This document shows, piece by piece, positions 1 through 64,000 of a stretch of 64,000 nt of DNA. The stretch comes from Chromohalobacter nigrandesensis (GTDB lineage: Bacteria; Pseudomonadota; Gammaproteobacteria; Pseudomonadales; Halomonadaceae): assembly GCF_023061285.1 (NCBI RefSeq), contig NZ_JAKGAM010000003.1:62001-126000 (forward strand). The letters are read 5' to 3'. Made by a program: the position numbers and the translations under genes. The notes below the pieces were generated by a model. That model made no database searches. It had not been told where the DNA came from and was given only the letters and a program-made list of their open reading frames with translations. How positions within the stretch are numbered: the first letter of the stretch is position 1; each line of letters begins with the position of its first letter.

Positions 1-383
1 CCCGTGCCCTTGGCCGGAGTGTCCGTGGCTTTTTGCTGAGACTTGGTGCCCTGCTGGTTCTTGGCACCACGTTTGGCGGTGGACGACGCTGCACCGGTTG
101 CGGATGTCGTCTCGCTTGTCTTGCGCGATGCATCGTCCGCCTTTCGATCAGCCTTTGGCGTCGCGTCGGAGGAGGCCTGGGACGCTGCGGCGTCGGTCGT
201 CGATGCCTTGGACGACGCGGCGTCCGCCGCCTTGTCCGAGGCACCGCGCGTCTCGTCGGCTACCTCGCCGTCGGTGTCGGCCTTGTGAGTCTCGGAGGAG
301 GCCGGCGACTGAGGCGTCTCATCGGCGGACGTCGACGCATCGGTAGGCGTGTTCTTGTCATCCTGATCCTGTCGTTTGCTCAT
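1..383 (-). CDS. hemX: HemX, N-terminal part (cut by window edge)
   Basis: The reading frame starts with ATG at 383 and runs off the left edge, so about 127 residues are visible. They form a hydrophilic low-complexity stretch dominated by Ala, Ser, Thr, Asp and Lys, beginning MSKRQDQDDKNTPTDAS. No membrane segment has been reached yet. Its position directly downstream of hemC and hemD on the same strand is that of hemX, an inner-membrane protein whose family usually has a disordered cytoplasmic N-terminus, one TM helix and a large periplasmic part. HemX is annotated as a putative uroporphyrinogen-III C-methyltransferase, but its real role is uncertain. The call rests mainly on context, because the conserved part is outside the window. 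Confidence 0.7.
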   Translation of the reverse strand, partial: MSKRQDQDDKNTPTDASTSADETPQSPASSETHKADTDGEVADETRGASDKAADAASSKASTTDAAASQASSDATPKADRKADDASRKTSETTSATGAASSTAKRGAKNQQGTKSQQKATDTPAKGT

Positions 384-430
384 GTGTCGCTAGCCCTTTT
401 CTCAAACTCATCGTGATCAACGTTGGCGCG

Positions 431-1186
431 TCACGTGTCGCCTACTTCCTGTACGGCGGTCACCAAGGCCTCCGGCGTCGCGCCCTGCGCCACGTGTAAC
501 GAAGCGAAGCCCATCGTGTCTGCCAGTGTAGCCAAACGCTGACTGGAAACGATTAGCGGTTTGTTCAACGCCGCCTGTCCGCACCAGATAACCAGATGCT
601 CGAGCAATTCGCCACTGGTCACGGTCATCGCCGTGAAATCGCCGGTGGCGAGCCAGTCGGCAGCGGTCGCATCCGGCGCCGTATAAACGCGCTGATAGAG
701 TGCCAGCTTAGTGGCGCGCGCGCCACGCGCCTCAAGCGTTTGCGCGAGTAGCTGGCGCCCGCCCATTCCGCCGACAACCAGCACCCGCTGACCGCCGAGT
801 CGGGCCAGCGAGCGCATCGCCAACAGCGCCTCGCTGGTCGTGCCGCGACCGGGATCGGGCACACTCGCCTTGATGTCCAGGCCACGGTAAAGCGTCGTCG
901 CCGTGGCCACACCCAGCGCATAGAAACGCGGCCCCTGCGGCAATTGCGGCCAATAACGATCGAGCCACTCGACCAGGCACTCGGCGGCGAAGGGGCTGGT
1001 CACGATCACCACGTCGTACTGATCGACATCCAGCAAAGGCGCGCGCTTGACCTCATCGACGCCGAGCGGCTGCAAGTGCATCAATGCCGGACGGGCGGGC
1101 ACGAATCCCGCCTCCGACAAGGCCTTGGAAAGCCGTTCGCCGCCCTCCCCGGGGCGCGTCACCAGGATGCGTGACGCGGCGCTCAT
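431..1186 (-). CDS. hemD: Uroporphyrinogen-III synthase
   Basis: Cytosolic enzyme that closes and inverts ring D of hydroxymethylbilane to make uroporphyrinogen III, the branch point to haem, sirohaem and cobalamin. The 251 residues match the family's usual length. HemD sequences are poorly conserved, but typical pieces are present: [13 protein letters not shown] near residue 64, [12 protein letters not shown] near 87, [13 protein letters not shown] near 135, ALYQRVY near 162 and TSGELLEHL near 188. The start ATG overlaps the hemC stop by 4 bp (ATGA), so translation is probably coupled, and an AGGAGG ribosome site precedes it. The substrate is made by the adjacent hemC product. Confidence 0.93.
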
Positions 1187-2127
1187 TCCTCCTGACCGTA
1201 CACATCCGCGAGAATCTCGCCGGCGCCCTGATCGAGCAACGACTCGGCGATACGCACACCCAGCGCTTCAGGCTCGTCGGCCGAGCCACGCCCCTCGGCG
1301 CGCAACACATGCGAGCCGTCCGGATCCCCGACCAGTGCCCGCAGCCATAGCGTGCGATCACCATTCTCGAGCACCGCGTAGCCGCCGATGGGTACCTGAC
1401 AACCACCATCCAGGCGTGTGTTCATGGCGCGTTCGGCGCGCACTCGAGTCGCCGTCTGCGCATGATCGAGCGGCGCCAGAACCTCGAGCAGCGTTTCATC
1501 GTCATAGCGACATTCGATACCCAACGCGCCCTGCCCGCAGGCCGGCAGGCTGACTTCCGGCGGCAGTTCCTGAGTGATGCGGTGGCCGAGTTCGAGACGC
1601 TCGAGCCCTGAGGTGGCCAGAATGATCGCCTCGAATTCGCCGGCATCGAGCTTGCCCAAACGTGTCTGTACGTTGCCACGCAGGTTGAGCACCTCCAGAT
1701 CGGGGCGCGCTTCCTTGACCTGCAGGCCCCGGCGCAGACTCGAGGTGCCCACCCGCACGCCTTCGGGCAAGGCATCCAGCGTGGTGTAATCGTTGGAGAC
1801 GAAAGCATCCGTCGGTGCGCTACTCTCCAGAATCACCGACAGTCCCAGCCCTTCAGGGAAGTGCATCGGTACATCTTTCATCGAGTGCACGGCGATATCG
1901 GCGCGTCCATCCAGCAGCGCCTCTTCCAATTCCTTGACGAAGAGCCCCTTGCCGCCGACCTTGGACAGCGGCGAATCGAGAATCTTGTCGCCGCGCGTGG
2001 TCATAGCGACCAGCTCCACCTCGAGTCCGGGATGTAGCGCCATCAGCCGAGCCTTGACATGCTCGGCCTGCCATAACGCGAGACGGCTCTGTCGGGTGGC
2101 GATGCGCAGTGTCTGCATGGCGGGCAT
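1183..2127 (-). CDS. hemC: Porphobilinogen deaminase (hydroxymethylbilane synthase)
   Basis: Polymerises four porphobilinogen molecules into hydroxymethylbilane in the cytosol. The 314 residues carry the family signatures: [20 protein letters not shown] from about residue 44, HSMKDVP at 81, GTSSLRR at 127, LRGNVQTRL at 149, [10 protein letters not shown] at 196, and [11 protein letters not shown], whose Cys243 is the attachment residue for the dipyrromethane cofactor. The start at 2127 is supported by a GAGGAGAG site 4-5 bases upstream; a second ATG at 2118 is possible. It is the first gene of the minus-strand hemCDX operon and is divergent from argH. Confidence 0.97.
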
Positions 2128-2178
2128 TGGACTCTCCTCAATGGGCGCTCACCTATTTCGGCGGCGGGGATGACTATC

Positions 2179-2207
2179 ATCATAAAGCAGTCCCCGGTCG
2201 AGGAAAA
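2179..2207 (-). promoter_or_regulatory. Candidate hemC promoter
   Basis: In the 183-bp gap between hemC and argH the minus strand carries TATGAT (2184-2179), a good -10 match, 17 bp from TTTTCC (2207-2202), a weak -35. The -10 lies about 55 bp before the hemC start. On the plus strand TACACT (2265-2270) could be an argH -10, but no acceptable -35 is at the right distance. Confidence 0.3.
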
Positions 2208-2310
2208 ATCCCGCCCCCGGCGTTCCCGCGCCTTGTCCCGCCTCGCCAGCGGCGCCGACTCTGGTACACTCAGGGCATCACCATCTCGACCCAGCAGGAC
2301 GCCACGCCCG

Positions 2311-3714
2311 ATGAGCAATACGACCAACCAATCCTGGGGCGGACGCTTCAGCGAACCTACCGATACCTTCGTGGCACGTTTCACGGCCTCGGTGGCGTTC
2401 GACCGGCGCCTCTATCATCACGACATTCGCGGTTCCATCGCCCATGCCACCATGCTCGAGCGTGTCGGCGTGCTCACTTTTGATGAGCGCGAGACCATCG
2501 TGCAAGGCCTTGAGGAGATCGAGCGAGAAATCGACGCCGAGCAGTTTCCCTGGTCGGTGGAACTCGAAGACGTGCACATGAACATCGAGGCTCGGCTGAC
2601 CGAAAAAATCGGCATCACCGGCAAGAAGCTGCATACCGGGCGCTCGCGCAACGACCAGATCGCCACCGACATCCGCCTTTATCTGCGCGACGAGATCGAT
2701 GTCGTTGCGGCCGAGCTCGCGCGCTTGCGCGAAGGGCTGATCGCGCTGGCCACGCGCGAGGCCGATACCATCATGCCCGGCTTCACGCATCTGCAGACCG
2801 CCCAGCCGGTGACCTTCGGCCACCATCTGCTGGCCTGGCAGGAAATGCTCGCTCGCGATCACGAACGCCTGCTGGACTGCCGTAAGCGCGTCAACGTGAT
2901 GCCGCTGGGCGCCGCCGCGCTGGCCGGCACCACTTATCCCATCGACCGCCACGTTACCGCCGAGTTGCTGGGGTTCGAGCGTCCCGCCGAGAACAGCCTC
3001 GACGCGGTCAGCGACCGCGACTTCGCCATCGAATTCGGCGCCTTCGCCAGCGTGCTGTTGATGCACCTGTCGCGCATGAGCGAGGAACTGGTGCTGTGGA
3101 CCAGCGCCCAGTTCGACTTCATCGACCTGCCCGACCGTTTCTGCACCGGCTCGTCGATCATGCCGCAGAAGAAGAATCCCGACGTGCCCGAGCTGGTGCG
3201 CGGCAAGACCGGCCGCGTCTATGGCCACCTGATGGGCCTGTTGACGCTGATGAAGTCGCAACCGCTGGCCTACAACAAGGACAATCAGGAAGACAAGGAA
3301 CCGCTGTTCGACACGCTCGACACCGTGCAGGGCTGTCTCAAGGCATTCGCCGACATGGTGCCGGCCATCGAGGCCAAGGCGGACAATATGTTCGAGGCTG
3401 CGCGCAAGGGCTTCTCCACCGCCACCGACCTGGCGGACTACCTGGTGCGTGCCGGCGTGGCCTTCCGCGACGCCCATGAAATCGTCGGTCAGGCCGTGGC
3501 GCTGGGCCTGCGCGAGCAGAAGGATCTGTCGGAGATGTCCCTCGACGAATTGCGCCAATTCTCCGACGCCATCCAGGCCGACGTCTTCGAGGTGCTGACG
3601 CTGGAAGGCTCGGTGGCGGCACGCAACCACATCGGCGGCACCGCACCCGACCAGGTCCGCGCTGCCGCCCAGCGCGCCCGCGACGCGCTCGCCACGCTGC
3701 GACAGGAGGCATGA
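2311..3714 (+). CDS. argH: Argininosuccinate lyase
   Basis: Last step of arginine biosynthesis: splits argininosuccinate into arginine and fumarate, as a cytosolic homotetramer. I start it at the ATG of [18 protein letters not shown], because WGGRF near the N-terminus is the family's usual beginning. The frame is open to 2170 but the upstream residues are not family-like. This gives 467 residues, the usual length. The signature [12 protein letters not shown] lies near residue 285 and contains the catalytic serine loop; [13 protein letters not shown] is near 110. It is divergent from hemC, and its stop overlaps the start of lptM (ATGA). Confidence 0.96.
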
Positions 3715-3929
3715 TGCGTTTACTTCCGATACTGGCCGCCCTCGGCATCGCCCTGCTCACCCTCGCCGGTTGCGGCCAGAAGGGGCCGCTTTACATGCCC
3801 GATGACGAACAGGCCAGCGAGCAGTACGACCCGGCGGATGCCTATGAAGACGACGCCGAACAGGGCGAAGATGGCACTGACCAAGGCCAGGACGACGCCT
3901 CTTCCCAATCCGACAGCGACGCAGACTGA
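3711..3929 (+). CDS. lptM: LPS-assembly lipoprotein LptM (YifL)
   Basis: Small lipoprotein of 72 residues, or 71 if the second ATG at 3714 is used. A hydrophobic signal peptide ends in the lipobox LAGC, and the following [10 protein letters not shown] is the hallmark of the LptM/YifL family. The rest is a highly acidic Asp/Glu/Gln-rich tail. In Escherichia coli LptM binds the LptD-LptE translocon and helps oxidative maturation of LptD in the outer membrane. It overlaps the argH stop and is followed 2 bp later by lysA, as in many gammaproteobacteria. The tail is longer and more acidic than in non-halophiles. Confidence 0.9.
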
Positions 3930-3931
3930 CG

Positions 3932-5188
3932 ATGGATCATTTCAACTACCGCGACGGCCAACTCTACGCTGAAGACGTCCCACTGGCCGACATCGCCAAG
4001 CGTTTCGGCACGCCCTGTTACGTATACTCGCGGGCGACCTTCACGCGTCACTTCAAGGCCTACAGCGAGGCGCTGGGCGAGCATCCGCACCTGATCTGCT
4101 ACGCAGTGAAGGCCAATGCCAACCTCGCCGTACTCGACCTGTTGGCACGCCTCGGCGCGGGGTTCGACATCGTCTCCCAGGGCGAGCTGGAGCGCGTACT
4201 GGCCGCCGGCGGCGACCCCGCCAAGGTGGTGTTTTCCGGCGTCGCCAAGCAGGCTGACGAGATGGCACGCGCATTGGAAGTCGGCATCAAGTGCTTCAAC
4301 GTGGAGTCGCTGCCCGAGCTCGAGCGTCTGAACCAGGTCGCCGGTGACTGCGGCCAGGTGGCGCGAGTCTCGCTGCGCGTCAATCCCGACGTCGACGCCA
4401 GGACCCACCCGTATATTTCCACCGGTCTCAAGGCCAACAAGTTCGGCATCGCCGTCGACGACGCCTTCGCGGTCTATCAGCGGGCCGCCGAGCTGGAGAA
4501 TCTCGAGGTCGTCGGGCTGGATTGCCACATCGGTTCGCAGCTCACCGAACTGGCGCCCTTCCTCGACGCCCTGGATCGACTGCTGGTATTGCTCGACCGC
4601 CTGCACGAGGCGGGCATTACCATCGAGCATCTCGACCTGGGTGGCGGCCTCGGCGTGCCCTATCAAGACGAGCAACCGCCCGCGCCCTACGACTATGCCC
4701 GAGCCCTGCTCGAGCGCCTCGACGGCCGCGACCTGACGCTGCTCTTCGAGCCGGGCCGCTCGATCGCCGCCAACGCCGGCGTGCTGGTGACCCGCGTCGA
4801 ATACCTGAAGCCCGGCGAGACCCAGCATTTCGCCATCGTCGACGCCGGCATGAACGACCTGATTCGTCCCGCGCTGTATGAAGCATGGCAACGCATCGTC
4901 CCGGTCGATACTCGAGCGCCCCGTGAGACGGCGCTCTACGACGTGGTCGGTCCGGTCTGTGAAACCGGCGACTTCCTCGGCAAGGCGCGTGAACTGGCCA
5001 TCGCGCCGGGCGATCTGCTCGCAGTGCGCTCGGCCGGGGCTTACGGCTTCGTGATGGCCTCCAACTACAACAGCCGGCCGCGTCCCGCCGAGATCATGGT
5101 CGACGGCGACAGCGCGCAGGTCGTGCGCGAACGCGAGACGCTCGCCGACTTGTGGGCCGGCGAGCATCGCCTGGCGGAGACCTCCTGA
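3932..5188 (+). CDS. lysA: Diaminopimelate decarboxylase
   Basis: PLP enzyme that decarboxylates meso-diaminopimelate to L-lysine. The 418 residues are normal for the family. Lys60 in [14 protein letters not shown] is the Schiff-base lysine of a fold-type III enzyme. Other landmarks are HIGSQL near 199, the phosphate-binding glycine loop [10 protein letters not shown] near 234, [11 protein letters not shown] near 274 and the cross-subunit active-site motif [10 protein letters not shown] near 344. It sits between lptM and dapF with a 1-base overlap to dapF. DapF makes its substrate, so the two last steps of lysine synthesis are encoded side by side. Confidence 0.97.
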
Positions 5189-6021
5189 TGCTGCTGCATT
5201 TCACCAAGATGCACGGGCTGGGCAATGACTTCATGGTGGTCGACCTGGTCACCCAGCGGGCGCGACTCGACACCGAACGCATCCAGCAGTTGGCCAACCG
5301 TCATCTCGGCATCGGTTTCGATCAGTTGCTGCTGGTCGAGCCGCCACGCGACCCGGAGATGGATTTCCGTTACCGCATCTTCAACGCCGACGGCCACGAG
5401 GTGGAGAATTGCGGTAACGGCGCCCGCTGCTTCGCGCGTTTCGTACGCGGAGCGGGGCTAACCCACAAGCGCGAAATCCGCGTCGAAACCCAGGCCGGGC
5501 CCCTGACCCTGCGCGTCGAGGAAGACGAGCGGGTCCGCGTGAACATGGGTGTGCCGCGTTTCGCCCCCGAGGCGGTGCCCTTCGACGCCCCGACCGATGC
5601 GCCCACGCATACCCTGGAGGTCGACGACACACGCTGGGAAATCGGCGTGGTCTCAATGGGCAACCCCCACGCCGTCCTCGTGGTCGACGATGCCGATAGC
5701 GCACCGGTAGCACACCTGGGCCCGCTCATCGAACGCCACGTGCGCTTCCCTCGACGCGTCAACGTGGGCTTCCTGCAGGTCGTCTCGCGTCACGAGGCGC
5801 GCCTGCGGGTCTTCGAACGTGGTAGCGGCGAAACGCTGGCCTGCGGCACCGGCGCCTGCGCAGCGGTGGCCACCGGCATCCGACGCGGGTTGTTCGAGAG
5901 TCCCGTCGATGTTCACCTACCCGGTGGCACACTAACCGTGGAATGGCCCGCCGAGGACGCCCCCATGGTGATGATCGGCCCCGCTACCAGCGTCTTCGAG
6001 GGACGTATCGCGCTGCCTTAG
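5188..6021 (+). CDS. dapF: Diaminopimelate epimerase
   Basis: PLP-independent racemase converting LL- to meso-diaminopimelate, used for lysine and peptidoglycan. Started at [15 protein letters not shown], the conserved family N-terminus, whose ATG shares one base with the lysA stop. The 277 residues hold both active-site cysteines: Cys75 in NCGNGARCF and Cys219 in [16 protein letters not shown] near residue 44 and MGNPHAV near 157 are also typical. It is followed by the DUF484 gene and xerC, the order seen in E. coli and Pseudomonas. Confidence 0.97.
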
Positions 6022-6096
6022 CAGCATTGCCGAGTGCCCGGAGAACCTGCAAACAACGATACGGCACGCAAGACGGAAACACAGGAGAACATACGC

Positions 6097-6816
6097 ATGT
6101 CCCAAGCCCAGGCGCCCGAGCCGCGCACGACGCTCGACCCCGAGCGTGTTGCGCATTGGCTGGCCCGTCATCCCGACTTCTTCGTCGGCCGAGAGGGACT
6201 GCTGCAACAGCTCAAGGTGCCGCATCCCCAGACCCAAGGCGCTATTTCACTGCTCGAACGCCTGGTGCACGACCTGCGCGAGCGTGCCGAGACCGCCGAA
6301 TGGCGCCTCGAGCATCTGCTGGAGACGGCGCGCCACAACGAGGCGCAGTACCAGCGCACACGCACACTGATCCTGGCATTGCTCGAAGCGGAAAACGTCG
6401 ATGCACTGGGCGAGGCATTATCGACTCAGCTCAGCGAGCGATTTCGCACCCAGGCGGTCGCCTTGTGGCTGGACTCGCCTCACGATGGCAGCGCCGTGCA
6501 GCCACCCCGTTTGTGCCTCGATGACCCCGCCCGCGACGCCCTGGAGCATCTTCTCGACGGCCACAACAGCCGCTGTACCCAGCTCTCGCGGGAAGCGTGG
6601 CAACATCTCCTCCCGCATTCCGAACCGCCCGAGAGCAGCGGCTCATGCGCCGTGACGCGCCTGACCATGGGCGAGCCGCTCGGCTACCTGCTGCTGGCCA
6701 GCCAGGAGAGCGAGCACTTTCGTGCCACGCTCGATACCCTGTTCACCGATTACCTCGGCGAAATCGTCGGGCGCTTGCTTATCCGACTGGATACCCCGCA
6801 TGCACGCCGCGATTGA
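6097..6816 (+). CDS. DUF484 family protein (YigA-like, GAF-type fold)
   Basis: Conserved protein of unknown function found between dapF and xerC in many gammaproteobacteria. I start it at MSQAQAPEP because a CAGGAG ribosome site precedes that ATG; 239 residues result. The N-terminal part has the family pattern VAHWLARHPDFF near residue 17 and LLERLVHDLRERAE near 55, which looks like a helical or coiled linker. The remaining residues resemble a GAF-like domain of the DUF484 family. No catalytic residues are recognisable. It overlaps the xerC start by 17 bp, so the two are probably translated together. Confidence 0.88.
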   Translation: MSQAQAPEPRTTLDPERVAHWLARHPDFFVGREGLLQQLKVPHPQTQGAISLLERLVHDLRERAETAEWRLEHLLETARHNEAQYQRTRTLILALLEAENVDALGEALSTQLSERFRTQAVALWLDSPHDGSAVQPPRLCLDDPARDALEHLLDGHNSRCTQLSREAWQHLLPHSEPPESSGSCAVTRLTMGEPLGYLLLASQESEHFRATLDTLFTDYLGEIVGRLLIRLDTPHARRD

Positions 6817-7696
6817 AGATTTCCTGCGCGCCCTGGCGGGGTATGCCAGCCCCGCGACGCTGGATGCCTATCGACGCGACCTGACCGCGCTGGCGCATTT
6901 CCTCGAAGCGCATGACATCGACGCCTGGTCCACGCTGGATGTCGCCCTGGTGCGCCGCTTCCTGGGCGCCGAACGCACCCGAGGCCTGGCCCCGCGCAGT
7001 CTCGCCCGGCGCCGTGCCGCGCTATCGCGCTTCGCCGATCACCTGGTGCACAGCGGCGTGCTCGCTCACAATCCCGTAGCCTTGACCCAGACACCCCGGC
7101 AACCTCAGCACCTGCCGCGTCCGGTGGATGTCGATCAGTTATCACGCTTCCTGGACACGCCACACGACGACACCCCACTGGCCGTGCGCGACCAGGCCAT
7201 GCTGGAGCTGTTCTACTCCTGCGGGCTGCGTCTGGCGGAGTTGACGGCGCTGAATATCACCGATCTGGAGGCGCGCCGCGTGCGGGTCATGGGCAAGGGC
7301 AGCAAGCCGCGCCAGATGCCCCTCGGCAGTCGTGCCCAGGCAGCGCTGGCAACATGGCTCGAGGTCCGTGGTCAGTTGGCCGACGAGCAGGAAAGTGCGC
7401 TGTTCGTCGGTCAGCGTGGTGCACGCCTCGGGCATCGTGCGGTGCAGAAGCGCCTCGTGCATCTTGCCCGCGAGCGCGGCCTGCCCGAACATCTGCATCC
7501 GCATCGCCTGCGCCACTCCTTCGCCAGCCATATGCTCGAATCGAGCCAGGACCTGCGTGCCGTCCAGGAACTGCTGGGGCATGCCAATCTGTCTACCACA
7601 CAGGTCTATACCCGGCTCGACTGGCAGCATCTCGCCGACGCCTACGATCAGGCACATCCCCGCGCCCGGCGTCACAAAACGCCCGGCGAAGGCTGA
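6800..7696 (+). CDS. xerC: Site-specific tyrosine recombinase XerC
   Basis: Works with XerD at dif to resolve chromosome dimers. Started at MHAAIEDFLRALAG, giving 298 residues, the standard XerC length; longer in-frame starts would read through DUF484. The SAM-like N-terminal domain is followed by the catalytic domain with all six expected residues: Arg144 (CGLRLAEL), Lys169 (GKGSKP), His235 and Arg238 (HPHRLRHSFASH), His261 (LLGHANLSTTQ) and nucleophile Tyr270 (VYTRLD). Its place after dapF-DUF484 is the conserved xerC locus, so this is the housekeeping enzyme and not a phage integrase. Confidence 0.96.
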   Translation: MHAAIEDFLRALAGYASPATLDAYRRDLTALAHFLEAHDIDAWSTLDVALVRRFLGAERTRGLAPRSLARRRAALSRFADHLVHSGVLAHNPVALTQTPRQPQHLPRPVDVDQLSRFLDTPHDDTPLAVRDQAMLELFYSCGLRLAELTALNITDLEARRVRVMGKGSKPRQMPLGSRAQAALATWLEVRGQLADEQESALFVGQRGARLGHRAVQKRLVHLARERGLPEHLHPHRLRHSFASHMLESSQDLRAVQELLGHANLSTTQVYTRLDWQHLADAYDQAHPRARRHKTPGEG

Positions 7697-7735
7697 GACT
7701 CACATTTCTGACTCACGGCTCTAGAGGCGACCCCA

Positions 7736-8461
7736 ATGGCGATAACCGCGCTGACCTTCGATCTCGATGACACGCTGTGGAACAACCGCCCGGTTCTCGA
7801 GCGTGCCGAAACCGGGCATTATCAATGGCTCAGCGATGCCCTCGCCGCCGCCTCACCAGACGCCACCCGCGCATTCATGACAGATTACCCGTTGAGCACG
7901 TATCAGCAGCACCGTCTCGACGTGGCGCGACGCTTTCCGCTCAAGCGCGGCGACTTCACCTGGATTCGCGAACGCGCGTTGTTCGAGTTGGTGGAAACCT
8001 ACGGGCTGCCTCGCCTGCGGGCGCGTCTGTGGGCAGCGCATGCCATCGCGCATTTTCTCGATCTGCGCCATGACCTCACGCCCTATCCCGAGGTGGCGGC
8101 CATGTTCGACACGCTGCGCCAGGACTATCGGATCGCCGCGATCACCAACGGCAACGCCGACCTCAAGCGCCTGGATCTGGCCGACCATTTCAGCGTGATG
8201 ATCGCCGCAGGCGAACTGCATGCCCCCAAGCCCGACCCGCGCGCTTTCCTCGCCGCACTGGCAAGGCTTCGTGCCCGGCCGTCACAGGCCCTGCATGTCG
8301 GCGACTCCTGGCGCGAGGACGTGCTACCCGCGCAGCGCCTGGGCATGCACGTCGCCTGGATCGACGCCAAGAATGAAGGCTCGCGCGAGCTGCCACCCGG
8401 CGTGCATCGCCTCACGCATGTACGTGAACTGCCAACCCTACTCGCCAGGCTGGCAGGGTAG
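7736..8461 (+). CDS. yigB: HAD-superfamily phosphatase (YigB-like)
   Basis: A 241-residue haloacid-dehalogenase-fold phosphatase. Motif I is FDLDDTLW with nucleophile Asp9 and acid/base Asp11; motif II is AITNGNADL near residue 136, and motif III/IV is HVGDSWREDV near 182. The helical cap between them is typical of class C1. In E. coli the gene after xerC is yigB, which dephosphorylates an intermediate of riboflavin synthesis (5-amino-6-(5-phosphoribitylamino)uracil). The conserved position suggests the same role here, but the substrate cannot be read from sequence. It converges on yihA with 9 bp between them. Confidence 0.85.
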   Translation: MAITALTFDLDDTLWNNRPVLERAETGHYQWLSDALAAASPDATRAFMTDYPLSTYQQHRLDVARRFPLKRGDFTWIRERALFELVETYGLPRLRARLWAAHAIAHFLDLRHDLTPYPEVAAMFDTLRQDYRIAAITNGNADLKRLDLADHFSVMIAAGELHAPKPDPRAFLAALARLRARPSQALHVGDSWREDVLPAQRLGMHVAWIDAKNEGSRELPPGVHRLTHVRELPTLLARLAG

Positions 8462-8470
8462 GTTGACGCG

Positions 8471-9094
8471 TCACACGGCATCCCGCTCACAGAGCCAGGC
8501 ATCCATGCGCGCGCACGCTCCATCGACGCCTTGCCGCTTGAGCGCCGAGAACAACTGCACGCTGACCAGGTCTTCCCACTCGGCGAGCTGACGCCGCACC
8601 GCCAGCAGCGAAGACTTGGCGGCGCCGGACTTGAGCTTATCGGCCTTGGTCAGCAGGATATGCACAGGCATGCCCTTTTCGTCGGCCCAGCCCAGCATCA
8701 TCTGGTCGAATTCGCTCAGCGGGTGCCGCACGTCCATGACCAGCATCAGGCCCCTGAGCGTTTCGCGCTCGTACAGGTACTCGCTCAAGTGACGCTGCCA
8801 CTCCAGCTTGACCTGGTCCGGCACCTTGGCGAAGCCGTAACCGGGCAGATCCACCAACCGGTACGCCTCGTCGTTGGCGAGGGTGAAGAAGTTGATCAGT
8901 TGCGTGCGCCCCGGCGTCTTCGAGGTACGCGCCAGCGCCTTCTGCTGAGTCAGGGCGTTGATCGCGCTGGACTTGCCGGCATTGGAACGCCCCGCGAATG
9001 CCACTTCCGCCCCCGTATCCGGAGGGCACAAAGCCAAGCGCGGCGCGCTGATCAAAAAACGCGCGGTCTGGTAGTTGATCTTGCCATCTTGCAT
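8471..9094 (-). CDS. yihA: Ribosome biogenesis GTP-binding protein YihA/EngB
   Basis: Essential small GTPase needed for assembly of the large ribosomal subunit. In its 207 residues the G1 loop is GRSNAGKSS (residues 35-43), G3 is DLPGYGF (from about 82) and G4 is TKADKL (near 147). The N-terminal extension and C-terminal helix match the TrmE-Era-EngA-EngB-Septin family. It is transcribed away from dsbA. In Pseudomonas a cytochrome c4 gene usually lies between engB and dsbA; here none is present. Confidence 0.95.
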
Positions 9095-9430
9095 GATGAG
9101 TCTCGACTGAGCCTGCCGCCCGAGAGCGGCGAATGTCCATGGAGTGGGCCGTTTGCCACACAGTGTATCATTATGCGCCGAGGCCGCGTCTCATGGCGCT
9201 CTCGATGCGCACCGCAAGATAGAGCATGGCAACAGCCACCCTTTCCATGAGATCCCTCTTTCCTCGGTGCCCGCCGGGGTGGTATCACTGGGAAACTGAG
9301 GGCCAAGACCGTGTATCGCATGAGTCGCTAGGGAACCCGAGACACTGAAGCGGCTCAAAGGTGTCACCATGGGAGGCGACGAAGGTTCGCCACCCGTTTT
9401 CCGTTTTTTATGCAAGCCAAGGAGAGATGC
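9095..9430. other. Intergenic region yihA/dsbA, no gene recognised
   Basis: 336 bp between divergent yihA and dsbA. No reading frame here looks like a protein family, and there is no remnant of a haem-binding CxxCH cytochrome motif. The yihA and dsbA promoters must lie here. TACACT/CATAAT-like -10 candidates for yihA occur around 9165-9175 on the minus strand, but without a convincing -35. An AAGGAGAG ribosome site ends 4 bases before the dsbA start. Confidence 0.5.
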
Positions 9431-10063
9431 ATGTTGAAGTCACTGCTGGTGCTGGTCACCGGACTGAGTTTATCGACGCTGGCCATGGCCGCCGACCCGG
9501 TTGCCGGAGAAGATTACGAGGTACTCGACGAGCCCGTGAAGACCGAAGTACCGGACGGCAAGATCGAGGTCAACGAGGTATTCTGGTACGGCTGCCCGCA
9601 TTGCTACGCTCTTGAAGAGCCACTCAATGCATGGGTCGACGAGCTGCCCGACGATGTCGCCTTTCAGCGCATCCCGGCCACCATGGGCGATACCTGGACC
9701 AAGCATGCACGCGCCTTCTACGCTGCCAAGGCGTTGGGCATCCAGAAAGAAATGCACAGCGATTTCTTCGATGCCATCCACGAGGGAGGCCAGCGCCTCA
9801 CCAAACCGGACGACATCGCCGAGTTCTTCACTCATTACGATGTCAGCAAGGACGACGCGCTCGAGGCACTCGAGTCCTTCGGCGTGAAAAGCCAGATCAA
9901 TCGCGCCAACGCCAAGATGCGTAGCTACAAGATCATGGGGGTCCCCGCCCTGATCGTCGACGGTCATTACGTCATCACGCCCAGCAGCGCCGGCTCGCTG
10001 GAGAACATGCCCAAGATCGCCGATGCCCTGATCGACAAGGTACGCAGCGAACGCAATGAGTAA
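9431..10063 (+). CDS. dsbA: Thiol:disulfide interchange protein DsbA
   Basis: Periplasmic thioredoxin-fold oxidase that introduces disulfide bonds into exported proteins; it is normally reoxidised by DsbB. The 210 residues begin with a signal peptide (MLKSLLVLVTGLSLSTLAMA, probable cleavage after Ala20). The active site is Cys55-Pro-His-Cys58 in FWYGCPHCYALE, the classic DsbA dipeptide. The cis-proline loop GVPALIVDG lies near residue 175. Start chosen at 9431 because AAGGAGAG precedes it. It overlaps the next gene by 8 bp, so the two are probably co-translated. Confidence 0.95.
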   Translation: MLKSLLVLVTGLSLSTLAMAADPVAGEDYEVLDEPVKTEVPDGKIEVNEVFWYGCPHCYALEEPLNAWVDELPDDVAFQRIPATMGDTWTKHARAFYAAKALGIQKEMHSDFFDAIHEGGQRLTKPDDIAEFFTHYDVSKDDALEALESFGVKSQINRANAKMRSYKIMGVPALIVDGHYVITPSSAGSLENMPKIADALIDKVRSERNE

Positions 10064-10874
10064 CGCCACTGCCGTGGCGCCTGCTTCCCAGACGCCCCGC
10101 TCGCTACGCCTGCTGACCTGCAACTTGCAGGTCGGCATTCATACCTCGGCCTATCATCACTATCTGACACGCAGTTGGCAGCATCTGTTGCCGCACCCCA
10201 AGCGCCAGGGGCGCCTCGATCTGATCGGCGACATGCTGCGCGGTTACGACATCGTCGGCCTTCAGGAAGTCGATGGGGGCAGTTTCCGCTCGGGGCACGT
10301 CAATCAGGTCGAATATCTCGCCACACGGGCCGAGTTTCCTCACTACTACCAACAGCTCAACCGCAACCTGGGGCGTGTCGCCCAGCACAGCAACGGCCTG
10401 CTGTCGCGTCTGACACCGCGCCAGATAGACGAGTATCGCCTGCCCGGCACGTTACCGGGACGCGGCGCCATTCACGCGCGCTTCGGCGACGGCCCGGATG
10501 CCCTGCACCTGGTCGTGGCGCACCTGGCGCTGGGGCATCGCGCACGTACCCGGCAACTCGACTACTTGAGCGAGCTCATTCAACCGCTACGCCACGTGGT
10601 CGTGATGGGCGATCTCAACTGCACGCCGGATCAGATCAATGCCCACCAGCGCTTCTGCCATGCGCTGCCGCTGCATCCCGTGGCGATGCCGTTGTCGTAT
10701 CCCGCCTGGCAGCCACGCCGCGCACTCGATCACATCCTGATCTCCGACGCCTTGCACGCCGAACGCTTCGAGGTGCTCGACCGGCTTTTTTCCGACCATC
10801 TGCCGGTGGCAGTAGACATTCAACTGCCCACCGCCTGCCTACGCAGCATGCCCAATGACAATGCCGCCTCGTGA
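10056..10874 (+). CDS. Endonuclease/exonuclease/phosphatase family protein
   Basis: A 272-residue member of the metal-dependent EEP fold (DNase I/exonuclease III/inositol phosphatase). Visible motifs are TCNLQVG near residue 21, the metal ligand motif GLQEVDGG near 68, VVAHLALGHRARTRQ near 152, GDLNCTP near 186 and the C-terminal catalytic LDHILIS...SDHLPVAVDI near 225-253. It overlaps dsbA, as in Pseudomonas where the same pair occurs. No signal peptide is visible. The substrate (nucleic acid, phosphoester or lipid) is not determined by the sequence. Confidence 0.85.
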   Translation: MSNATAVAPASQTPRSLRLLTCNLQVGIHTSAYHHYLTRSWQHLLPHPKRQGRLDLIGDMLRGYDIVGLQEVDGGSFRSGHVNQVEYLATRAEFPHYYQQLNRNLGRVAQHSNGLLSRLTPRQIDEYRLPGTLPGRGAIHARFGDGPDALHLVVAHLALGHRARTRQLDYLSELIQPLRHVVVMGDLNCTPDQINAHQRFCHALPLHPVAMPLSYPAWQPRRALDHILISDALHAERFEVLDRLFSDHLPVAVDIQLPTACLRSMPNDNAAS

Positions 10875-10897
10875 GCGAGCGGCACCGCATCAGCACA

Positions 10898-10919
10898 GCC
10901 GCGACGCTTACGTCGCGGC
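10898..10919. repeat. Perfect hairpin spanning the nuoN stop codon
   Basis: GCCGCGACG (10898-10906) pairs perfectly with CGTCGCGGC (10911-10919), leaving a 4-base loop that contains the nuoN stop codon (TAA on the minus strand). It lies between convergent genes and could slow or end transcription, but no T-run follows on either strand, so it is not a standard intrinsic terminator. Confidence 0.5.
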
Positions 10920-12341
10920 CATGAGCCGCACCCACTCGATCATCGGCGCGGGATAGACCCCCAGCAGCACGACCAGGGCCGCCAGCGCCAGCACCACCAC
11001 GCCGCCGGCGCGTTGCGCCCAGTCGGTGGTCGCGTCACGGCGCTGCATGCCCGGCTCGGGCAGAAAGAGCGTCACCATCACGCGTAGATAGTAGTAAAGG
11101 CCGATGGCGCTCCCCGCCACCACAGCGCCGACTAACCACCAGCGGCTGGCTTCGACCCCTACCGCGACGATGTAGAACTTGCCGATGAAGCCCGCAGTCA
11201 AGGGAATGCCCGCCAGCGACAGCATCATCACCGTCAGCACTGCGGTCAGGTAGGGCCGCCGCCAGAACAAGCCACGGTAATGATGCAAGCGACTGGCATC
11301 GGCACCGCCGTAGGGGCTCGACAGCAGCGTCACTACCCCGAACGCACCCAGCGTCGTCAGCACATAGGTCACCAGATAGATACCTGCGGTTTCCACCGCC
11401 AGTCCCTCGTTGATCACCAGCGCTACCAGCAGATAGCCGAAATGCGCGATCGAGGAGTAGCCCAGCAAGCGCTTGAGATCTTGCTGCATCAACGCCAGCA
11501 GGTTGCCGCCCAGCATGGTCACGAAGGCAAGCACGGCGAGCAGGCTGTGCAGCCAGGCATCCTGGGCCGCCGGGGCGGACTGCAACAGGCGCAGCAAGAC
11601 CACCAATACCGCCACCTTGCTGGCCGAGGCCAGGAAGGTGGCCGCCGGGGTGGGACTACCTTCGTAGACGTCCGGCGTCCACAGATGGAACGGCACGATG
11701 GAAAGCTTGAAGCCCAGCCCGACGATCATCAGGCCCATCCCGGCCAGCAACCATCCATCGCCGCCTGCCGAGGCCAACGCCCCACCCAGCCCGGCGAAAT
11801 CGAGATGGCCGGTACGCGCATACAAAAGCGCCATGCCGAACAACAAGAAGGCCGAGGCCGCTGCGGAAAGCACCATGTACTTGACGCCCGCTTCCAAGGC
11901 GCCCCGCTCGCGATAGGTGTAAGCCAGCATGCCGTAAAGCGGCATCGACAGCAGTTCCAGACTGAAGAACAACGAGGCCAGATGGCGACTGCTCACCAGC
12001 GCAATCCCGCCGGCGGCGGCACACAACAGCAGCAGATAATATTCCTCGCGCGGACCGCGCGCGCCTTCCAGATAGGCATGGCCCAGCGTGGCGCAGGCCA
12101 GCGTGGCGCCGAGGATCAGCACCCCGCCGAAGATCGACAGGCCGTCTACCCTCATTAGCGGCGTCACGTCGAGCGGCGCCAGCCACCAGACCAGAATCTG
12201 TGCCACCAGTGCCAGGTTGAGGCCGATCACGGTCAACGTCGCCGTCAGGTCGTGATGCCGACGCCACGCAATGGTCAGCATCACCACGATGGCCGTGGCG
12301 CAGACGAGGATCAGCGGTGAAAGTGCTAGCAACGGCGTCAT
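10908..12341 (-). CDS. nuoN: NADH-quinone oxidoreductase subunit N
   Basis: Antiporter-like membrane subunit of complex I that carries one of the proton channels. The 477 residues are almost wholly hydrophobic, with about 14 predicted membrane helices. Family motifs include FFSLELLSMPLYGMLAYTYR near 125 (membrane glutamate), AGVKYMVLSAAASAFLLFG near 151 and LGFKLSIVPFHLWTPDVYEG near 208, with the conserved lysine and the HLWTPDVYEG loop. It is the last gene of the operon; its ATG overlaps the nuoM stop (ATGA). The ribosome site is TGAGGAGA. Confidence 0.97.
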   Translation of the reverse strand: MTPLLALSPLILVCATAIVVMLTIAWRRHHDLTATLTVIGLNLALVAQILVWWLAPLDVTPLMRVDGLSIFGGVLILGATLACATLGHAYLEGARGPREEYYLLLLCAAAGGIALVSSRHLASLFFSLELLSMPLYGMLAYTYRERGALEAGVKYMVLSAAASAFLLFGMALLYARTGHLDFAGLGGALASAGGDGWLLAGMGLMIVGLGFKLSIVPFHLWTPDVYEGSPTPAATFLASASKVAVLVVLLRLLQSAPAAQDAWLHSLLAVLAFVTMLGGNLLALMQQDLKRLLGYSSIAHFGYLLVALVINEGLAVETAGIYLVTYVLTTLGAFGVVTLLSSPYGGADASRLHHYRGLFWRRPYLTAVLTVMMLSLAGIPLTAGFIGKFYIVAVGVEASRWWLVGAVVAGSAIGLYYYLRVMVTLFLPEPGMQRRDATTDWAQRAGGVVVLALAALVVLLGVYPAPMIEWVRLMAAT

Positions 12342-13879
12342 GGCGTCTCCTCAGGCATGGCAGGCGTTTCTTCCAGCGTCATGATGTGCTCCACGTTTTG
12401 CATCGCCGCCTGCGAGGTGTCCAGCAATGGGCCGGGATAAAGCCCGACCCACAATACCAGGACCAGCAGGCCGAGCATCATCACGGTTTCGCGGCCATCG
12501 AGCCCGCCCAGCGGCGTTTCTTCCTTGGCCGGACCGAAGTAGACGCGTTGCATGATGAACAGCGAATAGATCGCCGCCAGTACGAAGCCACCACTGGCGA
12601 CCACAACCACCCAGGGCCAGGCATCGAAGGAGCCGAACAGCACCAGGAACTCGCCCACAAAATTGGCGGTACCCGGGAGGCCCATCGAGGCCGCCACAAA
12701 GCACAGTGCGATGCCCGGCAGGCCCTTGATGCGGCCCCACAGGCCACCCATCAGGCGCATGTCGCGGGTATGCAGGCGCTCGTAGAGCTGGCCACTGATG
12801 ATGAACAACCCCGAGGCCGAGAAGGCATGGGCAACCATCAATATCACGACGCCCTGTAGCGCCAGCTCGGTACTGCTGTAGATGCCGATCAGCACGAAGC
12901 CCATGTGGGAAATGCTGGAATAGGCGACTAGACGTTTCAGGTCATGCTGGCCACACGCCAGGATCGCGCCGTAGAAAATGCCCAGAACCCCCAGGCCCAT
13001 CGCGATCGGCGCGAAGGCCTGGGAGGCCTCGGGAAACAGCGGCAAGGCGAAGCGCAACATGCCGTAGGCGGCGGTCTTGAGCAGGATACCCGCCAGGTCG
13101 ACACTCCCCGCAGTGGGCGCCTGGGCATGCGCGTCGGGTAGCCACCCATGCAGCGGCACCACCGGCATCTTGACCGCAAAGGCGATGAAGAAGCCGAGCA
13201 TCAACCACCACGCCATCTGGGGCGAGAGCTCGTTCTGCGCGGTATGCCGCAGCGCCTCGTAGCTGAAGCTGTATTCTCCGGTGGCGGCGTGATGCGCAAA
13301 CACCAGGCCGAGAATGGCCACCAGCATCAACAGCCCGCTAGCCTGGGTATAGATGAAGAATTTCGTCGCCGCCTGGATGCGCGTGTTACCCGTGGAACCG
13401 CTGTGCCCCCATAGCGCGATGAGGAAGTACATGGGGACCAGCATCATCTCCCAGAAGAAGAAGAACAGGAACAGGTCGATGGCCAGGAAGACGCCCACCA
13501 CGCCACCGAGAATCCACAACAGGTTGAGGTGGAAGAAGCCGATGCGCCGCGAGATCTCGTGCCACGAGCACACCACCGCCAGCACCCCGAGTAGCCCGGT
13601 GAGCGCGATCATGATCAGCGACAGGCCATCCAGTGCCAGGTGCACCTCGATCCCGAAGCGGGGAATCCAGTCGGCGCGCCACTCGAGAGCCCAGTCCGAG
13701 GCACCCTGCGCGGCGTTCAGGCCATAATCGCCATGCCACCACACGCCCAGAACCAGTGCCAGTTCGAGCAGCATGGTGCCCAGGGCAATCCAGCGCGGCG
13801 ATTGCTCACCGAAGCGTTCGGCTTGCCAGCACAGCAACCCGCCGATGAAAGGAATCAGAATCAACCAGACAAGAATCAT
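12338..13879 (-). CDS. nuoM: NADH-quinone oxidoreductase subunit M
   Basis: Second antiporter-like proton-pumping subunit of complex I. The 513 residues are strongly hydrophobic, with about 14 membrane helices. Landmarks are FFFFWEMMLVPMYFLIALWG near residue 137 (conserved glutamate), FAVKMPVVPLHGWLPDAHAQ near 232 (conserved lysine and LHGWLPDAH loop), and LKRLVAYSSISHMGFVLIG near 313. A gap of 77 bp separates it from nuoL, the longest gap between structural genes from nuoCD onward; no feature was recognised in that gap. It overlaps nuoN by 4 bp. Confidence 0.97.
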   Translation of the reverse strand: MILVWLILIPFIGGLLCWQAERFGEQSPRWIALGTMLLELALVLGVWWHGDYGLNAAQGASDWALEWRADWIPRFGIEVHLALDGLSLIMIALTGLLGVLAVVCSWHEISRRIGFFHLNLLWILGGVVGVFLAIDLFLFFFFWEMMLVPMYFLIALWGHSGSTGNTRIQAATKFFIYTQASGLLMLVAILGLVFAHHAATGEYSFSYEALRHTAQNELSPQMAWWLMLGFFIAFAVKMPVVPLHGWLPDAHAQAPTAGSVDLAGILLKTAAYGMLRFALPLFPEASQAFAPIAMGLGVLGIFYGAILACGQHDLKRLVAYSSISHMGFVLIGIYSSTELALQGVVILMVAHAFSASGLFIISGQLYERLHTRDMRLMGGLWGRIKGLPGIALCFVAASMGLPGTANFVGEFLVLFGSFDAWPWVVVVASGGFVLAAIYSLFIMQRVYFGPAKEETPLGGLDGRETVMMLGLLVLVLWVGLYPGPLLDTSQAAMQNVEHIMTLEETPAMPEETP

Positions 13880-13956
13880 CAGCGCTGCGCCCCCTCAGCT
13901 TGCCACGTTAGCCTGCTATTCCTGCCACCGGTGTCTTTCTTCAAGTCGTACATCGC

Positions 13957-15810
13957 TTACCCCAAAGCCAGGAAGATCAGCACCACGGTCGCGCCCAGCG
14001 TCATCGAAACGGCATAGTGGCGCAGCCGCCCCGTCTGAGAACGCGTCAACAGCCAGCGCAGGCCGCGCGCCAGCAACGGCACCAGATTGCACACTCCGTT
14101 GATCCAGTCGCTACGCCACAGCCACACCAGGCCACGGAACGGCTTGACCAGCACCACATCGTAGAGGGCATCGAAGCCCCAGGCGTGATGCCACAAGCGC
14201 CACAGGCGCGCGCCTTCCGGCAGGGCCACCAGGCGCGCCACCATCTCCCGCCGCCACACGAACAGCCACAACGCCACGGCCGCGCCGCCCACCGCCACCA
14301 GCATGGCAATGACCTCCAGCACATGGCGTCCGGCTTCTTGCGTCGCACCGGGACTGGCCGGCAGCACCTCGTCGAGCGGCGGATGAATCCAGGCACCCAC
14401 CAGCGTCGAGAGCACGATCAACACGACCAGCGGCACGCCATGTACCAGACCGCGACCACCCTCGGCGTGCCGGCTGTGATCGCTGCCCGGCGTGCCGTGG
14501 AAGGTACCGACGATCAAGCGCACGGTATACAGCGAGGTCAGCAGTGCGCCGACCAGACCCGCCATCAGCAAGCCGATATGGCCGGACGCCAGCGCTTCCC
14601 AGAGGATTTCGTCCTTGCTGTAGAAGCCCGCCGTCACGAACGGCAACGCCATCAGGGCCGAACCGCCTACCACGAACCCGGCATAGGCGAGCGGCAACTT
14701 GCGCCACAATCCGCCGAGACGGCGCATGTCCTGCTCGTGATGGCAGGAGACGATCACCGAGCCGGCCGAGAGGAACAGCAACGCCTTGAAGAAGGCGTGC
14801 ATCATCAGATGGAAGATCGCCGCATCGAAGGCTCCCACACCTAGGGCCAGGAACATGTAGCCGATCTGGCTCATCGTCGAATAGGCCAGCACGCGCTTGA
14901 TGTCGGTCTGCGCCAGGGCGGCGAACCCAGCCATCAGCAGCGTCACCGCGCCGATCCAGCCCACCAGTGTCAGCACATCCGGTGCCAGCAGGAACAGGCC
15001 ATGCATACGCGCGATCAGATACACCCCGGCGGTGACCATGGTCGCCGCGTGGATCAGTGCCGACACCGGCGTGGGGCCGGCCATGGCGTCAGCCAGCCAG
15101 GTATGCAGCGGCAACTGCGCGGACTTGCCCAGCGCCCCGCCGAGCAGCATCAACGTCGCCAGTTCGACCATCAGGTCGCCGCGCGCCCAGACCTCCGGCG
15201 CCCGCGCCAGCAGCGTCTGGATATCCAGCGTGCCCAACTCGACGAACAGGATGAACAGCCCGATCGCCATCAGCACATCGCCGATACGCGTCACCAGGAA
15301 GGCCTTGAACGCCGCCCAGCCATTGGCCGAGTCATGGTAGTAGTAGCCGATCAGCAGATAGCTGCACAGGCCGACGCCTTCCCAACCGAGATACAGCAGC
15401 AGCAGGTTGTCGCCCAGCACCAGCAGCACCATGCTGAACACGAACAGGTTCATGTAGGCATAGAACCGACGAACCCCGGTGTCGCCGCGCATGTACCAGG
15501 CCGCAAACAGATGGATCAAAAAGCCCACGCCGGTAATCACGCCAAGCATCGTCAGCGACAGCCCATCGACCAGCAGGCCCATCGACGACTGAAAATCGCC
15601 CACGTCGATCCAGGTCCACAGCGTCATGACCTGCGCTGCCGAGCCGTGTCCGAGGAAGTCGAGGCCCACCCACACGGTCGTGGCCGCCGCCAGCCCCAGC
15701 GCGGTGACCCCCACCGTCGCCGCGCCACGCAGCGACAGGCGATCACCGCCCAGCGCCAGGACTAGACACCCCAACAGGGGAAACAAAAACGTCAGAGTGA
15801 GTAGATTCAT
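13957..15810 (-). CDS. nuoL: NADH-quinone oxidoreductase subunit L
   Basis: Largest antiporter-like subunit of complex I, with the long lateral helix at its C-terminal end. It has 617 residues, the usual size. The core has [20 protein letters not shown] near residue 140 (conserved glutamate), [20 protein letters not shown] near 228 (conserved lysine and LHTWL) and [16 protein letters not shown] near 249. The region beyond about 480 contains the hydrophilic stretch and terminal helices expected of the lateral arm. Its ATG overlaps the nuoK stop. Confidence 0.97.
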
Positions 15811-16115
15811 CCGCGCAACCTGCTTGCCGCATCGATATCAAGGGTCTTGAAGCGCCGATAGAGCTGCAACAACAGCGCCAGCCCCACGCTTGCCTCGGCC
15901 GCCGCCAGAGTGATCACCAGCAGGAACATCACCTGGCCGTCGGGCTGACCCCAACGTGTTCCCGCAACGATGAAGGCGAGCCCCGCCGCGTTCATCATGA
16001 CTTCCAGGCTCATCAGCACGAACAGCATGTTCCGGCGCATCATCAGCCCCACCAGGCCCAGCGCGAAGAGGATCGACGCCAGGATCAGGCCGTGTTCCAT
16101 GGGAACGCCATTCAT
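15807..16115 (-). CDS. nuoK: NADH-quinone oxidoreductase subunit K
   Basis: Small three-helix membrane subunit of complex I, 102 residues. The N-terminal [20 protein letters not shown] aligns with the E. coli start, so the first ATG is kept over the one at 16100. Conserved membrane glutamates are seen in [15 protein letters not shown] near residue 36 and in [17 protein letters not shown] near 73, both needed for proton transfer in the family. It overlaps nuoJ and nuoL by 4 bp each. The ribosome site GAGGAGAA lies within the end of nuoJ. Confidence 0.97.
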
Positions 16116-16723
16116 CGTGAATTCTCCTCGCTTGAGGTGTCGTCACCGAGCGAGCGCTCGCTGGCGGCGCGCCCCCGGCCATCTGCAGTACGCTTACCCG
16201 GGACTTGGCGTACCGTGTGTGCCTCGTCATGCGCTTCGCTGCGCCCCAGGTGAGACGCCGCCACCAGCGCCGCCAGCAGCAGCATCGCGGCGAGTTCGAC
16301 GACGATCAGATAAGGCCCGAACAGCAGCGTGCCCACCGCCTTGGCGGTCAGGGTATCACCCTGGATACGACCGCCCACGTCGGCGCCGATCAATGTCACC
16401 AGCAGCACCAACAACAAGATACCGCTGAGCACCGCCGGCCCCAGCCAGGTGCGCGGGCGCAGCCAGGCACTCTCTTGCTGCGCGGCGGCCTCACCGAGAT
16501 TGAGCATCATCACCACGAACACGAACAGCACCATGATCGCGCCGGCGTAGACGATGATTTCCAGCGCCCCGGCGAAGGGCGCTCCGAGTGCAAAGAACAC
16601 CATCGCCACCGCTATCAGCGAGACGATCAGGTAAAGCAAGGCATGTACCGGGTGCCGCCCGGTCACCACCCCAAGCGTCGCGAGCACGGCGACCACGGCG
16701 CTGAGATAGAAGGCGATTTCCAT
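16112..16723 (-). CDS. nuoJ: NADH-quinone oxidoreductase subunit J
   Basis: Five-helix membrane subunit of complex I, 203 residues. The family pattern is clear: [20 protein letters not shown] near residue 24, [20 protein letters not shown] near 48 and [11 protein letters not shown] near 69. The last 45 residues are charged (Arg, Glu, Ser) and probably form a flexible cytoplasmic tail, which varies between species. A GGGAGA ribosome site precedes the ATG. It follows nuoI after 33 bp and overlaps nuoK by 4 bp. Confidence 0.96.
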
Positions 16724-16756
16724 GGTGTCTCCCTATCCTGGTAAGGGCATCCCTGA

Positions 16757-17299
16757 TCAGGGCATCAACGACTTGACGTTAATCGGTTCGGCTTCGTTCT
16801 GCGCCTCACCCTTGTCTTTTCCGGCGATCGACAGCCCCGCCACGCGATAGAAGTTGTAGTTATGATCCTTGCCCGGCCCGGAAATCAGCAGGTCTTCCTT
16901 CTCGTAGACCAATTCCTGACGCCGAAACTCGCTCATCTCGAAATCCGGCGTAAGCTGGATGGCCGAGGTCGGACAGGCTTCCTCGCACAGCCCACAAAAG
17001 ATGCAGCGCGAAAAATTGATGCGGAAAAACTCCGGATACCAGCGGCCATCATCGCGCTCGTCTTTCTGCAGCGAAATGCACGCTACCGGGCATGCCACCG
17101 CGCACAGATTGCATGCCACACAGCGCTCCTCGCCATCGGGGTCGCGGGTCAGCACGATGCGTCCGCGATAGCGCGGCGACAAATAGACCGGTTCTTCCGG
17201 GTACTGCAGGGTCTCGCGCTTGCGGAAGGAGTGCATGAATACCATGCCCATCGTCCGTAGCTGCGATCCGGTCCCCGCGAGCAATGATTTAATCTTCAC
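16757..17299 (-). CDS. nuoI: NADH-quinone oxidoreductase subunit I
   Basis: Peripheral-arm subunit carrying two [4Fe-4S] clusters (N6a and N6b) that pass electrons towards the quinone site. Among its 180 residues are two ferredoxin motifs, [16 protein letters not shown] near residue 61 and [16 protein letters not shown] near 100, each with the CxxCxxCxxxCP pattern. The start codon is GTG (17299-17297), preceded by GGAGAAG at a good distance. It lies between nuoH (21 bp) and nuoJ (33 bp). Confidence 0.97.
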
Positions 17300-17320
17300 G
17301 GTCTTCTCCAGTCTCGACGC

Positions 17321-18307
17321 TTAGCCACCGGCGGGGCTGAATACAAGAATCAGTGCGCCGGTCACCAGCAAATTGATCAGGGTCAGTGGCAGGCAGACCT
17401 TCCACCCGAAGCTCATCACCGCGTCATAGCGAGGACGCGGCAGTGCCGCGCGCAGCAGCACGAAAAAGCCCACGAACACGGCAGTCTTGAGCAGGAACCA
17501 CACGATAGGCGGCAACCACGGACCGTGCCAGCCACCCAGAAACAACGTCACGATCAGCGCCGATACCAGCACGATGCCCACGTACTCGCCGATGAAGAAC
17601 ATGCCCCATTTCATGCCCGAGTACTCGACGTGATAGCCATCGGCCAGCTCCTGCTCGGCCTCGGGCTGGTCGAACGGGTGACGGTGCGTCACGGCAATGC
17701 CGGCGACCAGGAAGGTACAGAAGCCGAAGAACTGCGGCACGATGAACCATACCGTTTCCTGGGCGGCGACGATCTCGCGCATGTTGAACGAACCGGCCAT
17801 GGCCACCACCCCCATCAGCGACAAGCCTATGAAGACTTCATAGGACAGTGTCTGTGCCGAGGCACGCATCGCCCCCAGCAAGGCGTACTTGTTGCCGCTC
17901 GACCATCCGCCGAAGAGCACCGCATAGACGTTGATGCCCGCCATGGCGAAGAAGAACAGCAAACCGATATGCAGATCGGCCACCCCCCAATTGGGCGTAA
18001 TGGGAATGACCATGAAGCTCAGCAACAGCGATGCCATGGCGATCGCCGGCGCCAGCACGAAGAAGGTACGATCGGCGAACGGCGGGATCCAGTCTTCCTT
18101 GAAGAGGATCTTGAGCATATCGGCGAGGATCTGCAGCACCCCGAACGGCCCGACGCGGTTGGGACCGTGACGATCCTGCCATAAGCCCAGGAGACGCCGT
18201 TCCACCATGGTCAGCAACGCTCCTGAGAGTACCGCACCGATCAGGATCACCAATGCTTGAAAGAGCGCGAACGCGATTGCCTCGACCTGTGGTGTCCACC
18301 AGCTCAT
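17321..18307 (-). CDS. nuoH: NADH-quinone oxidoreductase subunit H
   Basis: Membrane subunit that forms much of the quinone-binding chamber of complex I. Started at [13 protein letters not shown], whose ATG overlaps the nuoG stop (ATGA); this gives 328 residues and about eight membrane helices. Signatures are [20 protein letters not shown] near residue 37, [18 protein letters not shown] near 57, and the loop [20 protein letters not shown] near 202 with the acidic residues that line the quinone path. [18 protein letters not shown] is near 290. Confidence 0.97.
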
Positions 18308-21066
18308 GCGCGCACCTCCTGAGCATCGAGATGGGCCCACTCAGGCGCGGTCAGTGGCAGTCCCGACTGATCCGGCACGCCGACCATGCCATCGGGCCAC
18401 ACGTCACTGATCGCTATCGGGAGCGTGAGCTGCCGCTCCCCCAGGTTGAGCGTCAACGTGGCGCCCGGCGACATCCGCAACCGCTCGGCGGCACCGCGTG
18501 ACACGGTGAAGCATGTCTCGGTCATGCGCGTCTGGATGGGCTCGGCCCGCGACGAAGTTTCGTCGCCCCCGAACAAGCGCGCCTGCGGTACCGCCAGCCA
18601 TTGATCGTCACGTGCGGCGAAGCGTGCCGGCAGTGTACGCGCATAGTCGTAATCGCCGGGCAGCGGCCCCAACAACCGCACGCCGGGATCGCCGGCGCGC
18701 AGATGCCCACCGACCTCGTCCTGGAACTTGTTCCAGGCTTGCGGCGAGTTCCACCCCGGGGCCCAGGCGAACGCCACTTCACGGCGTGGCTCGGCATAAC
18801 CGGCATAGCCTTCCATGGAGAATGCAAACGGCGTATCCGCATCCTGCGGCGCACGAGGTTCGCTGACATCGAGATTGGCGCGCATCGCGGTGCGACCGCT
18901 ATAGCGATGAGGTTCACGCGCCAGACGCAGCCCATGCACGCGATAGGCGGCACTCAAGCCGGCATCGCCGGCCGGCGCCAGGGCAGGGTATGTCATGGCC
19001 ATATCACGCGTCACCTCATCGAGGGTGAGCGGCGTCACCGCCTGACGCTCGACGCTTGTCTTGAGCGCGTTGAGCCACCGCCAGCTTTCGCGAATGCGTG
19101 TCTCGGGGCGGATATAACTAGGCTCGAAGACCTGATAGAACCGCTGGGCGCGTCCTTCCAGGCTGACCAGGGTGCCATCGCTTTCGGCGAAGCTCGCCGC
19201 CGGGAGCCCGATATCCGTCTTGTCCCAGGTCGCGGTGCGCTGATGATCGAGCGTGACGACGCAGTCGGCACGCTTCAAGGCAGCGTCAACCCGGCCTGCG
19301 TCGGCGCGCATGTAAAGATCGTTCTCGAGAATCACCACGCCATCGGCTTCGCCGCTGATCAGGTATTCCAGTGCCCAGTCCAGTGATTCCCCGCCGAGTA
19401 GCGACAGACCGGTACTGTTGGCTTCACGGCGCACCAACGACAACGCCCCGGGGCGTGTTCGCCGTGCCAAGGCGCGTGCCACGTTGCCGGCTGCCTCGAG
19501 CACCGCTGGCGTTCCCAGCGAGCCACCCGAAACCACCAACGGGCGCTGTGCCGCCAGCAAGGCCTCGGCGATGCGCTTTGCAAGTGCCGAGGTCGCCTCG
19601 CCGAGGGCCTCCGGGCAGGGCGCCTCGGCATCGATGTAGTGCGCCACGGCGAAGCCCAGCCGCGCGATATCATCCGGCGCGGCGTTGAAGGTCTGCTCCG
19701 CCAGTGCATCCAGCTCGGTCATGTCAGGCGTGGCCATGAACAATGGATAACGTTCATCCTGGGCCATCGTCTTCACCGCCTCGGCGTTCCAGGACGGGAT
19801 GCCGCGCGTGGCGGCCAGCGCCTCGCCCTTGGCGTTGACCGCCTGGCGAATGGCCAGCGCCATGCGTGCGGCACTATTGATGAGATCCTCGCCGAGCACG
19901 AACACCGCATCGCAGCCTTCGATCTCGCGCAGGCTCGGCGACGGCAGGCCACAGCGGGTATTGAGCTCGTTCATGCGTACCAGCAACTCAAGCTCGCGGG
20001 CATCGATGCCGGTGGAGAAGTTGGCGTCCCCCACCAGCGTACGCAGCATGTGGTTGCTCTCGAGGCTCGCCCGTGGCGAGCCGATACCGATCACGCGGCG
20101 CGCGCTGCGCATTCCATCGGCGGCACGGTCCAGCGCATCGTCGATTTCCAGACTGATGGTTCCGGCAACCACGCCCGTCTCGCCGGACTCGACGCCGACA
20201 CGCTGGCGTTCGCGCCATTCGGGTACGCGTGGGCGGTCCTCGCGGTTCACGTAGCCATAACCGAAACGCCCGCGATCGCAAAGGAAATAGTGGTTCACTT
20301 CGCCGTGGTAGCGGTTCTCGATCCGCCGAATATCGCCATAGCGCTCGCCGGGGCTGATATTGCAGCCCACTGCGCATTGATGGCAGACACTGGGCGCGAA
20401 CTGCAGGTCCCACTTACGAGTGTAATGCTCGGAATGGGTCTGGTCGGTGAACACCCCGGTCGGGCAGACTTCGGTGAGGTTGCCGGAGAAAGGGCTCTCC
20501 AGCGTGCCTTCCTGAAAGCGCCCGAAATAGACGTTGTCGTGCGCCCCGAAGGCGCCCAGGTCACCGCCGCCGGCATAATCCTGATAGAAGCGCACGCAGC
20601 GGTAACAGGTGATGCAACGGTTCATCTCATGACCGATGAACGGCCCCAGATCCTGATTCTGGTGGGTACGCTTGCGAAAACGGTAGCGGCGGCTGTCATG
20701 ACCGGTCATCACCGTCATGTCCTGCAGGTGGCAGTGACCGCCTTCCTCGCAGACCGGGCAATCATGCGGGTGGTTGATCATCAGCCATTCGATGACATTC
20801 TCGCGAAAGGCTTTAGCTTCGTCGTCCTCGATGGAGATGTAGGCATCGTCCTGCACCGGTGCCATGCACGACATCACCAACATGCCCTGAGTATCGTCAG
20901 CGTTCTTGTACTGCTTGACCGCGCACTGGCGGCAGGCACCCACGCTGCCCATGGCCGGGTGCCAGCAGAAATACGGGATATCCAACCCCAACGACAGGCA
21001 AGCGTGCAGCAGGTTATCGGCGCCGTCGACCTCGTAGTCCCGGCCATCCACGTGAATCGTTGCCAT
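18304..21066 (-). CDS. nuoG: NADH-quinone oxidoreductase subunit G
   Basis: Largest peripheral subunit of complex I, 920 residues starting at [15 protein letters not shown]. The N-terminal 2Fe-2S ferredoxin domain has [20 protein letters not shown] and CRQCAV. Then come a His-ligated 4Fe-4S cluster ([18 protein letters not shown]) and a further one ([12 protein letters not shown]). The molybdopterin-oxidoreductase-like part begins with CHQCAVGCN and a fourth Cys in FLCDRG, the ligands of the extra N7 cluster found in E. coli-type NuoG. No molybdenum site is expected. It overlaps nuoH and is 34 bp from nuoF. Confidence 0.97.
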
Positions 21067-21100
21067 TATCGCTCCTCGCCCGTCATCTTCGTCACGTCGT

Positions 21101-22441
21101 TCATACGCTACCCACCGGGATCGGGTCGGCATGCGCCGCCCCCTGGCCACGCGTGACGCCTCGCTCGAATTCATCACGGAAATGGTGAATCGCCGTCGCC
21201 AACGGCATTGCCGCCCCCGGCGCGTGGGCGCAGAAGGTGCGTCCCGGCCCCAGATCTACCGCCAGCGATTCCAGCAATTCGATATCGCCTCGCACACCCT
21301 CTCCGGCCTCCAGGGCCTGCAGGAGCTTGACGCTCCACGGCAGGCCATCGCGGCACGGTGTACACCAGCCACAGGACTCGCGGGAGAAGAATTCCTCCAG
21401 GTTGCGCGCCAGCGAGACCACGCTCTGATTGTCGGCGATCACCGCCATGAGCCCGGTTCCCAGGCGGCTGCCGGCCTTGCCGATGGTGTCGAAATCCATC
21501 GCCAGTTCGAGATGCTCGGGAAGCAGAAAGCCGGTGCTCCCGCCGCCGGGCAGCCACGTCTTGAGCGTCAAACCATCGCGCATGCCGCCGGCGCGCTCCA
21601 TCAGCTCGCTGGCCGTGGTGCCCATCGGCAGTTCCCACAGACCGGGCCGTTTGACCTTGCCGGAGACGCCGTACAGCTTGGTGCCGCCATCGCCGCTCTT
21701 GCCTTGAGACAACCCCTGGTACCACTCCGCGCCGTGCAGCACGATGGCCGGCACATTGCATAGCGTCTCGACGTTGTTGACCACGGTGGGCTTGCCCCAG
21801 GCCCCGCTCTGCCCCGGGAAGGGCGGTTTGGCGCGCGGGTTGGCACGCTTGCCTTCCAGCGAGTTGATCAGCGCGGTTTCTTCGCCGCAGATGTAACGCC
21901 CAGCACCGGTATGCAGGACGATATCGAAATCCCAGCCGCTGCCGGCTACATCGCGCCCCAGCCAGCCGGCGGCACGCGCTTCGTCCAGCGCGCGCTGGAC
22001 CGTGCGCGCAGCGTCGACGTATTCGCCGCGCATGAAGATGTAGCCCTGGTAGGCATTGTTGGCGAAGCCGGCCAGGATCATACCCTCGATGAGCAGATGC
22101 GGCTGCTGCTCGAGCAATAAGCGGTCCTTGAAGGTACCAGGCTCCATTTCGTCGGCGTTGCAGACGATATAGCCGCGCGGAATGCCCTCGCCCTGCATGG
22201 TCAGGCTCCACTTGAGCCCGGCGGAGAACCCGCCGCCGCCGCGCCCGCGCAGGTTGGCGGTCTTGAGCTCGTCGATCAGCGTCTTCGAGGTCAGGTCTCG
22301 AAAAGCGCGCTCGACGCTGGCGTAGCCCTGCTGCTCGCGGTAGGCGTCGAGCATCACCGGCGTGCCATCGTCGTTGAGCCGAAAGGTCAGCGGGTGCGTT
22401 TCAGGGCGGCGTTCGTCGCGGTCTTGCAGAATCCGGCTCAT
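21101..22441 (-). CDS. nuoF: NADH-quinone oxidoreductase subunit F
   Basis: Carries the NADH and FMN sites and the N3 [4Fe-4S] cluster of complex I. Its 446 residues have the glycine-rich [15 protein letters not shown] near residue 64 (FMN/NADH), [20 protein letters not shown] near 94, and [20 protein letters not shown] near 178. The cluster ligands lie in [12 protein letters not shown] near 353 with a fourth Cys at TFCAHAPGA near 402. It is preceded by nuoE and followed by nuoG, the standard order. Confidence 0.97.
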
Positions 22442-22457
22442 GCCTCGCTCTCCCAGT

Positions 22458-22973
22458 TCATGCGTACGCCTCCAACAGCGTGGGAATCTCCTCGGGCGTC
22501 ACCGGCCCGTAGGTATCCTCACCGATCATCAGCGCCGGGCCACGGTCGCAGGCGCCTAGACAGCACACCGGAAGCAGCGTGAAGCGATCATCCGGCGTGG
22601 TCTGCCCGAAGCCGATGCCCAGATGCGCGAAGAAGGCGTCACGCAGGGCTTCGTAATCGGTGAGGAAGCACGAACTGCTGTCACACAGCAGGATCACGTG
22701 GCGTCCCACCGGCTGGCGGAAGATCAAGCTATAAAACGTCGCCACTTCCTCGACGCTTGCCGGCGCCACGCCGAGTTCACGCGCGATGGCGTCGATGGCG
22801 GCGTCCGGCACCCAGCCATGGCGCTTCTGGACGATCTTGAGCGCCTCGATGCTGGCCGCCTGCGGACGCGGATAATGCTCGCGCTCGTGGGCGATGGCCG
22901 CCCGATCTTCGTCGTGCAACACGAAGCCGTCAGTGGCAATGGGCGCAGCGGTGGAAGTCGAAGCATTGGTCAT
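22458..22973 (-). CDS. nuoE: NADH-quinone oxidoreductase subunit E
   Basis: Thioredoxin-like [2Fe-2S] subunit that holds cluster N1a next to NuoF. There are 171 residues. The four cysteine ligands appear as CDSSSC near residue 96 and [10 protein letters not shown] near 137. The N-terminal helical part has [20 protein letters not shown] near 34 and [14 protein letters not shown] near 75, both typical. The gene starts 1 bp after the nuoCD stop and ends 16 bp before nuoF, so the NADH-dehydrogenase module genes are effectively contiguous. Confidence 0.96.
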
Positions 22974-22974
22974 A

Positions 22975-24753
22975 TCAGCGGTCCACGTCGGCCATCACGA
23001 AGTCGATACTCCCCAGATGGGCAATCAAATCCGGCACCAGGGCACCGCGCACCACGGCGGGAATCTGTTGAAGATGCGGGAAACTGGGCGTGCGGATGCG
23101 CGTGCGATAACTCATGGTGTTGCCATCCGAGGTCAGGTAATAGCTGTTGATGCCCTTGGTCGCCTCGATCATCGACAGCGACTCGTTAGGCTTGAGCACA
23201 GGGCCCCAAGAGACCTGCAGGAAATGCGTGATCAGCGTCTCGATGTGCTGGAGCATCTTCTCGCGCGGCGGCGGCGTGGTCAGCGGATGATCGGCCTTGT
23301 AGTCGCCGGCCGGCATATGATCGACGCATTGCTGGATGATGCGCAGGCTCTGGCGCATCTCGTCGATGCGCAGCTGGCCGCGATCGAAGGCATCGCCGTT
23401 AGCGCCCAGCGGCACCTCGAAATCGAAGTTCTCGTAGCCGGAATAGGGGCGTTTCTTGCGCAGGTCGAAATCGCAGCCGGTGGCGCGCAGATTGGGGCCG
23501 GTGATGCCCCACTCGAGCGCCTCGCGCGTGGTGAAGGCGGCGACCTGCTTGGTGCGCTCGCGTATGACGGCGTTTTCCATCATCGCGCGCTCGTATTCGA
23601 CAAGGCGCTTGGGCATCCAGTCGAGGAAGCCCTGAACTAGCTTGTCCCAGCCATTGGGCAGGTCATGCGCGGTGCCGCCGATGCGATACCACGCCGGGTG
23701 CATGCGAAAACCGGTGATGCCCTCGATGACCTCATAGGCCTTCTGGCGATCGGTGAAAGTGAAGAACACCGGCGTCATCGCGCCCAAGTCCTGCAGATAG
23801 GTACCCAGAAACAGCAAGTGGCTGTTGATGCGGAACATCTCCGCCATCATCACGCGAATGGTCTTGGCACGATCGGTGACCTGGATGCCCGCCAGCTTCT
23901 CCACCGCCATCACGTACGGCAGGTTGTTCATCACCCCGCCGGTATAGTCGATGCGGTCGGTATAGGGGATATAGCTGTGCCAGGACTGACGCTCGGCCAT
24001 CTTCTCGGCGCCGCGATGGTGATAACCGATATCGGGGACGCAATCGACCACGACCTCGCCATCGAGCTGCAGCACAATGCGGAAGGCACCATGTGCGGAG
24101 GGGTGATTGGGCCCCAGGTTGAGAAACATGTAGTCCGTGTTCTCGTCCTGACGCTTCATGCCCCAGGATTCGGGATCGAAACGCAGCGCTTCCTGCTCGG
24201 TGTCCTGACCTTCTACGGTCAGCGTATAAGGGTCGAACTCGGTGGCGCGCGCCGGATAATCCTTGCGCAGCGGATGCCCGTTCCAGGTCGGCGGCATCAG
24301 CAAGCGTGTCAGGTGCGGGTGCCCACGGAAGTCGATGCCGAACATGTCCCAGACTTCGCGCTCGTACCAATTGGCATTGGGATAAAGGCCCGCGACGCTG
24401 GGCACTTCGAGATCGCGCTCGGAAAGCGCCACCTTGAGCATCAGGTCGCGGTTCCGCGACACCGACATCAACTGATAGAAGACCGTGAAGTCTGCAGGTG
24501 GCAAATCCGCGCGATGGCTACGCAGACGCTCGTCGATGGCATGCAGGTCGAAGAGCATCTCGAAGGGCTCGGGCATGTCCCGCAAAAAGCCCAGGACCTC
24601 AAGCAGATGCTCGCGGTCGATCCACAGGACCGGCATGCCGGTGTACGTCGCTTGATCGACGAACACGTGGTAGCCGAAGCGCGCGAATAACGCCTGGACT
24701 ACCGGGTCATCGGCGTGCGAGTGATTGGCGTATGGCGAGTGAACTGCGCTCAT
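22975..24753 (-). CDS. nuoC: NADH-quinone oxidoreductase fused subunit CD
   Basis: Fusion of NuoC (about residues 1-190, 30-kDa subunit) and NuoD (about 205-592, 49-kDa subunit), as in E. coli and Pseudomonas; symbol also written nuoCD. The NuoC part has [19 protein letters not shown] near 125 and [13 protein letters not shown]. The NuoD part has [16 protein letters not shown] near 211, containing the quinone-site histidine loop, [19 protein letters not shown] near 240, and a C-terminal [12 protein letters not shown], which is the family's usual end. NuoD with NuoB forms the quinone-reduction site. It lies 67 bp after nuoB. Confidence 0.97.
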
Positions 24754-24820
24754 GATCGGTTTTCATTCCCCGGCAGATGGATCGACTTCAAACGACAGGT
24801 GACGGCACCAGACACTCGGC

Positions 24821-25501
24821 CTATACCTCATCCGGGGAACGCAGTTCCGTCACGGCAATACGCCGGTCGCGATTCGCCTCGCGCTGCGAGGGCATCTCGG
24901 CGCGATATGCGCCCTGGTCGCCAACCACCCAGGAAAGCGGACGACGCTCTTCCTGGATAGAATCCTGAAGTAGCTGCAACCCCTGTAGAAACGCTTCGGG
25001 ACGTGGCGGGCAGCCAGGCACGTAGACATCCACGGGGAGAAACTTGTCGACGCCTTGGACCACCGAGTAGATATCGTACATGCCCCCGGAATTGGCGCAG
25101 GAGCCCATCGAGATCACCCACTTGGGTTCAAGCATCTGATCGTAGAGCTGCTGGATGACCGGCGCCATCTTGATGAAGCAGGTACCGGCGATGACCATGA
25201 AATCGGCCTGACGCGGGGAGGCGCGGATGACCTCGGCGCCAAAGCGCGCGACATCATGCGGCGCGGTAAAGGCCGTGGTCATTTCCACATAGCAGCAGGA
25301 GAGGCCGAAGTTGTACGGCCACAGGGAGTGTTTACGTCCCCAGTTGACACTGTCGTTGAGTACATCTTCCAGCTTGCCGGTGAAGACGTTGCGGTGAACC
25401 TGCTCCTTCATCGGGTCAGCAGTGGTTTCGCGCTTATCCAGCGGATAGCTTGCGCTATCCGGCGCCGGCTCGCTATCCGCTCGCGTCAGGGTATATTGCA
25501 T
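24821..25501 (-). CDS. nuoB: NADH-quinone oxidoreductase subunit B
   Basis: Holds the terminal cluster N2 that reduces quinone. The start at [11 protein letters not shown] matches the E. coli N-terminus, giving 226 residues. Cluster ligands are the tandem cysteines in [10 protein letters not shown] near residue 66, then GTCFIKMAP near 106-131 and [14 protein letters not shown] near 160-165. The [20 protein letters not shown] stretch near 132 is also diagnostic. Residues beyond about 185 form a charged tail that is longer than the core needs. It follows nuoA after a gap of about 90 bp. Confidence 0.97.
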
Positions 25502-25591
25502 GATGCGCCTCGAAGCTCTGAAAAAGAAAATTCGGGTATATGGCGCTATGCCGGTCGTCGCCGACTCAAGACCGCCTCCAGGGCGGTACGC

Positions 25592-26011
25592 TCATCGATC
25601 CGTCACGATATCGGGCGATTGACCGCGCTTGCGTGGCGCCCACTCCAGGGCACCGACACGACTATCGTAGATCAACCCCGCCAACAGGATGAAAATGAAG
25701 ACGGCGGCGCCCGCAAAGCCTTCCCAGCCCACCTCGCGGACCGATACGGCCCAGGCGAACAGAAACACGGCTTCGATATCGAAGATCACGAACAGCATCG
25801 CGACCAGATAGAACTTGACGGAAAAGCGTTGACGGACATTGCCTGTTCCGACAATGCCTGACTCAAAGGGGAGGGACTTGCTACGACCGCGACTACGACC
25901 ACCGAGCAGACTCGCGGCGCCGATCATCAGGGCACACAACGTGAACACGGCTACTATGAATAGCCCCACGGCCCAGTATTCGGCGATTAGCGCGGTTGCC
26001 TCATCGGTCAT
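25592..26011 (-). CDS. nuoA: NADH-quinone oxidoreductase subunit A
   Basis: Three-helix membrane subunit next to the quinone chamber. I prefer the ATG at 26011 ([13 protein letters not shown], 139 residues), because GTGAGG stands 7 bases before it; the ATG at 26017 would put the ribosome site only 1 base away. Family marks are [20 protein letters not shown] near residue 48 and [17 protein letters not shown] near 79, with the conserved acidic residues. It is the first gene of the 13-gene operon, 110 bp after the predicted transcription start. Confidence 0.96.
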
Positions 26012-26031
26012 TGCCATGCCTCACAAGCAGC

Positions 26032-26089
26032 GGATAGCGCGATAGGGCGCTATCCCAATATTCGTTATCATCGAGGTGCGCGCACCTCG
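26032..26089. repeat. Two palindromes in the nuo leader
   Basis: GGATAGCGC (26032-26040) and GCGCTATCC (26047-26055) form a perfect 9-bp stem with a 6-base loop, ending about 20 bases before the nuoA start. CGAGGTGCGCGCACCTCG (26072-26089) is an 18-base perfect palindrome. Both fall in the untranslated leader predicted from the promoter at 26130-26158. They could be operators or RNA hairpins affecting nuoA expression. Confidence 0.6.
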
Positions 26090-26129
26090 TGGCGCCATTC
26101 ACGTTGCCTGCGTGTGGCGAGCCCCTACG

Positions 26130-26158
26130 ATTCTAGGGGATTTAGCAGCGTCTGTCAG
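26130..26158 (-). promoter_or_regulatory. Sigma-70 promoter of the nuo operon
   Basis: On the minus strand CTGACA (26158-26153, five of six bases of TTGACA) is separated by exactly 17 bp from TAGAAT (26135-26130, five of six bases of TATAAT). The predicted start near 26123 gives a leader of about 110 nt. An inverted repeat, CCCCTA-N6-TAGGGG (26122-26139), covers the -10 box and start site and is placed like a repressor operator. Confidence 0.65.
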
Positions 26159-26159
26159 G

Positions 26160-26470
26160 ATGGCGAACGATAAAGTTAGTAAGTTAACACCATGTCGAGC
26201 ACCGCGATCACTACTCGCCAAGCTTAGTATGCACGTCATTGCTTACGTCGAAAGCATCGTTCAGAACAGCTTATCTCAATAAAAACTGATTCTTCGGGTC
26301 GACCTCTCCTTGCCCCGAGAATCGACGAAAGTCCAAGTTGTTCAGGAACATGCTGTGTCGTTCAACCACACGCCCTGTTCGCCGGATGGTTTACCGGTAT
26401 CCTACGCTCCATACAAGCGCCCGAGCCACCGCAAGGGGTGCGCACCCGTCAGAACACTGAAGGTCAAACC
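26160..26470. other. Gap between nuo promoter and thiD, no gene recognised
   Basis: About 310 bp of lower-GC sequence. It holds GATTCTTCGGG (26288-26298) against CCCGAGAATC (26314-26323), a hairpin with one bulge. On the minus strand this is followed by a short T-run, like a terminator, yet no minus-strand gene ends there. The thiD promoter should lie here; no box pair is convincing. GGGGTGC near 26437 only superficially resembles a TPP riboswitch. Confidence 0.4.
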
Positions 26471-27304
26471 ATGTCCATCGCTCAGACACCACCCAACGTC
26501 CTCACCATTGCCGGCTCCGACCCTTCGGGTGGCGCCGGGTTGCAAGGGGATATCAAGACGTTCTCGGCATTGGGCACCTACGCCACCAACGTCATCACGG
26601 CGGTGATCGCCCAGAACACGCAAGGCGTACGCGCCGTGCATCCGATCCCCGCCGAGATGATCGCCGAGCAACTCGACAACCTGCTCGGCGACGTGCGCAT
26701 CGAAGCCGTCAAGATCGGCATGGTGGCGAGCATGGACGTCGCCACGACGATTCGCGACGCCCTGACCCGCTACCGGCCACGCTGGGTGGTGCTCGACCCG
26801 GTTATGGTCGCCAAGAGCGGCGACATCCTGGTCGACCGTGCCGGCATTCGCGCAGTGCGTGACGTTCTGGTCCCCCTGGCCGATGTGATCACTCCCAACC
26901 TGCCGGAAGCCGCAGTGCTACTGGACGCCGAAACGCCACGCACCACGCAGGCGATGGCCACATTGCTACCCGAGCTGACGCGTCTCGGCGCGCCTTATGT
27001 CGTGCTCAAGGGCGGCCATCTCAGCGGCGACCACTGTCCCGACCTGCTCGCCACTCCACAGGGGGTGGAATGGCTCGAGGCACCGCGCATCGCCACTCAG
27101 AACCTGCATGGCACCGGTTGCGCACTGTCCTCGGCGGTGACCGCCCATCTTGCCCGCCTGCCGGCCGAGGCCAATGCCCACACTGATATTCACGCGGCGA
27201 TCGGCAACGCTAAATGCTGGCTGCATAAGGCGCTGGACGCCAGCGTGCATCTCGATGTCGGCCAGGGGCGCGGGCCGGTGCATCATTTTCACGCCTGGTG
27301 GTGA
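26471..27304 (+). CDS. thiD: Hydroxymethylpyrimidine/phosphomethylpyrimidine kinase
   Basis: Ribokinase-fold enzyme that phosphorylates HMP and then HMP-phosphate for thiamine synthesis. Started at MSIAQTPPNVLTIAGSDPSG, giving 277 residues. GSDPSGGAGLQGDIKTFSAL (from residue 14) is the family's substrate loop; KIGMV lies near 83, DPVMVAKSGD near 110 and TPNLPEAAVLL near 142. The anion-hole/catalytic motif NLHGTGCALSSAVTAHLA is near 211 and includes the GTGC with the active-site cysteine. It is a single gene; the other thiamine genes in the window (thiS, thiG) are 12 kb away. Confidence 0.95.
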   Translation: MSIAQTPPNVLTIAGSDPSGGAGLQGDIKTFSALGTYATNVITAVIAQNTQGVRAVHPIPAEMIAEQLDNLLGDVRIEAVKIGMVASMDVATTIRDALTRYRPRWVVLDPVMVAKSGDILVDRAGIRAVRDVLVPLADVITPNLPEAAVLLDAETPRTTQAMATLLPELTRLGAPYVVLKGGHLSGDHCPDLLATPQGVEWLEAPRIATQNLHGTGCALSSAVTAHLARLPAEANAHTDIHAAIGNAKCWLHKALDASVHLDVGQGRGPVHHFHAWW

Positions 27305-27359
27305 GAGAGGCATCGACGCGTACTTGCAGAGAGCGCCCGGGGCTACCATGCTTTGCTTC

Positions 27360-27385
27360 ACCGCAATGCCCCATGGCATTGCGGT
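27360..27385. repeat. Perfect 11-bp hairpin between thiD and usp
   Basis: ACCGCAATGCC (27360-27370), a CCAT loop and GGCATTGCGGT (27375-27385) form a perfect stem. No T-run follows, so it is unlikely to be a simple terminator. It lies 75 bp before the usp start and could be a leader structure or a protein site. Confidence 0.5.
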
Positions 27386-27459
27386 AATCACCACCCGGCT
27401 CGACGTCAGTGCGGTGTCGCCGGCATCCGCACGCCACCTTCTCGCAGGAGGGACGTATC

Positions 27460-28317
27460 ATGCCTCAGACCTTGCTACTGGCTTGCGACCTGTCCGCCGA
27501 AAACCGTGCCGCTTTCGCACGTGCCGTGAAACTCGCCCATGCCCAGGGCTGCCGCCTGGAGATCCTCCACGTCCTCGACCCCTATCTACCGCGTCAGGCG
27601 CTGCACGACCTTGAAATCGGTGTCGTCAAAGAGCTCGAACGTCAGTTGACCGACATTCGCGAGGATTACGCGCTCACCGCCCCCGAGACCCTGATACAAA
27701 CGGTCACCGGGGCACCCTATGCCGAGATCATCCGCGAAGCACATGAACGCGATGCCACCATGATCGTGCTCGGCACCCACCGCAAACGCGGTCAGCATGC
27801 GCTCGTCGGCGGCACCACCCTGGCCCGAGTGCTGAGCCGTGCGCCGTGTCCGGTGCTCACCGTGAGCCACAGCCCCGAGCAGGCGTGGCAAGACGTGCTG
27901 GTGCCGGTGGATTTCTCGCTGGCCAGTCGCCACACCCTGCGTGACGTCCTGACCCACTTCCCACAAGCACGCCTGACGCTACTGCATGCCTGGCACTTAC
28001 CCGGCGACGATGAAATGGGCTCCGACAGCGGCTATGCCCGCTGGCGCGAGCGCGAGCTTGCCGCACGGCGTATCCGCCTTGAAGCGGAAGTCGACAAACT
28101 CATGGAAGAAGTGGGCGACGTGCCGGAGCTCGAGCTGGTCCTCGAGCAAGGCGAACCCGGCGAGGTCATGATGGATTACCTGCGCCGCCAGCCGCCCGAC
28201 CTGCTGGCACTCGGCCATCAGGATCTGGCGCTCTTCGGCCGTCATCAACCGGCGCCGTTGATCGAACGACTGCTTGCCGAAGTGCATGTGGACATGATGG
28301 TATGCCGAGCTTGGTAA
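27460..28317 (+). CDS. Tandem universal stress protein (two UspA domains)
   Basis: A 285-residue cytosolic protein with two Usp domains, roughly residues 1-140 and 145-285. The first begins MPQTLLLACDLSAENRAAFA and ends with the nucleotide-loop-like VLGTHRKRGQHALVGGTTLA; the second begins VLVPVDFSLASRHTL. The second loop, ALGHQDLALFGRHQPAPLIE, departs from the ATP-binding consensus GxxGxxGxxxGS, so ATP binding by that half is doubtful. The tandem layout recalls UspE. The start is set by CAGGAGG nine bases upstream. Its neighbours (thiD, dtd) give no clear functional hint. Confidence 0.9.
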   Translation: MPQTLLLACDLSAENRAAFARAVKLAHAQGCRLEILHVLDPYLPRQALHDLEIGVVKELERQLTDIREDYALTAPETLIQTVTGAPYAEIIREAHERDATMIVLGTHRKRGQHALVGGTTLARVLSRAPCPVLTVSHSPEQAWQDVLVPVDFSLASRHTLRDVLTHFPQARLTLLHAWHLPGDDEMGSDSGYARWRERELAARRIRLEAEVDKLMEEVGDVPELELVLEQGEPGEVMMDYLRRQPPDLLALGHQDLALFGRHQPAPLIERLLAEVHVDMMVCRAW

Positions 28318-28344
28318 CCACTCGCGTCCACAAGGATTCTGATA

Positions 28345-28782
28345 ATGCGAGCCGTCATTCAACGTGTCCGTCATGCCAGTGTCGATGTCGACGACCGCAC
28401 CACGGGCGCCATCGAGCAAGGCGTGATGGCCTTGATCGGCGTGGCGCCCGAGGATACCCAGGCCCACGCCGACAAGATGCTGCATAAACTGCTCAAACTG
28501 CGCATATTCGGCGACGAGGCAGGCAAGATGAACCTCAACCTTCAGCAGGTGGAAGGCGGCTTGTTGCTGGTGCCGCAGTTCACCCTCATGGCCAATACCG
28601 CCAAGGGCCTGCGGCCGGGCTTCGATGGCGCCGCGACACCTGCCCACGGCGAGGCGATGTTCGCTTACCTTGTGGCTCGAGCGCAGCAGGCCTGGCCGCG
28701 CGTCGCCACCGGCGAATTCGGCGCCGACATGCAGGTTTCGCTACTCAACGACGGCCCCGTGACCTTTATCGTCGAGACATGA
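28345..28782 (+). CDS. dtd: D-aminoacyl-tRNA deacylase
   Basis: Removes D-amino acids (and glycine from tRNA-Ala) mis-attached to tRNA. The 145 residues are the exact family length. MRAVIQRVRHASVDVDD is the standard N-terminus. LLLVPQFTLMANTAKGLRPG near residue 73 contains the SQFTL-type motif, here PQFTL, in which Pro replaces the usual Ser. NDGPVTFIVET at the C-terminus contains the Gly-cisPro pair that confers chiral proofreading. It follows the usp gene after 27 bp on the same strand and converges on yheS. Confidence 0.95.
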   Translation: MRAVIQRVRHASVDVDDRTTGAIEQGVMALIGVAPEDTQAHADKMLHKLLKLRIFGDEAGKMNLNLQQVEGGLLLVPQFTLMANTAKGLRPGFDGAATPAHGEAMFAYLVARAQQAWPRVATGEFGADMQVSLLNDGPVTFIVET

Positions 28783-28830
28783 TGGCCGGCGACACGCTCA
28801 TGCATCCGCAGCAAACGCCTGTTTGCGGTA

Positions 28831-30765
28831 TCAGGCGTCGTCCGCCAATGCCGCTTCGCGCTCCTCGATCGCTTCCTCGGCCTCCAGCCAGCGCTGTTCG
28901 AGCTTTTCGAGACGGCTCTGCGTATCGCCCTGGCGCCCCAGCAAGTCGGTCAGCTCGTCCTTGCGCACGCTATCCTGATACAGGCCTTCATCGGCCAGCG
29001 CGGCCTCCAGACTCTCCAGTTCCGCCTGGGCCTTGCTCATGTCACGCTCGATCTTGTCGCGCTCGCGCTTGAGCGGCCGCAACTTCTCACGCAGTTCGGC
29101 AGCGGCACGACGCGAGGCCTTGCGGTCGCCCTTGGGCGCTTCTGCGGTGACCTGACGCTCGGCCTTTTCCTGGCGCGCATCGCGCCGCTCACCCTCGAGG
29201 CGCGCCTTGAGCCAGGCACGATAATCGTCCAGGTCGCCGTCGAAGGTAGTGACGCCGCCATCCACCACATGCCAGAACTCATCGACGCTGGCGCGCAGCA
29301 GGTGGCGGTCGTGGGAGACGATGATCACCGCCCCCTCGAACCCGGCCAAGGCCTGGGTCAGGGATTCGCGCATTTCCAGGTCGAGGTGGTTGGTAGGCTC
29401 GTCGAGCAACAATAGATTGGGTTTTTGCCAAGCGATCAACGACAGCGCCAGACGCGCCTTCTCGCCCCCGGAGAAGTTCCCCACGCTGGCGAAGACATCA
29501 TTGCCGTGAAACCCGAAGCCCCCCAGGAAGTTGCGAATTTCCTGTTCGCTGGCCGTGGGCGACAACCGCTGGATGTGCACGAACGGCGTGGAGCTCATGT
29601 CGAGATGCTCGAGTTGATGCTGGGCGAAGTAGCCGATCGCCAGGTTATCGCCGGGCACGCGCTTGCCGGCCAACAACGGTTGTTGCGCCGTCAGCGCCTT
29701 GATCAGCGTCGACTTGCCTGCCCCGTTGGCACCCAGCAGCCCGATCCGCTGTCCCGGCAGGATGCTCACGCTGACGTGCTCGAGCAATGGCGTTTGCCCA
29801 TATCCCAATGTGGCGTCATCGAGCACCAGCAGCGGCGAGGAGGTCTTGTCGGCACTGGGCAGGGTGAAGTGGAACGGCGAATCGGCATGCGCGACGGCAA
29901 TGGTTTCCATGCGCTCGAGCATCTTCAGGCGACTCTGCGCCTGACGCGCTTTATTGGCCTGGGCGCGAAAGCGCGCCACGAAACGCTCGATCTCCTCGCG
30001 CCGGGCCTGTTGCTTGGCCGCCTCGGCCTGGGCGCGCGCCTGACGCTCGGCCCGCGTCCGCTCGAACGTCGAATAGTTGCCGCGATACAACATCAACTGG
30101 CGTTGCTCGAAATGCACGATGTGATCGCACACCGCATCCAGGAAGTCGCGGTCGTGGGAAATCAGCAATAGCGTGCCGGGATAGCGCGTCAGCCACTGTT
30201 CGAGCCATAGCAAAGCGTCAAGATCGAGGTGGTTGGTCGGCTCGTCAAGCAGCATCAGATCGGACGGCATGAACAGCGTCTGCGCCAGACTGACGCGCAT
30301 CCGCCAGCCCCCCGAGAAGTCCGACAGCGGGCGATAAAGGTCATCCTGCGTGAAGCCCAGCCCGACCAACATTTGTTCAGCGCGCGGGCGCGCAGTATAG
30401 CCTTCGAGCGCTTCGATTTCGCCATGCAACTCGGCCTCGCGGTGGACCGCACCGCTCGCCTGGGCCTCGGCCAGGGCCTGCTCCGTGGCACGCAATTCAG
30501 TGTGGCCATCGAGGACATGCTCGACCAGCGCCCGGTCGAGCGCCTCCACCTCCTGCGCCATATGCGCAATGCGCTGCCCGCCAGACAGCTCCACCGTGCC
30601 GTACTCCGGGGTCAGCTCTCCCAGTAACAGCTTGAACAGGCTCGACTTGCCCGAGCCATTGGCGCCCACGACACCCGCCTTGGCACGGTCGTGCAGCGTG
30701 AGGTCAGCGTTCTCGATCAGCGGCTGGATCCCGCGTTGCAGCGCGAGTTGGCGAAATGCGATCAT
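28831..30765 (-). CDS. yheS: ABC-F family ATPase YheS
   Basis: Soluble ribosome-associated protein with two ABC ATPase domains and no membrane part, 644 residues. Walker A motifs are GANGSGKSS (from residue 34) and GANGAGKST near 345; both Walker B regions carry DEPTNHLDL. The linker between the domains contains the arginine/glutamine-rich stretch expected of the P-site tRNA interaction motif (near residues 235-290), and the C-terminus is a charged coiled coil. The match to E. coli YheS is close along its length. ABC-F proteins act on stalled or difficult translation. It is divergent from a TIGR02444 gene. Confidence 0.93.
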   Translation of the reverse strand: MIAFRQLALQRGIQPLIENADLTLHDRAKAGVVGANGSGKSSLFKLLLGELTPEYGTVELSGGQRIAHMAQEVEALDRALVEHVLDGHTELRATEQALAEAQASGAVHREAELHGEIEALEGYTARPRAEQMLVGLGFTQDDLYRPLSDFSGGWRMRVSLAQTLFMPSDLMLLDEPTNHLDLDALLWLEQWLTRYPGTLLLISHDRDFLDAVCDHIVHFEQRQLMLYRGNYSTFERTRAERQARAQAEAAKQQARREEIERFVARFRAQANKARQAQSRLKMLERMETIAVAHADSPFHFTLPSADKTSSPLLVLDDATLGYGQTPLLEHVSVSILPGQRIGLLGANGAGKSTLIKALTAQQPLLAGKRVPGDNLAIGYFAQHQLEHLDMSSTPFVHIQRLSPTASEQEIRNFLGGFGFHGNDVFASVGNFSGGEKARLALSLIAWQKPNLLLLDEPTNHLDLEMRESLTQALAGFEGAVIIVSHDRHLLRASVDEFWHVVDGGVTTFDGDLDDYRAWLKARLEGERRDARQEKAERQVTAEAPKGDRKASRRAAAELREKLRPLKRERDKIERDMSKAQAELESLEAALADEGLYQDSVRKDELTDLLGRQGDTQSRLEKLEQRWLEAEEAIEEREAALADDA

Positions 30766-30830
30766 GCCCGCTCCGGTGGTGATTCAGTGAGTTCCGCCGC
30801 CATGCCCGCCAGGACGGCTGGAGATTGCCC

Positions 30831-31346
30831 ATGCATTCTACCCAATTGTGCGATGTCCTGCGGAGCCCACCGCTTTGGGATTATGCCTTGGCGTTGTACC
30901 AACGCCCCGGGGTCGCCGACGCCTGCTTGCAGTTACAAGATACGGCAGGGGCGGATGTCTGCGAATTGTTGTGGCGCTGCTGGCTCGACCATCACGCCCT
31001 CGTGCCCACCGATGAGGCGCACAACGCGTTGGATGAAGTTCGCGCCTGGCAAGCCGAGGTCACGCAGCCGATCCGTCATCTACGGCGCATGCTCAAGCCG
31101 CGTGCGCGGCACGAGCAAGATATGGCGACGCTGCGCAATCATCTCAAGGAAGCCGAGCTGCTCGCCGAACGCGAAACACTGCGCCAGCTCCAGGTCATCA
31201 GCGAAACGCCGCATGCCGTACGCCAGCGCCGGGCGGACGATACCAGCCTGAGCACACTGCTGGCACACTGCCTGACCACGCACGCGTCAGCGCAGGAAGC
31301 CGCACTGGCAACGCTGACCACACAGCACACGGCGCATCATCCGTAA
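30831..31346 (+). CDS. TIGR02444 family protein, unknown function
   Basis: A 171-residue protein starting MHSTQLCDVLRSPPLWDYAL. The pattern PPLWDYALALYQRPGVADACLQLQD followed by ADVCELLWRCWLDHH is that of the TIGR02444/DUF2390 family, which lies beside yheS in Pseudomonas as well. It appears all-helical, with an Arg/Glu-rich C-terminal half, no signal peptide and no membrane segment. The start at 30831 is an ATG with CTGGAG upstream; a TTG at 30825 is in frame. Its function is not known; conserved pairing with YheS suggests a link to translation. Confidence 0.8.
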   Translation: MHSTQLCDVLRSPPLWDYALALYQRPGVADACLQLQDTAGADVCELLWRCWLDHHALVPTDEAHNALDEVRAWQAEVTQPIRHLRRMLKPRARHEQDMATLRNHLKEAELLAERETLRQLQVISETPHAVRQRRADDTSLSTLLAHCLTTHASAQEAALATLTTQHTAHHP

Positions 31347-31557
31347 TACGCTATTTCTTCACACCAGCTCAACATTCGAAAGATCGCATATCACGCATGT
31401 GCGGGCGCAGCATTGACGAGTGGCGCTCATCCCACAAACTCTGTAGGTTTTATAGAAGCCAGTCCGATTGATCGCGACACCTTCACGACGCGCTACGGAC
31501 GTCGAGATCCATGCCATTCGTGCGACGAATCGGCCACCACAAAAAGGACTCTACGAC

Positions 31558-32199
31558 ATGACACCTTCACAGTCTGGCAATAGCGATGAAAACGCGAAAT
31601 CACGCAGTACCTTGCTTCGTGTACTGGGAACCATCGATCATGGCCTGAGCATCATCGAGCGCGTGATCATCGCTGGGGGCGTGCTCGCCATGGCGGTACT
31701 CATGAGCGGTCACGTCGTCGGTAACCTGCTATTCGAACAAGGCATCCCCGGGACCTACGAAGTGACCGAGATGCTCATCGTGGTGATCACCTTCGTCGGT
31801 GTCGGTTATGCGGCACGCAACGCACGCCATATCAGCATGTCGGCGATCTACGACCAGCTCAGCGGCCGCTGGCGCAAGGCGCTCCTCATCCTGATCTCCC
31901 TGGGCACTGCGGTATTGATGTTCTATTTCGCCGACAAGTCCATCGATTATGTCATGGCCATTCATGACCGCGGTCGTAGCAGTGCCTCGCTTAACATCCC
32001 CATGTGGATCGTCTATCTCGCCCTCCCTGTCGGCTTCATTCTCGCCGGCGTGCAATACCTGCTCACCACCGTGCGCAACCTGGTGAGTGACGATATCTAT
32101 CGTTCCTTCAACGAAAAAGAGGAATACAACGAAGTGCCCCCGGAAGCGGAAGAAGGCAATGGCAGTAACGATGGCCATGACGCACGTCGCGATGCCTGA
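31558..32199 (+). CDS. TRAP transporter small permease (DctQ)
   Basis: Small membrane subunit of a tripartite ATP-independent periplasmic transporter, 213 residues. Started at MTPSQSGNSDENAKSRS, with AAAAGGA just upstream. A hydrophilic N-terminal stretch of about 30 residues is followed by four membrane helices. The family pattern is seen in FEQGIPGTYEVTEMLIVVIT near residue 59 and GYAARNARHISMSAIYDQLS near 83. The charged Glu-rich tail is typical of a halophile. It is the first gene of a dctQM pair; the binding protein gene dctP lies after dctM on the opposite strand. Confidence 0.9.
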   Translation: MTPSQSGNSDENAKSRSTLLRVLGTIDHGLSIIERVIIAGGVLAMAVLMSGHVVGNLLFEQGIPGTYEVTEMLIVVITFVGVGYAARNARHISMSAIYDQLSGRWRKALLILISLGTAVLMFYFADKSIDYVMAIHDRGRSSASLNIPMWIVYLALPVGFILAGVQYLLTTVRNLVSDDIYRSFNEKEEYNEVPPEAEEGNGSNDGHDARRDA

Positions 32200-32246
32200 A
32201 GTGCCTCTCCGCAACACGACCGCCATCAACGCGAGGACGTAAAACA

Positions 32247-33530
32247 ATGCTAACTTGGCTAGCCGTGATCATGCTGGTGCTGCTGCTGCTCGGGTTCCCG
32301 ATGATGGTTCCCCTGGCGGCAGGCACGCTTTTCATGATGTTCACGGGCATGACGTTTTTCGGGCCCGACCAGGCCGTGAGCTGGATGATCAATGGCATCG
32401 GCAGTTGGGTACTCGCCGCCGTGCCCATGTTCATCTTCGCCGCCGACATCTTGACCAAAGGCCATACCGCCAACCGCCTGCTCGATGTCGTCGATGTCTT
32501 CACACGCCATGTCCGCGGAGGCCTGCCCATCACCACCGCCGCCTCGTGCGCCTTGTTCGGAGCCGTCTCGGGCTCCACGCAAGCCACCGTGGTCGCCATG
32601 GGCGGACCGATGCGTCCGCGTCTCCTGGCACGAGGCTATCCTGACAAGTTCGCTCTGGCCCTGATCATCAACGCCAGCGATATCGCGCTACTGATCCCCC
32701 CCAGCATCGGTTTCATCGTCTACGGCGTGGTCATGAAAACCTCGATCGGCGATTTGTTCCTCGCCGGCATCCTTCCCGGCCTTCTGATCCTGGCCATGTT
32801 TGCCGTGTACTGCTATATCGGCGCGCGCCTGAAAGGTATCGAGCCCGAGCCACGCGCCACCTGGGCGGAACGCTTCAAGGCGGTTCGCCGCGTCATTCTC
32901 CCGATGGGGTTCCCCGTGCTGGTGGTCGGCGGTATCTACGGCGGCTTCTTCAGCGCCGTCGAGGCCTCGGCAGTCGCAGTGGCCTATGCCTTTATCCTCG
33001 AGGTGGTCATCTACCGTCAGGTATCGATTCGTGACCTCGGCAGTTTGGCGCTGTCCACCGGCATGATCACTGCTGTGGTCTTCATTCTAGTCGCCATCGG
33101 CGCGGCATTCTCGCAGACCCTGGGCACCGCCGGCGTGCCGGAGCAGATCCTCGGCCCCGTCATCGAAGGTATCGGTGACAACCAGTTCCTGGCATTGCTG
33201 CTGATCGCTGCAGCCTTCTTCGTAGGCTGCATGTTCGTCGACCCCATCGTGGTCATTCTGATTCTGGTGCCGATCTTCAAGCCACTGGTCGAAGCCACCG
33301 GGCTGGACCCGGTGCACGTCGGCGTGATCGTCACCCTGCAAGCAGCCATCGGCTCGGCCACACCACCGTTCGGCTGCGATATCTTTACAGCCATCGCAGT
33401 CTTCCGCCGCCCTTACATGGAAGTGATTCGCGGCACGCCGCCATTCATTGCCATCCTGGCATTGGCCACGATCATCTTGATCATGTTCCCGCAGATATCG
33501 CTGCTGCTCCCCTCGCTCGGTGGTGACTGA
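32247..33530 (+). CDS. TRAP transporter large permease (DctM)
   Basis: Main transport subunit of the TRAP system, a sodium-driven member of the ion transporter superfamily; 427 residues with about 12 membrane helices. DctM motifs include FMFTGMTFFG-like N-terminal helices, GGLPITTAASCALFGAVSGS near residue 91, and LLIPPSIGFIVYGVVMKTSI near 150. The C-terminal half has MFVDPIVVILILVPIFKP near 330 and SATPPFGCDIFTAIAVFRRP near 371. The substrate cannot be told from sequence; ectoine/TeaC, C4-dicarboxylate and other carboxylates are all possible. A GC-rich hairpin (33539-33562) follows the stop. Confidence 0.93.
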   Translation: MLTWLAVIMLVLLLLGFPMMVPLAAGTLFMMFTGMTFFGPDQAVSWMINGIGSWVLAAVPMFIFAADILTKGHTANRLLDVVDVFTRHVRGGLPITTAASCALFGAVSGSTQATVVAMGGPMRPRLLARGYPDKFALALIINASDIALLIPPSIGFIVYGVVMKTSIGDLFLAGILPGLLILAMFAVYCYIGARLKGIEPEPRATWAERFKAVRRVILPMGFPVLVVGGIYGGFFSAVEASAVAVAYAFILEVVIYRQVSIRDLGSLALSTGMITAVVFILVAIGAAFSQTLGTAGVPEQILGPVIEGIGDNQFLALLLIAAAFFVGCMFVDPIVVILILVPIFKPLVEATGLDPVHVGVIVTLQAAIGSATPPFGCDIFTAIAVFRRPYMEVIRGTPPFIAILALATIILIMFPQISLLLPSLGGD

Positions 33531-33612
33531 GTGCGCGACTGGCCCGGCCTCTGCCGGGCCAGCATGTCGTGGAGCCACATTCCTGACTCACTAGTCATCC
33601 GCCAAGCATATA

Positions 33613-33644
33613 AAAACCCCGGAAACTCACGCTTCCGGGGTTTT
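33613..33644. terminator. Bidirectional terminator between dctM and dctP
   Basis: AAAACCCCGGAA (33613-33624) and TTCCGGGGTTTT (33633-33644) form a perfect 12-bp stem around an 8-base loop, flanked by A-run and T-run. It is placed to end dctQM from the left and dctP from the right. A second 10-bp GC stem (33539-33562, loop CTCT) just after dctM lacks a T-run. Confidence 0.92.
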
Positions 33645-33686
33645 ATGCATGCGGCATGTCAGTACTTCAGATACTGACGGTCAGGC

Positions 33687-34712
33687 TTACTCCGCCTTGT
33701 CATCCGACTGATCGACATGATCCAGCACGATGTCCAGCGCTTTCTGACCACGTTCGCCGACCATATCGACGTAGGTCTGACGCACCGGCTCGGCCAGCTT
33801 ACGGAAGGCATCACGCTCGGCCTCATCCAAGTGGACGATGTTGATATCGCTTTTTTCCTTGATGGTATCGAGACGTTCGGAGTTGAACTGGGTCTGGATG
33901 TCGTGACCCTTCTGAACCATCTCGTCGAGCGTGGACTCGAGCATCTCGCGCTGATCGTCGGACAGGTCGTCGTACCACTCCTCGTTACCGATGAAGTTGG
34001 CGATGAACTGCGACTGCTCGGCGAAGATCATGTAGTCCTGCACTTCATAGAAGCCCATGTTCTCGTGAGCGAAGACCGGCTGGATGTTACCCTCCGCCTG
34101 GCCTTGCTGCAGGGCACTGTAGAGCTCGCCATAAGCAATGGTGATGGGCGAGGCGCCGTAGGCCTCATAGGTCGAGCGTAGCAGGCTGTTATCCATGACC
34201 CGGATCTGGAGGTTGTCCATATCCTCCGGCGTGCGGACCTCCTTGTTGGTCGTCCAGACCTGATACCCTTCAGGCAAGGCCGCCAGCGGCACCAGCCCAC
34301 GTTCGCGGAACGAGTCCTGCCACGCATCACTCTTGAGGAAGTCGTCAGAGTTGAGAATCTCGGCCGTCTCAAGCTGATCATTGGGCATGACGAAGTTGAG
34401 ACTCATCAACTGACTCTCCGGGACGGTACCGCCCAAGAAGCCTGAGCCGAAGCCGAGCGGGATAGCGCCACTCTGGATGGCGTCATACAACGCCGAATAG
34501 CTCGACCCCCAGGAACCATACGGCAGCAACTCGACCGTGATGTCGCCGTCGCTTTTTTCCTCGATCAACTTCTTGAACTCTTCCGCATAGCCGTACTGCA
34601 CGCTACCTTCGGTCTCCTCGAGACCGAAACGCCAGGTATCGGCGGACGCCGTGGAAGCGACACCGACCAGGCCCAACGCCGTGATACTCAGAACGATATT
34701 GCGCAGTTGCAT
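33687..34712 (-). CDS. TRAP transporter substrate-binding protein (DctP)
   Basis: Periplasmic binding protein of 341 residues with a signal peptide (MQLRNIVLSITALGLVGVAS, probable cleavage at ASA-DTW near residue 24). The DctP family pattern is clear: FKKLIEEKSDGDITVELLPY near residue 46, LPEGYQVWTTNKEVRTPEDM near 148, and LQIRVMDNSLLRSTYEAYGA near 168, which holds the conserved arginine that binds the substrate carboxylate. It converges on dctQM, so the complex is probably encoded by two transcripts. AGAGGGAA precedes the start. The ligand is unknown, probably a carboxylate. Confidence 0.92.
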   Translation of the reverse strand: MQLRNIVLSITALGLVGVASTASADTWRFGLEETEGSVQYGYAEEFKKLIEEKSDGDITVELLPYGSWGSSYSALYDAIQSGAIPLGFGSGFLGGTVPESQLMSLNFVMPNDQLETAEILNSDDFLKSDAWQDSFRERGLVPLAALPEGYQVWTTNKEVRTPEDMDNLQIRVMDNSLLRSTYEAYGASPITIAYGELYSALQQGQAEGNIQPVFAHENMGFYEVQDYMIFAEQSQFIANFIGNEEWYDDLSDDQREMLESTLDEMVQKGHDIQTQFNSERLDTIKEKSDINIVHLDEAERDAFRKLAEPVRQTYVDMVGERGQKALDIVLDHVDQSDDKAE

Positions 34713-34856
34713 AGAGTTCCCTCTTTCTTATCAATGTAGATTCAGAGAAGAGCAAAGTCGCAGCAATGTCAAGCAGCGCCCCCGTGCAGGTGCGCAATGG
34801 CGCGCGTGCTGGTACAGTCGCGACGCGGTGTTTGTTTATCTTGTTAAGGAGTTTGC

Positions 34857-35594
34857 ATGAAACGTTTGATGACGGCTGTGGCGTTCGGCGGCCTGGTAAC
34901 GACGCCGCTTTTGGCCATGGCCGCCCCGCAAAGCGATGAAGCCAAGCTCAGCTATAGCATTGGCGCGACCCTCGGCCAGAGCATTAAGCAGGACATCTCG
35001 GATCTCGATACCGACGCCTTCACCCAAGCGGTCGAGGATGTCTACGCCGGCGATGACTTGCAGATGAGCGATGATGAGATCGCCACTACGCTCTCTGACT
35101 TCCAGCAGCAGAAGATGGCTGAACAGAAGGAACAAATGGCTGAGCAGAAGAAGGAAAAGGCGCAATCAGCCGAACAGAACCGTAAGGCCAGCGAGGCGTT
35201 CCTTGAAGAGAACGCCAAGAAGGACGGTGTGAAGGTCACCGACTCGGGGCTGCAATACAAGGTGCTCGAATCCGGCGACGGTGAAACACCCAGCGCCAAC
35301 GATACCGTGAAGGTCAACTACGAAGGCAAGCTACCCGACGGCACCGTGTTCGATAGCTCCTACGAGCGTGGCGAACCCATCACCTTCCAGGTCGGCCAGG
35401 TCATCGAGGGTTGGCAGGAAGCACTGCAGAAGATGCAGGTCGGCGATACCTGGATGCTTTACGTACCCGCCGATCTCGCCTACGGCCAGGGCGGTACCGG
35501 TGGTCCGATCGGTCCCAACCAGGCACTCACCTTCAAGATCGAGCTGCTGGGCATCGAAGCCGGCGACGACCAAGAGGCGTCAGCCGACGAGTAA
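34857..35594 (+). CDS. FKBP-type peptidyl-prolyl cis-trans isomerase (FklB/FkpA/Mip type)
   Basis: Periplasmic folding helper, 245 residues. A signal peptide (MKRLMTAVAFGGLVTTPLLA) is followed by the Mip-like dimerisation region (KLSYSIGATLGQSIKQDI near 31) and a long Gln/Glu/Lys-rich helix of about 50 residues. The FKBP domain starts near 118 and contains VNYEGKLPDGTVFDSSYERG, FQVGQVIEGWQEALQKMQVG, MLYVPADLAYG and ALTFKIELLGIE, the complete set of active-site elements. A start-proximal AAGGAG is present. A hairpin follows the stop. Confidence 0.93.
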   Translation: MKRLMTAVAFGGLVTTPLLAMAAPQSDEAKLSYSIGATLGQSIKQDISDLDTDAFTQAVEDVYAGDDLQMSDDEIATTLSDFQQQKMAEQKEQMAEQKKEKAQSAEQNRKASEAFLEENAKKDGVKVTDSGLQYKVLESGDGETPSANDTVKVNYEGKLPDGTVFDSSYERGEPITFQVGQVIEGWQEALQKMQVGDTWMLYVPADLAYGQGGTGGPIGPNQALTFKIELLGIEAGDDQEASADE

Positions 35595-35606
35595 GCGCTC
35601 GTCACG

Positions 35607-35630
35607 CCAGGTGCCTCACGAAGCACCTGG
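35607..35630 (+). terminator. Likely terminator after the FKBP gene
   Basis: CCAGGTGC (35607-35614) and GCACCTGG (35623-35630) form a perfect 8-bp stem with an 8-base loop, 12 bases after the stop, followed by the pyrimidine stretch CATCTCTCTT. The T-run is broken, so termination may be partial. Confidence 0.6.
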
Positions 35631-35847
35631 CATCTCTCTTCACGCTATCCTCGCCTTTCTGCGCATTGCCTTCTTTTCGAACGCTTGCGCTGTGTGTTTT
35701 CCACACCCCAATATCCACCGCCGCCTGTGGATAGTTTTGTGGAGCGTCTGTGGCCTGGCGGTGAAAACCGGCTTTCCTGATCCCGCGGCGCCCTTGCATG
35801 ACACTTGCCCGCAGTCAAGCACGCCTCGTCGCCGTATCAAAAATAAA

Positions 35848-35860
35848 TATCAAGTTATTG
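35848..35860 (+). promoter_or_regulatory. IHF consensus site
   Basis: TATCAAGTTATTG fits the IHF consensus WATCAANNNNTTR at every defined base, inside the AT-rich tract that separates the two pairs of DnaA-box-like sequences. Confidence 0.5.
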
Positions 35861-35875
35861 TTTTAATTAGTTTTT

Positions 35876-35899
35876 AAAAAGCCGCTTCCATCTGGAAGC
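35876..35899 (-). terminator. Intrinsic terminator of the 35988-36479 gene
   Basis: On the minus strand GCTTCC-N4-GGAAGC (35899-35884) is followed by GGCTTTTT. It lies about 90 bp downstream of the minus-strand gene ending at 35988, inside the DnaA-box-like region. Confidence 0.65.
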
Positions 35900-35987
35900 A
35901 AGCACCGAGTAAGCGTTGGCTTACCCACAAGTCGCATGGTAAGGGCGATTGTCATAATGTGGACAAATGTCGCCCCGTGTGCCGTAC

Positions 35988-36479
35988 CTAGCGGTGAATA
36001 TCGAAATCGTACCAGCTCCCTTCGTGCCCCTCAGGGGTCTCGAGAATCACTTGCGCCCGCCACGGCATGACCGTTTCCGTGCATGGACGAAGTTCGCCCA
36101 CACCCTGGAAGTGGCCATCACCGACCGCCTCCAGCTCGACCCGAGTTAAGCCCATGTTCATGTCGCGTCCGACGAACTCCACCACCGCCGACTCCACGTC
36201 GAGACCGGATGTCTGCACATCCAGCGTCAACGGCTCGTACGAGGCAAAGTCGCCTTGCATTTCAAAACGTAGCGTCCCGCTCAAGCCGATATCGGTACGA
36301 CACGCTCCATCGCGCAGATCGCAATGCATACGCGGGGGATACCAGGTGACATCCTCTCGCGAATCGCGCAGGTAGTAATCGGCGAGGTAACCCGCCGCCA
36401 CCAGCACCGTCACCAGCGTCACTAACGTCAGTAGATTGAGCAGCGGCGATCTTACTGGGTCTTCATCATGGTGTTGCAT
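35988..36479 (-). CDS. Single-pass membrane protein with periplasmic FixH/YtkA-like domain, unknown function
   Basis: I start this at MQHHDEDPVRSPLLNLL (163 residues), just before the only membrane helix (LLTLVTLVTVLVAAGYLADYY, residues 16-36); no good ribosome site decides the start. The remainder is probably periplasmic and beta-rich. It has two cysteines close together (MHCDLRDGACRTD), a RDMNMGLTRVEL stretch, then GHFQGVGELRPCTETVMPWR and a C-terminal beta strand. The methionine/glycine motif and the ending on W-x-x-x-V-I-L resemble FixH/YtkA-type domains tied to copper or cytochrome oxidase assembly, but I cannot confirm that. It is divergent from the AEC transporter gene. Confidence 0.6.
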   Translation of the reverse strand: MQHHDEDPVRSPLLNLLTLVTLVTVLVAAGYLADYYLRDSREDVTWYPPRMHCDLRDGACRTDIGLSGTLRFEMQGDFASYEPLTLDVQTSGLDVESAVVEFVGRDMNMGLTRVELEAVGDGHFQGVGELRPCTETVMPWRAQVILETPEGHEGSWYDFDIHR

Positions 36480-36597
36480 ATCGTTAGGTCGAATCCCATC
36501 ACCCAGGGGCATCGCGCTAAGCTTACCAGTTCGTGTGCCGGTGAGCTTGGCTGCAGTCAGCGCCCGGTGTCCATGAAGTTGCGCAAGCGGAGGCACA

Positions 36598-37512
36598 ATG
36601 AGCGGTGTCACTGGGGCCCTGGGCCCTCTGTTTTTGCTGATTCTACTCGGCGCCCTGCTGGGTTGGCGGCGTTTTCCCGGAGGGGATTTCTGGCCCGCGA
36701 TGGAACGGCTGATCTACTTTCTGCTGTTCCCCGCGATGCTGATCTCGACCCTATCCACGGCGGATGTCGCACAGGTGCCGGTCATTCGCCTGGCCGTGGT
36801 ACTGATGGGCACCATGACGCTATTCGCGCTGGGCCTCTGGTGTGCGCGTCATCGCCTCGCGCTGGCGCCGCCGGCGTTCACCTCGGTGCTGCAAGGCACG
36901 CTGCGCTTCAATACCTACGTAGGGGTCGCCGGTGCCGCCGCCCTGCATGGCCATGCAGGCGCCACGGTAGCGGCGGTCGCCGTGGCACTGATGGTGCCGC
37001 TGGCCAACGTGCTCTGCGTGAGCGGTTTCATCGCTGCAGGCACCTTGGGCCCCTCGAGCCTGGGGCGCAGTTTTGCCGCCTTGCTGCGTAATCCACTGAT
37101 CCTGGCCTGCGTCATCGGTATCGCCCTCAATGTCACCGGCATCGGCCTGCCGGGCTGGCTGGGCAGCGGCGTCGAGCTCGTCGGGCGTGCCGCCCTGCCG
37201 CTAGGACTGATCGCCGTGGGCGTGGCGCTACGCCCACACGCCCTCATCGGCAGCGGGCGCGCGTTCTGGTACTCGGCCACGCTCAAGCTCGTCGCCACGC
37301 CCGTAGTGGTACTGGCTCTGGCCTGGTTGACCGGACTCGATCCAGTGAGCCGCGACATCGCACTGCTGTTCGCCGCTCTGCCCACCGCCACCTCGGCCTA
37401 TATTCTCGCCCGCCAGCTCGGCGGCGACGCCGAGCTGATGGCGGCACTGATCACCGGCCAGACCCTGCTGGCCATGGTGACGCTACCGGCGTGGATGGCG
37501 CTGGCGAGCTGA
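36598..37512 (+). CDS. AEC family transporter (auxin-efflux-carrier-like permease)
   Basis: Inner-membrane secondary transporter of 304 residues with about ten helices in two inverted halves. The N-terminal LFLLILLGALLGWRRFPG and FWPAMERLIYFLLFPAMLIS are typical, as is the repeat half beginning LGRSFAALLRNPLILACVIG near residue 155. The C-terminal FAALPTATSAYILARQLGGD near 259 is the best-conserved family motif. Bacterial members move malonate, malate and other small organic acids; the substrate here is unknown. It converges on ldhA with only 3 bp between the stops and no terminator visible. Confidence 0.88.
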   Translation: MSGVTGALGPLFLLILLGALLGWRRFPGGDFWPAMERLIYFLLFPAMLISTLSTADVAQVPVIRLAVVLMGTMTLFALGLWCARHRLALAPPAFTSVLQGTLRFNTYVGVAGAAALHGHAGATVAAVAVALMVPLANVLCVSGFIAAGTLGPSSLGRSFAALLRNPLILACVIGIALNVTGIGLPGWLGSGVELVGRAALPLGLIAVGVALRPHALIGSGRAFWYSATLKLVATPVVVLALAWLTGLDPVSRDIALLFAALPTATSAYILARQLGGDAELMAALITGQTLLAMVTLPAWMALAS

Positions 37513-37515
37513 CAC

Positions 37516-38511
37516 TCAATCGCCGACCCGATTGGCGCAGGGCGCACCGCGCATCAAGCACGCCACGTTTTCGAGCGTGACCTCGGCTATTTCGGTCAAC
37601 GCCTCCTGCGTGAAGAAGCCCTGATGACCGGTGATCAACACATTGGGGAACGTCACCAGCCGCTGGAAGACATCGTCATCGATGATGTCGCTGGAATGAT
37701 CGCGGAAGAACAGTGACGTCTCCTGTTCGTAGACGTCGATGGCCAGACCGCCCAATCGCCGTGCCTTGAGAGACTCGATGACCGCGCGGGTGTCAATCAG
37801 TCCCCCGCGCGAGGTATTGATCAGCATCGCACCCGGCTTCATCGCCGCCAGGGCCTCGGCATCGATCAGATAGCGTGTGTCGTCCGTCAGCGGGCAATGC
37901 AGGCTTATGACGTCGCTCTCCGCCAGCAGGCGCTCACGTGACACATACTCGCCGCCCAGTGCGGTGAAATCATCGCTGGGGTAGCGATCTTCCCCCAGCA
38001 TACGACAGCCGAAGCCGTGAAAGATCCGCGCCGTGGCAAGGCCGATGCGACCGGTACCGATCACGCCCACCGTCTTGCCATGCAGCGTCATGCCCAACAA
38101 GCCCTCGAGCATGAAATTGCCCTCGCGCACGCGGTTGTAGGCGCGATGCGTGCGCCGGTTCAGCGTCAACAAAAGCGCCAGGGCATGCTCGGCCACCGCC
38201 TCCGGCGAGTATGCCGGCACGCGCACCACGGCCAGCCCCAGGCGCTTGGCGGCAGCGATATCGACATTGTTGAACCCCGCACAACGCATGGCCACGAAAC
38301 GCACTCCCTGTGCGCTCAGGGCCTCCAGCGTAGCGGCATCCAACGTGTCATTGACGAAGGCGCACACCCCATCGGCGCCGTGGGCCAACACAGCACTCTC
38401 CGCGCTGAGTGCCACCTCGTGATAGCCGATCTGGAACCCATGGCGCGCATTCGCGATCTCGAAGAAACGGTGGTCATACGGCTGGGCGCTGAACATGGCG
38501 ATAAGTGGCAC
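37516..38511 (-). CDS. ldhA: D-lactate dehydrogenase (2-hydroxyacid dehydrogenase family)
   Basis: NAD-dependent enzyme that reduces pyruvate to D-lactate. A GTG start at 38511 is chosen: GGGGAGG stands six bases before it, and the protein then begins MPLIAMFSAQPYDHRFFE, aligned with E. coli LdhA. There are 331 residues against 329 in E. coli. The NAD loop is GVIGTGRIG near residue 150; catalytic Arg is in NTSRGGLID near 231, Glu in DVYEQE near 259 and His in ITGHQGFFT near 294. Upstream lies a Fur-like box pair that also serves a divergent small RNA candidate, so iron control of ldhA is possible. Confidence 0.92.
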   Translation of the reverse strand: MPLIAMFSAQPYDHRFFEIANARHGFQIGYHEVALSAESAVLAHGADGVCAFVNDTLDAATLEALSAQGVRFVAMRCAGFNNVDIAAAKRLGLAVVRVPAYSPEAVAEHALALLLTLNRRTHRAYNRVREGNFMLEGLLGMTLHGKTVGVIGTGRIGLATARIFHGFGCRMLGEDRYPSDDFTALGGEYVSRERLLAESDVISLHCPLTDDTRYLIDAEALAAMKPGAMLINTSRGGLIDTRAVIESLKARRLGGLAIDVYEQETSLFFRDHSSDIIDDDVFQRLVTFPNVLITGHQGFFTQEALTEIAEVTLENVACLMRGAPCANRVGD

Positions 38512-38537
38512 CTGATGCCTCCCCTTGCACACTAATT

Positions 38538-38587
38538 GAAAAATATTCTCGTTACGCTTGACGACTCAAATGAGAATGGTTTACCTT
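38538..38587 (+). promoter_or_regulatory. Promoter with two Fur-like boxes
   Basis: TTGACG (38558-38563, five of six to the -35 consensus), 18 bp, then TACCTT (38582-38587) as -10. Two 19-base windows resemble the Fur box GATAATGATAATCATTATC: 38538-38556 on the minus strand (12 of 19) and 38566-38584 on the plus strand (11 of 19). The second overlaps spacer and -10. Their cores ATTCTCGTT and AATGAGAAT form an inverted pair around the -35. Confidence 0.6.
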
Positions 38588-38593
38588 AACAAC

Positions 38594-38708
38594 CGTGGCG
38601 CCGCCAAGCGCCACTGACCTAAGCAGCGAATGTCAGGTTCCTGCCCATGGTTATCTCCTCATCAAGCTAGTCACGGTCTTTAAGCCGCCCACCCGGGCGG
38701 CTTTTTTT
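38594..38708 (+). ncRNA. Candidate Fur-repressed small RNA (RyhB/PrrF-like layout)
   Basis: About 115 nt between a Fur-boxed promoter and a strong intrinsic terminator, with no coding potential. The 5' end forms GTGGCGC-N6-GCGCCAC (38595-38614). The middle, including CTGAC/GTCAG arms (38614-38618 and 38632-38636), leaves a pyrimidine-rich stretch TTATCTCCTCATC (38651-38663) unpaired. TCTCCTCA there is complementary to Shine-Dalgarno-like TGAGGAGA, as in trans-acting repressor RNAs. The terminator hairpin forms the 3' end. Size, order of elements and Fur boxes match RyhB and PrrF; sequence homology was not tested. Ends are estimates. Confidence 0.6.
38684..38708 (+). terminator. Strong intrinsic terminator of the small RNA
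   Basis: GCCGCCC (38684-38690), loop ACCC, GGGCGGC (38695-38701) and seven Ts (38702-38708). No protein-coding gene on the plus strand ends nearby (the last plus-strand gene stops at 37512), so it belongs to the short transcript starting near 38594. Confidence 0.9.
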
Positions 38709-38804
38709 ATGCCGCGCATCCGGCCAAGCCGCCAAGAAATCCCGAGAGGCGGCACTTTGCCAGCGTCTCGTTCGTCGTGTCGTGATTCAGATCAGCCACA
38801 ATCG

Positions 38805-38831
38805 AAAAAAACCGCTGCAAGCAGCGGTTTT
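38805..38831 (-). terminator. Intrinsic terminator of trmB
   Basis: AAAACCGCTG/CAGCGGTTTT arms (38808-38831) with a 4-base loop; on the minus strand the stem is followed by seven Ts. It lies 45 bp after the trmB stop and could also work on the plus strand. The stretch between it and the small RNA terminator (38709-38804) shows nothing recognisable. Confidence 0.88.
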
Positions 38832-38875
38832 CGAAGGACTCAGCGTTACGTGTAAGCGATGCGTGCAGCGTGCGC

Positions 38876-39625
38876 TTATCCGTCCTCACGGGCATAGATC
38901 AGGTCCCAGACCCCATGGCCGAGCTTTTCGCCACGGCTTTCGAACTTGGTCAGCGGACGGAATTCCGGGCGCGGCACGTAGGGGGCGCTCTCGGCCGACG
39001 CCGTATTGCGATAACCCGGCGCCGCCTCCATGACCTCGACCATATGCTCGGCGTAGGCTTCCCAGTCGGTCGCCATGTGCAGATACCCGCCAGGCGCCAG
39101 ACGCGTACGCACCTGTTCGACGAAGGCCGGCTGCACGATGCGCCGCTTGTGGTGCTTTTTCTTCGGCCAGGGGTCGGGGAAGAACAGCTGCAACCCCGTC
39201 AGGCTGGCCTCGGGCAGGCACTTATCGAGCACTTCCAAGGCATCTTCGCGGTACACCCGCAGGTTGGTCAGGCCGCGTTTATCGGCCTCGTCGAGCAACT
39301 TGCCGACGCCCGGCGCATGCACCTCGATGCCGATGAAGTCGGTCTCGGGGTGCGTGCTCGCCTGCTCGATCAGCGATTGGCCCATGCCAAAGCCGATTTC
39401 CACGACGCAAGGAGCGCGGCGACCAAACAGCACCTCCAGCGACTGACGGCCATCGGCCACGCTCAGCCCCAGACGCGGCCAGACCTCCTCGAGCCCCCGC
39501 GACTGGGCAACGGTCATGCGCCCGGCGCGCAGCACGTAGCTCTTGATGCCGCGCGGTGGGCGTGTGGATGACGCCGAGCCCGCCTCAGGGGCGTTCTCGG
39601 GGGAAGACGATGGTGAATCACTCAT
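38876..39625 (-). CDS. trmB: tRNA (guanine-N7-)-methyltransferase
   Basis: SAM-dependent enzyme that makes m7G46 in tRNA. Started at [16 protein letters not shown], giving 249 residues with a disordered N-terminal stretch of about 40. The core has [15 protein letters not shown] near residue 81 (SAM loop), [19 protein letters not shown] near 103, and [20 protein letters not shown] near 151, the family signature with [13 protein letters not shown]. The C-terminal [17 protein letters not shown] is also conserved. It follows thiG by 58 bp on the same strand and ends at a strong terminator. Confidence 0.95.
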
Positions 39626-39683
39626 GGGCAAGTCTGCGTTGTCGATCACATGGCGAAGGCGGTCGCACGGACCGCGCAAGAAT

Positions 39684-40484
39684 TCAGGCGTTGATGCGCC
39701 CGGCGAAGGGCGAGGACGGATTGGCCGATGCCCGGCGTGGCATTCGTTCGGCGAGGTATGCCTCGCGTCCCGCCTCCACCGCCAGCTTCATGGCATGCGC
39801 CATACGTACCGGCTGCCGAGCGTGGGCGATAGCCGAATTGATCAGCACGCCGGCGCAGCCCATCTCCATGGCCAGCGCAGCGTCCGAGGGCGTACCGATC
39901 CCGGCATCGACCAGAATCGGCACTTCGGCATGCTCGAGAATGATCTCGAGCGTTGCCGGGTTGAGCAGGCCATGCCCCGAGCCAATCAAGGAGCCCAGCG
40001 GCATCACCGCGCAACAGCCGATGCGCTCGAGTTCCTTGGCGACGATAGGGTCATCGCTGGTGTAGACCATGACATCGAAACCGTCGTTGACCAGCGTCTC
40101 GGCGGCCTTGAGCGTCTCGACCACATTGGGGTAGAGCGTGCCGTCGTCGCCCAGCACCTCGAGCTTGACCAGGTTGTGCCCGTCGAGCAGCTCGCGGGCC
40201 AGCTTGCAGGTCCGCACCGCGTCCTTGGCGGTATAACAGCCCGCCGTGTTGGGCAGAATCGTGTAACGGCTCGTCGGCAAGGCGTCGAGCAGATTGGGCT
40301 CATCGGGATTCTGCCCCAGGTTGGTGCGACGCACCGCCACGGTAACGAGCTCGGTGCCACTCGCCTCGACGGCGGCGGCGGTCTCGTCGAAGTCACGGTA
40401 CTTGCCGGTGCCCACCAGCAGGCGTGACGAGAAGACGCGACCGGCGACGGTCAGTGGGATGTCCTGGCGCTGATCAGCGGACAT
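39684..40484 (-). CDS. thiG: Thiazole synthase
   Basis: Makes the thiazole phosphate of thiamine from deoxyxylulose phosphate, dehydroglycine and the ThiS thiocarboxylate. The 266 residues form a TIM barrel. [14 protein letters not shown] near residue 19 is the family start, and the Schiff-base lysine is in [10 protein letters not shown] near 102. [20 protein letters not shown] near 154 and [20 protein letters not shown] near 186 are the conserved phosphate loops. AGGAGG precedes the ATG. thiS is directly upstream (81-bp gap with an imperfect hairpin at 40512-40553), so donor and acceptor are co-transcribed. Confidence 0.96.
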
Positions 40485-40565
40485 GACGAACCTCCTGGCT
40501 ATAAGGGAGCCGCCGACACGCGGGAGCCGCTGATAAGCAGCCCCCGCGTCGGCGGGCGAGTAATA

Positions 40566-40766
40566 TCAGCCACCGCCGATGGCATGCACGATTTCCACAC
40601 GGTCACCCGGGGACAAATGCATCTCGGCATGCTGGCTGCGCGGCACGATTTCCTCGTTGACTTCGACGGCGATGCGGCGCCCGGTCAATGCGAGCTGATC
40701 GATCAGTTCGCTGATCGTCAGTTCGGACGAGAACTCGCGCTGATCGCCGTTGAGTTGAATATGCAT
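40566..40766 (-). CDS. thiS: Sulfur carrier protein ThiS
   Basis: Ubiquitin-like sulfur carrier of 66 residues. The C-terminal EIVHAIGGG ends in the Gly-Gly that is adenylated by ThiF and converted to a thiocarboxylate for ThiG. The N-terminal MHIQLNGDQREF and ISELIDQLAL match the beta-grasp fold. It is the first gene of thiS-thiG(-trmB). No thiF or thiO is in the window. Its ribosome site GAGAGG lies inside a hairpin that abuts the start codon, so translation may be controlled. Confidence 0.95.
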   Translation of the reverse strand: MHIQLNGDQREFSSELTISELIDQLALTGRRIAVEVNEEIVPRSQHAEMHLSPGDRVEIVHAIGGG

Positions 40767-40799
40767 GACGGCCTCTCACGTAGGCGGGGAGAGACCGTC
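40767..40799 (-). promoter_or_regulatory. Hairpin sequestering the thiS ribosome site
   Basis: On the minus strand GACGGTCTCTC (40799-40789) pairs with GAGAGGCCGTC (40777-40767), 11 bp including one G-U pair, with an 11-base loop. The ATG follows at once, and the Shine-Dalgarno GAGAGG is in the 3' arm. It also lies just after the symporter stop, so part-termination is an alternative, but no T-run follows. Confidence 0.5.
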
Positions 40800-40821
40800 A
40801 TTGTAACGCCAAATGCCGTGC

Positions 40822-42303
40822 TCAAGAATCCTTGGGCGGCCATACGTCGTTATCCACCTGCTCGGGGCGCTTGAGGATCTTGGGATCGAAGCGTGGCTCC
40901 TTGATGCCTTCGCGACGCTGGCGCTCATAGTCCTTGAGCACGCGCATGGCGATCGGCGCCAAGATCAGGATGGCGATCAGGTTGGTGGTCGCCATCAGTC
41001 CCATGGAAAGATCGGCGAAGTCCCACACGAAGGTCAACTGCGATACCGAGCCGATCATCACCATGGCCAGCACGGCAAGACGCAATACCTGTACCGCCGC
41101 CTTGGCATGGCGCCTGAACATGTACTCGATATTGACCGTGGCGAACGAGAAGTTGGCGATGATCGAGGTAAAGGCGAACAGCAGAATCGCCACGGCGATG
41201 AAGATCTCGCCGAAGCCACCGAAGTGATCCGCCATGGCATCCTGGGTGAGCTGGATGCCGACGATATCCTGACCCGGCGAATTCGCCATCAGCGTCTCGT
41301 AGACGCCAGAAAGCAGGATCACCACCGCGGTGCAGCTACAGATGACCAGGGTATCGACGAACACGCCGAACGACTGCACCAGGCCCTGCGCGGCGGGGTG
41401 CTTGACGTTGGCCTGGGCCGCCGCGTTGGGCGCCGAGCCCATACCCGCCTCGTTGGAAAACAGACCACGCTTGATGCCGTTCTCCATCGCTGTCTTGATG
41501 GCATAACCGGCCGCACCGCCCACCGCCGGGCCATAGCCGAAGGCGCTCTTGACGATCAGCGCCAGCATCTCAGGCACTGCGGTGATATTGAGCACCAGCA
41601 CCACCAATGCTACCAGCAGGTAAGCGATGGCCATGACCGGCACGATCTTCTCCGCCGTGCGCGCGATGGACTTGAGCCCGCCGTAGATGACCACGGCCAC
41701 GACACCGACCAGAATCAAGCCGGTGACCCAGTTGGGCATGCCGAAGGCCTGGCTCATGCCCTGGGCGATGGTATTCGCCTGGGCGCCGTTGAAAGCCAGG
41801 CCATAGGCCATCAGCAGGAAAAAGGCGAACACCAGGCTCATCCAGCGCCAGCCCAGCGTGCGCTCGATATAGTAGGCAGGACCACCGCGATACACGCCGT
41901 CCTCGTGGCGCTTCTTGTAGACCTGCGCCAGGGTCGACTCGACGAACGAGGTGGCAAACCCGACCAGCGCGGTAATCCACATCCAGAAGATCGCCCCGGG
42001 GCCGCCGATCCACAAGGCGATAGCCACGCCGGCCAGATTCCCGGTACCCACGCGCGCCGCCAGCGAGGTGGCAAATGCCTGAAACCCGCTGACGCCCTCG
42101 CCCGCGCCACGGCTGTTGAAGGTCACGCGCGCCATGTGGCCGAACAAACGAAACTGCATGCCACGCGTCAGCACGGTGAATAACACCCCCGCGCCCAACA
42201 AGAGATAAACGAGAATATACGACCAGATAAAATCGCTGACGGGGGTCATCACCGCGTAGATAGCATCGTGCAGCGGCGCGACGAGACTGGCGAGAGATTC
42301 CAT
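40822..42303 (-). CDS. Alanine/glycine:cation symporter (AGCS family)
   Basis: Sodium-driven amino-acid importer of the inner membrane, 493 residues with about 11 helices. Started at MESLASLVAPLHDAIY, supported by GGAGCG seven bases upstream. The family signature GTGNLAGVAIALWIGGPGA lies near residue 86, with FATSFVESTLAQVYKKR near 115, NGIKRGLFSNEAGMGSAPNA near 277 and VDTLVICSCTAVVILLSG near 323. The charged C-terminal tail (KEPRFDPKILKRPEQ) is cytoplasmic. It precedes thiS by 55 bp, though the pairing is probably not functional. Confidence 0.93.
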   Translation of the reverse strand: MESLASLVAPLHDAIYAVMTPVSDFIWSYILVYLLLGAGVLFTVLTRGMQFRLFGHMARVTFNSRGAGEGVSGFQAFATSLAARVGTGNLAGVAIALWIGGPGAIFWMWITALVGFATSFVESTLAQVYKKRHEDGVYRGGPAYYIERTLGWRWMSLVFAFFLLMAYGLAFNGAQANTIAQGMSQAFGMPNWVTGLILVGVVAVVIYGGLKSIARTAEKIVPVMAIAYLLVALVVLVLNITAVPEMLALIVKSAFGYGPAVGGAAGYAIKTAMENGIKRGLFSNEAGMGSAPNAAAQANVKHPAAQGLVQSFGVFVDTLVICSCTAVVILLSGVYETLMANSPGQDIVGIQLTQDAMADHFGGFGEIFIAVAILLFAFTSIIANFSFATVNIEYMFRRHAKAAVQVLRLAVLAMVMIGSVSQLTFVWDFADLSMGLMATTNLIAILILAPIAMRVLKDYERQRREGIKEPRFDPKILKRPEQVDNDVWPPKDS

Positions 42304-42484
42304 GAATTGACGCTCCATTATGATTCTTGAGATCGGCAAGGCCGCGACGATACGCCATCCCGAGAGGCTTGTCATGGCGTAAGCGACGCCATAGGGTAAG
42401 CCCCAGCACGGCGACACCGGGCCCCGGGATGACATTCCGGCACTCGTTCACCATTTCAGCGTAGTCAGTGATAAAGGATGAGGC

Positions 42485-42868
42485 ATGCACAACCGCCGTG
42501 GATGGATACTCGTCGCCTTGAGCGGCTTCGTGGTCGTGGTAGCCGGCGCGTTCGGCACCCACGCACTTGACGGTCGGCTCGCACCGCGCCTGCTCGGGGC
42601 CTTCGAGACCGGCGTGCGTTACCAGGCCTGGCACACCTTGGCCGCCATGGCGGTACTCATCTGGCGGGGGCAGCAACCGCTGAAAGGGCAACGGGCGGTG
42701 CTCTGGCTATGGGGCCTGGGGATGATCGCGTTTTCCGGCTCGCTGTACCTGCTCGCGCTGACCGGTGCCCATTGGCTGGGGCCCATCACACCCTTCGGCG
42801 GGCTATTGCTGATGGCCGGCTGGCTGACGCTCGCCTGGTGCGGCTGGCGCCAGCAGCCCGCTGATTGA
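42485..42868 (+). CDS. DUF423 family membrane protein (YgdD-like)
   Basis: A 127-residue protein with four membrane helices. GAFGTHALDGRL near residue 21, FETGVRYQAWHTLAAMAVL near 40 and AFSGSLYLLALTG near 81 are the conserved DUF423 patterns. No catalytic function is known for the family. It is divergent from the alanine symporter gene and converges on a LysR gene 26 bp away. Confidence 0.88.
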   Translation: MHNRRGWILVALSGFVVVVAGAFGTHALDGRLAPRLLGAFETGVRYQAWHTLAAMAVLIWRGQQPLKGQRAVLWLWGLGMIAFSGSLYLLALTGAHWLGPITPFGGLLLMAGWLTLAWCGWRQQPAD

Positions 42869-42894
42869 GTTATCAAGCCTTACCGGGTCGTCGA

Positions 42895-43821
42895 TCAAGC
42901 CGACTGTGTGGGCACCGGAATTCCACCCACCATGAAGGGTCGGGCGAACTGTTGACCGATCCAGTCAATGACACGCTGGCAAGCCTCGGGATGCATAGAT
43001 TGGTCGTCGCAGACCACCTCGTAGATAGCCCCAGTAGGGTAATGTGTTCCCATCGGCGCAATCAGACGCCCCGATGCCAGCATGCCATTGACTAGCGGCG
43101 TACGGCCCATGGCTACCGCATAGCCCTGCGCTGCGGCTTCCAATGTCAGGGTGGAGTCAGCCAATCGTTCGGTTCGCTCGGACAGTGCGACTGGCTCGCC
43201 CAGAGCGCCCTGCCAGACGGCCCATTCTTCATAATGCCCATCGTTGACCAGACGCCGCACCTCAGCCAGTGCCTCGAGGCGCTTGCGTAGCCTCTCAGCC
43301 AGCGAGGGCGCGCATACCGGAAATGCGTACTCCGGCAGCGTCAATGTGGACTGCGTACTGGGCCGACCATCTTCACGATAACGAATCGCCAGATCGATGC
43401 CGTCGCGTCTCAGATCCAACGTTCGATTAGTGGTAATCAGACGCAGTTCAATCTCCGGCAACACTTTCTCGAAATCAGTAATGGCCGGCACCAACCACAA
43501 CGTAGCCAGCGTTGGCGGTAGCGTCAGTACGACATGGCGCGGTATTGGATCGACAAAAAGCTCCGCCGTTGCTTTATCGATATGCTGAAACGGCTCACGA
43601 AGCCGGCTCACATAGCGCAGTGCCAAAGGTGTCAACTCAACACCGCGCCCCTTACGCTCCAGCAGTGTCTGACCCAAACGTCGTTCCAGATCCTTGAGTA
43701 GGTGACTGACGGCGGATTCGGAGCGGCCAATGTGACGTGCAGCGGCGCGAATGCTGCCATATTCGCCCACGGCAACCAGGACATGCAGAGCATGATAGGG
43801 AGGAACGCTTCGCTTCAACAT
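42895..43821 (-). CDS. LysR family transcriptional regulator (GcvA-like)
   Basis: A 308-residue regulator starting MLKRSVPPYHALHVLVAVGE. The winged HTH covers residues 8-65, with recognition region RAAARHIGRSESAVSHLLKD and FERKGRGVELT-like wing. The effector domain begins near 93 (RHVVLTLPPTLATLWLVPAI), which is the GcvA/AmpR-like subgroup pattern. It is divergent from an MFS transporter gene with about 95 bp between starts, the classic LysR-target layout, so it probably controls that exporter or importer. Both genes use more A/T-ending codons than their surroundings. Confidence 0.9.
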   Translation of the reverse strand: MLKRSVPPYHALHVLVAVGEYGSIRAAARHIGRSESAVSHLLKDLERRLGQTLLERKGRGVELTPLALRYVSRLREPFQHIDKATAELFVDPIPRHVVLTLPPTLATLWLVPAITDFEKVLPEIELRLITTNRTLDLRRDGIDLAIRYREDGRPSTQSTLTLPEYAFPVCAPSLAERLRKRLEALAEVRRLVNDGHYEEWAVWQGALGEPVALSERTERLADSTLTLEAAAQGYAVAMGRTPLVNGMLASGRLIAPMGTHYPTGAIYEVVCDDQSMHPEACQRVIDWIGQQFARPFMVGGIPVPTQSA

Positions 43822-43916
43822 ATGAGAAATCCGCAAGTTTTAGCAACATATTACGCGATCGTCGTCACCTCAATAAATTTCTAACCTATTTACGAATTCA
43901 TCGACGGCGAGAATCT

Positions 43917-45149
43917 GTGAAAACTTGCAATAACCACATTTCCTACAAGGCCCGCATCCTGCTGATCTTCACCCCCTTCATGCTGGCTTACCTGATCTCG
44001 GAACTCTATCGCAATGTCAATGGCGTGATCGCACCGGCGCTACGCCAAAGTCTCAACATCGGCCCCGAGCAGTTGGGGCTGCTCTCGAGCGTCTTCCTAC
44101 TGGCTCTGGCGTTGGTACAAATTCCGGTAGGCCTGCTGCTAGATCGTTTCGGCTCCCGCCGAGTAGTCCCATCCTTCATGATCGTGGCGGCACTGGGCGC
44201 TTGGCTGTTTACCCTTCCGAGCTACAAGGCCGCCTTGGGCGGCCGTCTACTAATTGGGCTAGGGTTGGGCGCCTGCTGGGCAGGAGCCTATCGAGCTAAT
44301 GTACTATGGTGGCCCGCCGAGCGACTGGCTCTGGCCAATGGCGTCCTACTGGGTCTATCGGGGTTGGGCGCACTAATGGCCACTCTACCCACCGAAATGC
44401 TGCTGCAGTCGCTCCGTTGGCAGACACTTTTTCACGGGCTTGCCACTATTACACTGCTACTGGCACTGCTGATCTGGCTATTGGTGCCGACACATCCCGC
44501 CGAGCATGAGATCAGCGGCTCTTCACTTGGAGGACTACTATCCGTAGTACGCCATCCCCTGTTTATGCGCATTTGGCCCATGACGCTAATGTGCGAGGGT
44601 AGCTGGCTGGCTTGGCAAGGACTCTGGGCAGGTGGCTGGATGCGTGAGGTCGCTGGGCTGAGCGGGCATACCACGGCGTTCTATCTGCTGGGGTTGGCGG
44701 CAGCCATTGTACTCGGCCAGCTGTTAATCAGCGTAATTACCGACAGGCTGATTCAGCGTGGCGTACCGCTGATCCGATTGATGAGAATAATGCTTATTGG
44801 TTTCGTGGCAGTGCAGGGAATGATCATCTGGCTACCGCTGCCAGGCATTAGCCTGCTATGGATCGCCTTCGGCTTACTCACCGTCGGTCCAATTCTCGCC
44901 TATGCCTGGCTGGCATCCGAATTGCCGTCGCGCCTATCTGGGCGGCTGATAAGCCTGCTCAATATGGCCGCGACCTTGGGAGGCTTCATCCTCCAGTATG
45001 CCGTGGGCTGGATGATCGAACTCTGGCCGCAGACAAACGGCCATTATCCGGACGCCGCCTGGCGCTGGACCCTTTCGCTGATGATCGGGCTGCAGATGCT
45101 GGCCGTGGCGCGCCTATGGCGCCTACCGCACTGGCATACAGACTCTTAG
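43917..45149 (+). CDS. MFS transporter, substrate unknown
   Basis: Twelve-helix major-facilitator permease. I start at GTG 43917 (MKTCNNHISYKARILLIFTP, 410 residues), because the first helix begins soon after; no strong ribosome site confirms it. The A-motif loop is seen as GLLLDRFGSRRVVPSF near residue 77, and RLLIGLGLGACWAGAYRAN near 109 follows. The C-terminal half starts near 206 after a hydrophilic loop. It is divergent from a LysR gene. Frequent CTA and TTA codons and lower GC set the pair apart from neighbours and suggest acquisition by transfer. Confidence 0.85.
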   Translation: MKTCNNHISYKARILLIFTPFMLAYLISELYRNVNGVIAPALRQSLNIGPEQLGLLSSVFLLALALVQIPVGLLLDRFGSRRVVPSFMIVAALGAWLFTLPSYKAALGGRLLIGLGLGACWAGAYRANVLWWPAERLALANGVLLGLSGLGALMATLPTEMLLQSLRWQTLFHGLATITLLLALLIWLLVPTHPAEHEISGSSLGGLLSVVRHPLFMRIWPMTLMCEGSWLAWQGLWAGGWMREVAGLSGHTTAFYLLGLAAAIVLGQLLISVITDRLIQRGVPLIRLMRIMLIGFVAVQGMIIWLPLPGISLLWIAFGLLTVGPILAYAWLASELPSRLSGRLISLLNMAATLGGFILQYAVGWMIELWPQTNGHYPDAAWRWTLSLMIGLQMLAVARLWRLPHWHTDS

Positions 45150-45174
45150 GCAAGTTTCATCAGGCCCACCTCGG

Positions 45175-45594
45175 TCAGTCATCATCATGCTCGGGGAGCG
45201 CGTAGGTCGCGGTGACGATGGCCACCGGTTCCTCGTCGCCGGCGGGAAATAGCTGCACCTCGCCGACCGCCAGGCGCTCTCCCAGCTTGACGACGTGTGC
45301 ATTGGCGATGAGATCGCGGTCACCGCGAGCGCGACGCAGGAAATGGCAATTGAAATCGGTGGTCACCGCCATCGGCTCAGGCCCAACCTGAGCGAGGATC
45401 GCCACATACAGGCAGACATCCGCCAGCCCCATCAGCGTGGGCCCCGAGACACAGCCACCGGGACGCAAGTGTTCGTCCTCGATGGCCAGGCTCATGGTCG
45501 CGCGCATCTCGCCCACGCCTTCGATGGTGCCCTGTCGGTGCGGAAATACCTCGTCGAGGAACTCCTCGATGGCGGCGGCGGTCATCACGGTCAT
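45175..45594 (-). CDS. Hotdog-fold thioesterase (PaaI-like)
   Basis: A 139-residue acyl-CoA thioesterase-like protein. Started at MTVMTAAAIEEFLDEVF, with AGGAGAG upstream. HLRPGGCVSGPTLMGLADVC near residue 41 corresponds to the PaaI/HGG signature (here PGGCVSG with the catalytic Asp in GLADV), followed by TTDFNCHFLRRAR near 79. Hotdog proteins of this group hydrolyse aryl- or acyl-CoA; the substrate is not apparent. It lies downstream of egtB on the same strand with about 100 bp between, so a common transcript is possible. Confidence 0.82.
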   Translation of the reverse strand: MTVMTAAAIEEFLDEVFPHRQGTIEGVGEMRATMSLAIEDEHLRPGGCVSGPTLMGLADVCLYVAILAQVGPEPMAVTTDFNCHFLRRARGDRDLIANAHVVKLGERLAVGEVQLFPAGDEEPVAIVTATYALPEHDDD

Positions 45595-45690
45595 GTCGGG
45601 CTCTCCTGGCACTGAGGCGCGGCTATCTCTGCACCCAAGATAGCGCAAGCTACCGCCATGTCACAGGGAGCGGGACAACAAGCGTCATGC

Positions 45691-46995
45691 TCAGCCGTCC
45701 TTGGCCAGACGGAAACCGGAAAACGCCCAACGCGCATGGGGCGGGAAAAAATTGCGATAGGTCGCGCGGATGTGATCGCCCGGCGTGGCGCAACAGCCGC
45801 CACGCAGGACCATCTGCCCGGACATGAACTTGCCGTTGTACTCGCCCAGGCTACCTGGCAGCGTCCTGAATCCGGGATAAGGCCGGTAGGCGCTGCCGGT
45901 CCACTCCCAGACATCGCCAAACATCTGTCCCGGTAGGTCCTTGGGCACTGCGGCTGCGACCGGCTGCAGATAGTCCTGCTCGACGAAATTACCCTGCATG
46001 GGTACGTCCCTAGCCACCGTCTCCCACTCGGCTTCGGTGGGCAGACGTGCCCCCGCCCATTGGGCATAAGCCTCGGCTTCAAAGAAGCTGACATGACACA
46101 CCGGCGCACTCGGATCGACCGGTACGAGCCCACTCAGAGTGAAATGGTGCCAGACGCCGTCTCGCTCGACCCAATAAAGCGGCGCGCGCCAGCCCTCGGC
46201 CTGGACCATCGCCCAGCCATCCGAGAGCCAGTAGTCAGGCTTGTCATAGCCCCCTGCCCGTATGAATTCGAGAAACTCACCGTTGGTGACCGGGCGGTCG
46301 GCGATCTGGAAGGCCTCAACGAACTGACGATGGCGTCCCATCTCGTTGTCGTACGCAAAGCCCTTCTCGGCTTCGTCATGGCCAATGGAGCGTACACCGG
46401 CGGAATAGGCATGCCAGCCAAGCGCTCCCACTTCATGCACGGGGGGCGGCTCCACATCGTCTCGATAGACGGGGCACAGCGGATTCTGGGCCAGGATGTG
46501 CTTGATATCCATGAACAGCAGTTCCTGATGCTGTTGCTCGTGCGGCAGCCCCAATTCCAGGCGCCGGAGAATTTCCTCAAGATGTGCCTGCGGCGGGTCG
46601 TTGAGCAACGCCTCCATGGCCTGATCGATATGCGCGCGATAGCGATAGACATCGTCCACGGTGGGGCGCGAAATCATGCCGCGGTCGGGGCGCGGAAACG
46701 GCGTGCCATGGGTCACGTAATAGGAGTTGAAGAGATAGTCGTACGCGGAATCGAGGGTCTGGTAGGCGGGGTGAAACGGTTTCAGGATAAAGGCTTCGAA
46801 GAACCAGCTGACATGCGCAATATGCCATTTCGGGGGACTGACATCCGGCATGCTCTGTACCATGTAGTCTTCCTTGTACAGCGGTGCACAGATCGTTTCG
46901 GTGGCAGCCCGAACACGCTGGTAGCGGCGCAACCACTCCTTGGCGTGACATGTATCGGCTGTTTCCTTTATCGCTTCTTTAGCGGCCAGTGACAT
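45691..46995 (-). CDS. egtB: Ergothioneine-type sulfoxide synthase EgtB
   Basis: Non-haem iron enzyme family that joins cysteine or gamma-glutamylcysteine to trimethylhistidine with O2. The 434 residues have an N-terminal DinB-like domain with WHIAHVSWFFE (His61) and LPHEQQHQELLFMD (His152, His156), the three expected iron ligands. A formylglycine-enzyme-like C-terminal domain starts near 195 and includes SFFEAEAYAQWAGARLPTEA and GDVWEWTGSAY. AGGAGGG precedes the ATG. The methyltransferase egtD, often next door, is not in this window. A SenA-type (selenoneine) role cannot be excluded. Confidence 0.85.
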   Translation of the reverse strand: MSLAAKEAIKETADTCHAKEWLRRYQRVRAATETICAPLYKEDYMVQSMPDVSPPKWHIAHVSWFFEAFILKPFHPAYQTLDSAYDYLFNSYYVTHGTPFPRPDRGMISRPTVDDVYRYRAHIDQAMEALLNDPPQAHLEEILRRLELGLPHEQQHQELLFMDIKHILAQNPLCPVYRDDVEPPPVHEVGALGWHAYSAGVRSIGHDEAEKGFAYDNEMGRHRQFVEAFQIADRPVTNGEFLEFIRAGGYDKPDYWLSDGWAMVQAEGWRAPLYWVERDGVWHHFTLSGLVPVDPSAPVCHVSFFEAEAYAQWAGARLPTEAEWETVARDVPMQGNFVEQDYLQPVAAAVPKDLPGQMFGDVWEWTGSAYRPYPGFRTLPGSLGEYNGKFMSGQMVLRGGCCATPGDHIRATYRNFFPPHARWAFSGFRLAKDG

Positions 46996-47013
46996 ACAGA
47001 TTCCCTCCTGAGT

Positions 47014-47090
47014 TGGAAGCTGGAAACCAAGGCAAACGGTTTTCGCTTTTGCCCTTTCTTCCAGCTTCCAGGCGCGAAGCGCCGCGCTTC
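47014..47090. repeat. Inverted-repeat element between egtB and glcB
   Basis: TGGAAGCTGGAA (47014-47025) and TTCCAGCTTCCA (47059-47070) are perfect 12-bp inverted repeats 33 bp apart, followed by GAAGCG-CCG-CGCTTC (47076-47090). Such GGAAGCTGGAA units look like a dispersed palindromic element. Only one copy is in the window, so dispersal is inferred. Confidence 0.5.
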
Positions 47091-47099
47091 ACACTTCGT

Positions 47100-49301
47100 T
47101 TACCCCTTCGCCTTGTGCACCGCACGCCACTGGTGCAGCAGCGGTTCAGTATAGCCGGCCGGCTGTTCGCGACCCTTGAAGATCAGGTCGGACGCCGCCT
47201 GGAAGGCGCTGGACTCGGCCAGGTGCGAGGTCATCGGCGTGTAATCGGGGTCGTGGGCGTTCTGCTCGTCGACGACCTTGGCCATACGCTCCAGCGTCTC
47301 GCGCACCCGCGCCTCGCTGACGATACCATGGTGCAGCCAGTTAGCCAGCAGTTGGCTGGCGATCCGCAAGGTGGCGCGATCTTCCATCAGTCCCACGTCG
47401 TGAATGTCCGGCACCTTGGAGCAGCCCACGCCGTGCTCGACCCAGCGCACCACGTAGCCGAGGATGCCCTGGCAGTTGTTATCCAGCTCCTGCTGAATCT
47501 CGTCGTTGGCCCAGCTCGGGGTCTTGTTAGCGCCCGAAGCCGCGCTTTTGACCACCGGCACGGTGAGCAGATCGTCGAGCATGTCGTCGCTCGGCTTGGT
47601 TTCCAGTTCGCGCTGAATCGTCGCCACGTCGACCTGATGATAATGCAGCGCATGCAACACCGCCGCCGTGGGCGAGGGCACCCAGGCCGTGGTCGCGCCG
47701 GCCTGGGGATGGCCGATTTTCTGCTCGATCATCGCGGCCATCAGTTCCGGCATCGCCCACATGCCCTTGCCGATCTGCGCCCGACCGCGCAGGCCGCAGG
47801 CCAAACCGGTCTGCACGTTATTCTTCTCGTAGGCACCGATCCAAGTAGCGCCCTTCATGTCACCCTTGCGCAGCATGGGACCGGCTTCCATGGCGGTATG
47901 CATTTCGTCGCCGGTGCGATCCAGAAAGCCGGTATTGATGAATGCCACGCGCGAGGCGGCTTCATTGATGCATGCCTTGAGGTTGACCGAGGTGCGGCGC
48001 TCCTCGTCCATGATGCCCATCTTGAGCGTATCGCGGGGTAGCCCCAGCAGGTCTTCGATGCGCATGAACAGGCTGTTGGAGAAGGCGACTTCCTTGGGCC
48101 CGTGCATTTTCGGCTTAACGATATACACCGAGCCCGTCCTCGAGTTACTGGCATCACCTTCGCGCTTCTTGAGGTCGTGTATCGCCAGCAGGCTGGTGAT
48201 CACGCCATCCAGTATGCCCTCGGGGATCTCGTTGCCCTCGCCGTCGAGCACCGCCGGCGTAGTCATCAGATGGCCGACATTGCGCACGAACAGCAGCGAG
48301 CGCCCAGGCAAGCGCACCTCGCCGCCCTGCGGTGCCGTGTAGTCGCGATCCGGGTTGAGGCGTCGCGTCACGGTCTTGCCGCCCTTGTCGAACGACTCGG
48401 CGAGGTCTCCCTTCATCAGCCCCAGCCAGTTGCGATAGAGCAGCGTCTTGTCCTCGGCGTCCACCGCGGCCACGGAGTCCTCGCAGTCCATGATCGTACT
48501 CACCGCTGCCTCGACCAGGACATCTTTGACGCGCGCCGGGTCGGTCTTGCCGATGGGGTGCGTGGCGTCGAACTGCACTTCCAGATGCAAGCCGTGGTTG
48601 GCCAGCAGTACCGCCGTGGGCTCGGCGGCTCCACCCTGATAGCCCACCAGCTGGGCGGGGCGCGCCAGCGTCGTTTCGCTGCCACCCTGCAGTTGCACCA
48701 CCAGCTTACCGTCACGGATGCTGTAGCCGCTCGACGCGGCGTGCGAGCCCTCGGCCAGCGGCGCGGCCTGGTCGAGCACGCCACGCGCATAGGCGACGAC
48801 CGCTTCACCACGCTTGGGATTGTAGTCCGGGCCCTTCTCGGCGCCATCCGTCTCAGGAATCACATCGGTGCCATAGAGCGCGTCGTACAGGCTGCCCCAG
48901 CGCGCATTGGCGGCATTGAGCGCATAACGCGCGTTGCCCACCGGCACCACCAACTGCGGCCCGGCTTGGATAGCGATCTCGTCGTCGACGTCGGTCGTCG
49001 TCGCCTGCACCTTCGCCGGCGCCTCGACCAGATAGCCGATGTCTTTCAAGAAGGCTCGATAGGCGTCCATGTCCCGCACCGGTCCGGGATGCGCCTTGTG
49101 CCACGCATCCAGCTCGGCTTGCAGGCGTTCGCGTTCGGCCAGCAGCTCTCGGTTGGTGGGTGCAAGATCGTGAACCAGGGCGTCGAACCTAGCCCAGAAG
49201 GCTTCGGAATCGACACCCGTGCCGGGCAAAGCTTCGTCGTTGATGAAACGATCGAGCTGGCTGGCCACCTGCAAACGATGGCGTGTAATGCGGTCTGTCA
49301 T
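47100..49301 (-). CDS. glcB: Malate synthase G
   Basis: Condenses glyoxylate with acetyl-CoA to malate in the glyoxylate and glycolate routes. Started at [17 protein letters not shown], with GAGGAGAG four bases upstream; 733 residues is right for isoform G. Core motifs are [16 protein letters not shown] near residue 268, [20 protein letters not shown] near 336, [17 protein letters not shown] near 430 with the magnesium-binding glutamate and ARG-like helix, and [11 protein letters not shown] near 520. VMHCWVEH-like [20 protein letters not shown] lies near 620. A candidate IclR-type operator sits just upstream. Confidence 0.96.
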
Positions 49302-49330
49302 GGGGCTCTCCTCAAGTCTCGCCTCAAACG

Positions 49331-49345
49331 TGGAAAATAATTCCA
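49331..49345. promoter_or_regulatory. Candidate IclR-type operator of glcB
   Basis: TGGAAAATAATTCCA is a near-perfect palindrome and agrees at 12 of 14 defined bases with the E. coli IclR pattern TGGAAATNATTTCCA as I recall it. It is centred 37 bp upstream of the glcB start, where a repressor would block transcription. Confidence 0.5.
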
Positions 49346-49533
49346 CAAATTAGACGTAAATGCTCGCGCTGTCATCTCCACCATTGGTCTGAGCGTCTTT
49401 CTCCGGCGCCGAAGAAAATGATGCAAACGCTGACGCATGGCGGGCAAGCTTCGAAAAAATGCGCCCGGCGATCACTTCCCGGTAGCCGCGGGGACCGCGC
49501 GGACGCTAGCATGGGACGCATCGGGAGAACTGA

Positions 49534-50535
49534 ATGAACGACTTTACCCCCTTGAAACAGCTAGGCCCGCTGACACCGATGGCACATCCCGTGTCAACGA
49601 CGATGAGCGCCTATCTCGAACACTACCGTCTGGCCTCGCTGTTGACCGAGAGCACCGGTTTGCATGCCGGTTTCTTCGAGGCTCGGGGGTTTCGGTTGTG
49701 GGCCCAGGTATGGAGCCCGCCCAACCCGCAAGGCACGGCGTTCGTCGTGCATGGCTACTTCGATCACCTGGGACTCTACCGCCATCTGCTCGAACTGCTG
49801 TTGGCGCGTGGCTGGCGCGTGGTGATGTGGGATCTTCCAGGGCACGGGCTCTCCAGCGGCGCGCGTGCCTCCATCGACGACTTCGACGACTATGTCGGCT
49901 GCCTGGACGCGCTGACCGAGGAGGTCTCGCGTCTCGACCTGGCCGATGGCCCCTGGATCGGCATCGGCCAAAGTACCGGCGCGTCGATTCTCGCCACCGA
50001 TGCCCTGGCCCACGGCCATCAGACACGCTGGGATGGCCTCGCGCTTCTGGCGCCACTGGTGCGCCCCTGGGGCTGGCAGCAATCCAGTTGGCTGCATCGT
50101 GTGGTCAGCCCTTTCGTGCGCTCGGTGCCACGTCGATTCCGCGCCAACACCACCGATCTTGGCTTCGCCGATTTCCTGCGCCGCGGCGACCCCTTGCAGC
50201 CTGACCGCTTGGCCTTGACCTGGGTCACCGCCATGCGCAACTGGATTCCCCTGTTGCTCTCCATGCCGTCCAGCGAATTGCCGGTCTTGATCCTCCAGGG
50301 CGAACAAGACTTCACCGTAGACTGGCAATGGAACCTGGCAACGCTGACGGGCAAATTTCCCAATGCCGATGTCCACCGTCACCCGGAGGCGCAGCATCAC
50401 CTGGTCAATGAGGCCAAGCCGATTCGTACCCCTCTCTTCTATGAACTCGAAGGGTTCCTGGCGGGTTACGAGCGCCGGCTCGAGACGCATGATGCGCTAC
50501 CCAACGCCGCCCCTTGTCCACAGGAAAAGCCATGA
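49534..50535 (+). CDS. Alpha/beta hydrolase (serine aminopeptidase S33/lysophospholipase type)
   Basis: A 333-residue hydrolase. FVVHGYFDHLGLYRHLLELL near residue 70 carries the oxyanion-hole HG; the nucleophile elbow is GQSTG near 149. The acid is probably Asp in LQGEQDFTVD near 253, and the histidine is in PEAQHHLVNE near 286. DLPGHGLSSGARASIDDFDD near 104 is typical of S33-type monoacylglycerol/lysophospholipases. No signal peptide is seen. GGGAGAA precedes the ATG. The stop overlaps the next start (ATGA), so it probably forms an operon with a lipoprotein. Confidence 0.88.
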   Translation: MNDFTPLKQLGPLTPMAHPVSTTMSAYLEHYRLASLLTESTGLHAGFFEARGFRLWAQVWSPPNPQGTAFVVHGYFDHLGLYRHLLELLLARGWRVVMWDLPGHGLSSGARASIDDFDDYVGCLDALTEEVSRLDLADGPWIGIGQSTGASILATDALAHGHQTRWDGLALLAPLVRPWGWQQSSWLHRVVSPFVRSVPRRFRANTTDLGFADFLRRGDPLQPDRLALTWVTAMRNWIPLLLSMPSSELPVLILQGEQDFTVDWQWNLATLTGKFPNADVHRHPEAQHHLVNEAKPIRTPLFYELEGFLAGYERRLETHDALPNAAPCPQEKP

Positions 50536-51023
50536 AGCCTACTCGCGTCGCTGGTGTCATCGCGCTATGCCTGCTGTTGTCGGGTTGCGCGGGGCTCGGC
50601 GACGCACCACCCGACGACATGCGTCAGGCGGTGTATGGCATGAGCAATCAGGCCGCCGAGGCACTGCTCGAATCGCCGCCATGGTCGGGTGACACGCAGG
50701 ATATGGTGGTGATGCTGGCACCGCCGACAGTCTCTCCCGCACTGGGCATCACATCGGGACGGCTCACCGAAACCCTGGGGCGCGCCCTGCTGGCACAGGA
50801 AGATGGCCCTCAGGTCCTCGATTGGACGCCGGGCATGCTAGCCGACGACGCACCGGACAACCACTGGGTTCTCGAGAGCCGGCTCGCAGGCAACGGGGTG
50901 CTGCGGCTCTCCGACCGGGAGTTGCGTCCCTATCAGTGGGAAATCACTCTCCGCCGCCCCGGCCAGGAGGCCCCCAGCTGGCGCGCCACGCTCTCCGGGG
51001 CACTGGACGCCAGCGCGCTGTAA
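50532..51023 (+). CDS. Small lipoprotein, unknown function
   Basis: A 163-residue predicted lipoprotein. MKPTRVAGVIALCLLLSGCA is a signal peptide with lipobox LLSGC (Cys19); the following residues AGLGD hold no Asp at +2, which favours sorting to the outer membrane. The mature part (VVMLAPPTVSPALGITSGRL near residue 62, WVLESRLAGNGVLRLSDREL near 115) suggests an alpha/beta domain, but I do not recognise a family. The start is fixed by the 4-bp overlap with the hydrolase gene and by AGGAAAAG. Confidence 0.75.
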   Translation: MKPTRVAGVIALCLLLSGCAGLGDAPPDDMRQAVYGMSNQAAEALLESPPWSGDTQDMVVMLAPPTVSPALGITSGRLTETLGRALLAQEDGPQVLDWTPGMLADDAPDNHWVLESRLAGNGVLRLSDRELRPYQWEITLRRPGQEAPSWRATLSGALDASAL

Positions 51024-51095
51024 ACCGAGGCGTGTCACGTTGTGCCCAGCGCGTCTCGGTCGCACAATGAGCCTTTTGCGTTTCAGGAGTCTCGC

Positions 51096-52205
51096 ATGTC
51101 GCGTCACGCTCGCCACCTCGATCGTTGCGGTCCGCACAATCCGTTCCCCGGTCTCAAGGCGCTGGAACGCAAGCTGGGCCGTGAGGTGCCGCATCGCCTG
51201 GGCTCCAACGAAGGGTTGGACATGCCCCACCAGGCGCTCAAGGCGCGTTTCGGCGATGAGGTCGCCACGCTGGCCCGCGCCTACGGCGATGCCGGGGCCA
51301 TGGACGTGCGCCAACGCCTGAACGCCCAGCTCGGCACGCCGCTGGAGGCGCTGGTCATCGACGCCGGTGCCGACAGTCTGATGGCGTTGACCCTACGCAC
51401 GCTGTGCGACCCCGGCAGCACGGTGATCGCCAGCGCGGGCACTTATCCCACCTTTCGCTACTTCGCCGAAGGCCAGGGCTGCCATCTGGTCGAGGTCGAC
51501 TATCACGACGCCCCCGGCGTGCTGGCCCCGGACCTCAACGCTCTGGCCGCCCGCGCGGTACGCAATGACGCCCGCGTGGTGTATCTGGCCAATCCCGACA
51601 ATCCCAGCGGCCACCTGCACCGTGATGCCGACGTGCTGGCGCTACGCGACGCCCTGCCCGCCGACTGCACACTGCTGCTCGACGAGGCCTATCACGACTT
51701 CCGCAGCGATGCCGACGCTCCCGCCGCAGGCGAAGTCTGGTCCGGCGTGGTACGTCTGCGCACCTTCTCCAAGGCGCATGGCCTGGCGGGGCTACGGATC
51801 GGCTACGCCATCGCCGAACCGGCGCTGATCGAGGTGATGCACAAGGTGCGCATCCATTACGCAGTCTCGTCACTGGCGCTGGCCGCCGCCGACACCGTGC
51901 TCGATCATCCTCAAGAGACCGCACAGCACGTGCGCGACGTGATCGCTCGCCGCGAGGCCCTGGCCGAGCATCTGCGCGCGCGGGGCGCCGACATACCCCC
52001 CAGCGCCACCAACTTCATCGCCGTGCGCCTGCCGGAGGCCGAACTCGCCGCCCGGGTGCACCGCGAACTGCTCGACGCCGGTACGCTCGTGCATCGTCCC
52101 GCGCACCCCGCGCTCGGCCACATCCTGCGCATCAGCACGCTCGAGGACGCCCTCGCGCCCGGCCGACTGGCCGCGCTGGAACACGCGCTCGAGGCACAGC
52201 ACTGA
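51096..52205 (+). CDS. Class I/II PLP aminotransferase (HisC-like)
   Basis: A 369-residue fold-type I aminotransferase started at MSRHARHLDRCGPHNPF, with CAGGAG before it. The substrate end LGSNEGLDMP near residue 32, LANPDNPSG near 166 (conserved Asn for PLP), LLDEAYHDF near 193 (Asp) and TFSKAHGLAGLRIGYA near 222 (PLP lysine) are those of the histidinol-phosphate aminotransferase family. The window has no other histidine gene, so it may instead act on another amino acid or phospho-amino acid. It precedes the DUF4105 gene by 2 bp. Confidence 0.85.
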   Translation: MSRHARHLDRCGPHNPFPGLKALERKLGREVPHRLGSNEGLDMPHQALKARFGDEVATLARAYGDAGAMDVRQRLNAQLGTPLEALVIDAGADSLMALTLRTLCDPGSTVIASAGTYPTFRYFAEGQGCHLVEVDYHDAPGVLAPDLNALAARAVRNDARVVYLANPDNPSGHLHRDADVLALRDALPADCTLLLDEAYHDFRSDADAPAAGEVWSGVVRLRTFSKAHGLAGLRIGYAIAEPALIEVMHKVRIHYAVSSLALAAADTVLDHPQETAQHVRDVIARREALAEHLRARGADIPPSATNFIAVRLPEAELAARVHRELLDAGTLVHRPAHPALGHILRISTLEDALAPGRLAALEHALEAQH

Positions 52206-52207
52206 TC

Positions 52208-53257
52208 ATGGCACGCACCGCTTGGCTTGCGTCGCTGTGGCACTGGCTCATCGCCGGTGTGCTGGCACTGCTGATCGTCGCCAGCAGCGGCTGGGCGGTA
52301 CTGGCGCTGTGGTATCGTCTGCCGGGCCCCAGCGTGCTGCGTTACGGCGTGGCAGCGCTGTGGATCGTCGCCGCGCTGGCGTGCTGCGTGGGGCTTTTCC
52401 TCAAGGGCTGGCCGGCGCGCGCCCTGCTCGGCTACCTGGCCATGTACCTCGTGCTCGGCATCTGGTGGTGGACGATCCAACCCGCCAGCGAGCACGACTG
52501 GGCACCGGACGTCGCGCATATCGTCAGCGGCACGCAGGAAGACGACAACCGAGTCACGCTAGATAACGTGCGCAACTTCCAATGGCGCACACCCCAGGAT
52601 GTCGATGAGCGCTGGGAGACCCGCCACTACGACCTGGACAAGCTGCGCTCGGTCGATCTGCTGGTGTCCTACTGGATGGGACCGGCCATCGCCCATACGC
52701 TGGTCAGCTTCGGCTTCGAGGACGGGCGCTACCTGACGTTCTCGGTGGAAATCCGCAAGGAACGCGGTGAAGCCTTCTCTACCCTGGGCGGCTTCTTCAA
52801 GGAGTACGAAGTCAGCATCATCGCCGCCGACGAGCGCGATATCGTGCGTGTACGTACCAATGTGCGCGGCGAAGACGTCTATCTGTATCGCGTGCAGATG
52901 CCCAAGCCGGTCATGCAAGACCTGTTTCACGCCTACCTCGACGAAGCCCATGAGCTGCAACGCGAGCCGCGCTACTACAACACACTGACCTCCAACTGCA
53001 CCACGCTGGTCTACGCCATGATGAAACGCATCGTCCCCGGCCTGCCCTTCGACTACCGCCTGCTGCTATCCGGCTACCTGCCCGAGTACGTGCACGACGT
53101 CGGTGCATTGGCACCCAGCGTTCCCTTCGACGAGCTCAAGGCCCAGGGCCACATCAACGCCCGCGCCCGACAAGCAGGCGACGCCGACGACTTCTCCGCG
53201 CGTATCCGCGAGAGCATCCCCGGTGCCGATGCACCTTCCTACGACGCGGACAACTAA
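52208..53257 (+). CDS. DUF4105/Lnb-type periplasmic domain membrane protein
   Basis: A 349-residue protein with three or four N-terminal membrane helices (to about residue 95) and a large periplasmic domain. The domain pattern MGPAIAHTLVSFGFEDGRYL near 157, FSVEIRKERGEAFSTLGGF near 178 and YYNTLTSNCTTLVY near 257 fits the Lnb N-terminal domain family (DUF4105, PF13387), in which the Cys of NCTT is the likely nucleophile. Members include lipoprotein N-acyltransferase Lnb. Whether this one acylates lipoproteins is not shown. Its stop codon overlaps the first copy of the comM 3' repeat. Confidence 0.82.
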   Translation: MARTAWLASLWHWLIAGVLALLIVASSGWAVLALWYRLPGPSVLRYGVAALWIVAALACCVGLFLKGWPARALLGYLAMYLVLGIWWWTIQPASEHDWAPDVAHIVSGTQEDDNRVTLDNVRNFQWRTPQDVDERWETRHYDLDKLRSVDLLVSYWMGPAIAHTLVSFGFEDGRYLTFSVEIRKERGEAFSTLGGFFKEYEVSIIAADERDIVRVRTNVRGEDVYLYRVQMPKPVMQDLFHAYLDEAHELQREPRYYNTLTSNCTTLVYAMMKRIVPGLPFDYRLLLSGYLPEYVHDVGALAPSVPFDELKAQGHINARARQAGDADDFSARIRESIPGADAPSYDADN

Positions 53258-53321
53258 ACACCCCCATTGCCGCCGATCAGCCGGTCCAGTTGCCGATGGC
53301 TTCCATCAGTTGCGGCTGGCG
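53254..53321. repeat. Copy 1 of the comM 3'-end direct repeat
   Basis: 53254-53289 is identical over 36 bases to 54071-54106, and 53292-53321 over 30 bases to 54116-54145; between them this copy lacks 7 bases. The block equals the last codons and stop of comM. It starts inside the stop codon of the DUF4105 gene and ends 5 bp before the antitoxin stop codon. Confidence 0.9.
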
Positions 53322-53326
53322 TAGTA

Positions 53327-53632
53327 TTAGATAATGGCCGGCAACCCCTTGTCGGCGATGACGTTGAGCAGCTTGAGCGCCGGGCCAGCTGGGCGGGTTT
53401 CACCTTGCTCCCATTTACGCACAGTCGATGCCGTAGTATGCAGGTGGTGTGCGAACACCGGCTGGCTGAAGTGCAGCGCTTCACGTAGACGCTTGATGTC
53501 GTCAGCACTGAACTCGCGCACTGGCGGCGGGCAGGTCGCGTCGAACTCGCGCATCGTCACCTTGCTGATCGCGCCAGCTTCGTGCAATGCGGCTAAGTCA
53601 CCGCGCAGGGATTCAATGAGTTTGCTCGTCAC
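53327..53632 (-). CDS. Xre-family antitoxin (NadS/HigA-like)
   Basis: A 101-residue protein with a helix-turn-helix at residues 42-95: SADDIKRLREALHFSQPVFA followed by HHLHTTASTVRKWEQGETRP and PALKLLNVI, the usual Xre motif. The N-terminal 40 residues probably contact the toxin. The start is GTG at 53632 with GGAGGTG upstream, inside the end of the toxin gene (20-bp overlap). The toxin-first order is that of higBA-type loci. As an HTH protein it probably represses its own operon at the palindrome 54020-54030. Confidence 0.88.
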   Translation of the reverse strand: MTSKLIESLRGDLAALHEAGAISKVTMREFDATCPPPVREFSADDIKRLREALHFSQPVFAHHLHTTASTVRKWEQGETRPAGPALKLLNVIADKGLPAII

Positions 53633-53996
53633 AACACACCTCCAGTAAAACGCCAGCCTGCAACGCCTTCACCAAGTCCTTAGCCGCTAGCTCCAGAAAT
53701 ACCTTGCCGGCATATTGCAGCGCTTTCTTATCATCCTGCGTAATATTCGCCTTGTCGCTTTTCGAGAACCCATGCAGGAATACATAACGATGGCCGAGAC
53801 GGGCCGATAGCAACGTACGATAACCTCCACGCTTACCGGCACCTGGGCGAGCGACCCGCTTCTTGTAGAGGTAGGCACCCAACTCTGCGTCAATCAGACC
53901 ACTCTCCATTTCCTGTACCGCCTTGCATAAGGCGGCATCGGACAGCTTTTCGCTCGCTTGCCACCGCGCAAAGTCTTTTCGCTTCAGGATCTTCAT
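53613..53996 (-). CDS. RelE/HigB-type toxin (PF06296-like)
   Basis: A 127-residue basic protein of the RelE-like toxin group formerly called DUF1044. Diagnostic pieces are MKILKRKDFARWQASEKLSD at the start, YLYKKRVARPGAGKRGGYRT near 42, HRYVFLHGFSKSDKANITQD near 69 and KKALQYAGKVFLEL near 90. Homologues are mRNA interferases acting with Xre antitoxins. The pair is less GC-rich than the flanking genes and sits in an insertion at the 3' end of comM. AAGGTGAG precedes the ATG. Confidence 0.88.
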   Translation of the reverse strand: MKILKRKDFARWQASEKLSDAALCKAVQEMESGLIDAELGAYLYKKRVARPGAGKRGGYRTLLSARLGHRYVFLHGFSKSDKANITQDDKKALQYAGKVFLELAAKDLVKALQAGVLLEVCCDEQTH

Positions 53997-54019
53997 ACTA
54001 GCTCACCTTAATAAATATA

Positions 54020-54030
54020 CCCGTAACGGG
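54020..54030. promoter_or_regulatory. Palindrome at the toxin-antitoxin promoter
   Basis: CCCGTAACGGG lies 24-34 bp upstream of the toxin start, next to a TATATT-like -10 on the minus strand. Position and symmetry suit an operator for autoregulation by the antitoxin. Confidence 0.4.
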
Positions 54031-54070
54031 CATGTTTATCCATCCCTTGCACGCGGCCGCACGCCAGCCC

Positions 54071-54145
54071 CTAAACACCCCCATTGCCGCCGATCAGCCG
54101 GTCCAGCTGGCGATAGCCGATGGCTTCCATCAGTTGCGGCTGGCG
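54071..54145. repeat. Copy 2 of the direct repeat (functional comM 3' end)
   Basis: This copy is the present C-terminal coding end of comM including its TAG stop. With copy 1 at 53254-53321 it brackets a 749-bp segment (53322-54070) holding only the toxin-antitoxin operon and its promoter. Confidence 0.9.
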
Positions 54146-55585
54146 GGGACGGGGCTCCTCGGCAAGGTCGGCGAGGGTCAGGGCGACGCGCAGCACGCGG
54201 TGGTAGGCACGGGCGGAGAGGTTGAGGCGGTTGAGCACGTCGGCCAGCCAGGTGCGTTCCTGGCCATCCAGCGCGCAGAGATCCTCCAGTGTGCTGCTGG
54301 GTAAGTAAGCGTTGAGCGCGCCGCGCTGGGCCTGGCGCTGGCGGGCGGCGAGCACACGCTGACGGACGACCTCGGAGCTTTCGCCGCTGCGTTGTTCGGT
54401 GAGTTGCGCGGCAGGCAACGCGGGAACTTCGACCTGCAGGTCGATACGGTCGAGCAGCGGGCCCGAGATCCGTGCCTGATAGCGTTGCACCTGAGCCGGT
54501 GTGCACACACAGGCTTTGCGCGGGTCGCCGAGATGCCCGCACGGGCACGGATTCATTGCCGCAACGAGTTGAAAACGAGCAGGAAAGCAGCTCTGCATCA
54601 ACGCTCGCGAGACGACGATCTGACCCGATTCCAGCGGTTCGCGCAGCACCTCCAGCACACGCCGGTCGAACTCCGGCAGTTCATCCAGAAACAGCACGCC
54701 GTGATGCGCCAGGGAAATCTCGCCCGGGCGCGGTTTGCCGCCACCGCCCACCAACGCTACACCGCTGGCGGTGTGGTGTGGGGTACGAAAGGGGCGCTGC
54801 CCCCAGCGTTCGAGGATCGGCAGCCCGCACACGGAACGCACGGCGGCCACTTCCAGCGCTTCGTCGTCGCCAAGCGGCGGCAGAATCCCCGGCAATCGAC
54901 TGGCGAGCATGGTCTTGCCGGTTCCCGGTGGTCCCGCGAACAGCAGGTTATGGCCACCGCTGGCGGCGACTTCCAACGCCCGCCGAGCCTGATGCTGGCC
55001 ACGCACATCGGCGAGGTCGGGCTCGGCCAAGCGCGGTGCAGGCCGCTCACCAAGTTGGTGCGGCGTAATCGGCGCTTGTTTGAGCAAGTGTGCGACGACC
55101 TGCGGCAGATCGGCGGCGGGGAGGACCTCCAGATCACCGGCCAGCGCCGCTTCATCGGCGTTGCTCTCGGGCAGGAGCAGGGTACGCCCGGCGCGACGCG
55201 CTTCCAAGGCTACCGGCAAGACCCCATGCACGGGGCGCAACTTGCCATCCAGCGCCAACTCGCCCAGGCACTCAAGCCCCGCCACGGCTTCGCCGGGAAT
55301 CTGCCCCGAGGCCACCAGGATGCCCAGCGCAATGGGCAGATCGAAACGTCCGCCCTCCTTGGGGAGATCCGCCGGGGCGAGATTGAGCGTGATGCGTCGC
55401 GTGGGGAAATCAAAACCAGCGTTGATCAGAGCACTGCGCACCCGCTCGCGACTTTCTTTGACCGCCGCCTCCGGCAGGCCGACGATCGCCAGCCCCGGCA
55501 AGCCGTTGGTGAGATGCACTTCGACCAGTACTTCCGGCGCCTCCAGCCCCAAGCCGGCACGCGTATTGATGATGGCAAGCGCCAT
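54071..55585 (-). CDS. comM: ComM/YifB, Mg-chelatase-like AAA+ ATPase
   Basis: A hexameric AAA+ helicase that promotes branch migration during natural transformation. In the 504 residues an N-terminal Lon-like domain (INTRAGLGLEAPEVLVEVHL, DLPKEGGRFDLPIALGIL) precedes the ATPase with Walker A FAGPPGTGKTM near residue 216, Walker B LFLDELPEF near 295, and a cysteine set CPCGH...CVCTPAQ near 344-360 that may bind zinc. AGGAGG precedes the ATG. The 3' end is duplicated beyond a toxin-antitoxin insertion, but the gene itself is intact. Confidence 0.94.
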   Translation of the reverse strand: MALAIINTRAGLGLEAPEVLVEVHLTNGLPGLAIVGLPEAAVKESRERVRSALINAGFDFPTRRITLNLAPADLPKEGGRFDLPIALGILVASGQIPGEAVAGLECLGELALDGKLRPVHGVLPVALEARRAGRTLLLPESNADEAALAGDLEVLPAADLPQVVAHLLKQAPITPHQLGERPAPRLAEPDLADVRGQHQARRALEVAASGGHNLLFAGPPGTGKTMLASRLPGILPPLGDDEALEVAAVRSVCGLPILERWGQRPFRTPHHTASGVALVGGGGKPRPGEISLAHHGVLFLDELPEFDRRVLEVLREPLESGQIVVSRALMQSCFPARFQLVAAMNPCPCGHLGDPRKACVCTPAQVQRYQARISGPLLDRIDLQVEVPALPAAQLTEQRSGESSEVVRQRVLAARQRQAQRGALNAYLPSSTLEDLCALDGQERTWLADVLNRLNLSARAYHRVLRVALTLADLAEEPRPRQPQLMEAIGYRQLDRLIGGNGGV

Positions 55586-55698
55586 GCAGCCTCCTGATCA
55601 CATCAAAATATGCGTATACACTAATTGATTGGCTGCAGTAACGCACGTGATGCGGAAGACACCATCAAGGGGCACCGGTAAGCAAGAGACAAAGGCGC

Positions 55699-55728
55699 GA
55701 TGCCACCTCGGCCAGCCGAGGCGGCATC
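55699..55728 (-). terminator. Likely terminator of ubiK
   Basis: On the minus strand GATGCCGCCTCGGC and GCCGAGGTGGCATC form a 14-bp stem with one G-U pair. On the plus strand the same position is a mismatch, so the structure is tuned to the minus-strand RNA. It lies 17 bp after the ubiK stop. The T-run (GCGCCTTTGTC) is weak. Confidence 0.6.
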
Positions 55729-55744
55729 CGTTGGTGAGGGGCGA

Positions 55745-56098
55745 TCAGCTCTTGCGGGAGGTATCGGATGCATCCGACTCATCGGCGTCGCCCTTGGCGT
55801 CGTCACCGGTTGCCGGCTCGGCGCCTTCGGCGGCGGCCACCGGAGCACTCTGGCCCACCTCCAGCGCCGCTTCCAATGCCGCGACCTGCGCCTCGAGCGA
55901 TTCGACACGCGAGCGCGTGCGTTGCAGCACTTCCATCAGGATGTCGAAGTCTTCACGCGAGACCAGTTCCATGCGATCGAAGGCGCCGCGCATCACCCCC
56001 TGAACGCTGCGCTGGATATCTTCCGGCGCGTGCGAGGCGTCCTGGAGCCGGTCGCCGACTTGCTGTGCGAGACGTGAGAAGAGGTCTTGTGTCGCCAT
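55745..56098 (-). CDS. ubiK: Ubiquinone biosynthesis accessory factor UbiK
   Basis: A 117-residue protein of the BMFP/YqiC family started at MATQDLFSRLAQQVGDRL. The N-terminal amphipathic region is followed by RSVQGVMRGAFDRMELVSRE and a coiled coil (EVLQRTRSRVESLEAQVAAL near residue 61), then an acidic Ala/Asp-rich tail. UbiK assists the Ubi metabolon with lipid binding in aerobic ubiquinone synthesis. The place between comM and glnK-amtB matches Pseudomonas. Confidence 0.88.
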   Translation of the reverse strand: MATQDLFSRLAQQVGDRLQDASHAPEDIQRSVQGVMRGAFDRMELVSREDFDILMEVLQRTRSRVESLEAQVAALEAALEVGQSAPVAAAEGAEPATGDDAKGDADESDASDTSRKS

Positions 56099-56163
56099 GA
56101 GTGTTCCCTCGGATTGAACGTTTCCATCTCGGCACAGCATACGCAAGGCCGGCGAAATACGCA

Positions 56164-56180
56164 TGCGCCATATTGGTGCA
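56164..56180. promoter_or_regulatory. NtrC-binding site upstream of glnK
   Basis: TGCGCCATATTGGTGCA differs by one base from the 17-bp NtrC pattern TGCACCNNNNTGGTGCA. It lies about 120 bp upstream of the sigma-54 promoter, an ordinary enhancer distance. A half-site CGCACCA follows at 56196-56202. Confidence 0.7.
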
Positions 56181-56298
56181 GACCCGTCAGCGCCACGCAC
56201 CAAAATCTTACGAGGAGCGATCCATGTTTGGGCACCACACGCGGCGACGCTTCCACAACTTTCCGTAACCGACTGTTTTTAATGTAAAACAACCAATA

Positions 56299-56313
56299 TG
56301 GCATGGCTTCTGC
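56299..56313 (+). promoter_or_regulatory. Sigma-54 promoter of glnK-amtB
   Basis: TGGCATGGCTTCTGC has the invariant GG and GC separated by 10 bases, as in the consensus TGGCACG-N4-TTGC. It starts 56 bp before the glnK ATG. A hairpin GCGTACG/CGTACGC (56312-56335) spans the start region. Confidence 0.7.
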
Positions 56314-56327
56314 GTACGTCCCGATAG

Positions 56328-56693
<366 letters not shown>

Positions 56694-56720
56694 GGCAAGG
56701 GCTGAAGGGAGACACAATAA

Positions 56721-57971
56721 ATGACTGAAGATATTACACAGCTATCGTACGCGCTCGACACCTTCTACTTCCTGATCTGCGCCGTGCTGGTCATGTGGAT
56801 GGCCGCCGGCTTCGCCATGCTCGAGGCGGGCCTGGTCCGCGCCAAGAATACGGCGGAAATCCTGACCAAGAACGTGGCGTTGTTCGCTATCTCTTGCACC
56901 ATGTATCTGCTGTTCAGCTACCACTTGATGTATTCCAGTGGCGCTGGCGGCTTCCTGCCGAGTCTGGGTTTCCTGTTGGGCGGCGAGAACACCGTCGATC
57001 AGGTGATGGGCAGCAACGGCGATGTCTATTATTCCAACCGTGCCGACTTCTTCTTCCAGGTGGTGTTCGTGGCGACTGCGATGTCGATCGTCTCGGGGGC
57101 CGTGGCGGAACGCATGAAGCTGTGGGCGTTCCTGGCCTTCGCGGTGGTGATGACCGCGATCATCTACCCGACGTCCGGCTACTGGACCTGGGGTGGCGGC
57201 TGGCTCGCCGAGCTGGGTTACTCCGACTACGCCGGTTCGGGCATCGTCCACATGGCAGGTGCGGCCGCAGCCTTGGCCGGGGTACTGGTACTTGGCCCGC
57301 GTAAGGGCAAATACGGCAAGAACGGCTCGATTTACGCCATTCCCGGATCGAATCTGCCGCTGGCAACGCTGGGTACCTTCATCCTGTGGATGGGCTGGTT
57401 CGGCTTCAACGGTGGCTCCGAGCTGATGGTCTCCAACATCGATTCCGCCAACAACATGGCCCAGGTGCTGGTCAACACCAACGCCGCCGCCGCAGGCGGG
57501 GTGATCGCCGCGCTGATTCTCGCCAAGCTCTGGTTCCGCAAGGCAGACCTGACCATGGCGCTCAACGGGGCCATTGCAGGCCTGGTGGCAATCACCGCCG
57601 ATCCGTTGTCACCCACGGGTCTGGGCGCCATGCTCATCGGTGCCGTCGGCGGGCTGCTGGTGGTCGTCTCCATCGTGGTGCTGGATAAGCTCAAGATCGA
57701 CGACCCAGTAGGCGCCATTTCCGCGCACGGTGTGGCCGGCTTGTGGGGTGTTCTGGTGGTGCCCCTCACCAATGCCAGCGCCTCCTTCGGCGCTCAGATC
57801 ATCGGCGCGCTCGCCATCTTCCTGTGGTGCTTCATCGCGAGCCTGATCGTATGGCTGATCATCAAGGCCGCGATGGGCGTGCGAGTCAGTGAAGAAGAAG
57901 AATACGAAGGGGTCGACCTGGCCGAATGTGGCCTGGAAGCCTACCCCGAGTTTTCCGCCAGCAAGAAGTAA
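56721..57971 (+). CDS. amtB: Ammonium transporter AmtB
   Basis: Trimeric membrane channel for ammonium, 416 residues with 11 helices. MWMAAGFAMLEAGLVRAKNT near residue 20 is the family start, with AEILTKNVALFAISCTMYLL after it. The pore histidines are in GSGIVHMAGAAAALAGVLVL near 174 and GAISAHGVAGLWGVLVVPL near 332. There is no separate signal peptide like that of E. coli AmtB. The C-terminal tail VSEEEEYEGVDLAECGLEAY is the site where GlnK docks. A strong terminator follows. Confidence 0.95.
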   Translation: MTEDITQLSYALDTFYFLICAVLVMWMAAGFAMLEAGLVRAKNTAEILTKNVALFAISCTMYLLFSYHLMYSSGAGGFLPSLGFLLGGENTVDQVMGSNGDVYYSNRADFFFQVVFVATAMSIVSGAVAERMKLWAFLAFAVVMTAIIYPTSGYWTWGGGWLAELGYSDYAGSGIVHMAGAAAALAGVLVLGPRKGKYGKNGSIYAIPGSNLPLATLGTFILWMGWFGFNGGSELMVSNIDSANNMAQVLVNTNAAAAGGVIAALILAKLWFRKADLTMALNGAIAGLVAITADPLSPTGLGAMLIGAVGGLLVVVSIVVLDKLKIDDPVGAISAHGVAGLWGVLVVPLTNASASFGAQIIGALAIFLWCFIASLIVWLIIKAAMGVRVSEEEEYEGVDLAECGLEAYPEFSASKK

Positions 57972-58010
57972 GCCTTGCTGGCGTACCGAGTGAGCTGGCG
58001 TGCTCCCCTG

Positions 58011-58032
58011 GCCCCCTTCGGGGGGCTTTTTT
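58011..58032 (+). terminator. Strong terminator after amtB
   Basis: GCCCCC-TTCG-GGGGGC followed by six Ts (58027-58032). The UUCG tetraloop makes this a very stable hairpin. It separates amtB from the second glnK, which therefore needs its own promoter. Confidence 0.92.
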
Positions 58033-58081
58033 AATCCCGCGACCAGCGGTGTATGCTTGAAAGCATGATCGTTGGGCATAA

Positions 58082-58468
<387 letters not shown>

Positions 58469-58509
58469 GTGCACTCAGCCAGCCGGCTGAAGCGATACTG
58501 ATTCGCCCC

Positions 58510-58532
58510 ATGCCCCTGCATGCCAGGGGCAT
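58510..58532 (+). terminator. Likely terminator after the second glnK
   Basis: ATGCCCCT (58510-58517) and AGGGGCAT (58525-58532) form an 8-bp stem with a 7-base loop, followed by TGTTGTG. The T-run is weak. Confidence 0.6.
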
Positions 58533-58554
58533 TGTTGTGTCCAGGGTATGAGCG

Positions 58555-59082
58555 TTATGTGTGAGCGCCAGGCAGCATCGCGGGCGCCTGCGTCGCGCCC
58601 ATCGCCGAGGCGAGTTCGCTCGCCGTCATGCCACGGCTGTCGGTGGCGTTGGGATCGGCGCCTTGCGCCAGCAGGAAGTCGACGACCTCGGCGTTGTCGA
58701 ACATCGCCGCAAACATCAAGGCCGTCTTGTCGTCGGGAGAGCGGGCGTTGACCGAGGCGCCATGCGCGACCAGCAACTCGGCCATGGCCAGATCCCCCTT
58801 GAAGGCGGCGCCGGAGAGCGGATGATGGCCGTTGTCGTTGTACATCTCGGGATCGGCGCCCTGCTCGAGCAGCAGCCGCGTGGCATCGAGATATCCATGG
58901 TAGCTGGCCAGCATCAGCAAACTGTCGCCCTTGTCGTTGCACATGTTGGGCGGTAGGCCCTGAGCCAGCCAGCCGCGCAGCTTCTCCGTCTCGCCGTTGC
59001 GCGCGCTATTGAAGATCTCTGCGGCCAGACGAATCGTGGCCTCATCCAACTCGGCGTTGCCGCTATCATGATCGTCCGACAT
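58555..59082 (-). CDS. Ankyrin repeat protein
   Basis: A 175-residue protein started at MSDDHDSGNAELDEATIRL, with AAGGAG upstream. Four ankyrin repeats are visible: residues about 26-52, GDSLLMLASYHGYLDATRLL near 52, HHPLSGAAFKGDLAMAELLV near 86 and KTALMFAAMFDNAEVVDFLL near 119, each with the loop GADPE/N or GASVN. There is no signal peptide, so it is probably a cytosolic protein-binding scaffold. It is divergent from the LysR gene 98 bp away. Its partner is unknown. Confidence 0.88.
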   Translation of the reverse strand: MSDDHDSGNAELDEATIRLAAEIFNSARNGETEKLRGWLAQGLPPNMCNDKGDSLLMLASYHGYLDATRLLLEQGADPEMYNDNGHHPLSGAAFKGDLAMAELLVAHGASVNARSPDDKTALMFAAMFDNAEVVDFLLAQGADPNATDSRGMTASELASAMGATQAPAMLPGAHT

Positions 59083-59180
59083 CGTGTCGTGCTCCTTGTT
59101 GTGGCCCCTTGTCGCATCTAGCAGCGAGCGTAGCATGTCGTTTCACGCGACGCGTCACTCTCCAAGAGCCTCTGAGTCCC

Positions 59181-60065
59181 ATGCTGGATATCAAGTATTA
59201 CGTATTGATCGACGCCATTGCCACCCACGGCACGGTGCACGATGCCGCCGCTGCCATCGGCATCACCCAGCCTGCGGCGACGCATCGCATTCGTGAAATG
59301 GAACGCCGCCTGGGTGTCGCCCTTTTCCACCGCGAAGGGCGCCGGCTGACGCTTTCCGCTTCGGGCGAGCGTCTACTCGAAACCGCGCACGACGTGCTGC
59401 CCCGCCTACGCAGCGCCGAGCTCGAGGCGTGGCAACTGGCACGCCGCGCGGAGCCCGCCTTGCGCCTGGGCATCGGCCCTTACGACACCTTCTCGCGGGC
59501 GATTCCGCATCTCTACGACCAGCACGCGCGCGACATCGACCTGGTCCGCCTGCCTATGGCGGACATGGCCACGGCGCTACTCGCCAGTCGCGTCGACATG
59601 ATCTGCATGATCGAGGTGCCCTCGCAGCGCGGCATCGCCCACCAGTTGCTGTTCGAAGAGCCCCTGGTGGCGGTGTTGCCGCCCGATCACCCGTATGCAC
59701 AGAGCGACGCAGTGCCCGCCGAGGTCTTCGATCAGGGGCGGCATTTCACCTACAGCATCACCCCCGAGTCCGGCCATGAATTCGAGCATTTCTTCCAGCC
59801 GGCCGGCGTCTATCCCTCGCACATGGTGCAGATCGAGTCGGTGGCCTTGATTCTGGAACTCGTCGCCGCCGGCAAGGGCGTGAGCATTCTTTCGCGCTGG
59901 GCCGCGCGCGACGCCCACCAGGCAGGGCGCGTCGTCATGCGTCCCCTGGCCGGCGAGCTACCGCGCATTCCCTGGTATCTAGCCTATGCGCAGACACCCC
60001 ACGTCACCGCCGCTGCGGAGTCGATGGCGGCCACGTTGCGTCATCTCTACTGCGCCGACGACTGA
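59181..60065 (+). CDS. LysR family regulator of the dioxygenase/M24 cluster
   Basis: A 294-residue regulator started at MLDIKYYVLIDAIATHGTVH. The HTH lies at residues 2-60 with DAAAAIGITQPAATHRIREM as the recognition region. The effector domain begins near 92; the N-terminal spacing recalls the MetR branch. It lies 168 bp upstream of the dioxygenase gene on the same strand, so control of that cluster is likely but unproven. The effector ligand may be the substrate of the pathway. Confidence 0.88.
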   Translation: MLDIKYYVLIDAIATHGTVHDAAAAIGITQPAATHRIREMERRLGVALFHREGRRLTLSASGERLLETAHDVLPRLRSAELEAWQLARRAEPALRLGIGPYDTFSRAIPHLYDQHARDIDLVRLPMADMATALLASRVDMICMIEVPSQRGIAHQLLFEEPLVAVLPPDHPYAQSDAVPAEVFDQGRHFTYSITPESGHEFEHFFQPAGVYPSHMVQIESVALILELVAAGKGVSILSRWAARDAHQAGRVVMRPLAGELPRIPWYLAYAQTPHVTAAAESMAATLRHLYCADD

Positions 60066-60233
60066 GACAAGACGCTATCCGCCACGGCGCACGCGACCGA
60101 TAAGAATCTCGTCGCAGATGGCCGGACATTCTCATTAGTTTCACGCCCTCCCGCCTTTTACTGTATCGCCACTCCTTATCAACGACGCCCGATCAAGGGC
60201 TTCCGATCAACGACCGCACAGGAGGGCGATCTC

Positions 60234-61130
60234 ATGTCACAGGCCACGCTCGCAACTCAAACCACCGCACAGGACGTCACCGCCGAGCATCATCCCCTGG
60301 CGCGTTTCATCGATCTCGAACGCTACCCGATCCTGCAGCGCGATAGCGACGCCTACCGGGCAACGGTCGAAGGCGTCCGCCAACAGTTGCGCACTGACGG
60401 CTGCGCCCTGCTATCGAGCTTCATTCGCGAGGACCTCATCGAACCGCTGCGCGAGGAAAGCGAGGCCCTGGCACCGCAGGCGTTCTACTCGGACAACAAC
60501 GTCAATCCCTACGTCACCCCGGACGATCCGTCGCTGCCCGAGGATCACCCCGCTCGCTTCTTCCAGCACTACACCAACGGCTTCGTGGCGCGCGATCTGA
60601 TCCCCGAGGATGCCATCGTCCAGCAGCTTTACCGCGACCCGGATTTCCAGCGCTTCGTCGCCGACTGCCTCGAAGAGCCGGTGATTTACGAGTTCGCCGA
60701 TCCCATCGCCGGGCTGGTGATCAACGTGATGCCCGACGACACCGAGCTGCCCTGGCACTTCGATACCAACGAATTCATCGTCAGCCTGATGACGCGGCGC
60801 CCCAATGAAGGCGGCGAATTCCAGTACGCGCCCAGCATCCGCCGTCCCGGCGAGGAAAACTTCACGGCCGTGCAGCGCGTACTCGAGGGCGATCACACCG
60901 ACGTCGAATCGCTGACGCTCAACACCGGCGACCTGCAGCTCTTCAAGGGGCGCTACTCCATGCACCGCGTCGCCGCCGCCAAGGGCCAGCGCCTGTGCAC
61001 GCTACTCGGCTACGCCAAGACGCCCGACATGATGGGCAGCCTGGAGCACACCCAGCGCATCTACGGCCGCGTCACCCAGCAGCACATCGATGCCGACAAT
61101 CAGCGCCGTCACGACGCGCTCATGGGCTAG
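60234..61130 (+). CDS. Fe(II)/2-oxoglutarate dioxygenase (HalD/ArpA-like)
   Basis: A 298-residue non-haem iron oxygenase of the double-stranded beta-helix fold. The metal triad is His175 and Asp177 (LPWHFDTNEF) with distal His244 (YSMHRVAAAK); Arg253 (GQRLC) should bind 2-oxoglutarate. An HxD rather than HxG motif predicts hydroxylation or oxidative cleavage, not radical halogenation as in BesD-type relatives. GGEFQYAPSIRRPGEENF near 193 is shared with the HalD/ArpA family. GGAGGG precedes the ATG. It lies 61 bp before the M24 gene, probably in one operon; the substrate is likely a small amino acid derivative. Confidence 0.82.
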   Translation: MSQATLATQTTAQDVTAEHHPLARFIDLERYPILQRDSDAYRATVEGVRQQLRTDGCALLSSFIREDLIEPLREESEALAPQAFYSDNNVNPYVTPDDPSLPEDHPARFFQHYTNGFVARDLIPEDAIVQQLYRDPDFQRFVADCLEEPVIYEFADPIAGLVINVMPDDTELPWHFDTNEFIVSLMTRRPNEGGEFQYAPSIRRPGEENFTAVQRVLEGDHTDVESLTLNTGDLQLFKGRYSMHRVAAAKGQRLCTLLGYAKTPDMMGSLEHTQRIYGRVTQQHIDADNQRRHDALMG

Positions 61131-61191
61131 GTTCCGCTGAAAAGCATCAGCACGACCCTCATTTCTCCACTTCGCAAAAGGATGCCTTGCC

Positions 61192-62460
61192 ATGGGCGAT
61201 ATCGTGTCACTCACCGGATCCGTCCCCACGGGCGGCCCCTATGCCGGCGGGAACTTCCGCCAGGCCACGCTCGACGCCGCGCTGCTCTCGCGCGTCGAGC
61301 GCTACCGCCTGCAACGCCTGCGTGAGCAGATGAAGCATCACCAACTGGACGCGGTGATCCTGTTCGATCCCATCAACATTCGCTATGCCTGCGGCGTGCG
61401 CAACATGCAGGTCTACTCACAGCGTAACCCCGCGCGCTACCTCTACGTCGCGGCGGACGGCCCGGTGGTGCTTTTCGAGTTCAGCGCCTGCCTGCACTTG
61501 GCGGCCAACGCCGAGCTGCTCGACGAGGTGCATCCCGCCCGCGCGGTGATGCCGCAGTACAGCGGCCCGCGCTGCGCGGCACATACTCAGGCCTTCGTCG
61601 ATGACATCCGCGACCTGTTCGAGCGTTCGCATACCCAGGGCCAACGCCTGGGCATCGAATCCGCGCCCACCGGTGCCATCGAGGCGCTGGGCCAGGCCGG
61701 CTTCCAGTTGACCGATGCCGCCACCGTGGTCGAGGGCGCCAAGTCGATAAAGAGTCTCGACGAGCTGGCGCTCATCCACCGCTCGGTGACTCTGACCGAA
61801 GCCGCCATGACGCGCATGGAAGCCGCCATACGCCCCGGCATGAACGAAAACGAGCTGTGGTCGATCTTCAACCAGCACGTGCTGGCCACCGGCGGTGAAT
61901 ACGCCGAAACGCGGCTTCTGAGCTCCGGCGCACGCACCAATCCGTGGTTTCAGGAATGCTCGGACAAGGTCATCGCCCCGGGTGAGCTGGTGGCCTTCGA
62001 TACCGACATCGTGGGTTGCTTTGGCTACTACACGGATTTCTCGCGGACGTTCCACGTACCCGGCGCGGGCGCGCCCAGCACCGAGCAGAAGGCGCTGTAT
62101 CGCATGGCCGCCGACCAGCTCGAGCGCAACATCGCCCTGCTGCGTCCCGGCATGAGCTTCCGCGACTACTCGCAACAAGCCTGGCCGATACCCGACGGCT
62201 ATCGCGAGAACCGCTACCTGGACATCGTCCACGGCTGCGGCATGACCGGCGAATGGCCGCTGATCGCCCACGACATGGACTGGGACGACGTCGGCTACGA
62301 CGGCGCCATCGAGCCCGGCATGACGCTCTGCGTCGAGGCCTATATCGGCCACCGCGACGGCACCGAGGGCGTCAAGCTGGAAGAGCAGGTGCTGATCACC
62401 GAAGATGGCATCGAACGCCTCTCGACCTACGGCTATTCCGACACGCTGATGGCAGAATGA
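61192..62460 (+). CDS. M24-family metalloenzyme, DddP-like
   Basis: A 422-residue creatinase-fold enzyme. Predicted dinuclear metal ligands are Asp270 and Asp272 (AFDTDIVG), Asp282 (YYTDFSR), His347 (IVHGCG), Glu382 (CVEAYIG) and Glu397 (VKLEEQVLITEDG). GGEYAETRLLSSGARTNPWF near 235 and NIRYACGVRNMQVYSQRNP near 62 closely follow the DMSP lyase DddP. From memory, DddP has a catalytic Asp six residues after the metal histidine; here that residue is Gly353. Peptidase activity is not implied. It lies between the dioxygenase and binding-protein genes, so it is probably a step in breaking down the imported compound. Confidence 0.85.
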   Translation: MGDIVSLTGSVPTGGPYAGGNFRQATLDAALLSRVERYRLQRLREQMKHHQLDAVILFDPINIRYACGVRNMQVYSQRNPARYLYVAADGPVVLFEFSACLHLAANAELLDEVHPARAVMPQYSGPRCAAHTQAFVDDIRDLFERSHTQGQRLGIESAPTGAIEALGQAGFQLTDAATVVEGAKSIKSLDELALIHRSVTLTEAAMTRMEAAIRPGMNENELWSIFNQHVLATGGEYAETRLLSSGARTNPWFQECSDKVIAPGELVAFDTDIVGCFGYYTDFSRTFHVPGAGAPSTEQKALYRMAADQLERNIALLRPGMSFRDYSQQAWPIPDGYRENRYLDIVHGCGMTGEWPLIAHDMDWDDVGYDGAIEPGMTLCVEAYIGHRDGTEGVKLEEQVLITEDGIERLSTYGYSDTLMAE

Positions 62461-62518
62461 CGTCGTAGCGCATCACGCTTTCTCATCCCTTCGATTCACG
62501 AACACAAAAAGGACGCCT

Positions 62519-63373
62519 ATGAAACCGTTGACTCCCCTTTTCCTCGCCTGCGGCCTGGCCGGCCTCTCGATGACCGCCTCGGCCAACGACACGCTGACCA
62601 TCGGCACCAACAACTGGTCGGAAAACATCGCCGTATCGCACATGTGGCAGCAACTGCTCGAAGAACAAGGCTATGACGTCGAGCTGACGACCACCGGCAA
62701 GAGCGTGCTCTTCAGTGGGCTCGCAAACGGCGATCTGGATATCTCGCTGGAAGTCTGGCTACCCAATGGCGACGCCCAGTACATCGAGCCCTACAAGGAC
62801 CGCATCGACGTTCACGATGCCTGGTTCGACGGCGCCCAGGACGAACTGGTGGTGCCCGCTTACATGGAGGACATCGACACCATCAGCGATCTCAAGGACA
62901 ACGCCGAGCGCTTCAACTACCAGAATGAACCGACCATCATCGGCATCGAATCGGGCTCGGCCATCTCCGGCGAAACCGAAAACGCCATCGAGAGTTACGA
63001 CCTGCCGTTTCGTCAGTTGAACAGCTCCGGGCCCGCCATGCTCGCGGCTCTCGAGGAAGCCTATGCCAACGAAGAGCCCATCGCCGTCACGCTCTGGCAG
63101 CCGCACTGGGCCTACGCGCAGTACGACCTCAAAGCGCTGAAAGACCCCAAGAAGAGCTATGGCGGCGGTGACGACATCATGTGGATGTCGCCCAAAGGCT
63201 TTGGCGAGGAACATCCCCAGGTCACCGAGATGCTCGACACCTGGCACATGAGCCACGCCCAACTGGCCGATCTCATGCTGACCATCGAGAATGTCGGCGA
63301 CCCCACGCAAGGCGCCAAGCAGTGGATCGAGGAACATCGCGATCTCATCGACGGCTGGCTCGCCAAGGACTGA
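62519..63373 (+). CDS. Glycine betaine/proline-type ABC transporter binding protein (OpuAC domain)
   Basis: A 284-residue periplasmic binding protein with signal peptide (MKPLTPLFLACGLAGLSMTA, probable cleavage after Ala22). GTNNWSENIAVSHMWQQLLE near residue 29, GLANGDLDISLEVWLPNGDA near 67 and VTLWQPHWAYAQYDLKAL near 191 match OpuAC/ProX. Trp33, Trp80, Trp193 and Trp197 could form the aromatic cage that holds a trimethylammonium or dimethylsulfonium head group. AAAAAGGA precedes the ATG. No permease or ATPase gene is in the window. It lies 58 bp after the M24 gene. Confidence 0.9.
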   Translation: MKPLTPLFLACGLAGLSMTASANDTLTIGTNNWSENIAVSHMWQQLLEEQGYDVELTTTGKSVLFSGLANGDLDISLEVWLPNGDAQYIEPYKDRIDVHDAWFDGAQDELVVPAYMEDIDTISDLKDNAERFNYQNEPTIIGIESGSAISGETENAIESYDLPFRQLNSSGPAMLAALEEAYANEEPIAVTLWQPHWAYAQYDLKALKDPKKSYGGGDDIMWMSPKGFGEEHPQVTEMLDTWHMSHAQLADLMLTIENVGDPTQGAKQWIEEHRDLIDGWLAKD

Positions 63374-63549
63374 TCTCACCCCGGGCCGGTCGTCAGGACC
63401 GGCCCACCTCCAAGCCCTGCCTATTTTCCCTCCGCTCTCGCTGACGCGACCCGCAAGCCCTCGGCAATCGAATTTGCTATCGTGAGCGCATGGCGCGCCT
63501 CGGCGCGTCACCGCTCGCCGCCTGAGTCGCCACCGCCACGGGGGGAGAA

Positions 63550-64000
63550 ATGCGTCTACATTATGCCGGGGCGTCGCCCGAGCCCATCGGCTTTCTGCTG
63601 TTGCCGCGTTTCTCGATGATGGCGTTCTTCTCTGCCATCGAGCCGCTGCGCATCGCCAACCGCATCGCCGGGGAGCGGCTGTTCACCTGGCGCGTAATCA
63701 GCCTGGACGGCGCCTCGGTCACCGCCAGCAACGACATGACGCTGCTCGCCGACGACAACCTCGCCTCGGCGCCAGCCCTGCCTAGCATCGCCATCTGTGC
63801 CAGCTTCGAGCCCGAAGAGCGTCTCACCCGCCACTTGCTGCATTGGCTGCATCAGCGCCATCAAAGCGACTGCGTGCTGGGCGGCATCGACACCGGCAGC
63901 CTGATCCTCGCCCGCGCCGGCCTGCTCGAGGGGCAGCGTGTCACCTTGCACTGGGAAAGCCTGCCGGCGTTTCGCGAGCGCTTTCCCGAAGTCGACGCCG
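63550..64000 (+). CDS. GlxA/GbdR-type AraC regulator, N-terminal part (cut by window edge)
   Basis: The frame opens with ATG at 63550 after GGGGGAGA and is still open at the right edge (150 residues). IGFLLLPRFSMMAFFSAIEP followed by LRIANRIAGERLFTWRVISL, VTASNDM and CVLGGIDTGSLILARAGLLE is the DJ-1/PfpI-like N-terminal domain of GlxA-family activators. GbdR, which senses glycine betaine, and CdhR for carnitine belong here. The AraC DNA-binding part is expected beyond the edge. It supports a quaternary-amine theme for this cluster. Confidence 0.85.
   Translation, partial: MRLHYAGASPEPIGFLLLPRFSMMAFFSAIEPLRIANRIAGERLFTWRVISLDGASVTASNDMTLLADDNLASAPALPSIAICASFEPEERLTRHLLHWLHQRHQSDCVLGGIDTGSLILARAGLLEGQRVTLHWESLPAFRERFPEVDA

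Follow-up and report, generated by a model that had tools for sequence, protein, structure and literature searches.

The window, that is, the whole 64-kb stretch of Chromohalobacter DNA that was analysed, carries a real and conserved PrrF-type small RNA that falls below the Rfam threshold and adds a new branch to an established class of RNA. Its locus (window positions 38558-38708, +) lies between an ldhA-like gene and trmB, and comprises a promoter with Fur-like boxes, followed by a hairpin, a core rich in pyrimidines and a terminator (Table 1). We consider it very probable that this is a single-copy, diverged PrrF homologue that is repressed by Fur and that acts with Hfq to spare iron through sdhC and, probably, sodB.

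Table 1. Features of the small RNA locus and its flanking genes (window positions)
Feature	Position	Strand	Details
2-hydroxyacid dehydrogenase gene, ldhA-like	37516..38532	-	Upstream neighbour
Upstream Fur-like box	38538..38556	.	12/19; AT-rich, AAAAATATTCTCGTT
Promoter	38558..38587	+	-35 TTGACG at 38558-38563, 18-nt spacer, -10 TACCTT at 38582-38587; read from sequence
Fur-like box(es) in spacer and -10	38566..38590	.	AAATGAGAATGGTT; 11/19 at 38566-38584, 13/19 at 38572-38590
PrrF-type small RNA	38593..38708	+	About 116 nt; start inferred from model and promoter spacing
5' hairpin	38595..38614	+	7 pairs (8 in the consensus of the family)
Targeting core	38654..38678	+	TCTCCTCATCAAGCTAGTCACGGTC; 25 nt, one variable base (G or A)
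11-mer within the core	38666..38676	+	GCTAGTCACGG; complementary to the region of the sdhC start codon
Rho-independent terminator and T run	38682..38708	+	38682-38703 plus the T run
trmB	38876..39679	-	Conserved downstream neighbour

Homology to PrrF

The Rfam model of PrrF (RF00444) matched the locus end to end, from the TTGAC element and the Fur region through the terminator (positions 38558-38711, model positions 1-150; 60.1 bits, E = 7.1e-10). This score lies below the RF00444 gathering score of 90 bits, the whole window contained no match at or above the gathering score of any Rfam family, and RyhB was not among the 13 matches that Rfam gave at this stretch with an E-value of 10 or less. 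Of the two known RNAs to which the original prediction had likened the locus, it was therefore PrrF that was matched, below its cut-off, and not RyhB. A second model, R1, was built from 38 diverse Halomonadaceae sequences and none from other families, and it landed on curated PrrF loci that score 127-163 bits in RF00444: among 20 loci scanned with Rfam, nineteen of them supplied by R1, 10 were PrrF at these scores and the other 10 lay below the cut-off. Because RF00444 finds the window and R1 finds curated PrrF loci, the homology is reciprocal, and these profile comparisons make it close to certain that the Halomonadaceae RNA is a homologue of PrrF. The 90-bit value is a curator's threshold that limits the RF00444 label and not the homology; since it was tested and not reached, we do not call the RNA a member of RF00444 as curated. 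The original prediction had left the choice between a new family and a diverged PrrF. The former does not hold, given homology to PrrF by reciprocal matches, and the latter is borne out by those matches together with the same order of parts, compensatory pairs and conserved Fur-type promoters.

Promoter and Fur-like boxes

The TTGACG-N18-TACCTT promoter can be read directly from the sequence, as had been reported, and is supported by aligned relatives, in which the TTGAC element is matched. A simple promoter scanner returned no sites and did not call it, so the assignment rests on the comparison with relatives. Fur-like boxes were scored against a 19-nt consensus that we take to be GATAATGATAATCATTATC. 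They do flank and overlap the promoter, with scores of 11/19 to 13/19 that are weak singly and above chance across the family; a further match (11/19) lies at 38532-38550. As 34 positions in the 64-kb window reach at least 12/19, we rejected the consensus score alone as proof of a Fur box, and the window's own boxes, taken alone, appear mediocre and ordinary. Among 91 distinct 90-nt promoter segments of core-bearing relatives, the best Fur-like box averaged 13.5/19 and scored at least 12/19 in 90, compared with a mean of 9.1/19 for 741 control segments from the same loci, only 29 of which reached 12. Judged from these sequences, the boxes are not a product of chance across the family and mark a conserved Fur-type promoter.

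In most promoters a box sits between the -35 and the -10 (76/91 by pattern sort), and in relatives this spacer box reads AAATGAGAATGATTATC. The 76 promoters were picked by a pattern that covers part of the -35 and the spacer box, whereas the segments behind the mean scores of 13.5 and 9.1 were not so picked; the columns of the upstream Fur-like box, which are conserved across the 76 distinct family promoters, lie outside this pattern. Several copies have a near-perfect Fur-like palindrome upstream of the -35 instead of one in the spacer (L044, L048, L058, L073, L085 and L090), as if the site had moved and the control had been kept. The genome encodes Hfq and two Fur-family proteins. Elsewhere in the window, overlapping Fur-like matches, two of them at 13/19, cluster at 44777-44804 (GATGAGAATAATGCTTATTGGTTTC).

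Extent and structure of the RNA

The R1 model matched the RNA over its full length (model positions 1-118 of 118) at 117 bits, the window sequence being itself among the 38 from which R1 was built. By this model the RNA measures 116 nt, in keeping with the length of about 115 nt first proposed, and the R1 search found one copy in the window's genome. For alignment A1, 124 core-bearing items were reduced to 43 once near-duplicates had been removed, and then to 38 sequences by dropping five by hand (L025:1258-1395, L025:1867-1998, L026:1150-1277, L066 and L085), with some starts hand-trimmed. On A1, RNAalifold predicted two helices with 15 pairs in total, and every pair shows double compensatory changes (8/8 consensus pairs of the 5' hairpin and 7/7 of the terminator). 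The covariation score was 0.536, higher than in any of 500 shuffles (0.271, sd 0.016), and dropped to 0.065-0.199 when partners were slid by 1 to 3 columns. Across families, the corresponding figures were 14/15 pairs and a covariation score of 0.769, in an alignment fitted to the model. The 5' hairpin of the original prediction is real, being kept by compensatory changes, and the covariation across the Halomonadaceae that had been put forward as a check was found at every pair of the hairpin and terminator. A middle stem between the 5' hairpin and the core is absent from the RNAalifold consensus and has several broken pairs in the Rfam alignment.

In stability, the predicted fold exceeds 200 shuffled versions of its sequence (z = -4.2). 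The pyrimidine stretch described earlier is present, although its description as unpaired holds only in part, since the predicted fold leaves the core partly unpaired only. The terminator was said to be needed by no other gene, and this is the case: no + strand gene ends close before it, the AEC transporter gene ending at 37512 and both ldhA and trmB lying on the - strand. Its stem, with 9 pairs, is the longest among three terminator-like sites in 37500-39800, but the count of three says little because shuffles give 1.4 such sites (sd 1.2). A separate terminator-like hairpin is found downstream of trmB, on the trmB strand (38825-38811, -).

Distribution and genomic context

A DNA search found the RNA in 10/10 genomes of the genus, a count that includes the genome of the window. 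RF00444 matched 167/275 family genomes at E of 0.01 or better, in 23/24 genera, with 0/275 over the gathering cut-off and 0/14 control genomes matching. R1, the E-values of which are rough and whose training sequences came in part from genomes that it goes on to detect, matched 266/275 family genomes (249/254 good ones), 56/390 genomes in a sample of the order (18 in Halomonadaceae and 38 in eight other families) and 4/369 in a sample of the class, all four of these being members of the order. Negatives from Infernal searches over 40 genomes, which were run with stricter filters, are not absolute. The conservation in relatives on which the original prediction had been staked is thus found throughout the genus and in nearly all of the family. 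An exact 23-mer was found in 70 stretches of genome contigs, one of which belongs to Gammaproteobacteria bacterium MFB021; the other 69 are, judging by their names, presumably from Halomonadaceae. Many relatives carry two or more copies in tandem. Tandem arrays (L288, L289, L290 and L025) include five copies spaced 277-301 nt apart in G523 (L288, G523:C3:1547583-1548837); G624, G374, G191 and G161 have three matches each and G239 has five.

The names ldhA and trmB follow the original prediction and what we presume these genes to be. Neighbours were compared at 70 named loci. Of those that could be tested, 43/53 have an AEC transporter gene no more than 1.5 kb upstream and 31/37 have trmB no more than 3.2 kb downstream; ldhA is directly upstream in 9/70 loci only. 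It is a variable neighbour, because five Chromohalobacter loci (L050, L070, L101, L105 and L106) have the AEC gene directly upstream and not ldhA. A role for ldhA was rejected on the strength of the 9/70 count: its link to the RNA is incidental, and the synteny is AEC transporter, small RNA, trmB. At 10/70 loci, some of which have little flank, neither AEC nor trmB was in the usual place and direction; at two of these (L049 and L075) both genes are present in reverse orientation.

Targeting core and candidate targets

The PrrF-type core, UCUCCUCAUCA.GCUA.UCACGG, is present before the terminator. In its 25-nt family form, TCTCCTCATCAAGCTA[GA]TCACGGTC, it occurs in 30/30 best RF00444 loci of the family, which were not picked by the core and include some near-duplicates. 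The invariance of the core within A1 is by selection, because the pattern used to choose its items already prescribes most of the core.

The sdhC gene starts with CCGUGAAUAGC, in which GUG is the start codon, and this sequence pairs with GCUAGUCACGG of the RNA in 10/11 positions. A site with at most one mismatch was found in 29/37 genomes with the RNA versus 0/6 in which R1 had no hit (Fisher P = 5e-4, uncorrected for relatedness), a contrast that is confounded by phylogeny and by the MNSK coding constraint, which explains part of the conservation. The comparison used 43 of the 52 genomes with an sdhC start; of those counted as non-carriers, one (G134) is matched weakly by RF00444 (E = 0.001) and another (G276) is only 75% complete. 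Nine other Chromohalobacter genomes were omitted as near-duplicates, and all nine carry CCGTGAATAGC. Within the window, one site with at most one mismatch occurs in 127,980 positions, namely the RNA gene's own complement. In one genome (G014, L270) sdhC starts with CCGTGACTAGC, encoding VTSK and not VNSK, and all 11 bases complement the RNA core.

Duplex energies, which ignore target structure, were lowest for the start region of sodB (-31.4 kcal/mol), which did better than all 52 window gene starts and was matched by 0.8% of 3000 random window stretches. The value for sdhC was -28.8 kcal/mol (2.4% of random stretches), with one of the 52 gene starts doing as well, and those for the Mn-SOD gene (-25.7 kcal/mol) and acnB (-20.7 kcal/mol) were ordinary. 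As its pairing was not above background in the window's genome, acnB is not supported as a target here. In relatives, with the window's core used for all genomes, duplex z fell below -2 for sodB in 9/15, sdhC in 4/10, acnB in 4/8 and the Mn-SOD control in 1/8; sodB pairing is uneven, and its low-z genomes include G134, which has no R1 hit. Because long-window duplex energies are noisy, the case for sdhC rests on the short antisense site. Complementarity makes sdhC and sodB likely targets. In P. aeruginosa, sdhC is described as an experimentally validated PrrF target (PMC8534726) and acnB as a PrrF-dependent gene (PMC2851614), and sodB is described as belonging to the PrrF regulon (PMC13104616). 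The leader of the Chromohalobacter Mn-SOD gene has an AT-rich sequence, tgaaaactattattgttag (L152, ~1390-1500, gene strand), that could be a Fur box; this would fit a swap from Fe-SOD to Mn-SOD under low iron.

Proposed mode of action

We infer that the RNA is transcribed, repressed by Fur, dependent on Hfq and able to silence its targets. With enough iron, Fe-Fur would bind the boxes over the -35/-10 region and transcription would stop. At low iron, the RNA of about 116 nt would be made, ending at its own terminator, and with Hfq its 25-nt core would base-pair to mRNAs of iron-rich enzymes in their start regions. The first target would be sdhC of the succinate dehydrogenase operon, where GCUAGUCACGG would pair with CCGUGAAUAGC across the GUG start codon. 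Probably sodB, for the Fe superoxide dismutase, would be another, since pairing with CUCC of the core can occlude the ribosome-binding site. Pairing would block translation, and iron would be spared.

Alternative explanations

The locus could instead produce a short messenger for a small protein and not a base-pairing RNA. Open frames do pass through it, a GTG frame (38595-38855, 86 aa) and a 17-codon ATG frame, in view of which the original claim of no coding frame was too strong; what stands is that there is no conserved coding, because the ATGTCAGG start is missing in 35/89 distinct relatives and the frame from this start to the core is split 36/11/7 among the other 54. A coding frame was rejected on these counts and, with single-base indels before the core and helices maintained by pairing, a messenger is exceedingly improbable. 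Scarcely credible, too, is a cis element of the ldhA promoter region or the trmB 3' end without an RNA of its own. Fur-like boxes between the divergent ldhA and the RNA would suit such an element, but the unit stays although ldhA is so rarely directly upstream, it occurs as tandem copies in many genomes, and it is found at the ten loci without AEC or trmB in the usual place or direction (two being reversed and some having little flank); trmB, for its part, is on the other strand, and a separate terminator-like hairpin lies downstream of it on the - strand.

The resemblance to PrrF could also have arisen by convergence, as in RyhB, in a Fur-regulated small RNA of independent origin. The Rfam score under the cut-off is consistent with this, as are neighbours that differ from those we take to flank prrF in P. 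aeruginosa. Against it stand full-length reciprocal profile matches that keep promoter, Fur box, hairpin, core and terminator in the same register, intermediates of the same layout in other families of the order (f2, f7, f16, f35, f37 and f38) and the absence of RyhB from the Rfam matches, so that we hold convergence to be highly improbable. Even as a PrrF homologue, the RNA might have changed its regulation or targets and not spare iron, serving for example in salt or oxidative stress. The mediocre Fur boxes in the Chromohalobacter window, the lack of acnB pairing and the altered seed in two other clades (g7 and g23, see below) would fit a changed function, which the Fur-like boxes in 90/91 promoters and the retained sdhC and sodB complementarity nonetheless render improbable. 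The iron-sparing PrrF homologue is the reading that we prefer.

Comparison with known small RNAs

PrrF1 and PrrF2 are described as RNAs of 116 and 114 nt that are Fur-repressed and end in Rho-independent terminators (PMC2851614). The window's RNA is like the Pseudomonas pair (RF00444) in its Fur box between the -35 and -10, its length of about 115 nt, its 5' hairpin and terminator, its core motif, its tandem copies in some relatives and its likely targets sdhC and sodB. Unlike PrrF, it scores 60.1 bits against a cut-off of 90, its hairpin sequences are replaced, G takes the place of A inside the core, the Chromohalobacter genome has a single copy, and the neighbours are the AEC transporter gene and trmB. 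Two PrrF copies per genome are reported as usual in Pseudomonas (PMC4211561); two copies, whether in tandem or apart, are not seen in the window's genome and are not required of an RNA of the PrrF kind. ArrF of Azotobacter vinelandii, to which the RNA is likened by description, is an iron-repressed PrrF homologue that regulates sodB and FeSII (PMC2851614). RyhB of enterobacteria is iron-repressed (PMC4211561) and is described as working alike, by binding target mRNAs that then decay with Hfq and RNase E (PMC2851614), but it gave no match here, and PrrF and RyhB are reported not to be homologous in sequence (PMC4211561). NrrF (Neisseria), BrrF (Burkholderia) and IsrR (Staphylococcus) are, by their descriptions, analogous iron-sparing small RNAs.

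Implications for the Halomonadaceae

Halomonadaceae are models of salt adaptation and industrial hosts. In the open-licence literature searched, no native PrrF was found in Halomonas, Chromohalobacter or the Halomonadaceae, an absence that is no proof of novelty. Of the papers there that name both PrrF and Halomonas, none describes a native one: some, on Halomonas bluephagenesis, mention the PrrF1 scaffold of P. aeruginosa as a tool of foreign origin, and the others use the two names separately. A C. salexigens RNA-seq paper (PMC6104435) discusses iron, and a term search of it gave no hit for small RNA, sRNA or non-coding. The regulator is likely to be unannotated across the family because 0/275 genomes pass the Rfam PrrF cut-off. 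Most Halomonadaceae can be expected to have a native PrrF cousin whose core is related, and this could interfere with the PrrF1 scaffold or be put to use. For the PrrF field, the 266 non-Pseudomonas family genomes and the intermediates in other families amount to a deep alignment, and the sdhC start codon is a candidate conserved target.

In g7 and g23, two large Halomonadaceae clades, the 5' half of the core is rewritten to TCTCCC[CT]CTCATTG and CTAGTCACGG is retained, in 15/15 loci looked at, which were reached by models and not by the core pattern; the 3' half reads GCUA[AG]UCACGG. Tentatively, and with slightly more doubt than conviction, we read PrrF not as confined to Pseudomonas but as an old regulator of the order whose core has two parts, a 3' half locked on the sdhC start codon and a 5' half open to rewriting, and with the rest of the regulon changed in g7 and g23.

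The rewritten seed, TCTCCC[CT]CTCATTGCTAGTCACGG, was seen in L123, L124, L125, L129, L130 and L231-L245 of these clades. Their 5' hairpin loop, TTGATGAGA, could pair with this seed and may thereby bring loop and core into contact.
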